From Candidatus Geothermincola primus (GTDB taxonomy: Bacteria; Actinomycetota; Geothermincolia; Geothermincolales; Geothermincolaceae): a stretch of 45,479 nucleotides of DNA. The position numbers were made by a program, and so were the translations under genes. The DNA lies in NCBI GenBank assembly GCA_015711725.1, contig JACVIX010000008.1, positions 1 through 45,479 on the forward strand, given 5' to 3'. Shown piece by piece: positions 1 to 45,479 of this stretch. How positions within the stretch are numbered: position 1 is the first letter of the stretch; every line of letters begins with the position of its first letter. The notes beneath the pieces are model-generated. The model ran no database searches. It saw only the letters and a program-made list of their open reading frames with translations, and was not told the DNA's origin.

Positions 1-87
1 CGAATCCCTCGATCCTCTAACCAACCCGCCAAGGTTCGCGCGGTATTTACCGATTCCTTCTTATATATATTGGGGAGAATTCCCACA

Positions 88-876
88 TTACGCATCTAAT
101 TCCCAAGCCTCCTCTATTATTTTTCTCCAATTCTCTCTATATTCCCCACCTCTCCCTCTGAAAAGAAGGAGAAAATATTCCAAATTACCGTCCGAACCCC
201 GAGGAAACGCTGGCGCGAATTCCGCAACCCGATACCCCAACTTCTCGCAGGTCGACATCACTTCTCCCACCACTTCGAAATGAACATGAATATCCCTAAC
301 TATCCCACCCTTGCCCACCTTTCCTCTTCCTGCCTCGAATTGGGGCTTGATCAAGGCGATTACCTTGGCATTCTCGGGCAATATATCCCGTAAGGGTTCC
401 AATATAAGTTTTATGGAGATGAAGGAGACGTCGATGGTAACTAGGTCTGGAGTGAAGGGCAACATCTCCTTCTTTAGATACCTGGCGTTCAGTCCCTCCA
501 GTACGAAGACCCGACGATCGTTTCTCAACCTCCAGTGTAAAAGACCCTTCCCTACGTCTAGAGCCACGACTCGTTCCACCCCTCTCTGCAGGAGGCAGTC
601 CGTGAACCCCCCAGTGGAAGAACCGATGTCCAGAACGCTTAAGCCTTTCACGGAAATATCCGCTCTCTCCAAGAACCCATCAAGTTTCAAGCCTCCCCTG
701 GAAACGAACTTGGGAGGATGAGAGATATTTACCTGAGTGCTTTCGTTAACTCGCAGGCTGGGTTTAATATTGCCTCCCCTACCCTGGACGACTACCTCCC
801 CAGCCATAATTGCTCTCTTTGCCTGCTCGCGGGTGGAGAAATATCCCTTTTCGACAAGGAACTGATCTAACCTCAT
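88..876 (-). CDS. tlyA: TlyA family rRNA (cytidine-2'-O)-methyltransferase
   Basis: N-terminal S4-like MRLDQFLVEKGYFSTREQAKRAI, then SRGGLKLDGFL, VLDIGSSTGGFTDCLLQ and LIKPQFEAGR motifs typical of TlyA. Confidence 0.95.
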   Translation of the reverse strand: MRLDQFLVEKGYFSTREQAKRAIMAGEVVVQGRGGNIKPSLRVNESTQVNISHPPKFVSRGGLKLDGFLERADISVKGLSVLDIGSSTGGFTDCLLQRGVERVVALDVGKGLLHWRLRNDRRVFVLEGLNARYLKKEMLPFTPDLVTIDVSFISIKLILEPLRDILPENAKVIALIKPQFEAGRGKVGKGGIVRDIHVHFEVVGEVMSTCEKLGYRVAEFAPAFPRGSDGNLEYFLLLFRGRGGEYRENWRKIIEEAWELDA

Positions 877-911
877 ACTTTATTTCTAGGTATTTCTAAG
901 CCTCTTGGTTA

Positions 912-2801
912 TTACGCGATATGGGATGTTGAAAGAAGCCGCAAGACACTGGCTGAAATATTTTCGCTGTTTATCCCCAGTTCAGAATGGAGCTCCTTTA
1001 TTTTACCCTGTTCGATAAAGGAATCGGGCAGCCCATATTTGATAAGTTTGCAGCACAACCCTTGCTCTAGCAAGAAGTTGCCAACTTCTTCCCCAAACCC
1101 CCCCATTAATGCGTTATCTTCGATAGTAACCCATATGTCATGATTCCTGGAAAGTATCATTAATGTCTCGCGGTCCAGAGGTTTGACGAATCGCGCGTTC
1201 ACCACGGTGGGAACAATCCCCGCCCTCTCTTTGATAATCTTCCCAGCTTGAATCGCGTATTCCACCATGGGACCTACTCCTATCAAGCATAACTTCGAAC
1301 CCTCCTCGATTATCTGCGACTTGCCCGGGGGAATTTTTCTTGGGAGATCATCAACCCATTGTGAACTTCCTGCTCCTCGAGGATATCTGATAGCCACGGG
1401 TGAATTCAACTCTAGCGCGTACCAGAGCATATCCCTCAACTCCTCCTGGTTTCGAGGAGCCATGATTGTCATGTTGGGTATGGGCCTAAGGTAAGAGAGG
1501 TCAAAAGAGCCATGATGAGTGGGCCCATCCTCCCCAACTAAACCCGCGCGGTCGATAGCGAAGATGATTGGCAAATTCTGCAGACACACTTCCTGGACGA
1601 TCTGATCATATGCTCTCTGTAAAAACGTCGAATAAATGCATACCACGGGTCTGAGCCCATTCAAGGCTAATCCCGCGGCCAAGGTTACAGCATGTTGCTC
1701 CGCTATACCCACATCAAAGAAACGGTGTGGAAATTCTTTGGAGAAATCATTTAAGCCAGTCCCTAGGGACATAGCCGCGGTAATGGCCACTACCCTCCGA
1801 TCCCTCTTCGCAATGTTGCTGATAGTTCTACCAAAAACCTCAGTGAAGGTGGGTGTTTTCTTCTGGTTCGTTTTCCCGGTGGTGATAGCGAAAGGAGGCG
1901 TTCCGTGAAAAGTTTCGGGTCGTACCTCGGCATGCTGGTAACCCTTACCTTTGGTGGTTACCACATGGAGTAAAACCGGCCCATCGTAACCCTTAGCGAG
2001 CTGTAGGTCGTTTTCTAGAGCGTCGATATTATGCCCATCGATAGGACCGACGTATTTTATGCCCAATTCCTCGAAGATGAACTCCGGTATGAGGAAATTC
2101 TTAACCCGCTCCTTGAGATTATGGATTAACTGACTGGTCCTGTCTCCCACCATAGGAAAGCCCTCAATTATGCTCTTTATGTCCTTTTTCAGATGTACAT
2201 AAGCTGGATTCAGGCGTAGTTGACTCAGATGTACCGACAATGCCCCCACATTCTTAGAGATGGACATGCCGTTGTCATTAAGCACTAGAATAACATGAGC
2301 TCCCATTTGGCCCATTTGATTGAGGGCTTCGTAAGCCAATCCCCCGGTAAGAGCTCCATCCCCCACCACCGCTACCACTTGGAAATCTTGGCTGAGATAT
2401 TCCCTAGCGAGAGCAAAGGCTAAGGCGTAACTTATGGAAGTGCTGGCGTGCCCTGCATCGACAACGTCGTGTTCGCTCTCCGACCTTCTAGTAAAACCGC
2501 AGATACCATCCCTTGTCCGGAGGCTATCGAAGCTCTTGTTTCTTCCCGTGATGATCTTATGGGCATAAGCCTGATGGCTCACATCCCAAATTATCTTATC
2601 TCGGGGGCTATCAAAAACCCTATGAAGGGCAATAGCCAATTCTACTGCGCCTAGGCTAGAGGCGAGATGCCCTCCTCGTCTGGCGGTGACCTCAATTATG
2701 CGTTGCCTGATCTCTTGGGAGAGTAGGTGTAGCTCTTCCCGGGAGAGATTTTTTAAATCAGCCGGGCCGGATATTTTATCTAGAATTCGAGATCTATCCA
2801 T
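912..2801 (-). CDS. dxs: 1-deoxy-D-xylulose-5-phosphate synthase
   Basis: Full-length 629 aa with VVGDGALTGGLAYEALN, YVGPIDGHN, DVGIAEQHAVTLAAGLA and GEDGPTHHGSFDLSYLR motifs. Confidence 0.97.
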   Translation of the reverse strand: MDRSRILDKISGPADLKNLSREELHLLSQEIRQRIIEVTARRGGHLASSLGAVELAIALHRVFDSPRDKIIWDVSHQAYAHKIITGRNKSFDSLRTRDGICGFTRRSESEHDVVDAGHASTSISYALAFALAREYLSQDFQVVAVVGDGALTGGLAYEALNQMGQMGAHVILVLNDNGMSISKNVGALSVHLSQLRLNPAYVHLKKDIKSIIEGFPMVGDRTSQLIHNLKERVKNFLIPEFIFEELGIKYVGPIDGHNIDALENDLQLAKGYDGPVLLHVVTTKGKGYQHAEVRPETFHGTPPFAITTGKTNQKKTPTFTEVFGRTISNIAKRDRRVVAITAAMSLGTGLNDFSKEFPHRFFDVGIAEQHAVTLAAGLALNGLRPVVCIYSTFLQRAYDQIVQEVCLQNLPIIFAIDRAGLVGEDGPTHHGSFDLSYLRPIPNMTIMAPRNQEELRDMLWYALELNSPVAIRYPRGAGSSQWVDDLPRKIPPGKSQIIEEGSKLCLIGVGPMVEYAIQAGKIIKERAGIVPTVVNARFVKPLDRETLMILSRNHDIWVTIEDNALMGGFGEEVGNFLLEQGLCCKLIKYGLPDSFIEQGKIKELHSELGINSENISASVLRLLSTSHIA

Positions 2802-2815
2802 GGGAAATTTCCTAT

Positions 2816-2986
2816 CTACTCACTGAGAAGATCCTGACAACGCTCCACCTGAAATAGGGCTTTCTCGATTAGCTCGATCCTCTCATCTTCATCGACGTTT
2901 TCGTCCTTAAGCCGATCCAACAGCCATCTCAGCCTTTTCAATGCGAGTGTCAAATCATCATTTTTTCCGTCAAATTCCTCATACAT
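2816..2986 (-). CDS. xseB: Exodeoxyribonuclease VII small subunit-like protein (56 aa, not in the ORF track)
   Basis: My translation of the minus strand: MYEEFDGKNDDLTLALKRLRWLLDRLKDENVDEDERIELIEKALFQVERCQDLLSE; XseB-like helical pattern directly upstream of dxs, a common xseB-(ispA)-dxs-tlyA order. Confidence 0.6.
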   Translation of the reverse strand: MYEEFDGKNDDLTLALKRLRWLLDRLKDENVDEDERIELIEKALFQVERCQDLLSE

Positions 2987-3220
2987 CTAACGAATATTCC
3001 TTCGTTACATCCTTATTTCGGCAAAATCTCGCTTTCTATAATCCTACTGCAAATCTCCGATCATTAACAATTCAATTATAAAAGAAGTTGCCATAGAGCT
3101 AAAACCATCTTAATGGGGTGCACTTTTATTTATCATCAGTTTTTAATAATATAGAAAATACTATTCGGCAGTTTCCAGAACTATTAGGATTATCCCGAAC
3201 TTTTTAGGAGAATCCCGAAC

Positions 3221-4600
3221 GTGCCAAGGCGTAAGAATTTGGTTCCCAGCCTTCTCATAATATTTAGTTTAGCTAGTTATCTCTTTATGGCTATCTTAGC
3301 CCTCTCCCCTTTCCCCGTGATCGGTAAGATCTCTCCATTGCAGCCAGCGTTGCAAAAAAACGATTTCACCAGAAGTCTTTTAGGCGTTTTTCAGCTTAAT
3401 ACCAGGAATTATGCAAAATTGGTCTCCATGGGAATAGCAACCATGGCGGTTATATGGATCCTATATTTTATCCTTATTTATCAGATAACCAGAAAAGGCC
3501 TGCGCCTCCGTCTCCGAAGCCTTGTTCTTATCGCGGGGGCATGTTGCCTTTTCGTCACGCTGTCACCGCCAATTCTTTCTCGGGATATCTTTTCCATGAT
3601 CTTTTACGGGAAAATTGGGAGCTTTTATGACCTCAATCCCTACTTGGTGAAGCCCCAATATTTTATCAGCGATCCCATGTTGGCTTTAATCTCCACAAAC
3701 TGGAAAAACACCGGAATGGTCTATGGCCCCCTCGCGGGAATGATCTGCAGTTTCTCTTTTATGCTTTGGGGCCATAATATCGTGGCCAACGTCATCTTTT
3801 TAAAATCGTTGATGACCATAGCGCACTTATTCAATATATACCTTATTTACAAGATTAAGAATATCGGAGAAGAAAACAATCCTAATCCAGGATTAGCTAT
3901 TTATGCCCTCAACCCCCTGGTCATACTGCATTCTGCCGGAGGAGGCCATTTCGACGTGCTCATGATGACCTTGGTGCTTCTGGCACTTCTTCGCTACGAA
4001 CAAAAGAGGGACTGGGACTCGTTTGCATTGCTGATTCTCGCCTCAACCCTTAAATACGTTACCATTCTGCCCGCATTCACGCTAGTGATTTTTCAGCTAA
4101 GAAAGAGATATGCCCTTAGGGATAAGGTTAATTTGATTATCGCTTATTTTGTCATAGCTCTTATCGTCATCGTCGCTCTTTATTATCCGTACTTCAGCAG
4201 TACCACAATATTCAAGCCTCTTTTCGCCAATATGAAATTGGTAAACGTGGTAAGCGTGGGTTTTGTAATAAGAAAAACGTTGCAATATCTCCTCATGCTG
4301 CTGTTAGTTCACTCTGGTATTGCTTCCGACATTTCAAATATAGCGACTGCCGTTGTGCTCATCTCCGCCTTTATTCTTCTCATATATTACATTTTGAAGG
4401 ATAACGATAAGGACGAGGAGATGGGCAAGATATGGCTGCTCTCCCTTACCTCTTTGCTCTTCACCTTGAGTTATTTGCTACCCTGGTATTTTATTTGGAT
4501 AATTGCTTTAATTCCCTTTAGGAAATGGGATCGCTATAACTGGCTTTTATTTGGCCTCACTGTTATCGGGTTTGCGCTTGCCGCGGATATATGGCTGTGA
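3221..4600 (+). CDS. Multi-spanning membrane glycosyltransferase (GT-C/GT87, MptB-like mannosyltransferase)
   Basis: About 12 hydrophobic segments; SRDIFSMIFYGKIGSFYDLNPYLVKPQYFISDP...VYGPL resembles polyprenol-phosphate-mannose dependent transferases; GTG start. Confidence 0.65.
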   Translation: MPRRKNLVPSLLIIFSLASYLFMAILALSPFPVIGKISPLQPALQKNDFTRSLLGVFQLNTRNYAKLVSMGIATMAVIWILYFILIYQITRKGLRLRLRSLVLIAGACCLFVTLSPPILSRDIFSMIFYGKIGSFYDLNPYLVKPQYFISDPMLALISTNWKNTGMVYGPLAGMICSFSFMLWGHNIVANVIFLKSLMTIAHLFNIYLIYKIKNIGEENNPNPGLAIYALNPLVILHSAGGGHFDVLMMTLVLLALLRYEQKRDWDSFALLILASTLKYVTILPAFTLVIFQLRKRYALRDKVNLIIAYFVIALIVIVALYYPYFSSTTIFKPLFANMKLVNVVSVGFVIRKTLQYLLMLLLVHSGIASDISNIATAVVLISAFILLIYYILKDNDKDEEMGKIWLLSLTSLLFTLSYLLPWYFIWIIALIPFRKWDRYNWLLFGLTVIGFALAADIWL

Positions 4601-4711
4601 GAAGGTATTTGACAAACTTTTGTTTAATCAATTGTTGAAAATAATTTCTCTGCCCGTCGAAGATCGGAGCCGGTTTCCGCAAAATGTGACAGAAGGGTTA
4701 GATCGCTGCCT

Positions 4712-5983
4712 ATGGAAGAAAGGATGGATGCCCAGCCGCTTTCCGTCTCAGAGGAGATATTGATCTTTGAGGACGGCAAGGATCATGCCGTATCTTCAAG
4801 CCATCGTAGGAAAGAGATGAATATGATGGCTCATGTACGGAGGATTTCCGAGGTCATTGGAAGTAGGCCCTCCGCTAGCTCTTCGGAAATCGCGGCGGCG
4901 AGATACGTCAAGAGGGAATTTCAACGACTGGGCTTGGATCCCCAGGAACAGAATTTCATATCCCGCAGACATGCTGAACCCTCGCTACTCTTCTCGTATC
5001 TTCTTGTAATAATAGCTGTGGTTCTTCTGCCTAGACATCCCTTGATTTTCTTTGTGGTTTTCTTGATGGGCTTCCTTCTATGCCTTCTTGAATATATGGG
5101 TAGAAGGCCATTGGGATTCTTCCAGTGGAGATATAAGTCGAAAAATATAGTGCTCAAGATATCACCCTTTAAATCGGTTGATAAGAAGGTCGTCTTACTG
5201 AGTCATTTAGACACTCCTAAAGTGGCGTTTTATCACAGGGGTATTCCGGAGCGGATATTCGGCGTATTCGTTCTGGCCAACTTTATATCTCTTTGCTTGC
5301 TCTTTATGGAGATGATCACCCTTATTGCTGCCATCATCTTGAGAGTTGAAAAATCTATCATTGACGCCCTATGGTATATTGCTATTCTTTTAACTGTCCC
5401 ATCTTTCTTCCCCTTTTTGTTTATTTTAATAAAATTTATAATGCGTAAATACTCAATTGGGGCCAATGACGACACCTCGGGATTGGCGATACTATTGAAT
5501 CTCGCCGCACACTATTCCAAGAGGTCCTTGATCAACACCGAACTTTGGCTTGTAGCTCTGGGGAGCGAGGAAGCTGGCTCTATTGGGCTGAAAAGATTCC
5601 TGAGAAAATACGGCGATGACTTGAAGGGGGCATTCTTCATCTACATCGATGCCGTGGGGATGGGTTCTCCGATCTATTACCGTTATGAGGGAATGATCCT
5701 ACCCTTCCGAGCGAACAAAAAACTGACCAAGTTAGCGGAAAAGGTTAAAACATTACATGCCCAGTTGCAAGCATCAGCGGTTCGTAGAAGATATTCACTT
5801 ACCTCATCTTACTGGTTAGTTTCCAGAGGAAAGCGGGCTATAACCATCAGCTCAAAAGGGAAGAGCTCTGGAACACACATCATAGGGACTGATGATTATC
5901 AAAGCTTGGACCCCAAAGGCTTACGGAAGGCCTATGAATTTACCCGATACCTGGTGGAAAATATAGATCGCATGGACATTTAA
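4712..5983 (+). CDS. M28 family metallopeptidase-like membrane protein
   Basis: VVLLSHLDTPK, GANDDTSGLAILLNLA, LGSEEAGSIGLKRFL and IYIDAVGMGSP match M28 metal-binding motifs; several internal TM segments; true start may be downstream. Confidence 0.7.
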   Translation: MEERMDAQPLSVSEEILIFEDGKDHAVSSSHRRKEMNMMAHVRRISEVIGSRPSASSSEIAAARYVKREFQRLGLDPQEQNFISRRHAEPSLLFSYLLVIIAVVLLPRHPLIFFVVFLMGFLLCLLEYMGRRPLGFFQWRYKSKNIVLKISPFKSVDKKVVLLSHLDTPKVAFYHRGIPERIFGVFVLANFISLCLLFMEMITLIAAIILRVEKSIIDALWYIAILLTVPSFFPFLFILIKFIMRKYSIGANDDTSGLAILLNLAAHYSKRSLINTELWLVALGSEEAGSIGLKRFLRKYGDDLKGAFFIYIDAVGMGSPIYYRYEGMILPFRANKKLTKLAEKVKTLHAQLQASAVRRRYSLTSSYWLVSRGKRAITISSKGKSSGTHIIGTDDYQSLDPKGLRKAYEFTRYLVENIDRMDI

Positions 5984-6023
5984 CCCATTGTCAATTCTAT
6001 ATATTTTCTCACTCGCCTAAGCG

Positions 6024-6569
6024 TCAGCCAACGGCATAGGAGCGGGTCTTCAGTCTTATTAATTTTCCCCTAACCCTTATTCCGCAACGCTTTCCCAGCA
6101 AACCTATACAGCAAAATAACGCTAATACATAAAGAATAGCGAGGGAATTCCGTAAGTTAACGGGTTGGTAGGCAAAGCCGATGTAGATAGTCAATGGCTT
6201 ACCGATAATGGCATTGACAATATTTTGGGTCGCAAGATTGGATAATGCATAACAAAGGAAAGACAAAGACCCCCAAAGGATGGCTCGCTCGGGACTGAAC
6301 CTCCCAAAAAGCAAGGGGGGGAGGAGCACCAGGAATATCCCTGTGGCGGTTAAGGCCACTAGAAACGCCATAGAAGAAGCACCATATACCTGTTTTTCGA
6401 AGTGGTTACTTAAAAATGGTGTGAAGAGATATCGATCGAGAAAAAAAAGGAGAAAGTAATAGAAGCTAATAGAAGCGCAACCTCTCAAATAATTTTTCGT
6501 GGTAGCGTGCTTCCTCCCCCCCTCGCCCTTAATTCCCGATCTCTTGTGTTTCGCTATACTTTTGTTCAT
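6024..6569 (-). CDS. Hypothetical integral membrane protein (about 4 TM)
   Basis: Hydrophobic segments; start overlaps the yjbQ-like stop by 4 bp (translational coupling). Confidence 0.55.
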   Translation of the reverse strand: MNKSIAKHKRSGIKGEGGRKHATTKNYLRGCASISFYYFLLFFLDRYLFTPFLSNHFEKQVYGASSMAFLVALTATGIFLVLLPPLLFGRFSPERAILWGSLSFLCYALSNLATQNIVNAIIGKPLTIYIGFAYQPVNLRNSLAILYVLALFCCIGLLGKRCGIRVRGKLIRLKTRSYAVG

Positions 6570-6985
6570 TCACCAATAATCTGGAGGATAACTTCTCTCT
6601 GTCTGGGGCGATTGTCGAAATCGACGAAAACGATCTGTTGCCATGTTCCCAGCAGGAGTTCTTTTCCCCTGAAGGGCACTGTAAGGGATGCTCCCAACAA
6701 TGAGGCCCTTATGTGGGCGTGACCATTGCCATCGTGCCATCTGCGATCATGCTGATAATTAAGTCTCCTGGGAGCCCAACGCTCCCAGGCCTCCTGAAAG
6801 TCTTTCACCAATCCTGGCTCATATTCTATGGTGGTAAGCCCCCCCGTTGCTCCAGGAACGAAAATGACCACTGCCCCATCGGATATCTTTGTTTCTTTAA
6901 TCTTCTTTTGAACCCAATCGGTGATTTCTATAATGTCACAATCCCCTCTAGTGCTGAAACGAATGTTTGTGGTCTCTACTGCCAT
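6566..6985 (-). CDS. YjbQ/UPF0047 family protein (secondary thiamine-phosphate synthase-like)
   Basis: GATGGLTTIEYEPGLVKDFQEA, HDRRWHDGNGHAHIRASLLGASLTVPF and LGTWQQIVFVDFDNRPRQREV are hallmark motifs. Confidence 0.93.
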   Translation of the reverse strand: MAVETTNIRFSTRGDCDIIEITDWVQKKIKETKISDGAVVIFVPGATGGLTTIEYEPGLVKDFQEAWERWAPRRLNYQHDRRWHDGNGHAHIRASLLGASLTVPFRGKELLLGTWQQIVFVDFDNRPRQREVILQIIGE

Positions 6986-7000
6986 CTCTCCCCCAAAATT

Positions 7001-7432
7001 TTACAATTTATAAACATCCTCTCCCTGCATCACGACGAATCCGGCTCGCTGAATCGCTTCTATCCCTTTTTCCAGATCTTCTATCCGGAAGACCACGATA
7101 GCGCTTTCGCCACTTTTTTCCACAAAGCAATAGAGATACTCTATGTTCATGCGTTCTTGATATAGCGATTGGAGAACCTGGGCTAGGCCTCCTGGCTTAT
7201 CGGGCACTTCCACGGCTATAACCTCCGTTTCGCTTACCGTAAAGCCTTCGTTGGAAAGGGCCCGTGTGGCTTCATCTGGCTGGTTTACGATCAGCCGTAA
7301 AACCCCATAGTCAGCCGTCTCGGCGATAGAAAGAGCCCTTATATTTACATTGTGTCTGGCTAGGCAATCGCATACTTCGTACAAACGGCCCGACTTGTTT
7401 TCTAAGAATACCGATATCTGTTTAACCTTCAT
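7001..7432 (-). CDS. Tandem ACT domain protein
   Basis: VKQISVFLENKSGRLYEVCDCLARHNVNIRALSIAETADYGVLRLIV followed by a second ACT (VEVPDKPGGLAQVLQSLYQERMNIEYLYCF). Confidence 0.92.
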   Translation of the reverse strand: MKVKQISVFLENKSGRLYEVCDCLARHNVNIRALSIAETADYGVLRLIVNQPDEATRALSNEGFTVSETEVIAVEVPDKPGGLAQVLQSLYQERMNIEYLYCFVEKSGESAIVVFRIEDLEKGIEAIQRAGFVVMQGEDVYKL

Positions 7433-7448
7433 CGCCTTCTCACCCCAT

Positions 7449-8747
7449 CTATATTTTCCTTTTGTCTATAACCCTTAAGGCCTTCCCCTCACTCCTCTGG
7501 ATGGATTTGGGTTCCATCAGCCTGACCTTCACGGATACGCCTAAGTAGCTCTGTACCTCATCCTGTATGCGACGTTCCAACTCCTCCAACTTTTTAATTT
7601 CGTCCGAAAAGACATCCGGGGTTACCTCCACCTGGACTTCCAGTATATCCAGGCTTCCCACCCTATCCACCACTATCTGATAATGTGGCGTCAACCCGGG
7701 TATCTGCATGATTACCATCTCTATCTGGGATGGGAAAACGTTGACCCCTCTGATTATTAGCATGTCGTCCGTCCTTCCGGTAACCCTGCCCATGCGCACA
7801 TGTGTCCTACCACATGGACATGGGGAAATGTCCAGGTGAGTGATATCGCGAGTTCTGTATCTTAAAAGAGAGAGGGCCTCTTTATTTATATTGGTCAATA
7901 CCAATTCTCCCTCTTGTCCGGGAGGCAACGTCCTTCCGGTCGTGGGGTCGATTATCTCGGGAATAAACGAATCTTCGAAGATATGGGCGCCCGCTTTTTC
8001 TTGGCATTCGATGGAAACCCCAGGTCCGATTATCTCGGATAACCCATAGATATCTATTGCGGAAAGGTTCAGTCTCTCTTCTATCTCCTTTCTCATCTCC
8101 TCCGACCAGGGTTCCGCCCCGAAAATACCAGATTTCAACCTGGTATCTTTTGGGGATATCTGCATCTCCTCCATAACCTCGGCGATATTGAGGGCGTAAG
8201 AGGGGGTGCAGCACAGAATGGTGGTGCCAAAATCCACCATCAACCTTACCTGCCTCTTGGTGTTCCCCCCCGACATGGGTACCACCGTGGCGCCCAGCAA
8301 TTCCGCCCCATAGTGTAGGCCTAAGCCGCCGGTGAAAAGCCCATATCCATATGCAACCTGAACGACGTCATCCGGGGTGCCCATGGCCGCCACGATTGTT
8401 CTCGCCACCAGGTCAGCCCATACCTGGATATCCTTAGCGGTATATCCCACCACCGTGGGTTTTCCGGTGGTGCCCGATGAGGCATGTATTCTTATTATTT
8501 CTCGCATGGGCACTGCGAAGAGCCCGAAGGGATAATTGTCTCTTAGATCGTCCTTGGTGGTGAAAGGGAGCTTTTCCAAGTCGCTTAGTTCCTTAATATC
8601 TCCAGGCTCGCAACCTGCTTCCTTCAGCTTCTTCCGGTAAAAGGGAACGTTATCATAAAGATTGGCCACCGTGGTTTTCAACCTTGAGAGCTTGAGCGCT
8701 TCCAATTCCTCTCTATCCAGGACTTCCACGGGATTGAAATATTGCAT
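7449..8747 (-). CDS. paaK: Phenylacetate-CoA ligase family protein
   Basis: [37 protein letters not shown] and [11 protein letters not shown] motifs. Confidence 0.93.
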
Positions 8748-8940
8748 GAGTTCACCTCCTCGTGAAGCTTCATCCAGAATAATCTATATTTTAACACAAA
8801 GTAACAGTTCGCAATCTCAGAAATGCGGTCAGATTTAACTAAAAGGGGAATGGCCACCATTATATCTTTTCCCTCACAATATAGAAAATTAGGTTTCACT
8901 CAAACCCTCAAATTCATTGGGTTCATTAGATTGATAATCC

Positions 8941-10323
8941 TTATCCCAATCTGCGGTTAAGGACGGTCCCCATGGCGAGGAAGAAGAGCCCGAAGAGAAG
9001 AAGAACTCCTGAATACTTAAATATTATTAGGGCTGGGTCCCCTCTGAGCATCGCCCCACTTAATGCTTCGATGCCCCAGGTGAAGGAGAAACACTTGGCA
9101 AGTATCTGCATAAAGACTGGCATCTGGCTCAAAGGATAGACTGCCCCCGAGATAAAAAAGATAGGAAGGGCTATCAGGACGGAGATAACGATGGCGCTAG
9201 TAACCTCCCTTGTAAAAGCAGCTATCACAATCCCTATGCCTATCGACGAGAAGGACATAACCGCTATCACCGGTAGAGAGAAGAGAATACCGGATGCGGG
9301 TATATCGAAAATTAAGCCAACTATTACGCACATCGTCATAGCTTGGAGGAAGATGATGGTCAGTGATACCAGGGATTTGGAGACAACTAACGCCGTCGAT
9401 CTTAATCTGGTTAAGCGAAGGCGCCTGCGCATTCCCTCTTCTTCCTCCATTACCATAAGGATGGAAGCGCAAAGGATACCTGTCCATAAGGTTGAAAGTC
9501 CTATCAGGGTGGGCACCATGGTCTCTTTCAGGCTCAATTCCCTTCCTGCTAAGCCGCTGACGGCCACCTCGAGGGGCATGGCAGTGGCTTTCAGATAGTC
9601 GGCTGCCTCCCCAATATCCTGGATCACCGATGAAGCCAGCTCCCTGGCTCTCAACAGCTTTTGGGTTAAATCAGGCTGGTCGTGCAGGACCTCGATGATG
9701 GCGTCGATATCCTGAACCACATCCCTCAATCCTATTACCTGATGACCAAAGAAGTCCCCGCCATCGATGAGCACGCTTAACCCCTCCACCACCATCCTCA
9801 CTTTGTTTTCCGCTATAGCTCTATCAATTACGGAAAGGGCTCCTCGTATATTGGTCTCTGTGGCCACCGCTTTTACCAGGTTGGACTGGTCCAATATTAG
9901 ATGAGCGGTGGCGGTTTCGTTCAACATCTTCAATTGATGGACAAACCCAGCTGGAATTATTAGTATGGCGTCTACCCTCCCTTTCCTCAAGGCTTCCGTG
10001 GCGGCAGCCTCTTCCTCAAAATTTTTTATCTCGATGGTCTCCCCAAAAAATCTCTGGATAAGTTCTGCAGAGGCATAAGGCTCTCCCTGAATCCACACTG
10101 ACTCGCCTATTCCATCCCCGGTTCCTTCTTCTCCAGATAGAACGCTTCCCGAAGGCTCATCGTAATTTATCAGCCCTAGCCTAATGGGTTGATTGGTCCG
10201 AGAAAAAGTCAAGGCAATAACCGCCATGAAGACAAACGGATACAAAATCAAAACCGTTAAAAGGAGGCGATTGCGGCCTATTATCTTTAGATCTTTAATA
10301 AAGATCTCTTTCCACCCTTTCAT
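8941..10323 (-). CDS. ABC-2 type transporter permease
   Basis: N-terminal TM plus large extracytoplasmic loop and 5 C-terminal TMs; stop overlap with the upstream ATPase gene. Confidence 0.88.
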   Translation of the reverse strand: MKGWKEIFIKDLKIIGRNRLLLTVLILYPFVFMAVIALTFSRTNQPIRLGLINYDEPSGSVLSGEEGTGDGIGESVWIQGEPYASAELIQRFFGETIEIKNFEEEAAATEALRKGRVDAILIIPAGFVHQLKMLNETATAHLILDQSNLVKAVATETNIRGALSVIDRAIAENKVRMVVEGLSVLIDGGDFFGHQVIGLRDVVQDIDAIIEVLHDQPDLTQKLLRARELASSVIQDIGEAADYLKATAMPLEVAVSGLAGRELSLKETMVPTLIGLSTLWTGILCASILMVMEEEEGMRRRLRLTRLRSTALVVSKSLVSLTIIFLQAMTMCVIVGLIFDIPASGILFSLPVIAVMSFSSIGIGIVIAAFTREVTSAIVISVLIALPIFFISGAVYPLSQMPVFMQILAKCFSFTWGIEALSGAMLRGDPALIIFKYSGVLLLFGLFFLAMGTVLNRRLG

Positions 10324-11285
10324 CTCTTCGCCTCGCTCTCGATAAACTTTATAAAAGCGTCCTCCAAATTGTAGTCTTCGACATTTATCAATTTCAGCTC
10401 AGGCATCCGCCCTATGATAATCTCAATCTTTTCCCTAATTTCAGGTCCAACTATAGTCACCGCTTTCCCATGTACCGAAGTGATTTCCAGATTTAGCCTC
10501 CTCACTGCCTCTTTCAATTCCCCCAGAGTTATCTCTCCCAATTCCACTGTGGCCTGAGCCTCCGTCAGCTTGCTTCTAATCTGTCGGGGAGTATCCTCCA
10601 TTGCGATTTTGCCATGGTTTAAGATGCCTATCCTGTCACAGAGCTTTTCCGCCTCTAAAAGATTATGGGTAGCGATGACCAAGGTGCTGCCTCTTCCCGA
10701 TAGACCTTTTATCAACTCCCACAGGGATTTACGGGCGAGTGGGTCAAGGCCGGAGGTAGGCTCATCGAGAAAGAGCGCCTGAGGAGAATGGATCAACCCC
10801 ATAGCGATATTTAATGCTTGCCTCATCCCCACAGAGCAGTCCCCCGCCAATCGTGAGGAGAATTTACTCAACCCCGCCCATTCCAATAGCTCTTCGATTT
10901 TTGATTGTAGTTCTTTCCCCCGCAAACCCTGTAATGAGCCCATAATCCTCAAGTTCTCCTCTACCGTCAGCTTTTTATAGAGGGATACTTCTTGAGGAAC
11001 CAAACCTATAATCCTCCTTACCCTATCCTTTTGATCAACGATGGAAAATCCCCCAATAGACGCTTCGCCCCGGGTGGGTGGAAGCTGGCAGCAAAGTATG
11101 TTGATTAGGGTGGTTTTTCCTGCTCCGTTGGGCCCTAACAATCCGTATATCTCGCCTTTTCCCACTCGAAGTTCTATCCCATCCAGAACTCTGAATTTAC
11201 CGAACTCCTTTACTATTGATTCGACCTTAATCACAAGGGGCCCCTTCCGTTCTTTCTTAAATTCAATCGGCAGTATATCCAACAT
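10320..11285 (-). CDS. ABC transporter ATP-binding protein
   Basis: Walker A GPNGAGKTTL, signature SVGMRQALNIAMG, Walker B LFLDEPTSGLDP. Confidence 0.95.
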   Translation of the reverse strand: MLDILPIEFKKERKGPLVIKVESIVKEFGKFRVLDGIELRVGKGEIYGLLGPNGAGKTTLINILCCQLPPTRGEASIGGFSIVDQKDRVRRIIGLVPQEVSLYKKLTVEENLRIMGSLQGLRGKELQSKIEELLEWAGLSKFSSRLAGDCSVGMRQALNIAMGLIHSPQALFLDEPTSGLDPLARKSLWELIKGLSGRGSTLVIATHNLLEAEKLCDRIGILNHGKIAMEDTPRQIRSKLTEAQATVELGEITLGELKEAVRRLNLEITSVHGKAVTIVGPEIREKIEIIIGRMPELKLINVEDYNLEDAFIKFIESEAKR

Positions 11286-11858
11286 TTCATTCTAAACCAA
11301 CCGCATTCGAATTATCCATTTTCACTTTGTATTCCCTAAAGGGTCCCCGAGATCGAGCAAAATAATTTAGCCCATTTGTACTTGAATCTTTCAACCTCTT
11401 GTTAGCGGTTATCAAAGGAGCTGAATTAATCGGTCACAAACCGCCGTTAGGCTAATTTCAGTGGGCGTTAACATAGAGGCTTGCCACATCTCCTCCAAAA
11501 TGCGAAGTGCGTTTAGTTTTATTGATATAATGAGTATCATGAAGTTCGTTTGGTCGTTTTTATTTGAAAAGATTGAGAGGGTCCCTTATTGCACTATGAA
11601 GTTGTGTAAATTCCAAAATAATATAGTTTCGCAGACCCACCACTGGATTGACATCTGCCTAAATTATGATATCTTTATTTTACCCTTACTGGAATGCTAT
11701 AAGGTGCAAGTGTGATAGTTATAAGAATAATATCAGGAAATAATCCTAAGGGCGGTCTTTGGCACCATGGATAGTCGCCATTGAGTCTATTTAACAATAA
11801 TAAAGCGCGGTAAATAAGGCTCCGAATCTATAGCAGCGGGATGTTTTCTTAACATTCG

Positions 11859-11888
11859 TTGACAAATTCAACAGTAGTGTGCTTTAAT
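11859..11888 (+). promoter_or_regulatory. Candidate sigma-70-type promoter for the M23 peptidase gene
   Basis: TTGACA (11859-11864), 18-bp spacer, TTTAAT (11883-11888), about 70 bp upstream of the ATG at 11958. Confidence 0.45.
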
Positions 11889-11957
11889 ATAAATATATAC
11901 CAGCAATATAAAGATGGAATTAAATTATACCGACGAGTAAATTGAGGATAGATTTCT

Positions 11958-12983
11958 ATGAGAAGATTTAGTACTGTTCTTTTCTGTTTTATTTTTCTTT
12001 TAACGGCTCTTTTCTGCGTAGGTGTGAGCCCTTATATCTCCGCAGTCACGGTGGAGGAAAAGGAAGCGGAGGCGAGAAGGGTATTACAGCAGATCGACGC
12101 CCTTAAAGCTCAGAGCCAAAAAATTACGGAGGAGTATAACACCGCCATGAGCGAGCTGGAATCCATCCGCATGCTTATCAATGAGAACGAGGAAAAGCTA
12201 GAGAAGGCCCAGAAGGATTATCAGCGCTCCAAAAGCATCCTGGAGAATAGGTTGAGATATATCTATATAATTGGCGATGTTACCTCGGTGGAAGTCCTCC
12301 TTGAAGCTACCACAGTGGATGATTTTCTCAATCGTTATGACTTCCTGCGTTACATCAGCAATCAAGATATCGCCATTTTTGTAAAGATGAAAGATCTCCG
12401 TACTGAGATCGCTAAAAGGCAACGGGAATTGGAAGAGCAGGAGGCTCGCCGCAGGCAGAGCTTAGCCGTTGCCCAACAGAAACAAGCGGAGCTTCAGGCT
12501 TCCCTAATAGCTCAACAGAACCTGCTGAATAGCATCAACGCCGAAATACTCCAGATGGTCAGCCAGATGTCGGGCACTGGCGGTAATGTGAGAATCGGTG
12601 ATTTCGTCTTCCCGGTAAGAGGCCCCCATTCCTATACTAACGACTGGCATGCTCCTCGGGCTGGGCATCTTCATCAGGGCTGTGATATCTTTGCCACCAT
12701 GGGCACTCCTTGCGTGGCATGCGTCACCGGAACGGTCTATCAGAGCCAGGGGAAAAATGCGGGTCTTTATGTCAGACTGGTCGGGGACGACGGCAACGTC
12801 TATTACTATATGCATCTTCAGAGATATGGCCAGACCGGCAGGGTATCCGCCGGTACCGTTATAGGTTACGTGGGGGATTCGGGAAACGCTAAAGGCGGAC
12901 CACCCCATTTACACTTCGAAATCCATCCGGGGGGCGGCGAGGCGATCAATCCTTATCCCATCCTAAAAGCTCATGACTACTAA
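11958..12983 (+). CDS. Coiled-coil M23 peptidase / murein hydrolase activator (EnvC-like)
   Basis: Signal peptide, long coiled coil, C-terminal LytM: HAPRAGHLHQGCDIFATMGTP...GGPPHLHFEIHPGG. Confidence 0.93.
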   Translation: MRRFSTVLFCFIFLLTALFCVGVSPYISAVTVEEKEAEARRVLQQIDALKAQSQKITEEYNTAMSELESIRMLINENEEKLEKAQKDYQRSKSILENRLRYIYIIGDVTSVEVLLEATTVDDFLNRYDFLRYISNQDIAIFVKMKDLRTEIAKRQRELEEQEARRRQSLAVAQQKQAELQASLIAQQNLLNSINAEILQMVSQMSGTGGNVRIGDFVFPVRGPHSYTNDWHAPRAGHLHQGCDIFATMGTPCVACVTGTVYQSQGKNAGLYVRLVGDDGNVYYYMHLQRYGQTGRVSAGTVIGYVGDSGNAKGGPPHLHFEIHPGGGEAINPYPILKAHDY

Positions 12984-12988
12984 TCTTC

Positions 12989-13759
12989 TTATGTCTGTAA
13001 ATCCCAGACGTCCTCCATCTCTCTTTTTAATCTTTCGTAAACGAAACGGTCCCTTCTTTTGCGCAATATGGGATAAAAAATCAACACAATAAGAAGTCCG
13101 GAGGCAACCCCCCCTAGGTGAGCGAACCAGGCTACATTACCAGTCATCTCTGTCAAAGACATTACCCCATAGAAGAATTGCGTCGCTATCCATAGACCGA
13201 TCACTACAAATGCTGGAAGCGGCAAAATGATAATGAAAATGAGAGTGTATACCCGAGCGCGAGGGTAAAGAAGAATATATGCGCCGAGCACCCCGGCGAT
13301 GGCGCCACTCGCTCCCAGCATGGGATTTATGGAATTGGGATGCAAGAGAGCCTCAGCCATGGTTCCGGCTAAACCGCAAAATAGGTAGAACCCCAGAAAA
13401 GGCAGGGAGCCCATCACGTCCTCGACGTTGTTGCCAAAAACCCACAAAAATAACATATTGAAAATAATATGCAACCAGCCATCATGCAGGAACATGGAGG
13501 TGAACAGGGAAAGATAGACATTCTTACTTACATTCATGCCCAGATATAAACTCCCGAACAATTGATAAAGCCCATCAGGAGGGAGTTGTTGTCGGTTAAT
13601 GATCTCCCAGGGAACCGCTGAGAACCTATATATGAATTTTAAAAGCGGGGGTCCTTTTAGAAAAAGCATATAGATAAATACCAATAGGTTTGCCACAATA
13701 AGCAACACAGTGGTTTTAGGGAAACGTCTGGTGGGATTTTCGTCATATATTGGGATCAT
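12989..13759 (-). CDS. Rhomboid family intramembrane serine protease
   Basis: MFLHDGWLHIIFNMLFLWVFGNNVED, LGASGAIAGVLGAY, NVAWFAHLGGVASGLL. Confidence 0.95.
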   Translation of the reverse strand: MIPIYDENPTRRFPKTTVLLIVANLLVFIYMLFLKGPPLLKFIYRFSAVPWEIINRQQLPPDGLYQLFGSLYLGMNVSKNVYLSLFTSMFLHDGWLHIIFNMLFLWVFGNNVEDVMGSLPFLGFYLFCGLAGTMAEALLHPNSINPMLGASGAIAGVLGAYILLYPRARVYTLIFIIILPLPAFVVIGLWIATQFFYGVMSLTEMTGNVAWFAHLGGVASGLLIVLIFYPILRKRRDRFVYERLKREMEDVWDLQT

Positions 13760-14480
13760 CTCTTCCCCCCGGTTTTTTCGCTTTAAGGAAGATAAATCCC
13801 TTCATGCCTTGGAGCCCAAGGCGGTTAATCAGGATTTCGTATTGGACCGCCAGAAAGCCCATTATCCTGGAAAAGGAGACGCAACGGTAATCGGTGAAGG
13901 TCTGTAACAATTCTATTTCTAGACCTGCCTCCTTTACCATTCTCTCCAACTTTTTTGGCGTGTTACATTTATAATAAGTGGTATAGATATCCTCCCCTTC
14001 TCTACCGGAAACGACGGAAACCAGCCTTCTCCTCAAGCTATCGGGCAAAACCTTGGATAGCAGGTAGTTGAGGAAATATGGATAATAGCGAATATTGCTG
14101 GTGCAGAGCAGTAAAGGGCGTCCCGGTTTTAATATCCTTGCTACCTCCGAGAGTGTAATCATGGGATATTTAAGGTGCTCTATCACGAACTTGCATAGAA
14201 CCAAATCGGCACTGTTATCTTCCAAGGGTATGCCCTTGTCCAAATCGGCCTGTAGCTTCATGGAATAAGGGATACAATCCAATTCTATGTCCACGCCAAT
14301 AATCGATTTAACTTTGGGCTCCAAGAAAAGGCATATCCCTTCTCCCCCGCATCCCAAATCCACCAAAATGGAGTTCTCATCCGTCTCTTCGCTTAAAAGC
14401 CGAAAAAGCAAGCCATACATATCCGGCTCTTCCGGAATTTTCCTTGATATATAATTATCCGTCCATGATCTCGCATCCAT
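13743..14480 (-). CDS. Class I SAM-dependent methyltransferase
   Basis: NSILVDLGCGGEGICLFLEPKVKSIIGVDIE and ILKPGRPLLLC; start MDARSWTDNY at 14480 chosen because the upstream part of ORF 13743-14777 overlaps the HAD gene out of frame. Confidence 0.88.
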   Translation of the reverse strand: MDARSWTDNYISRKIPEEPDMYGLLFRLLSEETDENSILVDLGCGGEGICLFLEPKVKSIIGVDIELDCIPYSMKLQADLDKGIPLEDNSADLVLCKFVIEHLKYPMITLSEVARILKPGRPLLLCTSNIRYYPYFLNYLLSKVLPDSLRRRLVSVVSGREGEDIYTTYYKCNTPKKLERMVKEAGLEIELLQTFTDYRCVSFSRIMGFLAVQYEILINRLGLQGMKGFIFLKAKKPGGRDDPNI

Positions 14481-14485
14481 AACCG

Positions 14486-15286
14486 TCAGACCAACTCTAG
14501 GAGATTTTCCACCACATAGTCGGGTTTTATTCTGTACCTGCCAAGTTCTTCCTTGGTAGCCACGCCGGTTAAAACCAGACAGGTCTTTATGCGAATCCTC
14601 TTGGCCCCCAATATATCGGTCTCCAGGCGATCCCCAATCATAAGGGTTCGAGATCTTTTCCCTCCCAAGAGCGAGAATGCTATCTCCATCATATAGCGGT
14701 TTGGTTTCCCCACGACTGTTGCGATTCTGCCAGAGGCTCTCTCCAGCGCGGCCACTATGGATCCCGCTCCTGGCCATAACCCTTCTGGTGAAGGATAGGT
14801 GGCGTCGTCATTGGTGGCGATGAAGTGGGCTCCCTTTTGTATCGCCAGACATGCTATCTTCAACTTCTCATATGTAAGATGGGTATCCCAACCCACAATG
14901 ATAAAATCGGCGTCTTTGCCCTTTTCCCCTTCAATTATTCTCAATCTGGTCTTTCCTATCTCCTCCTCTAGTCCCTCTCCGCCTATAAGGTAAGCGATCC
15001 TTCCTTTGAGTTGGAAGTTGTTTTCCAGAAATTTAGCCGTTGCGGCTGAAGAGGTCAAGACCAAAGGCCGGGATATGTCTATTCCCATAATTGCAAATTT
15101 ACGGCGGTAATATTCCACGGTGAAATTGGAGTTGTTGGTCAAGAATAATATCTTTTTCCCTTTTCTAGATATCAGATTGATAAATTCTATTGCGGTGTCT
15201 ATGGGGCGGTCTCTCAAGTAGATAACGCCATCCATATCGAAGATGAAGCTATCGAAGGCGTCAAGTTGGAACCCTATCGCATTCAT
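14486..15286 (-). CDS. HAD-superfamily hydrolase, class IIA (NagD-like)
   Basis: FDSFIFDMDGVIYLRDRPI, LFLTNNS, VVGKPNRYM and MIGDRLETDILGAKR motifs. Confidence 0.93.
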   Translation of the reverse strand: MNAIGFQLDAFDSFIFDMDGVIYLRDRPIDTAIEFINLISRKGKKILFLTNNSNFTVEYYRRKFAIMGIDISRPLVLTSSAATAKFLENNFQLKGRIAYLIGGEGLEEEIGKTRLRIIEGEKGKDADFIIVGWDTHLTYEKLKIACLAIQKGAHFIATNDDATYPSPEGLWPGAGSIVAALERASGRIATVVGKPNRYMMEIAFSLLGGKRSRTLMIGDRLETDILGAKRIRIKTCLVLTGVATKEELGRYRIKPDYVVENLLELV

Positions 15287-15658
15287 TCAACGCTCGTCTT
15301 CCCTCTGCTCCTCAAACCTCATCAACTTATCAAGATAAAGTTTATTATCGGGTTCCATGGCCGCGGCTAGCCTAAGATGCCCTCTCGCCAAGTTCAATTC
15401 CCCCATCTTCTCCAGACAAATTCCCAGGCAATATTGAGCATAAGCGTTAGTAGGATCAATAACCAGGGCTTCCTCGAACTGCTTTTTCGCCAGTTTGGTC
15501 TCCCCGTAGCTGAAATATGCTCTGCCCAAAGCCTCGAGTATCGATCCCTTGCCGGGTTCTAACTCCTTTGCCCTTTCCAATAAACGTGCCGCTTGCGTGG
15601 GCTTTTTTTCATTGAGTAATTTTTTACCCATGCAAAACAGATCGTATGCTGCCTGCAT
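15287..15658 (-). CDS. Tetratricopeptide repeat protein
   Basis: TPR pattern AARLLERAKELEPGKGSILEALGRAYFSYGETKLAKKQFEEALVIDPTNAYAQYCLGICLEKMGE. Confidence 0.88.
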   Translation of the reverse strand: MQAAYDLFCMGKKLLNEKKPTQAARLLERAKELEPGKGSILEALGRAYFSYGETKLAKKQFEEALVIDPTNAYAQYCLGICLEKMGELNLARGHLRLAAAMEPDNKLYLDKLMRFEEQREDER

Positions 15659-16711
15659 TTAACCCTCCGTCTCTCCAGGTAAAACCATAGTCTTCCCCCG
15701 CTTTCTCTGCCACTTGAACCCCCTCTCCCTTTCAGCCAAGCGGATGGCTCCCGCAGAGAACAATATTATATAGAGAACCACCAAAAGATACCCACCTACA
15801 AGCGCCTTTTTGTGAGAGTAGGTTATCACAACATTTTTAAAAAAATCAGTTGGGTAACCTTTGGCCTTGGCTGCCGCCCCCGTCACCGCGCTTGCCGTGT
15901 TTATAGATATAAAGAACGTGAGAATCGCCACGATGCACAGACAGATAGCCAAGAAGCTTAAGTCTACTCTCAGCCTTTCTCTGAAAGGAGTCAGCTCCAG
16001 AACGAAGGCGATTAGCATCAGCACGGTAAAAGTTATAAGCAGATAACCACTGGCCCCGAAATCTATCCCGTTTAAATCCGCCATCTCTTTATCCCAGGCA
16101 CCGGCGGTGCCCCACTCGAAATGATAGTAATTCATGAATATTAGTATTGTTAACGCCAGAATGGCCGCTAGTATGCCCCCTATAAAGGAAATTCGGTCTA
16201 AGCGATCCAGGTTTCTTTCCTTGGGCAATGCCATCTTTTTCAACCACGCTAATGCGGTGGGTATTAATTCCGCGGGAGTTATGGTCTTACTGCCCACTCG
16301 GATTTTCATCTTTACCCGCTCTTTCTTATCAGGAACGGCGTATGCTTTTCTCTTCCTTGCCATGTCGCTCGCCTTAGCGACTTTAACTTTTCTCTCGCCA
16401 CTTTTTGGTGCAGAAACCCGCTTTGCCGATCTTCCTTCGGGTTTTTTGGGGAATGAAGCCGGGCCCTTAGAGATCACCCTTTTTTGCGAGGGTGGGGTCA
16501 AGCCTTTCATCGAAGGCATCCCGGCATCTATGACTGAGGTCGGCTCAGCCCATTGAGCCGTACGCTCCGCCTCGTCATCCGCTGTTTTTTCCGCTGCAGC
16601 ACCCACGCTGGGAGGGGCACTCTCCGCCTTGGCGGAGATTTGCTTGAGGCATCGTTCGCAGAAGATCTCACCCACCCTGGTCTCTTCGCCACAACTTACG
16701 CATCTAGCCAT
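15659..16711 (-). CDS. Zinc-ribbon containing multi-TM protein of unknown function
   Basis: N-terminal CVSCGEETRVGEIFCERCLKQI; basic linker; 4 C-terminal TM segments. Confidence 0.7.
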   Translation of the reverse strand: MARCVSCGEETRVGEIFCERCLKQISAKAESAPPSVGAAAEKTADDEAERTAQWAEPTSVIDAGMPSMKGLTPPSQKRVISKGPASFPKKPEGRSAKRVSAPKSGERKVKVAKASDMARKRKAYAVPDKKERVKMKIRVGSKTITPAELIPTALAWLKKMALPKERNLDRLDRISFIGGILAAILALTILIFMNYYHFEWGTAGAWDKEMADLNGIDFGASGYLLITFTVLMLIAFVLELTPFRERLRVDLSFLAICLCIVAILTFFISINTASAVTGAAAKAKGYPTDFFKNVVITYSHKKALVGGYLLVVLYIILFSAGAIRLAERERGFKWQRKRGKTMVLPGETEG

Positions 16712-16745
16712 CCGCGAACAGCTCCTTTATAACTAAAGAAGATGT

Positions 16746-18263
16746 CTATTCCCTAACTCCCCTCAGGTAATCTCTTACCCTCAGATATAAGTCCGGATAT
16801 CTTTCGCGAAACAGATCCTTGAATTTTTCCACAATCTCATCCCTCTTCTCGCCCAATTTCACTAGTAGATCATGGGGAAGATGCTTGCTTTTGAAGATAC
16901 TATCGAAAAAACGCTCCAGAGGTGCTCCCATGAAACCGGGCAACTTCTCCAATAATTTATAAATGCGTATAAAAGTCTTAAAATATCTTCTCACGAAGAA
17001 AAGTTGCTCCCTAGGGAGGGTGGGCTGGTCTATGTATTTGTCCTCGCGGTAATCGTAAACCGGCGAGACGAAACCCTCCCTCACCGCGAGCTCAAAAAGG
17101 GCGGTATCGGGATACGGGTAGTAGATAGGGTTTAGAGATATATCCGCTTTTATCTTCACGTTTAACTTGATCGTATCTAAAACTTTCCCTTTATCTTCAT
17201 AGGGCAATCCCACCATATTGTAAGCCACCGTTTTGATGCCAACCTCACGGCAGGCCTCGAACGCTTTCTCTATCTCTTCCCTCCTCATGTGGCGGTTCAA
17301 AACTTCATTCCTGATATAATCATTGCCGCTCTCCACCCCGAAAAACATCTGGTAGCAGCCGGCGTCTCTCAACATGCGCACGATCTCAGGGGTTACCAGA
17401 TTGGCGCGGTAGTTACAGATAAAGGGCAAATTTATGTGACGCTTATAAAGCTTGGTAAACTCCTCAAGCCATCCCCCTTTCCAGGGCAATATATCATCCC
17501 GGAAATTCAGGTATTCAATCTGAGGGCAAACCGATATTAACTTTTTAAGATATTCGATGGAGTAGGCGGGGCTGTGAAATCTAGAATATTTTTTCTTATT
17601 AGGATAGATATCCCTCATCTTCTTGTTTGAGCAGTAAGTGCAACTATAAGGGCAACCCCTAGAAAGAATCACCACCGCCGTCTTTATCTTGGTGGATATA
17701 AGTTTGGAGAAGTCGAAAATGGCGAAATCAGGCAAGGGGAGAACATCGATGTTCTCCAGAAGCGGGCGCACGGGGTTTCTGATAATCTCTTCTCCCCTTT
17801 TCAACCAAAGGCTCTCCACTTGATGATAATCCTCCCCGGCGTCCATTTTCCTCACTAATTCCATCAACGCCTCTTCCCCCTCGCCCCTGCAAATTATATC
17901 GATTCCCTGAGTTTTAATAACCTCTTCTGGCATAGTGGTGGGATGATAGCTGCCCGATATCACCGGAACATCAAGAACTTCCTTGCACCAAAGGGCGTAT
18001 TCCTTTACCTGAGGATATTCCCTGGTCATGGTTACAAACCCCACTAGATCTGGACTTTGGCTGGCCAGTTGTCTCTGAAATTCTTTCCTCTCAACTGGTT
18101 CAGTTAAATGATAAAGAGAGACTTCGTGCCCATTATCCTTCAACACCGCGGAAAGAGAGGCGACGCCCTCCATATACCAACCTCCCTTTTCCACTCCAAT
18201 TATCCGATGGGTATCAGCATCAACGTTGATCTTAAAATCCGGGTATATAAACAGAATCTTCAA
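16746..18263 (-). CDS. B12-binding domain radical SAM protein
   Basis: N-terminal cobalamin-binding-like Rossmann fold; SRGCPYSCTYCSN radical SAM CxxxCxxC motif. Confidence 0.93.
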   Translation of the reverse strand: MKILFIYPDFKINVDADTHRIIGVEKGGWYMEGVASLSAVLKDNGHEVSLYHLTEPVERKEFQRQLASQSPDLVGFVTMTREYPQVKEYALWCKEVLDVPVISGSYHPTTMPEEVIKTQGIDIICRGEGEEALMELVRKMDAGEDYHQVESLWLKRGEEIIRNPVRPLLENIDVLPLPDFAIFDFSKLISTKIKTAVVILSRGCPYSCTYCSNKKMRDIYPNKKKYSRFHSPAYSIEYLKKLISVCPQIEYLNFRDDILPWKGGWLEEFTKLYKRHINLPFICNYRANLVTPEIVRMLRDAGCYQMFFGVESGNDYIRNEVLNRHMRREEIEKAFEACREVGIKTVAYNMVGLPYEDKGKVLDTIKLNVKIKADISLNPIYYPYPDTALFELAVREGFVSPVYDYREDKYIDQPTLPREQLFFVRRYFKTFIRIYKLLEKLPGFMGAPLERFFDSIFKSKHLPHDLLVKLGEKRDEIVEKFKDLFRERYPDLYLRVRDYLRGVRE

Positions 18264-18413
18264 TGGCGCTACCTTCTTCTTAATGTAAATCTGTGTACTT
18301 TATCATACACCATCCCTAAATGGAAAATAATTTCTTTCCCTACCATAATACCGGTAATTAAGATAAAGAATAAACAATCCGACGTGTCTTGTGTCGAGGA
18401 AGATAAAAAATGG

Positions 18414-19601
18414 TTACTTGAATCTGGAGAGGGAGAAGGGGGAGATGTCAATGCTCGTCTCTCCATCTAATACCAGCTCCGCTATTAATTTCCCGGTTAT
18501 TGGCGCTAGGCATATCCCGTCGCCAGAATGTCCGGTTGCTAGGTAAAATCCTTTAATCCCCTTGACTCCTCCAAGGATAGGCAAGCCGTCCGGGGAGTAA
18601 GGCCTCAAGCCCGCAAAGCTCCTGATTACATCGAGATCCTCTATTTTAGGAAGATAGGTTATGGCATTTTTGGCTATGGCATTGATAGCTTCCGGGGTGG
18701 TGGAGGTATCCATTCCTACGAACTCCCTGGTGCTCCCCAATAGAATGTTTCCGCTCTTGGTCTGCTCCGCGGTGAATCCCAAGCCTAACCTTCTCCCCTC
18801 CTCCGATTTGGGCATGATTTCCTCAAGATTTTGCTTCATCCCCAAATATTCCATATCGGAGATTACTTTACCAAGCATAGGCGCAACGGGTTCCGTGACG
18901 ATTATCTGCCCTTTCCGAGGCATCACTGGAACATCTATAATAGCCATCTTACCTATCTGATTCGAACCGATGCCCGCTGCGCAGACCACCCTCCTGGTAT
19001 GTACCGATCCCAAACTGGTTTTCAGCTCTCTAACCCGGTCGTTGGCGATAACTATATTCTCTACCCTGCATTTCTTTAAAATAGTAGTGCCCATATCTTG
19101 CGCTTTCTTCGCCAAGCCCAGAGTCAAAGCTATGGGGTTTACCTGGGCATCATCTTTACAGTGGGAAGCCCCTACTATCTGGTCGGAACAACCGACAAGG
19201 GTATTTTTAACTTCAGTGGCATTGAGTATTTCCACATCCAATCCAGCGGATTTCATCTTCTTTGCATATGATTTAAGCGCCTTCAATTCTTCTGTTGATT
19301 TAGCTAGAACCAGCCCCCCACAACGATTGAACTCTATGTCAATATCCAGATCCTTCTCTAGCTCAGCAAATAGATTTATGCTCTCTCTTGCGAGATCTAA
19401 TTGGGGACCCGGCTTTTTAGACTGCAAAAAAAGGAACCCATCACATGCTCCCGACGCTCCACTGGCCAAATCCTCCGCCTCGATTAGCAATACCTCGGCT
19501 CCCTCTTTGGAAAGATAATATGCTGTCGCAGCGCCTATCACGCCTCCACCGATAACCGCGACTTCAGCACTAAGTACCTCCATATCTCCTCCTCTAACCA
19601 A
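18414..19601 (-). CDS. DAO-family FAD oxidoreductase (HcnC / glycine oxidase / PDH-beta-like)
   Basis: VAVIGGGVIGAATAYYLSKEGAEVLLIEA and GLRPYSPDGLPILGGVKGIKGFYLATGHSGDGICLAPITGKLIAEL. Confidence 0.9.
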   Translation of the reverse strand: MVRGGDMEVLSAEVAVIGGGVIGAATAYYLSKEGAEVLLIEAEDLASGASGACDGFLFLQSKKPGPQLDLARESINLFAELEKDLDIDIEFNRCGGLVLAKSTEELKALKSYAKKMKSAGLDVEILNATEVKNTLVGCSDQIVGASHCKDDAQVNPIALTLGLAKKAQDMGTTILKKCRVENIVIANDRVRELKTSLGSVHTRRVVCAAGIGSNQIGKMAIIDVPVMPRKGQIIVTEPVAPMLGKVISDMEYLGMKQNLEEIMPKSEEGRRLGLGFTAEQTKSGNILLGSTREFVGMDTSTTPEAINAIAKNAITYLPKIEDLDVIRSFAGLRPYSPDGLPILGGVKGIKGFYLATGHSGDGICLAPITGKLIAELVLDGETSIDISPFSLSRFK

Positions 19602-20313
19602 AAAGTTCTCTCAATTTTATCGGTCGTACAGGGGGTCTCGCTTTAGGATGCCCCAACTCACCCACCGTCATTCCCGTAATGTTTGATAGCTCTGAAAACA
19701 TAAGTTCACTGCATGCCTTACCTTGGCAAAGGCCCAATCCTACACGGGAAAACCTCCTTAAATTTGGGGCAAAGACAATTCCCATCTTCGCTAGGGTTCG
19801 GAGCTCGGACAAGAGTACCTCCTCGCACCGACATATCTGAAAGTCGGTAAAGCTCTCCCTTTCTCCCTCAACTAATTCCGGTTCAGAATCATCCGTTTTC
19901 CGAATCAAGATGTTTCTTGCCGCAAGGCCAATTGCCCTACTTACCTCCACAGATATCAGCGCGGTTCCGTTTTCTGATTTAGTATTCTTTACCCTTTTGA
20001 CTATTCCCTGCCCCACTTCTCTTCCATTGTAATCTAGAACGCTTGCCAGCTCTCCCTTCCTGGGCAGAGGAAGGAACTCATAGGGTAGGGTTATGGTCAT
20101 CTTGTCGCTACCCTCTTCCTCTTCCACCAGGTAAATACATAAACCGGGACATACCGCGACGCATTTGGCGCAACCGTCGCACCTCTCTTCATAATAGCGG
20201 GGCGTACGTGTTATGGGGGAGCCCACTTCAATGGCTTTATGCGGGCATATCTCTTCACAGGGATTGCAGGGTATATCCTGGAAACAATCTATCAATATGT
20301 ATTTTCTTTTCAC
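19594..20313 (-). CDS. Ferredoxin (2x[4Fe-4S]) fused to BFD-like [2Fe-2S] domain, dehydrogenase complex subunit
   Basis: CNPCEEICPHKAIE, CDGCAKCVAVCPGLCIYL, then ICRCEEVLLSELRT...GLGLCQGKACSELM. Confidence 0.85.
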   Translation of the reverse strand: MKRKYILIDCFQDIPCNPCEEICPHKAIEVGSPITRTPRYYEERCDGCAKCVAVCPGLCIYLVEEEEGSDKMTITLPYEFLPLPRKGELASVLDYNGREVGQGIVKRVKNTKSENGTALISVEVSRAIGLAARNILIRKTDDSEPELVEGERESFTDFQICRCEEVLLSELRTLAKMGIVFAPNLRRFSRVGLGLCQGKACSELMFSELSNITGMTVGELGHPKARPPVRPIKLRELFG

Positions 20314-20341
20314 TCGTCCCTCGGCCTCTATCTTTATTTTT

Positions 20342-21424
20342 TCATACTGTCAAATTTCTTTCCTCAGATGATCTTTGGTCTTCTCCCACCTCTTTACCAG
20401 AAATAGCCCGCAACTCCCTTAGCCTCTCTAGGATCTCCTTCCTTTTGTTTTGAGCTTTCCCTTTGGCGATCAATCCTAGATCAACGCATGCGGAGATTCC
20501 CGCCAACCTTCCCTCTTCCATGGCGATACTGGCTTCTTCTACCCCGCTTACGTCCCCGGCAACATATACATTCGGACAGCTAGTTCGCATGTTTTCGTCG
20601 TGACGAACGACCCACCCACCTAAGCGAAGATTATATTCCAGTTCGCATCCTCTCATGAGAGGCAGTTCCACCAATGGTGACATTCCCACCGCCAGGCAGA
20701 TTCCGTCCACCTTATATCTAAAGACGCGACCAGTCTGCATGTCTTCCACTAAAACAGCGCGGACGCAATCATCGCCTTCAGCTCGTACAACCCTGTGCCT
20801 CAATAAAATTTTTATACCTAGTTTACGTAATTTATCTCGGTGCACCTGGTATCCCTTTACCTTGTCGTCAACTTCTATAATACAGGCTATGGAGGCGCCC
20901 GCCTGCACAAGTTGATAGGCGACGATGAGTCCCACATTGCCCGAGCCCACCATAGCTATCCTTCTTCCGGGTAGAACCCGATGCACATTCATCAGGGTTT
21001 GAGCTCCTCCCGCTCCCATCACCCCTGGAAGGGTCCAGCCGGGAAAGGCCAGTGGTTTCTCCACCGCTCCCGTGGCTATGATGGTGGCCTTGCTTTTCAG
21101 CAGGTATATCTTTTTTGGATCTCTTACCAGAATGGAGCCATCTTGAAAGAAAGCCGCTGCTAGTGAGTTAAGGCGGATCTCCACCTGTTTTTCCTCGCAC
21201 TTTTCCACTAGCTCCTCGCCTATCTGAAAGCCCCTCTTCCCAGCGCCATGATGATGGGATCCAAAAAATTTATGCACCTGCTTTAATAGCTGTCCACCAC
21301 CACGATGGTTTTCATCCAGAACCAGAGGATCGCATTTATGGGAAACGGCTTCAAGAGCAGCACAAAGTCCGGCGGGACCCGCTCCTATGACCACCAGGTC
21401 TCTCTCTTCGCAGGTATAACTCAT
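20342..21424 (-). CDS. NAD(P)/FAD-dependent oxidoreductase (HcnB / PDH-alpha-like)
   Basis: LVVIGAGPAGLCAALEA and RIAMVGSGNVGLIVAYQL dual dinucleotide folds; likely start MSYTCEERDLVVIG at 21424. Confidence 0.9.
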   Translation of the reverse strand: MSYTCEERDLVVIGAGPAGLCAALEAVSHKCDPLVLDENHRGGGQLLKQVHKFFGSHHHGAGKRGFQIGEELVEKCEEKQVEIRLNSLAAAFFQDGSILVRDPKKIYLLKSKATIIATGAVEKPLAFPGWTLPGVMGAGGAQTLMNVHRVLPGRRIAMVGSGNVGLIVAYQLVQAGASIACIIEVDDKVKGYQVHRDKLRKLGIKILLRHRVVRAEGDDCVRAVLVEDMQTGRVFRYKVDGICLAVGMSPLVELPLMRGCELEYNLRLGGWVVRHDENMRTSCPNVYVAGDVSGVEEASIAMEEGRLAGISACVDLGLIAKGKAQNKRKEILERLRELRAISGKEVGEDQRSSEERNLTV

Positions 21425-21426
21425 TT

Positions 21427-21720
21427 CTATAAATCGGGCACGCGGATGCTCATGCCTTCCTTTACAGGAGTGACACAAGCCTTGACCCGTGGGATTCCGT
21501 CGATCTCCACCTCACAGTCGGTACAGCGACCGATAAAGCAGAAGGGACCTCGGGGCTCATGGAATCTCTTCGTCAACTTATAAGCTCGCACTCCCGCTGC
21601 CCATAATGCGGATGCCACTGGCTCTCCGAGATATCCCTCGTGTGGACGCCCATTGATATAAATTGTTACCTTAGGGCTTTTATTTATTTTTCCTAAAATA
21701 GGGTGCTCATATATATACAT
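21427..21720 (-). CDS. (2Fe-2S)-binding protein (HcnA-like small subunit)
   Basis: YINGRPHEGYLGEPVASALWAAGVRAYKLTKRFHEPRGPFCFIGRCTDCEVEIDGIPRVKACVTPV. Confidence 0.9.
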   Translation of the reverse strand: MYIYEHPILGKINKSPKVTIYINGRPHEGYLGEPVASALWAAGVRAYKLTKRFHEPRGPFCFIGRCTDCEVEIDGIPRVKACVTPVKEGMSIRVPDL

Positions 21721-21755
21721 GATTGCGCCTAGTTTTGTCCTTCACTGGCTCCATC

Positions 21756-24700
21756 TCAATCTTCCACCTGGGTGATTCTCACCGTTTTGCTGGCAAGAGA
21801 GCCAATGGTGACCCTCAATTGGAAATTAAGTCTATCTGGATGTTCAGGGACTTCGCTTACCAAGTAGGAGTCCGCTCCGTAGACCTCGTAATGATAGCCC
21901 AGGCCAGGCCGAGGCATGAAGAACTCCAACTCGCACTGGCTAAAAGCCTTTTCCAATTTATTGGTTATATCGCACCAAACATCGGTATCTCCACCACTCC
22001 AATCACCATTGTTGGAGAAGATATACTGTACGGATGTCTTGTTGAGTTTGGAGAGGTCGGTATTGCCTCCTATGTTCACTCCCTCATAATAGGGATAAGA
22101 GTAATATACCCCGTTCAAGTACTTATAGCTATGGGAAACTAGATTCCAGCCTGAGAATTCGGCTATCTTAAACCCAGGATAACGATTGCTAACACCATCC
22201 TTTTGAATGGCCACACTGGTAGCGTTGGGGAAGATGGTCTTTCCTCCACCCATAGCCCAGGCCAGCTCATGGTATTGGTCCACATGGTCGTGTCCGCTCA
22301 TTACCATGTTCACTTTATATTCAGAGCAGAGTCGCTGCACGGCCATTCTGCCTTTACCGTACTGTCCCAACACAATTATTCCGAAGTAATCGGAGGGCTT
22401 CCACATGCCATCAACTGTGGGATCATGATGCATGAACAATCCTTTGAAAGAGCTGTCTTGATGCGCCGCCAGGTCATCACGCAGCCAACCTAATTGATCG
22501 GTATATGTGCTGGGATCTGGGGCGATGCGATAACAATCATTGCAGCTCTCCGCCAGGAACCATGTAGTGGCGTTGCTCAGCGCGCCGAACACGCAATGGC
22601 CATCCGTCCATTTCCCCCGGTAGTTGAAGTACATGGGGCGCTCGGCGATAACCGGAAGGGTGGATTCAAGCTTGATGGAGATGTCCCCCCGCTCTGGGCA
22701 GTCCCTGTGAACATGGATAGTATATCTACTTCTGGGTTGAACCACGTGTGTCTTCAAGTAATTATTGCCATTGCTCATCATATAATTTACATTTAACGTC
22801 GCCGCTCCGTCGTTGGGATTCTGTATGGTTAAATACTCCTCAAAACCATATCCGGTATATCCTTCAGCGAAATACCAATTGGTGGCTGCCCCGTTCACGC
22901 CCATCACGCAATGTCCCCCATTCCAGCTTCCCCGGTAGTTGAAGTACATGGGTCGCTCGGCGATAACCGGCAGTGTGGAGTCAAGCTTGATGGAAAGCTC
23001 CCCCTTCTCCGGGCAATCGGTGTTTACCGAGATACTGTAACGGCTTTTTGCCGGCACTAGGTGAGACTTACTATAATTATGACCGTTAGCCATCATGTAA
23101 TTAACCGTCAAGGGGGTATCGCTGTCATTGGGATTCTGTATTGTTAAGTACTCCACGAAATCTTTCGCGGTATATCCTTCCGCGAAATACCAATTGGTGG
23201 CGGAGTGGGTGGCGCCGGCCACGCAGTGCCCCCCACTCCATGCCCCACCATACCTGAAGTACATGGGTCGCTCGGCGATAACCGGCAGTGTGGAGTCAAG
23301 CTTGATGGACACGTCCCCGCCTTCTGGGCAATCCTGGTTTACCATAATGCTATATCTGCTTTTCCCAGGCACGATGTGAGACCTGGTATATACATGGCCA
23401 TTGCTCATCATGTAAGTAACGTTTACCTCGGCCGACCCCGTCTGGGGATTCTCTAGGGATAGGTACTCATGAAAGTTAGAATCGGTTCTTCCCTCAGCGA
23501 AATACCAGGTGGTGGAAGGATTAACCGAGCCCAGCACGCAATGGCCCCCATTCCAGGACATATCGTAATCGAAATACATAGGTCGTTCGCAGATAACCGG
23601 CATGCTGGAATCCACCCGGACAGAAAATTCCCCTTTCTCCGGGCAATCCCTATTTACATTTATGGTATACCTGCTTTTTGGTTGGGCCAAGTGTTCCTTG
23701 AGGTAAAGATGGCCATTATACATCATGTATGTTACGTATATGGTTACCGCCGCGTCATTGGGGTTCTGAATGGTGATATATTCCTCGAAAAAGTCATTTG
23801 TATCGCCCCCGGAGCGAACCTGCCCCTGCCAGGCTCCAGGAGCCAGAACCCCAGCCAAGTTGCTATACCAGGGCTGTTCCAGCTTCCTCATCTCCTGAGG
23901 CCAGTCCATGGTGTTTATCGCCGTATAGTGGTGATTGCCATAGTCGAATGAATAGAATAGAGGGCCGAAGGTCTTAGTCCACCAGTCATATCCGTCGTCC
24001 ACGGTGTCGTAATAGCCATCGTGATTTCCCATGACCATAAAAACCGGTACCTTCAGAGCTTGAAGTTCCTCGTACAAGAACGAATACTCATATTCGTACT
24101 CACTAGATCCCCCTCGAGGTTGCCCATCGTTGGGAGGCCACTGGCTAGGCAGATAACGTTGGCCGAAGATAGAATCGCCGGTAATAACTAGGATATCGGG
24201 GTTGAGAAAGTTTACTACACTTATTGCCTTCTTTAAATACTTAGCGTCGTGCAATGCCCTGTCATGCAGGCTGCTATACTCCACCAGTGGATTTCCATAA
24301 GTTATATCGTAGACATGAATGTCGGTCATCTGAACTATACGGTAGTTGGGGTTCCAGTCGTTGACCACCGAGAGGCAATGTGGCTGTCTGTCCACTACCT
24401 CCAGGTCATCCGCCTCCACCTTTACCTCTAGGTCATAAAGATCGGGAGGGATTTCCGAAGGTATCTCCACCGTAACTTTATACACCTCGTAAACCGACCG
24501 CCCGGATCCTTGAGGCCAGCGTTGGCTCATTCCGAAATCCACGCTCAGGATTGGAAGATCCGCGGTAAAAGGCGTGTAATCGTTTGAGCCCGAGATGCTC
24601 ACTTCCCAGTTATCAACGTCAGAAGGCAGCGGGATTGAAGGATTATCCTGACGGAAATCGAACTCAAGGGTAAAATTGGAGCCGGTTTTCGATAATTGGG

Positions 24701-24869
24701 GGAACCCGAATGTGGGGTAGATTAATTTGGTAATGCGCGGCACCACCGCCGCCTCCGCTCTTTCTTCTTCTGCTACTGGCATTATCATCAATGAAGTGAT
24801 AAGAAAAACCGCCAATAGGTAGATAGCGCGGAAACATAACGACCTTCTCTTATCTTTGTTTTTCCACAT
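21756..24869 (-). CDS. Secreted metallophosphoesterase with four 105-aa repeats inserted in the catalytic domain
   Basis: MTDIHV, VITGDS, MVMGNHD, MHHDPT and SGHDH calcineurin-like motifs; signal peptide FRAIYLLAVFLITSLMIM; ATG at 24869 preceded by AGAGGAGTGAGGGAC (the track uses 25022). Confidence 0.85.
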   Translation of the reverse strand: MWKNKDKRRSLCFRAIYLLAVFLITSLMIMPVAEEERAEAAVVPRITKLIYPTFGFPQLSKTGSNFTLEFDFRQDNPSIPLPSDVDNWEVSISGSNDYTPFTADLPILSVDFGMSQRWPQGSGRSVYEVYKVTVEIPSEIPPDLYDLEVKVEADDLEVVDRQPHCLSVVNDWNPNYRIVQMTDIHVYDITYGNPLVEYSSLHDRALHDAKYLKKAISVVNFLNPDILVITGDSIFGQRYLPSQWPPNDGQPRGGSSEYEYEYSFLYEELQALKVPVFMVMGNHDGYYDTVDDGYDWWTKTFGPLFYSFDYGNHHYTAINTMDWPQEMRKLEQPWYSNLAGVLAPGAWQGQVRSGGDTNDFFEEYITIQNPNDAAVTIYVTYMMYNGHLYLKEHLAQPKSRYTINVNRDCPEKGEFSVRVDSSMPVICERPMYFDYDMSWNGGHCVLGSVNPSTTWYFAEGRTDSNFHEYLSLENPQTGSAEVNVTYMMSNGHVYTRSHIVPGKSRYSIMVNQDCPEGGDVSIKLDSTLPVIAERPMYFRYGGAWSGGHCVAGATHSATNWYFAEGYTAKDFVEYLTIQNPNDSDTPLTVNYMMANGHNYSKSHLVPAKSRYSISVNTDCPEKGELSIKLDSTLPVIAERPMYFNYRGSWNGGHCVMGVNGAATNWYFAEGYTGYGFEEYLTIQNPNDGAATLNVNYMMSNGNNYLKTHVVQPRSRYTIHVHRDCPERGDISIKLESTLPVIAERPMYFNYRGKWTDGHCVFGALSNATTWFLAESCNDCYRIAPDPSTYTDQLGWLRDDLAAHQDSSFKGLFMHHDPTVDGMWKPSDYFGIIVLGQYGKGRMAVQRLCSEYKVNMVMSGHDHVDQYHELAWAMGGGKTIFPNATSVAIQKDGVSNRYPGFKIAEFSGWNLVSHSYKYLNGVYYSYPYYEGVNIGGNTDLSKLNKTSVQYIFSNNGDWSGGDTDVWCDITNKLEKAFSQCELEFFMPRPGLGYHYEVYGADSYLVSEVPEHPDRLNFQLRVTIGSLASKTVRITQVED
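22563..23822 (-). repeat. Four tandem 315-bp (105-aa) WYFAEG...YLTIQNPN...ERPMYF repeats
   Basis: Exact 315-bp spacing of the CTCGGCGATA-type motif at 22641, 22956, 23271 and (diverged) 23586; the W/D codon boundaries give units 23822-23508, 23507-23193, 23192-22878, 22877-22563. Confidence 0.93.
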
Positions 24870-25178
24870 GTCCCTCACTCCTCTGACTGCCCTGGAAAAT
24901 ACTTTTAAAAAACGTAGCCTCCCTGCGGAATCTAACCACATCATGGGATTGGCCATCGCTTGTTTATATTTTAATATTAATCCAGGCGCAATGTCATCTC
25001 CCATGGGAATATTCAAAATCATCAGTTTTCCAAAGGTTTCGGAAAAATCGTAAGACTGCCAGTTCCAAAATTGTTTAAAATATATTCAAGTATCTATTAC
25101 TCAAATATAATGGATTAAGCCGGAGATACATCAATCCTGCGTTATCTTGCGTTAGAAAGAACAAGAGGTAGTATAGAA

Positions 25179-26516
25179 GTGGCGGACATAAGAGCTTTTC
25201 GCGGAATGATATACAATTCCAGCGTCAAAGGAGGCATGAACAAGCTAGTCGCTCCTCCTTACGACGTGATCGATGAGGAAGAACAAAAGAGGCTCCTTCG
25301 CCTACACCCCCATAACGTTGTGAGACTGATCCTCCCCGAAGATAAACTTAAGACCAATGACTATCCTTGGCAAGCCAAGGCTCGGTCATTTTACGAGGAA
25401 TGGAAATCTCGAGGGGTTTTTAAATCCAGCCTCAAACCCTCTATTTATGTCTACCGCCAGGATTTTCCCCTGCCGGAAGGTGGCAGGAGAAACCGGATAG
25501 CTTTAATCAATCTGTATAAAATCGAGAATTTCGGCACAAACGGTATCTATCCTCATGAGCAGACTTTCTCGGAAGTTACGGAGGAGCAATTAAATCTCTT
25601 GCGACATTGTCGGGCTAGTTTCAGCCAGATTTTTTCCCTTTTTAAGGACGACAAGGCTTTCTGGCTCTGTCTGGAGGATAAAATCCTTCCCTCGAGTAGA
25701 CTCCTATACCGGTTTACCACGGATGACGGCATTCTGCATGAGCTTATGGAGCTAAGCGATGCATCAGTGATAAACGAGCTCAGAAGTTATATGTCAGACA
25801 AGAAGATCTTCATCGCGGATGGTCATCATCGATATGAGACGGCTCTTCTCTACCGTGATGAGCGAAGGGAAAAAGAGAAAACGCAAGAGGAAAGGCCTTA
25901 TGATTTCGCCCTTATGGCTTTTGTGGGCATCAACGACCCGGGTCTAGTGATGCTCCCGGTACATCGCTTGATAAAGAGCTTTAACCTCCCCCCAGAAGAA
26001 GCCTTGCGCAAACTAGAGCGAAGCTGCTCAGTTGAGCGGGTAGGCGACACCCATAACAAAAAGGCGCTTGATAGCGTAACTTCCCAAGTTGTCCGGCGAG
26101 CTGGCAAAACTTCCATATTCGGATTGATAATTCCTGGGGGAATCTTCTTGATAAGGCCAAAAAGAAAGATAATGGTTGAAGACATCGCCGGGCGGAATCA
26201 TTCTGAAAAATGGAGGCGCCTGGATATCGCCATTCTCCACGAGGTGGTGATGAAAAATTTTCTTGGCCTGGGTGATGTGGACAGCGCTGATAAGGGGTAT
26301 TTTTTAAAATACACGATTGATACGCAGGAGATGGTGAAGGAAATCCTCTCGGGAAACTATCAGATGGGGTTCTTGGTAAAGCCACCCAGCCTGGAGGACG
26401 CATGGTCTATCTCTGCCCGTGGAGAAAAGCTCCCCCATAAAAGCACTTATTTTTACCCCAAGATACCCTCCGGCTTGGTGATTTATGACCACACGTCTGG
26501 TTTCTCTGCTGATTAG
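25179..26516 (+). CDS. DUF1015 family protein
   Basis: IRAFRGMIY...LVAPPYDVIDEEEQKRLLRLHPHNVVRLILPE...YPHEQTF...FIADGHHRYETALLYR; GTG start. Confidence 0.93.
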   Translation: MADIRAFRGMIYNSSVKGGMNKLVAPPYDVIDEEEQKRLLRLHPHNVVRLILPEDKLKTNDYPWQAKARSFYEEWKSRGVFKSSLKPSIYVYRQDFPLPEGGRRNRIALINLYKIENFGTNGIYPHEQTFSEVTEEQLNLLRHCRASFSQIFSLFKDDKAFWLCLEDKILPSSRLLYRFTTDDGILHELMELSDASVINELRSYMSDKKIFIADGHHRYETALLYRDERREKEKTQEERPYDFALMAFVGINDPGLVMLPVHRLIKSFNLPPEEALRKLERSCSVERVGDTHNKKALDSVTSQVVRRAGKTSIFGLIIPGGIFLIRPKRKIMVEDIAGRNHSEKWRRLDIAILHEVVMKNFLGLGDVDSADKGYFLKYTIDTQEMVKEILSGNYQMGFLVKPPSLEDAWSISARGEKLPHKSTYFYPKIPSGLVIYDHTSGFSAD

Positions 26517-27517
26517 TCCTGGCGAATCCCGCAAATATCATATATTAAAATCTCTAGGGAGCATTCCGCAGACCTCTCGGAGTTTTTGGAAGCTATGTCA
26601 AATTCCAGTAATCTTCTGTAAATTTTCTTCAGATCGTCTATATCATATTTACTGGATTGTTCCTTAAGTTTTTCCATTATGAAAGGCGCAACTTTCAGAT
26701 GCTCCTCCCCCAAATCCGTTTTTTTTCTTTTGAAAGAGAGTGCTTTGTATCGAATCAACAGTCGATATTGCCGAACCAGACGATTAAAGATCTCCAGTTC
26801 CCTCTCCCCTTGCCTCAAAAGACTGTGGAGTAGTTTCAACGACGTGTCTATGTTTCTTAAAGCGATCTGATCAACCAGCTCATAAACGGTATGCTCCGCG
26901 GTTAAAGATATCAAAGGAACCACATCTTCGAGGTCGATATGGGCTTTATGGTCATAAAAGACATCGATCTTTTCCGCTGCGGAATATAGGCCTTGTAAAT
27001 CATAACCTATACTTTCAAGTAGAAAAGCTAATGCTCGGTTGGAGATAGTCTTTCCCTTATCCCGAAAGAGACTCTTGATCAAGGAAGGATATTCCCTTCT
27101 TGCATACTTAGGTTGTTCTATTACCTTCCCATAGTTCTCCACCAGCTTGTACAATTTATTTTTTCTATCGATGCCCACGCCCGAGAATATTATGCATGAT
27201 GTTTCCACTGGATTCTGAAGATAACTCTCCATTTTCTTTAAATCCCGGGGGGAGATATGCTGCGCCTCTCTCACCAAAAGGACCCTTTTCTCCGCGCCAA
27301 AAGGTGTGGTTTGCGCCCTCAGAAGGGCGGCTTCCAGGTCATCGGTTCCGGCGTCTATATCTTCGAAATTCAAATCCAGATCAGGGGAGGCCGAGATCTT
27401 TTGCGCAATCAGGGCAGTCGTTCTTTTCACTCTGTAAGGGTCTTTAGAGGTTAGGAGGACAACTTTCTGGAGAATATCCCTTTTAAGGCTCAGGCTCTCT
27501 CTGCGGCCATCGCTCAC
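26513..27517 (-). CDS. holA: DNA polymerase III subunit delta
   Basis: HolA-like architecture (LLALLRAQTTPFG..KRVLLVREAQ) and position downstream of comEC. Confidence 0.88.
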   Translation of the reverse strand: MSDGRRESLSLKRDILQKVVLLTSKDPYRVKRTTALIAQKISASPDLDLNFEDIDAGTDDLEAALLRAQTTPFGAEKRVLLVREAQHISPRDLKKMESYLQNPVETSCIIFSGVGIDRKNKLYKLVENYGKVIEQPKYARREYPSLIKSLFRDKGKTISNRALAFLLESIGYDLQGLYSAAEKIDVFYDHKAHIDLEDVVPLISLTAEHTVYELVDQIALRNIDTSLKLLHSLLRQGERELEIFNRLVRQYRLLIRYKALSFKRKKTDLGEEHLKVAPFIMEKLKEQSSKYDIDDLKKIYRRLLEFDIASKNSERSAECSLEILIYDICGIRQD

Positions 27518-29847
27518 CGTCTCGCCCCTTTTATCCCAACTGAATATCCTTCACCGTCCACTTCGATTATAATATCACCGCATTGGTCCGTTCGGTAGAT
27601 TTGCGACCCTATATATCGGAGAGACTCCAGGGTCTCGGCGTTGGGATGCCCATAGTCATTATCTCGACCTACCGATATCACTGATATCAAGGGGTTTACT
27701 TTGGAGAAAAAGTCTAAGCTTCTTTGGGAGAACCCACCATGATGGGGAACTTTCAAGATGTCCGCCTTCAGATCCATCTGCATATCCAAAAGTTTGCCTT
27801 CTTGCTCGCTTTCGATGTCGCCAGTGAGCAAAATACTGAAAGAGGGAGTGCTTATCCTTAAAACTAGCGACTGATCGTTTTCCGTCGCCAGAGTTATCTC
27901 TGACTCTTTGGGGGAAAGAACTTCTATTCGCAATTCCTGAAAGGTATATATCTCCCCAGCTCTTCCTGTAATCCTTTGCGCCCCCTCAAGATCCACCTTC
28001 TCCGACCATTCTCGATAGAAAGAGCCTCCCTCAAGACCAACTTCCATAACTGCACCCACTGAGCACTCGTCCAAACACCCTGATAGTCCAGCAACGTGGT
28101 CCTTGTCCGGATGGCTGAGTATCATTAGGTCTATATCGCGGATGGAATAATCTTTGAGCTTTCGCCGCAATAGCTGAGAGTCCTCTCCCCCATCGATTAA
28201 TATATTCTCACCGCAGGAATTCTGTAAAAGGATAGAATCCCCTTGGCCCACGTCAAAAAATATGATCCTCGCCTTAAGATCGCCTATCCCGGAACTTAAC
28301 CTCAAAGGCATGCTAGAAAAAATAATTATCGTAATTAAAGCCGCGAGGAACAATTTATTCAGTTTAAGCTTTCTACCCCTCCCCCAAATAAAGGCTGCCC
28401 AGAGAGATAGATAATAAGCTATCACAGTAAATGTATTAAGGATGGTGGATTTAAAGTTAAGCACAGCCCAGTTTGGATAAGCGACGGTATGGGCAACTAT
28501 CAACACGTATTTAAGGCAAAACCTGCCGAGTAATGCCGGCAACACCGCTAATGGAAGCTGAAAATATTTAAATATAGCTCCGATAAATCCGCATGCCATA
28601 ACCACCGGCATCAATGGCAGAACCATGAGATTAGCCAATGGGGCGATCAACGAAATCTCTCCAAAGGTCGAGATTAAAAGCGGGGCGGTAGCCATCTGAA
28701 CTGCCATGGTAGCGGATATAAGCCTGTTGATCTTATTATCTTTCAGCGCAAAAGTTTCCATAAGCGGTCGGTGCAACAAAATCAAGCTCAAGATGGATAG
28801 AAAAGAAAGCAGAAAACTGATGTTATAAATCCAGTGGGGTTTCCATAATAGCATCAGCGTACCCGCTAGGCTCAACGCGGATAGACCATGGAAATCGGCG
28901 AAGAGGATGGCGGAGGAGGAGATTATAAAAACTACCAAAGCGGAACGTATTATCGCCGGCCTTCCTCCCGTTATCAACACATAGAAAGATATCGAGATTA
29001 GCTGGGAGAGAAAGAGTACAAGCGAGCTCATGCGCAGCCTTTTGCCCAAATAGATGATCAGGCCCGCCAATATGGTCAGATGCAAGCCGGAGGCTGAGCA
29101 GATATGGATTAATCCGGTTCTCTTGAGGGCGTTGTTTTCGTCTATGTTCAGTTGGCGATAATCTCCCAACATAATCCCCGAGATGAGTTTCCCTTCCTTC
29201 CCACCGCCCATCTCCTCCATGCAAAACCTGTATATAGTTTTCCTAAATTTGTTAATTAATGATTTAATCGCGCTTGATGGCCCGCTAATCTTAAACATGT
29301 CGGAACAGCGAACTATTCCATCGATTCCCGAGGTCCTATCCCTGAGACGAATTAAATCCCCTATGACTCGGACTCTCTCTCCCCATTCAATTATGTCCTT
29401 TTCTTTTCGTCTGTGATCCGTGACGCTTATCTTGAGCCTCTCGCCCTCACTTACTCCCAACGCTGGATTTCCATCCGTCTCTATAATCAAGCCGCCTGTT
29501 TCCGGAAGAAAAGGCGAATCTAAGGTTAGCTCGCCCTCTATCTTTACATTATGTAATATTTTATATTCTTGATTTCCCTTACCTTCTTGCCCCTTCGCGC
29601 AAATCAGTCCTCCAGTTGCTACAATGATGATTAACAGCCCCAGCCATAAGAGACGTGGCGATCTCCTGAAGAAAAGAAACGCAAAACAAAGCCCGCATGT
29701 AAGAATAGCCCAGTATACTCCAATAGGCGGGCGGCACCGGTCATAGATGAAAATGCTCAAGGCAAGAGCCGCGAAGATGAACGCAAGGCGATAGGAATAG
29801 ACGCGGAGGGTCAGGTCGTCTAGTTTCTTAAATGCTGTGTTTATCAT
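27514..29847 (-). CDS. comEC: DNA internalization-related competence protein ComEC/Rec2
   Basis: ALKRTGLIHICSASGLHLTILAGLI membrane core; C-terminal MBL domain FFDVGQGDSILLQ, LSHPDKDHVAGL. Confidence 0.94.
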   Translation of the reverse strand: MINTAFKKLDDLTLRVYSYRLAFIFAALALSIFIYDRCRPPIGVYWAILTCGLCFAFLFFRRSPRLLWLGLLIIIVATGGLICAKGQEGKGNQEYKILHNVKIEGELTLDSPFLPETGGLIIETDGNPALGVSEGERLKISVTDHRRKEKDIIEWGERVRVIGDLIRLRDRTSGIDGIVRCSDMFKISGPSSAIKSLINKFRKTIYRFCMEEMGGGKEGKLISGIMLGDYRQLNIDENNALKRTGLIHICSASGLHLTILAGLIIYLGKRLRMSSLVLFLSQLISISFYVLITGGRPAIIRSALVVFIISSSAILFADFHGLSALSLAGTLMLLWKPHWIYNISFLLSFLSILSLILLHRPLMETFALKDNKINRLISATMAVQMATAPLLISTFGEISLIAPLANLMVLPLMPVVMACGFIGAIFKYFQLPLAVLPALLGRFCLKYVLIVAHTVAYPNWAVLNFKSTILNTFTVIAYYLSLWAAFIWGRGRKLKLNKLFLAALITIIIFSSMPLRLSSGIGDLKARIIFFDVGQGDSILLQNSCGENILIDGGEDSQLLRRKLKDYSIRDIDLMILSHPDKDHVAGLSGCLDECSVGAVMEVGLEGGSFYREWSEKVDLEGAQRITGRAGEIYTFQELRIEVLSPKESEITLATENDQSLVLRISTPSFSILLTGDIESEQEGKLLDMQMDLKADILKVPHHGGFSQRSLDFFSKVNPLISVISVGRDNDYGHPNAETLESLRYIGSQIYRTDQCGDIIIEVDGEGYSVGIKGARR

Positions 29848-29885
29848 AAGTCGGCTTCGGGGGACCTATTCCTCTTATATCATTA

Positions 29886-30485
29886 TTAGATGGTGATCAG
29901 ATCTTTTATATCATTGAATTTCTTATCACCGATCCCTTTTACTTTTTTCAGTTCTTCGACGGATTTAAAACCTCCATTTTTTTCCCGGTACTCCACAATA
30001 TTCTTAGCCAAGGTGGGACCAATGCCCGGCAAAGCTTCTAACTCCTTCGCTGTTGCCTCATTTACGTTTATCTTTCCGGAGGCGTCGGTCCCCATATCGG
30101 AATTCACCCTTTCCCCTACCACTGGCACATAGATTTTCTGGCCATCCCTTAGTTTCTCCGCCAGATTAACAGGCTTGAGATCCGCTTGGGGAAGTGTTCC
30201 TCCCGCCTTTTCCAAAGCCTCGCCAACTCTGCATCCCTCATCAAGCTGATACAGACCAGGCCGTGCAACCGCCCCGGCAACATGCACTACTATCTGGGTG
30301 GGAACCTTTTCCGTCTCCCCTGGCTTCTCTTCCTTGGCGATGAATACCTTTTTCTGAGAGTGGGAGATTGCGTAGAGATAAACGAAGCAACATAGCGAGC
30401 TCACCACCACTAGACCAGCAAGCGCCAGTTTCCAGTAAGGGAGATATAAAATTTTCTCTACGAATGGAGATAGCTTCTTATGCAT
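29886..30485 (-). CDS. comEA: ComEA family helix-hairpin-helix DNA-binding protein
   Basis: N-terminal TM, SLBB domain (VHVAGAVARPGLYQLDEGCRVGEALEKAGG), C-terminal HhH (INVNEATAKELEALPGIGPTLAKNIVEYREKNGGF). Confidence 0.94.
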   Translation of the reverse strand: MHKKLSPFVEKILYLPYWKLALAGLVVVSSLCCFVYLYAISHSQKKVFIAKEEKPGETEKVPTQIVVHVAGAVARPGLYQLDEGCRVGEALEKAGGTLPQADLKPVNLAEKLRDGQKIYVPVVGERVNSDMGTDASGKINVNEATAKELEALPGIGPTLAKNIVEYREKNGGFKSVEELKKVKGIGDKKFNDIKDLITI

Positions 30486-30611
30486 CGATTTCCTCCTTAT
30501 TCATGAAGATGCTGTAAGCTAATATTTCTCGGAGAAACACAGAGATGTATTATTTACAGATTGAAAAATATCACTCAGGAAATATAATAATGAAGTATCT
30601 ATAGCTATCCG

Positions 30612-33086
30612 CTATATCACGATGTTCACTAATTTGCCCGGCACAACAATGACCTTTTTGATCTGGCGATCCTGTATGATCTGTTTGATCCGGGAAGACC
30701 CTAAAGCGAGTTCTTCCATCTCCTGGGGCTTTATATCCGCTTCCACTTCCACCCGATCCCGCACCTTGCCGTTCACCTGTATCACCATGGTGATGGTTTC
30801 CGCCTTGGCCATGTTCTCGTCCCAAGTTGGCCAAGGCTGTTGGTGTACGCTGTAATCTCCTCCTATTTCGCTCCACAACTCCTCGCAGATAAAGGGGGCG
30901 AAGGGGGCAAGAATTAAGATCATGCTTTCCACAGCCTTACGGCCCTCGTAGGTGTTGAATAAGCTTGGAGCTTCCTCCATAAATTTGCCTAAAACATTTA
31001 CGAATTCCATAATTCGCGCAATTGCGGTGTTGAAGGAAAATCTCTCGATGTCCAGGGTAACTTGCTTGACGGTACGATGGGTCCAGTGAACCATCTCCTT
31101 GAGAAGGACATCCTCTTCCGTTACTGGATTGGCCTTCAAAGTCAGGATATTCAGATATCGATATACCAGCCTCCAGACTCTGTGCAGAAAGCGGTAGCAT
31201 CCTTCGATCCCCGATTCGCTCCACTCCTTGTCCGCCTCGGGGGGGCCCAAGAAGAGAATGAATAGCCTCAATGTATCCGCTCCGTAACTGTCCAGGAATT
31301 CCCCAGGCGTGATAATGTTGCCCTTGGATTTGCTCATTTTGGCCCCGCCCATAACCACCATGCCTTGGCATAAAAGATTGGTAAATGGTTCATCGAAGTC
31401 CACCAGCTTGAGATCGTAAAGCACTTTGGTGAAGAAACGCGAATATAGCAGATGAAGTATGGCGTGTTCTATGCCTCCAATATACTGGTCTACCGGTAGC
31501 CAATAATCTATCTCCCCTTTATTAAAAGCCTCCTTTTCGTTACGGGGATCAGCGAAGCGGATGAAGTACCATGAAGAGTCGACGAAAGTATCCATGGTAT
31601 CGGTTTCGCGTTCCGCCCTGCCTCCGCATGAGGGACATGCGGTCAAGCGAAACTGTTCGGAACGCTCCAGGGGTGAAGGTCCCTCAGGGAAAAAGTCCAC
31701 GTCCTCGGGGAGCAATACAGGGAGGTCTTTCTCTGGCACAGTTACTATCCCGCATTTATCACAGTAGACGATAGGAATGGGCACGCCCCAATATCTCTGA
31801 CGGGAGATCAACCAGTCCCTTAAACGGTAGTTTACCTCACGATGCCCCCATCCATTTTCCTCAAGATATTGAGGTACCCTCGATTCCTTTCCTTCCAAGC
31901 TATCTAGCCCATCAAAGAGCCCAGAATTAATCATGATGCCCTCGCCCTCGTAGGCAGCATCCATGGTCTCCGGATCCAGTTCTCCCTCATACGGTTTGAT
32001 TACCACCCGCAATGGGAGGGAATATTTTTTGGCAAACTCAAAGTCCCTCTGGTCATGAGCAGGAACGGCCATAACCGCCCCGGTGCCATATTCCATCAAA
32101 ACGAAATTGGCGGTCCATATGGGCACCTCTTCCCCGTTGACCGGATTTATCGCATAAGCGTTCAAGAAAACGCCCTCCTTTTCCACGTCTAGCGCGGTCA
32201 ACTCGATCTCGGTCTTACCCTTCAACCTTTCCCTAAAATCGAAGACCTCCTTTTCCAGCTTCGTTCCCTTGGTCAAACGATCCACCAAGGGATGCTCCGG
32301 CGCCAGCAGAAAGAAAGTCACTCCCCATAGGGTATCGGGCCTGGTGGTAAAGATCCCGATGGTTTCGCCGGTCTCCTTTACTTTGAAAAACACCTTGCAT
32401 CCGTTGGATTTTCCAATCCAGTTGCGTTGCATCACCAGAACCCTTTCGGGCCAGCCTTTGAGCTTCTCCATATCCTCCAGTAATCTCTCCGCGTAATCGG
32501 TAATCTTGAGAAACCACTGATCGAGGAGTTTCTTCTCCACTAGGGTGTCGCATCTCTCGCAGTAACCGTTAATCACCTGCTCATTGGCTAGCACCGTCCT
32601 ACACGAAGGACACCAATTTGCTTTTGCCTCAGCCTTATATGCCAAGCCATTCTCGTAGAATTTCAGGAATAGCCATTGAGTCCACTTGTAGTAATCCGGG
32701 GAGCAGGTGGCCAGCTCGCGGTCCCAGTCATAAGAGTAGCCAAGCCTCCGCAAGTCCCGTTTCAGTAGGGCAATGTTGTCCCAAGTATATCTGGCGGGAT
32801 GAACCCCTGAACGGATGGCGGCGTTTTCCGCGGGGAGGCCAAAGCCATCCCACCCCATGGGATGCAGGACATTCCAGCCATTCCTGGCATAATAACGGGC
32901 TAAAACATCTCCCAAGTTATAGTTGGCCACATGCCCTATATGGGCTGGTCCCGACGGGTATGGAAACATTACTAGAATATATTTCTTCTTATGCTCCGGG
33001 TCTCGCGAGGTCTTGTAAATATTGTCCTCTTCCCATCGGCTCATCCACTTATCTTCTATCTTTGAAAAATCGTATTTTTCTTGCAA
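30612..33086 (-). CDS. leuS: Leucyl-tRNA synthetase
   Basis: [17 protein letters not shown] (HIGH), KMSKSKGNI (KMSKS); full length 824 aa; apparent TTG start. Confidence 0.97.
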
Positions 33087-33300
33087 CTTACCACCTCGAT
33101 CAGCTGTTCCCGCTCGACTAGTCCTTCAACCAAACAATATATTTATTCTTTCACCAACCGGCGACTCTCCAGTTTTTGTCCTAATTTTTCCCTATATCGC
33201 CTCCCGCCTTATCTATTTCTTCAACTTAAAATATTTATTATGTTATACAATATGTTATAATAAATCAAGTTGAGAAATTAATCTATTGACTAATTTTTCT

Positions 33301-34254
33301 CTAGCCCTCACGCGACTTATCTCTTTGCACCTGGATTATCTCCCCGGTCGAAAGGGGCTTCTTACCCTTACCATACCTACCGAGGAGGTTTGCCGTGGTT
33401 CTTATTATATCAGGATTCAGTGTCCCTCCAGGGGGAGTGGTTCTAATCAGAGCGGTGGGCCCTGGTATATCCCCTTCCTTGAAGAGAAAATCGGTAGGCA
33501 AGGATATTTCCGCCAGAATCTCGTTTTCTCTTTCGTTTCTTCCTATCACTATACGGTTATTTCCCTCCCAGAAATGCCTTCCTATTTTAAGTAGCTCCAC
33601 ATCTTCGCGATTGAAATCCGGTATCCTAGCCATGAGATCCTTTAGCCTACGGGAGAATTCTGGATCGGTTAAAAGACATCCACCCGCCGGATTCTTATAG
33701 CCCTTCACCCCCCACTCTCTCGCCAGCTGCAGCTGTATCTTCCTGGATCTCCCTTCTATTCCCAGAAGCTCCTCTCTATTTACCCATCCAAGTTTTTCCG
33801 GCAGCGTCGGAGGCAGCAACTTTGCGGACAGAGGGCGTAGAAGATATTCGCCAGCGCCAGATTCCCGTGCTACCATATCTAGCGCTTGGCGATTCTGGGA
33901 CATGGGCCTTTCCCCCAGTACCTCCCCGGTTGCGATAAAGTCAGCCCCTTCGCGTCTACCCGCTTCCATAGCCCTCCTCACCATCATGGTATGACAATCG
34001 ATGCAGGGATTCATGTTTCTGCCGAAGCCATGTTTGGGAGATTTTAGGATTTCCAGCATATCATCTGTGACATCCTCGACCACCAATCTGATACCCATCT
34101 CCGCAGCGCCCTTCCAGGTGCCCTCGCATGAAAAAAAGGGCGAGACGAAACATATCCCCACGACATCGTGTCCCAATCTCTGCATCAGCCTGGCGGCTAG
34201 AAAGGAATCTAATCCTCCGGATAATAAAACTAAGCACTTAGTTTTCTTGTCCAT
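33301..34254 (-). CDS. ATP-pyrophosphatase/tRNA-thiolation-like protein (MnmA/ThiI-related, NFACT-R-like C-terminus)
   Basis: PP-loop VLLSGGLDSFLAARLM; NPCIDCHTMMVRRAME; IATGEVLGERPMSQ; NPAGGCLLTD; start MDKKTK at 34254. Confidence 0.8.
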   Translation of the reverse strand: MDKKTKCLVLLSGGLDSFLAARLMQRLGHDVVGICFVSPFFSCEGTWKGAAEMGIRLVVEDVTDDMLEILKSPKHGFGRNMNPCIDCHTMMVRRAMEAGRREGADFIATGEVLGERPMSQNRQALDMVARESGAGEYLLRPLSAKLLPPTLPEKLGWVNREELLGIEGRSRKIQLQLAREWGVKGYKNPAGGCLLTDPEFSRRLKDLMARIPDFNREDVELLKIGRHFWEGNNRIVIGRNERENEILAEISLPTDFLFKEGDIPGPTALIRTTPPGGTLNPDIIRTTANLLGRYGKGKKPLSTGEIIQVQRDKSREG

Positions 34255-34265
34255 GAAATATGTTC

Positions 34266-35831
34266 CTATGCTACCCAGTTCTTCTTTACCAAAGAGCTTA
34301 CTATAATTCCTGAAGTCATCACCAACGGCACGCCTCCGCCGGGATTGGTGCTGGCTCCAGTCAGGTAAAGATTCTCTATAACCGGGGACTTCCAAGACGC
34401 ACGGAAAGGCCCCAACTGTGTCAGGCTCATCTCCAACCCGTAAATGGCTCCTTCGGGCAGATTCAGTTCCCTTTCGAAATCCAGAGGGGTGGTCATATCC
34501 CAGAACTCAACCATGCTACCAAAATTAGGGAAAGCCCTTCGTTCCACCGACTGTATCACTTCCTCGACAAAATAAGGCTTGACTTCGTCCCAGGAGTGGT
34601 ACTTAATCCTGTAGGGACTGGGAAGTATAGCGGAAACGGCGTACTTTCCCTCTGGGGCTAGGCTGTCGTCGTAGAGACTGGGGCACGCCAGGCCCATGGG
34701 CATATCATCGATCCTTGCCATCAGCCCTTTGGCATAAATCTCGTCCCAGTAGGCATTTATCTTTTCCAAGGTTCCGATGAGAACGGCAGATGGACATCGG
34801 AAGGGGGGCTTCTCTTTTAAACCAAAATAAACAATGGGACAAGGTATAGAGGGCCTGTAGCCTTGGATGGCTTTCACCAAGAGCCAGGGCAACTTATCCG
34901 CCCCAATTAACTTTAGATATGTTGGGATACAACTGGCATTGGAAATAACCATCCTTGCCGGAATCACTTCGCCATCACTAAGCTCAACTCCTGATGCCTT
35001 CCCGTTTCTGACCACAATTCTGCGCACCATGGATTTAGTTATGAGTTCCCCACCATTTTTTCTGGTAATATCCGCCAAAGCTTCAGGTATGGCTACCATT
35101 CCTCCCTTGGGATAGTAATAACCTTCATGGCACACATATGACAGCAGCGCGAAGAGGCCATTGATACGATGAGCCGGAAGACCCGCATAAAGATTTTCGA
35201 ATCCCACTATCGCCTTGAACCTCTGATCACCGAAGTACCTGTCAATGGTCTTCTGCTGGCTTCCCAGAGCAACCCTAAGCGTCAGGGGAAGATTCCCTAA
35301 CATCGCGGGATTTATTATTCTCCTGAACTGATGGCGAAGCGAAGCCGCTTTTTCCAGCGAGGGAAAGTGCAGCTCCCCCGCCATCTTGGCTCCTGACCAC
35401 ACCTTGCCCATATCCTTGCAAAAAAATCGGTAGTTTTCAGCTTCCTTAGGGTTCAGCTCTCTTAAGCTCTCGATGGTCTTCTCCACGTCATAATGGATCA
35501 TCACGCTTTGTCCATCGTCAAAATAGATATCGTAAACGGGGTCAATTAGCCACATGTCCAAATATTGATCCATGCTCAATCCCAACAACTCAAAGAGACG
35601 TTCATAAATTTCTCTATAAAGAACAAAAACGGCTCCAACATCAAAGGAAAAGCCGTTTTTCCGGAATGCGGAGCAACATCCCCCAATTCTTTCGTTCCCT
35701 TCAATTACCAACACCTTGAATCCCTCAGTAGAAAGTAAAGCGGCTGAGGTAAGGCCTCCGATACCCGATCCTATTATCACAACGTCAAAGGCATCTTCTG
35801 CCTTGCGCATTCTTCCTCCTCTCCCCCTCAC
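34266..35831 (-). CDS. Phytoene desaturase (CrtI)-like NAD(P)/FAD-dependent oxidoreductase
   Basis: VVIIGSGIGGLTSAALLSTEGFKVLVIEGNERIGGCCSAF and C-terminal NLYLTGASTNPGGGVPLVMTSGI; start may be 35810 (MRKAEDAF). Confidence 0.88.
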   Translation of the reverse strand: MRGRGGRMRKAEDAFDVVIIGSGIGGLTSAALLSTEGFKVLVIEGNERIGGCCSAFRKNGFSFDVGAVFVLYREIYERLFELLGLSMDQYLDMWLIDPVYDIYFDDGQSVMIHYDVEKTIESLRELNPKEAENYRFFCKDMGKVWSGAKMAGELHFPSLEKAASLRHQFRRIINPAMLGNLPLTLRVALGSQQKTIDRYFGDQRFKAIVGFENLYAGLPAHRINGLFALLSYVCHEGYYYPKGGMVAIPEALADITRKNGGELITKSMVRRIVVRNGKASGVELSDGEVIPARMVISNASCIPTYLKLIGADKLPWLLVKAIQGYRPSIPCPIVYFGLKEKPPFRCPSAVLIGTLEKINAYWDEIYAKGLMARIDDMPMGLACPSLYDDSLAPEGKYAVSAILPSPYRIKYHSWDEVKPYFVEEVIQSVERRAFPNFGSMVEFWDMTTPLDFERELNLPEGAIYGLEMSLTQLGPFRASWKSPVIENLYLTGASTNPGGGVPLVMTSGIIVSSLVKKNWVA

Positions 35832-35916
35832 ACAAAGATATTTTCAATTAAATCTTATTTCCTCATTCTTAACCCCGATATGACGCAATAAAATTATATT
35901 ATCAAAATTTCGAAAT

Positions 35917-36516
35917 ATGCATGAATCCGCGTTTTTATGTTTTAATAACCATATGAATGAGATTAAGCCGGAAATGTTCGCGGATTTTTGCGCTATCGGG
36001 CGTAGGGCTCTCGACTTAGTAAACGATGGTAACAGAGTGGCGGACGCTTTGGAGAAAGCCTGTAGAGAAATCTATCCCTATACCTACAAAAGCATAGAGC
36101 CCAAGACGAAGCAGCTCTTTTACTCGCTTATGGAAGAAAAGCAGTGGGGAGAACTCCGGACGTTAAGAGCCTTGGCGGAGGAGGAGGAGTTCATTGATCG
36201 CTACGTAAAGAAACGCGGCAAGCTTTTGGGAGAAAAGCAGCATATAATTGAGGAGAGCGCTTTCCCAGAAGTGAGAGCCAATTATCATCAAGTATTCCAA
36301 GCGGCATGGAAGAAAGCGGCAGCAGGTTTTGATCCCTTAGACGCACTGGAGATGGCCTGCTTCGACCTCTATCCCTACACCGCCAAGAAAGTTTATCGCG
36401 TAGCCCTCTCCTATCTTCGCTTATTGGAGCGGAGTGAGAGGATTAAAGGCAGAAGAGCCCTGAAATATCTTTCAGAAAACCCCGATTTTTTCGATAAGCC
36501 TAATAGAGGCGGGTGA
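35917..36516 (+). CDS. Hypothetical protein with an internally duplicated approximately 85-aa helical domain
   Basis: ALEKACREIYPYTYKSIEPKTKQLFYSLMEEKQWGELRTLRALAEEEEFID matches ALEMACFDLYPYTAKKVYRVALSYLRLLERSERIKGRRALKYLSENPDFFD; start may be ATG 35953. Confidence 0.7.
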   Translation: MHESAFLCFNNHMNEIKPEMFADFCAIGRRALDLVNDGNRVADALEKACREIYPYTYKSIEPKTKQLFYSLMEEKQWGELRTLRALAEEEEFIDRYVKKRGKLLGEKQHIIEESAFPEVRANYHQVFQAAWKKAAAGFDPLDALEMACFDLYPYTAKKVYRVALSYLRLLERSERIKGRRALKYLSENPDFFDKPNRGG

Positions 36517-37376
36517 CAGAGGCCAAGAAAGTGAAGGAAATGGGATACGAAAAAACTAAGAATTTGGGGTTGATTTGCGCAACTATGAGTGAGTACAAAG
36601 CAACTGCGGAGATGATACCATGGGAAGACCTGCAATCCGACCCAGTCGGGTTTAAAGTGAAAAAAAGCGTGCTGGATGGCAGGAATTTATTTTTAACCGT
36701 TAGCGGCATAGGAAAAGCTGCCGCTGCCGCTGCCACTCAAAATATGATCTGTCGATTCATGCCCGATATTATCATCTCCTTTGGCACGGCGGGGTCCTTA
36801 GAGGAGCAGACGAAAGCGGGAACTGTCATTGTCCCTCTTAAAATCATTCAAGGGGATATGGGCGTCCATGACCCTTTGGGTTTTCACCATATAGGCGTAT
36901 CCCTTCAGCTTGAGGGAAAAATTACTTTAGCCAAGTATTTAAACGTTCCCGAAAAACTGGCGCGTTGGAGCATGGAGACCTTGGAGAGCAGGGGAATGTC
37001 GTATAGCACTGGAACCCTGCTAACCTGTGATCAGATAGTTCTCTCTCGAACGAAGAGATGGGAATTGCATCAGCAGTTTGGCGTGGTGGCGGTGGATATG
37101 GAAAGCTCAGCAGTCGCGCAGGTTGCGGAAACCAATGGTATACCCTGTTTGGTTGTAAGAGCGATAAGCGATGAGGTGGACCTTGAAATTTGCAATCTTC
37201 ATAAAATGATGGTCTACAGAGACGATCCCCCAGGGGATAAAATAACGGATTATATAAAGGATGGAAAAATTTTGTCCACGCTTGCGAGATTCTACCAGCA
37301 AATGCAGCTAGCATATACCAACATGGCCAAAGCCCTACATCTCCTTATCTCCAAATTGCCGGATGAAATCCTATAG
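36513..37376 (+). CDS. Nucleoside phosphorylase superfamily protein (MTA/SAH nucleosidase-like)
   Basis: VSGIGKAAAAAATQNMI, IIISFGTAGSLEEQTKAGTVIVP, VAVDMESSAVAQVAETNGIPCLVVRAISD; GTG start overlapping the upstream stop. Confidence 0.85.
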   Translation: MTEAKKVKEMGYEKTKNLGLICATMSEYKATAEMIPWEDLQSDPVGFKVKKSVLDGRNLFLTVSGIGKAAAAAATQNMICRFMPDIIISFGTAGSLEEQTKAGTVIVPLKIIQGDMGVHDPLGFHHIGVSLQLEGKITLAKYLNVPEKLARWSMETLESRGMSYSTGTLLTCDQIVLSRTKRWELHQQFGVVAVDMESSAVAQVAETNGIPCLVVRAISDEVDLEICNLHKMMVYRDDPPGDKITDYIKDGKILSTLARFYQQMQLAYTNMAKALHLLISKLPDEIL

Positions 37377-37479
37377 AAGATTTTGTATCTTCACGTTTCG
37401 ATAAAAGAGTTAATGGATATGGCAACTTGATGGCATCTGAAGTAAAGGGAAATTCATTCAAAAATATAATATTTAATAG

Positions 37480-37499
37480 TTTAATATTATAATATTAAA
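37480..37499. repeat. Perfect 20-bp AT-only palindrome
   Basis: TTTAATATTATAATATTAAA equals its own reverse complement; lies upstream of the Hdr/Fdh cluster. Confidence 0.7.
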
Positions 37500-37653
37500 T
37501 ATAGTTCCCTATGCATATCCTCTTCTCGCGGTTATTTTAACCTTTATGCAGAAAGAGATTTCGCATAGAAGATATTGGGGAAATTAAATAACCGCTTCAA
37601 CCCGATAAATCATTGAGAAAATATCCTCCATATGTTATCTATAGAGTGGAAAA

Positions 37654-38259
37654 TTGAAGATATGTAGATACGAAAGAAAGTATCCCGTTATGAGCAACCA
37701 GCAAAGTGTAATACGGTTAAAGGATTTCGTCAAGGAACTATCGGCAGCCTCTAACATCGATCCCGATTTAACTCACTGTTACGCATGCGCTAGGTGCAGT
37801 TCTGTCTGCAAGGTAGCAATATTTTCGCCCTTGGATAATACATTAACTCCCCGATCCCTCCTTTATAAAGCCATTATTGGGAAACAAGAGGACATTCTGG
37901 ATTCCGATTTTATCTGGCTATGCTCCGGCTGCGCTCGCTGCGAAGAAAGTTGTCCCCAGAAGGTCAAGATTTCCGAGGTTATAAGAGCCCTGCGCCGCCT
38001 CGCAATTGAGATAGGGAAACAAAATCCCCTTTCCGCCAGGGTAAACGAGAGGATGTGCATGCATTGTGGCGCCTGCGTGCAATCATGTCCCAATGACGCG
38101 ATAACCTTGGTCCAAGGAGGCCCAAGAGGTCTAGTCGCCTGGGTAGATCCAGCAGAATGCCGGGGGTGCGGCAGTTGCACTTCGGTATGCTCCAATGGGG
38201 CAATTCAGCAAAGCATTTTCAATGATGTTGAGGCGCTGGAAAAGCTTAAGAGACGTTGA
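37654..38259 (+). CDS. HdrC-like iron-sulfur protein with additional ferredoxin domain
   Basis: CYACARCSSVCKV, CSGCARCEESCPQKVKISEVIRALRRLA (HdrC-type), CMHCGACVQSCPNDA, CRGCGSCTSVC; start could be 37690. Confidence 0.85.
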   Translation: MKICRYERKYPVMSNQQSVIRLKDFVKELSAASNIDPDLTHCYACARCSSVCKVAIFSPLDNTLTPRSLLYKAIIGKQEDILDSDFIWLCSGCARCEESCPQKVKISEVIRALRRLAIEIGKQNPLSARVNERMCMHCGACVQSCPNDAITLVQGGPRGLVAWVDPAECRGCGSCTSVCSNGAIQQSIFNDVEALEKLKRR

Positions 38260-38712
38260 GTGAAGAGCATGAATAAGCCATTAACTGCTGAAGCTGGCGA
38301 GAAAAAAACAGAATTGGAATTCGTCCCCGCTATCGCCGTCTTTCATTGTCGGTGGTGTCTCCCAGATTCGGACTCGGTGAGAAGTCTGCTCAATGAAGAA
38401 GTCGCGGCTAAGTCCGTGGTGATCCCGCTAAACTGCACCGCCAGGATGGAGGCGGAATTCGCTATCAAAGCCCTGTCGGAGGGTTTTGACGGAATTCTCA
38501 TCCTAGGGTGCGAAATAGGTGAATGCCATTATCGCACTGGAAATCATCGTGCCCTGAAACGGCTGCTCCTGCTTCGGGACATACTGGCTTTGGTGGGTAT
38601 CTACCCGGAAAGGCTGGGTTTTTTCTGGGTCTCCCCCTTCGACCAAGAAAATATCAGGTTAACAATCAATGAATATCTCGATAAGCTACAAGAACTGGGG
38701 TCTTTTAAGTGA
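38260..38712 (+). CDS. Stand-alone hydrogenase iron-sulfur (MvhD/FlpD-like) subunit, Cys/Cys form
   Basis: FHCRWCLPDSDS, NCTARMEAEFAIKALSEGFDGILILGCEIGECHYRTGNHRALKR. Confidence 0.87.
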   Translation: MKSMNKPLTAEAGEKKTELEFVPAIAVFHCRWCLPDSDSVRSLLNEEVAAKSVVIPLNCTARMEAEFAIKALSEGFDGILILGCEIGECHYRTGNHRALKRLLLLRDILALVGIYPERLGFFWVSPFDQENIRLTINEYLDKLQELGSFK

Positions 38713-38729
38713 GCGTGTGAGGTTCGGCT

Positions 38730-39566
38730 ATGGCTGAGAACGATGAGAGAGCGCGTATAGAGGAAGCGAGAAGGATTGCAAGCGACCTACTGGAAAATGG
38801 CGTGGTAATGGGGGTATTAGGCCTAAGAAGGGTTGAAAGCCATGTAGAGCCCTATCTTTTCACAACAAAGGATGAGCTGCGTGATTTAAACATATCGGGG
38901 AGATACGCAATAGCTAGGGTAGCCGAGAATCTTCTGCGCAGATGGGACGAGGGTGCACTTGGGATAATCATCCGAGGCTGCGACGAACGTCACCTAATCG
39001 AACTTTCCAAAAAGAAAAGTGTGGATTTAAAAAGAATTATTACTATTGGTCTTGCCTGTACCGACCACGAAGCAAAAGAATGTCACTGCCTGCGTCCCTA
39101 TCCACAGAAAATCGATGTGGGCAAGAGTATCGGAGACGTAGACTACCAGGATCATGAAACCCTTGCTAGGCTTATGGAGATGGATATCTCGGAGAGACGC
39201 CGCTTCTGGTCCGATATTTTCAACCGTTGTATCAAATGTTATGGCTGCCGTAACAGTTGCCCCTTATGCAATTGTGAAGACTGCAGGCTGGAGGAATCCC
39301 GCTGGGTAAGGGTAGGAGAAATACCACCGGAATTCCCTTCTTTTCACCTGATTAGAGCATTTCATATGGCGGATAAGTGTGTGGGCTGCGGAGCCTGCGA
39401 GAGGGCCTGCCCCATGGGTATTCCCCTGGGTAAGCTCCACCAATTGATCAGAGAAGATATGAAGAGATTGTTTAAGTATGAAACGGGACTCAATCCCGAA
39501 GATGAATCCCCCCTTCAGAACGATTTAGAGAAAAACCCTTTGGAGGTTCAGCTGGATGAATTATAA
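38730..39566 (+). CDS. FdhB/FrhB-like iron-sulfur protein (formate dehydrogenase beta-like)
   Basis: IIRGCDERHLIELSKK, CIKCYGCRNSCPLCNCEDC, CVGCGACERACPMGIPLGKLHQ; overlaps the fdhA start. Confidence 0.8.
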   Translation: MAENDERARIEEARRIASDLLENGVVMGVLGLRRVESHVEPYLFTTKDELRDLNISGRYAIARVAENLLRRWDEGALGIIIRGCDERHLIELSKKKSVDLKRIITIGLACTDHEAKECHCLRPYPQKIDVGKSIGDVDYQDHETLARLMEMDISERRRFWSDIFNRCIKCYGCRNSCPLCNCEDCRLEESRWVRVGEIPPEFPSFHLIRAFHMADKCVGCGACERACPMGIPLGKLHQLIREDMKRLFKYETGLNPEDESPLQNDLEKNPLEVQLDEL

Positions 39567-41604
39567 AACGGTGATGTCCACCTGTCCTTATTGTGGATGC
39601 GGGTGCGGCATTTATCTAGAAGTAATAGATGGCCATCTAGTTGGCACCATGCCTTCCTGCACCCATCCCATAAGCCAAGGTTCCTTGTGTATAAAAGGGT
39701 GGTCCGCTCACGAATTCGTTGAGAGCGACGGACGGCTAACACGGCCTCTTTGGAAGAGAGGGGCTAATCTTGAGACCACCGATTGGGATACAGCCATGTA
39801 CTTCGTGGCGGAACGATTAAGAAATATCAAGGAAACTTATGGACCCCATGCCATAGCTTTTCTCTCCTCGGCAAAATGCACTAACGAGGAGAACTACCTG
39901 TTTATGAAGTTTGCCCGGGCTGTGATAGGAACCAACAATATCGACCATTGCGCGCGTTTATGTCACGCGCCCACTGTGGCGGGTCTCGCTTACGCCTTCG
40001 GCAGCGGGGCTATGACCAACTCCATACCTGAATTGGAGGAAGCATCTTGCATCTTAGTGACTGGCTCCAACACCACCGAAAACCATCCCTTGATAGCTTC
40101 TCGTATCATCGCCGCCAAAGAAAAGGGGGCCTACCTTATCGTCATTGATCCTCGACGTATTCACCTGGCAAATTACGCCGACCTCTTTATACAACCAACT
40201 CTGGGAACTGATGTGGCTTGGATCAACGGCATGATGAATATCATCATCAACGAGGGTTGGCATAATCGGGAATTCATACGTACGAGAACTGAGAATTTCG
40301 AAGCATTAAAAGCGAAGATTTCTGAATATACCCCGGATAGAGTGAGGTCTATCACCGGCGTGGACCCTGAGTTGTTAAAAATCGCCGCGCGCGCCTATGC
40401 CCTATCACCTAATTCTTCCATTGTATACACCATGGGTATTACCGAACATACAACGGGCGTCGACAACGTGCTCTCTCTGGCCAATCTAGCCATGCTCACC
40501 GGCCATGTGGGCAAGAGAGGAAGCGGGATAAACCCCCTACGTGGGCAGAACAACGTGCAGGGTGCCTGCGATATGGGTGCCCTTCCCGATGTATATACCG
40601 GGTACCAGAAGGTAAGCGACTCTGCCTCAAGAGAAAAGTTTGAGAAAGCCTGGGGTGTAACTCTCCCGGAAGAAACTGGCCTCACCGTGGTGGAGATGAT
40701 CGACGCCGCCGCTGAAGGAGAGATAAAAGCCATGTATATTATGGGAGAAAATCCCATGCTATCCGATCCTGACATCAATCACGTAAGGGAGGCGCTGGCC
40801 AATCTCGATCTGTTAGTGGTGCAAGATATATTTATCAATGAGACCGCGGATCTGGCTACCGTGGTCTTTCCTGCGCAGAGCTTCGCAGAGAAAGACGGGA
40901 CTTTTACTTCTACGGATCGAAGGGTTCAGAGGGTGCGCAAAGCCATAGAGCCCATCGGTGAGTCAAAGGCGGATTGGCAGATAATGTCAGAGTTGGCCAG
41001 GTTGATGGGCGCAAAGGGATTTGACTATAAGAACCCCGAGGAGATTTTTAAGGAAATAAGCTCGCTCACCCCATCCTACTCGGGAATAACCTATGAACGC
41101 CTCGACAAGGGCTCATTGCAATGGCCTTGCCGTTCCCTCGATGACCCTGGAACCGAATATCTACATAAAGACGTCTTCTCTAAGGGATTAGGTACCTTTA
41201 CCCCTATTGACTGGAAACCTCCAGCAGAAGTTATCGACGAAGACTATCCCTTCTACCTCACCACCGGCAGAGTTCATTTTCACTATCATACCGGCACCAT
41301 GACCCGGCGTAGTCCCACCCTCAATCGTGAGATGTCCTCGGGATCGGTGGACGTCAATCCACAGGACGCGGAGAAACTCGGCATCAAAGAGAAGGATCTG
41401 GTAAAAGTAAGGTCGCGCCGGGGAGAGGTCAAGATAAGGGCTAAGATAACCGAGATGGTTCCGCCTGGAGTGGTCTTCATACCCTTTAATTTCAGGGAAA
41501 GCGCAGCTAACGCCCTGACCAATTCCGCCCGCGACCCGGTTTCTAAAATACCTGAGTTCAAGGTCTGTGCAGTAAATTTAGAGAAAGTAACAACTAGGAG
41601 GTAG
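39556..41604 (+). CDS. fdhA: Molybdopterin formate dehydrogenase alpha subunit, Cys-type active site
   Basis: CPYCGCGCGIYLEV, CARLCHAPTVAGLAYAFGSGAMTNS (Cys at the Sec position of E. coli FdhF), GSNTTENHP, LRGQNNVQGACDMGALPDVYTGYQ. Confidence 0.93.
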   Translation: MNYKTVMSTCPYCGCGCGIYLEVIDGHLVGTMPSCTHPISQGSLCIKGWSAHEFVESDGRLTRPLWKRGANLETTDWDTAMYFVAERLRNIKETYGPHAIAFLSSAKCTNEENYLFMKFARAVIGTNNIDHCARLCHAPTVAGLAYAFGSGAMTNSIPELEEASCILVTGSNTTENHPLIASRIIAAKEKGAYLIVIDPRRIHLANYADLFIQPTLGTDVAWINGMMNIIINEGWHNREFIRTRTENFEALKAKISEYTPDRVRSITGVDPELLKIAARAYALSPNSSIVYTMGITEHTTGVDNVLSLANLAMLTGHVGKRGSGINPLRGQNNVQGACDMGALPDVYTGYQKVSDSASREKFEKAWGVTLPEETGLTVVEMIDAAAEGEIKAMYIMGENPMLSDPDINHVREALANLDLLVVQDIFINETADLATVVFPAQSFAEKDGTFTSTDRRVQRVRKAIEPIGESKADWQIMSELARLMGAKGFDYKNPEEIFKEISSLTPSYSGITYERLDKGSLQWPCRSLDDPGTEYLHKDVFSKGLGTFTPIDWKPPAEVIDEDYPFYLTTGRVHFHYHTGTMTRRSPTLNREMSSGSVDVNPQDAEKLGIKEKDLVKVRSRRGEVKIRAKITEMVPPGVVFIPFNFRESAANALTNSARDPVSKIPEFKVCAVNLEKVTTRR

Positions 41605-41610
41605 CTCCAT

Positions 41611-42459
41611 ATGCCTAAAAGGCAGAAATTAAAGAAAGAGGATACCGATAAGATCATCATAACCCAATCCCTCTGGGTGGATACTATCACGCTCACCTTC
41701 GACAAGGTTGTATGCATCAGTTGTGATCTTTGCCATCAGGTCTGCCCCAAAGAGGCTATATCTCTCAAGGTCCAGGAGGAAAGAATAGTTCCCGATGTCG
41801 ATGAGGAAAAATGTTCCCTATGCAGCCTTTGTGTAGCCTTTTGCCCGGTTAATGCCATTGTGATGAGATCCCGTAACACCTGGAAAGGGACGGAGGAGGA
41901 GATCAGGCCAATTCTGGATGTGGGCGGTATACCACATTTCTCCAAAGGAATGCAACTTAATACAGAACTCTGCCCTCCAGGTTGTGATCTCTGCGTGAAA
42001 GCCTGCCCAAGAGAAGCTCTTTCTTTGGATAAATCAGGACTGAAACTGGATAGATTGAAGTGTCTTTCCTGCGCCCATTGCGAGGAGGCTTGCCCGGTGA
42101 AGGGCGCCATAAAAGTAACTCGCCTCTTTGAGGGGAATATCCAGGTTGACTTGGATAAGTGCCCTCCAGGTTGTGATCTCTGCGTGAAAGCCTGCCCAAC
42201 CCATTGTTACACTGCCCTCCCCGGGAAAGGCGTGAAGGTGGACCCCAGGCACTGTATCTGTTGCGGCGCCTGTTACGTGGCTTGTCCCCATCAAGCTATA
42301 GATCTAACAAGGCTAAGATTGAGATCGGCCGAGGATGGTTATTCGGCGGTGTGGAGCCGAGCTATAGATAGATTACTTGAGGAACACGCCAGATTCATAA
42401 ATCATAATGAAACTAATATAATAAAATTGATGGACCTTTTACATAAATCTAAATTATAA
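41611..42459 (+). CDS. Polyferredoxin with six [4Fe-4S] motifs (FwdF/MvhB-like)
   Basis: CISCDLCHQVCP, CSLCSLCVAFCP, CPPGCDLCVKACP (x2), CLSCAHCEEACP, CICCGACYVACP. Confidence 0.88.
   Translation: MPKRQKLKKEDTDKIIITQSLWVDTITLTFDKVVCISCDLCHQVCPKEAISLKVQEERIVPDVDEEKCSLCSLCVAFCPVNAIVMRSRNTWKGTEEEIRPILDVGGIPHFSKGMQLNTELCPPGCDLCVKACPREALSLDKSGLKLDRLKCLSCAHCEEACPVKGAIKVTRLFEGNIQVDLDKCPPGCDLCVKACPTHCYTALPGKGVKVDPRHCICCGACYVACPHQAIDLTRLRLRSAEDGYSAVWSRAIDRLLEEHARFINHNETNIIKLMDLLHKSKL
41971..42010 (+). repeat. Copy 1 of an exact 40-bp direct repeat inside the polyferredoxin gene
   Basis: TGCCCTCCAGGTTGTGATCTCTGCGTGAAAGCCTGCCCAA. Confidence 0.95.
42160..42199 (+). repeat. Copy 2 of an exact 40-bp direct repeat inside the polyferredoxin gene
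   Basis: Identical 40-mer, offset 189 bp (63 codons, in frame). Confidence 0.95.
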
Positions 42460-42481
42460 TTAATATAATAAATATTTATAT

Positions 42482-44860
42482 ATGAAAGGACCTACTATGG
42501 AAGAAGAGGTGCGTATAGGAGTTTATGTCTGTCATTGCGGTCTAAATATCGCCCAGACCGTAGACTGCGCCGAGGTGGCAGAGTATGCCTCCACCCTTCC
42601 TAACGTGGTGGTGGCCAAAGAGAATATGTATAGCTGCGCCGACCCTGGTCAGATACAGATCAAGGAAGACATCAAGGAATATAATCTCAATCGAGTTGTT
42701 GTAGCCGCATGCTCGGTTAAGATGCATGGCCCCACTTTTATGAATGTTTGCGAGGAAGCGGGGTTGAACCCTTACCTCTTCGAAATGGTGAATATACGGG
42801 AGCACTGCTCTTGGGTACACATGCAAGACAAAGATGGAGCCACTCGTAAAGCCAAAGATCAAATTCGAATGGCAGTTGAAAGAATCCAATATAACCGCCC
42901 CTTGCAAGATAGGCTGGTCCCCGTGAACAGAAAAGCTCTAGTTATAGGAGGAGGGGTCGCTGGGCTGCAATGCGCTCTGGATATCGCGGAGGGTGGCTAC
43001 CCCGTCTATTTGGTGGATAAGCAGCCCTACCTCGGCGGCATGGCTGTGGGAATGGATCGTTTGTTCGACAACATGGAAAGGGTCTCCTGCGTGGTCAACC
43101 CATTGATAATGAAAGTCATCAACCATCCACTTATCCATGTTTACACCAGCTGCGAGGTTGAAAATATAACTGGCTATGTTGGTAATTTTCACGTTAGCCT
43201 TAAAGTTACACCCCGTAAGGTAAATGAGAATTGCAATGCCTGCGGTCTATGCACGGAAGCATGTCCGATACAGGCAAAGAATGAATTCGACCGAGGTTTG
43301 AGCGAGAGAAGAGCCATCTATCTTCCCCATCCCCAAGCGATTCCCTACCTCTATTATATTGATAAAGAATTATGCGATGGTTGTGGCGCCTGCGTGGAGA
43401 TCTGCCCACAAAAAGCCATCGAACTGGACATGGAGGAAATTGAAGAATCTATCGATGTTGGAACCATTGTGGTGGCCATAGGCGCCCAGCCTTATTGTCC
43501 ACCGGAAGGTAATCGCTGGGGATACGACGGCGCAGGAGACATATTCACCGCTCCAGAGCTGGAACGCATGCTCCATCCTATGGGCCCCACCAAGGGACGC
43601 CCTTTGAGAAGAACCGATGGCCAAATGCCCTCAAGTATCGCATTTATCCAATGCGTAGGTTCTCGGGACCCACAAGAAAACCCCTGGTGTTCACGAATAT
43701 GCTGCATGAATACCATTAAAGAGGCTCTTATTATCAAGTACAGATTTCCATCCATAAAAATATCCGTGTATCACAATGATATAAGGTTGTATAAGAAAAA
43801 CCACGAGGACGCCTATCGCTTAGCCCGGGACTGGGGAGTCATCTTCATGCGCTCCCAAGTTGAGAAAGTAGTTGAGAAAGATGGCACGCTGGAAGTGCGG
43901 GCCCACGACGCAATAATCGGCGAGACGACTTCCCAGGAAGTAGATATGGTGGTCCTGGCCACTGGCTTAGTGCGCTCGGACGACGCTCAAAGATACCAGG
44001 ATATGCTGAAAATCCCTTCCAGCGCGGACGGATTTATGTTGGAGGCTCACCCTAAATTAAAACCGCTGGAAACAGCTATAGATGGCGTTATGCTGGCGGG
44101 TTTATGCCAATTTCCAAAAGATGTGGGGGACGCCATTCTGCAAGCAAGCGGTTCTGCCGCAAAGTGCCTAGGTTTGCTCTCTAAAGACCAGATAAAATTG
44201 GACGCCATCATCTCCACCATCGATCAGGAGAAGTGCACCGGCTGTTTAGTATGCGTCAAAAGATGCCCTTTCTCAGCTATAGTCACCGACGAAGTGGAGA
44301 TAGAGGGGAAGAAGAGAAAGCGGGCGCGGGTAATCGAGGCATCCTGTAAAGGGTGCGGAGTCTGCGCGGCGCGATGTAAACAGAAGGCAGTGGAAGCCCA
44401 GGGTTTCACCGATGATCAGATCTTCGCTCAGATAGACGCGGCTTTGGAGGAGAACCCTGAGGATAAGATCCTTGCCCTTGTCTGTCACTGGTGAACTTAC
44501 GGAGGTGCAGACCTGGCAGGTGTGTCGAGGTTACAGTATCCGGCAAATGTAAGAATGATCAGGGTGATGTGCACGGGAAGGATCAGCCAGGAGATGATTC
44601 TCCGTGCCTTCGAAAAAGGCGCTCCGCTGGTAATGGTGGGAGGATGTCACCCACCGGGAGATTGCCATTATATCAACGGAAATATTCAATGCGAAGAGAT
44701 GATAAATAAGTTGAAGGAAAAAGTGCTTCCTGAGAAGGGGATCGACCCGGAGAGGTTGAGGCTGGAATGGATTTCTTCAGCTGAAGGAGCGGTCTTCCAG
44801 AAGGTAATGAAGGAGATGTCTGAGCAATTGGATAAGATGAAAAAGGTGGTAGGAAAATGA
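42482..44860 (+). CDS. HdrA-MvhD fusion selenoprotein (UGA at 44492-44494 read as selenocysteine)
   Basis: HdrA domain (VCHCGLNI, ALVIGGGVAGLQCALDIAEGGYPVYLVDKQPYLGGM, ferredoxin motifs) continues in frame through UGA: [38 protein letters not shown]...GGCHPPGDCHYINGN, the canonical MvhD domain; the track splits it into 42482-44494 and 44522-44860. Confidence 0.9.
44492..44494 (+). other. Recoded UGA (selenocysteine) codon in the MvhD CxWC motif
   Basis: TGT CAC TGG TGA ACT TAC GGA GGT GCA GAC; replaces the second Cys of the conserved C-x-W-C-[ST]-Y-[AG]-G-A-D motif. Confidence 0.9.
44507..44525 (+). promoter_or_regulatory. Candidate bacterial SECIS hairpin 1
   Basis: GCA-G-ACCT-GGC-AGGT-G-TGT: 4-bp stem ACCT/AGGT, G.G mismatch, then A-U, C-G, G.U; GG at the start of the apical loop; loop begins 21 nt after the UGA. 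Confidence 0.6.
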
Positions 44861-45479
44861 GCCCCTTAATTTTCATCTGCACCACCAATGAGGAAAAGCT
44901 AGATGAATTGAAAAATCTCAAGAATTATCTGGAGGAGATGGGTTACGAGGTACTAATGGAGCGGGATTGCTGCTCCCCCCTTGGACAGTTGGCTATAAAG
45001 CAGAAGCTCGACGGAGAAGAAGGGATGGTTCTTGTCTGCGCTAGGGGATTGGGTCGAGATGCCTTTGAAGGCATAATCCATCCGGAGAATGAATTTTTCT
45101 CTTACAGCCTGGAGGAAGACCCCAAAGAGCTTGCCAACACTATTCATACTGAAGTCACCCTGGTATCACACGAAAAGGTGATTGACCTCAAGCCCCTTGA
45201 AAAAGTACTGGTTATAGGAGGGGGCGTGGGCGGAGTATTCGCCGCGCTGGACATAGCCGATCAAGGATATCCCGTGTTCATGGTGGAAAAGGATCCTTCC
45301 ATCGGAGGGATCATGGCCGCTTTAGACAAGACCTTCCCCACCATGGACTGTTCCATATGAATACTCGGGCCAAAGCTGGTGGAAACAGCTAAGCACAAGA
45401 GCATAGAGCTGATAACCAATACGGAAGTCCTCAACGTGGAGGGAGAGCCAGGAAGGTTTACGGTAACCTTATTACGTAA
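44857..45479 (+). CDS. HdrA-like selenoprotein, 3' truncated by the window edge (UGA at 45358-45360 read as selenocysteine)
   Basis: VLVIGGGVGGVFAALDIADQGYPVFMVEKDPSIGGIMAALDKTFPTMDCSI-U-ILGPKLVETAKHKSIELITNTEVLNVEGEPGRFTVTLLR; the HdrA consensus has Cys at the UGA position; frame open to the last base. Confidence 0.9.
45358..45360 (+). other. Recoded UGA (selenocysteine) codon in the HdrA DCxxC-ILxPK motif
   Basis: GAC TGT TCC ATA TGA ATA CTC GGG CCA AAG; homologous sequence on both sides of the UGA. Confidence 0.9.
45374..45390 (+). promoter_or_regulatory. Candidate bacterial SECIS hairpin 2
   Basis: AGCTG-GTGGAAA-CAGCT: 5-bp perfect stem, 7-nt loop starting with G; loop begins 19 nt after the UGA. 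Confidence 0.6.

Follow-up and report, generated by a model that had tools for sequence, protein, structure and literature searches.

A four-unit ASRAH repeat array nested in the catalytic domain of a secreted metallophosphoesterase of Candidatus Geothermincola primus is probably a closed single-chain ring

We analysed a stretch of 45,479 nucleotides from Candidatus Geothermincola primus (the window), which encodes a secreted metallophosphoesterase (MPE) carrying four tandem units of the ASRT/TM1070 (ASRAH) beta-sandwich superfamily inside its catalytic domain. Judged from the alignment with its relatives, the array was inserted into a variable surface loop that separates motifs III and IV, and a comparison of array registers suggests that the four units probably form a closed single-chain ring. 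The explanation that we favour, and consider probable, is an intact secreted enzyme with a single-chain ASRAH tetramer in its catalytic-domain loop, where the module would have a tethering role after being relocated or re-acquired. The superfamily and its tetrads are already known, while the nesting and the permutation are added here.

The reading frame, as read directly from the sequence, was intact over 1088 aa (Table 1). The DxH, GD, GNH(D/E), H and GHxH motifs that the window protein shares with the calcineurin-like metallophosphoesterases (PF00149), including purple acid phosphatases, were all present and in order, the Pfam Metallophos score was 47.5 bits against a curated cut-off of 21.5, and the layout of an N-terminal beta domain plus MPE is common to the window protein and these relatives. 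Among the Foldseek matches of the window model was the purple acid phosphatase PPD1 (prob 1.00, whole-model TM 0.15–0.24). D234, H236, D283, N333, H334, H865, G910, H911 and H913 were invariant in 15 of 15 aligned sequences, and the two host halves matched positions 2–100 and 139–190 of the 191-position Metallophos profile; the second half alone gave a weak match (E 0.019). Since these are complementary parts of one profile and the metal ligands are invariant, both halves belong to one enzyme.

Table 1. Features of the metallophosphoesterase gene and its nested array (positions in the window)
Feature	Residues (aa)	Position (nt)	Strand	Basis
Whole ORF, secreted metallophosphoesterase with nested tetrad	1088 aa in total	21756..25022	-	ORF, Pfam
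Probable signal peptide, ...CFRAIYLLAVFLITSLMIMP...AEA	52-91	24750..24869	-	Sequence read directly; inferred
N-terminal beta domain, conserved in all MPE relatives	96-222	24357..24737	-	Homolog comparison, model
MPE catalytic domain, first half	223-409	23796..24356	-	Motifs, alignment, Pfam
DIH motif	234	24315-24323	-	In MPE first half
GD motif	282	24174-24179	-	In MPE first half
GNHD motif	332	24018-24029	-	In MPE first half
Insert unit 1 core, without strand 1 (no WYFAEG)	410-505	23508..23795	-	Landmarks, alignment
Insert unit 2	506-610	23193..23507	-	Landmarks
Insert unit 3	611-715	22878..23192	-	Landmarks
Insert unit 4	716-820	22563..22877	-	Landmarks
Trailing strand 1, WFLAESCND, proposed to supply the strand missing from unit 1 and to close the ring	821-829	22536..22562	-	Model, register comparison
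MPE catalytic domain, second half	830-960	22143..22535	-	Motifs, alignment, Pfam
HHDP motif	865	22419-22430	-	In MPE second half, after insert
GHDH motif	910	22284-22295	-	In MPE second half, after insert
C-terminal beta domain	961-1088	21759..22142	-	Homolog comparison, model

Within the insert, the ERPMYF landmarks lie at aa 479, 584, 689 and 794 and the WYFAEG landmarks at aa 506, 611 and 716, with the variant WFLAES at aa 821, giving four units with a spacing of exactly 105 aa, or 315 bp. The 315-bp period was detected independently by TRF, and together with the landmark positions this bears out the original prediction, which had placed DIH, GD and GNHD before, and HHDP and GHDH after, four units of exactly this period. 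The units are 52–66% identical to one another at the amino acid level, and GC content was similar in the array (0.50) and in the host parts (0.50 and 0.48). Because unit 1 lacks WYFAEG and an extra WFLAES stands at the array end, we delimit the foreign segment to about aa 410–829 (22536–23795); the four units proposed earlier for 22563–23822 were thus retained, with slightly shifted boundaries. The insert begins right after the conserved RSGGD and stops before APDPSTYTDQLGWL, and in the closest homologs the empty site reads ...W.GQ.RSGGD....APP....QL.W... The similarity between AATGACTTTT and AATGATTGTT at the junctions was considered as a target duplication and rejected, being too short.

To place the insert we aligned the mature protein with 14 homologs collected across the class Candidatus Geothermincolia (Actinomycetota). 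All 14 had 8–17 residues opposite a stretch of 423 in the window protein, which identifies the array as a true insertion, confirms the earlier claim that it lies between conserved blocks of a single MPE fold, and supplies the insertion-free phosphoesterase that had been proposed as a check. Catalytic-domain loop length was already variable among the relatives; their loop is short, and repeats, if any, are C-terminal. In a class-wide search of 31 genomes, about 44 matches were near full length. Those that were retrieved have a catalytic domain with a short loop, while the frames of the others (at most 641 aa) are too short for host plus insert, so that by this size argument they would not be nested. 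Among the 31 genomes, a nested tetrad was thus found in the window protein only. C-terminal four-unit arrays were present on the MPE relatives L043, L048, L049, L053, L099, L100, L101, L103, L106 and L107, in the order C-terminal beta domain, linker, tetrad. In the survey of copy number, also suggested beforehand, complete C-terminal arrays on MPE relatives had four units except that of L108, where just two were scored; those of L051 and L105 end at contig ends.

Three further relatives were observed in the course of this comparison. The Candidatus Geothermincola primus genome has a second MPE paralog (L041, G000:C49:15318-16154), which is complete, 629 aa long and repeat-free. L110:1485-3932 (G022:C44) consists of an N-terminal domain, part of a C-terminal domain and a C-terminal tetrad with no MPE between, its catalytic domain appearing to have been deleted. 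In L102 (G028:C79:10533-11450), also an MPE relative, an in-frame TGA separates frames of 296 and 717 aa, the result of either pseudogene formation or a sequencing error.

The genome is repeat-rich and in 225 contigs, as would suit an assembly artefact or a gene fusion in which the split motifs come from two enzymes, the outcome that the original prediction had named as its own refutation. We consider this very improbable. Both junctions are in frame within one 45-kb contig, the two halves, taken in order, correspond to a single family and cover complementary parts of a single Pfam profile, and mis-joining through repeats is unlikely given that the units, at the mutual identity given above, are at most about 50% identical to the other arrays of the same genome. 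Nor is the combination of a repeat array and a split MPE a matter of chance, since 92 copies of the unit are present in the genome and the halves are complementary in the Metallophos profile.

To identify the repeat unit, a profile of 21 units was compared with PDB sequences, and it matched TM1070 (1nc7, E 5.8e-5) and ASRT, the Anabaena sensory rhodopsin transducer (2ii7, E 1.5e-4). For one of the genome's canonical C-terminal tetrads the AF2 model was very confident (pLDDT 97, pTM 0.94); a single unit of it matched 1nc7 in Foldseek with prob 1.00, TMt 0.84 and 1.8 Å, and the window model matched it with TMt 0.82. Across the 21 units W1 was nearly invariant and N20 invariant, corresponding to the strand-1 Trp and strand-2 Asn of ASRAH that the window units share with ASRT/TM1070 (PF07100). 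The unit therefore belongs to the ASRT/TM1070 (ASRAH) superfamily, and the probable beta-rich adhesive or surface repeat of the original prediction has to be replaced by a beta-sandwich of this type occurring in fixed fours. Searches at the level of the whole protein were of little use: the sequence search of the window protein against PDB gave no useful match, Foldseek was dominated by long multi-domain chance matches (TM about 0.1), and Foldseek against viral models gave no meaningful whole-module match.

The Pfam ASRT cut-off was exceeded in several sister arrays but was not reached by the window units themselves, whose best Pfam match was DUF5719 (PF18986, E 9.9e-17), a family of unknown function and the usual annotation of such repeats in the Geothermincolia lineage, for which the literature search found no paper. 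As both families match the same units, DUF5719 and ASRT probably belong together, to judge from these profile matches. The ASRT family proper is stand-alone and intracellular and has the H/C ligand signature SHEshChhN, whereas the window units are secreted and tandem, lack this signature and read FEEYLTIQN in strand 2; the window array joins four units in a single chain, follows a circularly permuted register and is nested in a catalytic domain. De Souza, Iyer and Aravind described the superfamily as ASRAH in 2009 (PMC2739507): the strand-1 Trp and strand-2 Asn are defined as features, the TM1070 structure is tetrameric and the stand-alone members are tetramers, sugar or small-molecule binding is predicted, and Chloroflexi secreted amidases carry ASRAH tetrads suggested as possible tetramers. 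The sections of that paper covered here make no mention of nested or permuted tetrads, and our literature search for nested repeats in phosphoesterases found nothing relevant.

We compared the registers of 51 complete tetrads and found three. In 39 of the 51, the array begins at strand 1 and finishes with a GGH element. Seven, including the window insert, begin after strand 1, and every one of these finishes with an additional strand 1 (in L140 the terminal strand, TFFAEG, was missed by the pattern and assigned by eye). The remaining five stop at ERPMYF, and their GGH-type element is found ahead of unit 1 instead (in L069 this element, GDGTCSVG, is degenerate and was also assigned by eye). A missing or doubled element was found in none of the 51, the ends being always complementary. 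With fixed margins, complementarity this perfect would arise by chance with a probability of about 1e-8 if the arrays were independent, which they are not fully: L067/L137 and L071/L140, for example, look like orthologs, so that the 51 arrays are not 51 independent events. A tetrad that can be circularly permuted should have the same kind of border between units 4 and 1 as between units 1 and 2, and would on this sequence evidence form a closed ring.

Structure prediction of the mature protein, one of the checks proposed at the outset, was done with AF2 (pLDDT 89.7, pTM 0.76). The four units and both MPE halves were mostly confident, with the host halves mostly at pLDDT 85–98 and the trailing WFLAES strand at a block mean of 93, and two junctions were weak (pLDDT about 65 and 52), as would be expected of hinges in such a model. 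The ASRT assembly, for which the wording of the literature is 'tetramer', has C4 planar symmetry. We propose that the insert forms a four-unit ring resembling the homotetramer of TM1070/ASRT, in which the trailing WFLAES strand would complete unit 1 and the two ends would adjoin, so that the chain would enter and exit at a single point and the ring could plug into the loop without splitting the enzyme.

The units could instead be four independent Ig-like beads on a linear string that loops out of the enzyme and serves as a spacer or adhesive arm, without any ring. Strings of this type are common on surface proteins, and the units are complete beta-sandwiches with short linkers. However, in such a string unit 1 would lack its first strand and the final strand would belong to no unit; a string also sits poorly with a copy number of mostly four and with ends that compensate in three registers. 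Moreover, linear Ig/FN chains aligned with the sister tetrad model in Foldseek at a whole-model TM of only about 0.1; this tetrad was predicted with high confidence, and its nearest structural relative is a tetramer. We thus regard the bead string as improbable.

The 92 ASRAH units are distributed over about 30 reading frames of the genome, mostly as C-terminal tetrads on cell-wall and surface enzymes. Nineteen larger arrays have four units and the others three, two or one, some of these ending at contig ends; in genome G003, 26 of 37 arrays have four (27 after merging one split match). The own-genome hosts of C-terminal tetrads include Amidase_3, two YkuD transpeptidases, SpoIID and NlpC/P60 with SLH, together with two subtilases, GH39 and a purple acid phosphatase. 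An M28 peptidase has its tetrad at the N-terminal side, one subtilase array was scored as three units, and a CAP protein has a dyad, which is in a permuted register. The one- and two-unit ASRAH proteins observed in the same genome (L079:2089-2640, L080:2049-2468 and L073:2041-3210) could assemble to four as homo-oligomers. In L154:3016-6501 (G003:C4), four near-identical units lie near the N-terminus, and their sequences suggest a recent amplification, again halted at four; the region downstream resembles a multicopper oxidase by eye, with no such Pfam match.

By eye, peptidoglycan enzymes are over-represented among the hosts, which would fit anchoring to wall glycan. By analogy with the superfamily, the tetrad is probably a glycan- or small-molecule-binding module. 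For the window enzyme, tethering by the ring with the enzyme still active appears the likeliest function on the sequence evidence: the ring would hold the enzyme on a cell-envelope glycan or other small-molecule ligand, as C-terminal tetrads would elsewhere. The insertion may instead have killed the enzyme, leaving a binding protein on a dead scaffold. MPE_C is somewhat more diverged in the window protein than in its sisters (40% against 48–57% among the closest homologs), so that activity could be reduced or changed, and the complete paralog on C49 could supply it. Nevertheless, the metal ligands are all invariant, the frame is uninterrupted, the host halves are for the most part confidently modelled and loops of differing length occur at this place in relatives as well, and we consider the loss of activity unlikely. 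We give a similarly low weight to the idea that the nested ring is a ligand-gated switch, in which bound glycan would move the motif III–IV loop and open or close the active site.

As to origin, the C-terminal tetrads on related enzymes of other genomes suggest that the module was either relocated from tail to loop or re-acquired, with one unit copied to four. On the host tree the window protein stands beside the clade that includes the C-terminal arrays, with moderate support (87/89), and L043, which has such an array, branches next to it. By tree and BLAST the window units are closer to one another than to any other unit, whereas several other arrays match unit by position across proteins (for example, u2 and u3 of L043, L062, L064 and L066), suggesting that the window units were probably copied from one unit, or homogenised. 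Their next-best BLAST matches are mostly in MPE-relative arrays (L048, L051, L043 and L110), a weak sign that the module changed its place in the protein, from tail to loop, without leaving the gene family. A grouping of the window units with L043_u4 (FastTree 0.94, SH-aLRT 91) lends weak support to descent specifically from the fourth unit of the G005 homolog's C-terminal array; we do not claim this descent, as BLAST prefers other MPE-array units in several cases.

Taken together, these results present a probable natural case of steps usually treated as protein engineering: the subunits of an oligomer were joined in a single chain, the chain was circularly permuted in several registers, and the product was placed inside an unrelated enzyme. 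If the ligand-gated reading were true, a circularly permuted tetramer ring would have been plugged into this enzyme to control it allosterically. Since the ends of the arrays complement each other strictly, checking them in the sequence offers others a simple test for ring closure. The DUF5719-type repeats of Geothermincolia gain a structural identity as probable single-chain ASRAH tetramers, in a lineage that makes heavy use of ASRAH repeats on its secreted enzymes.
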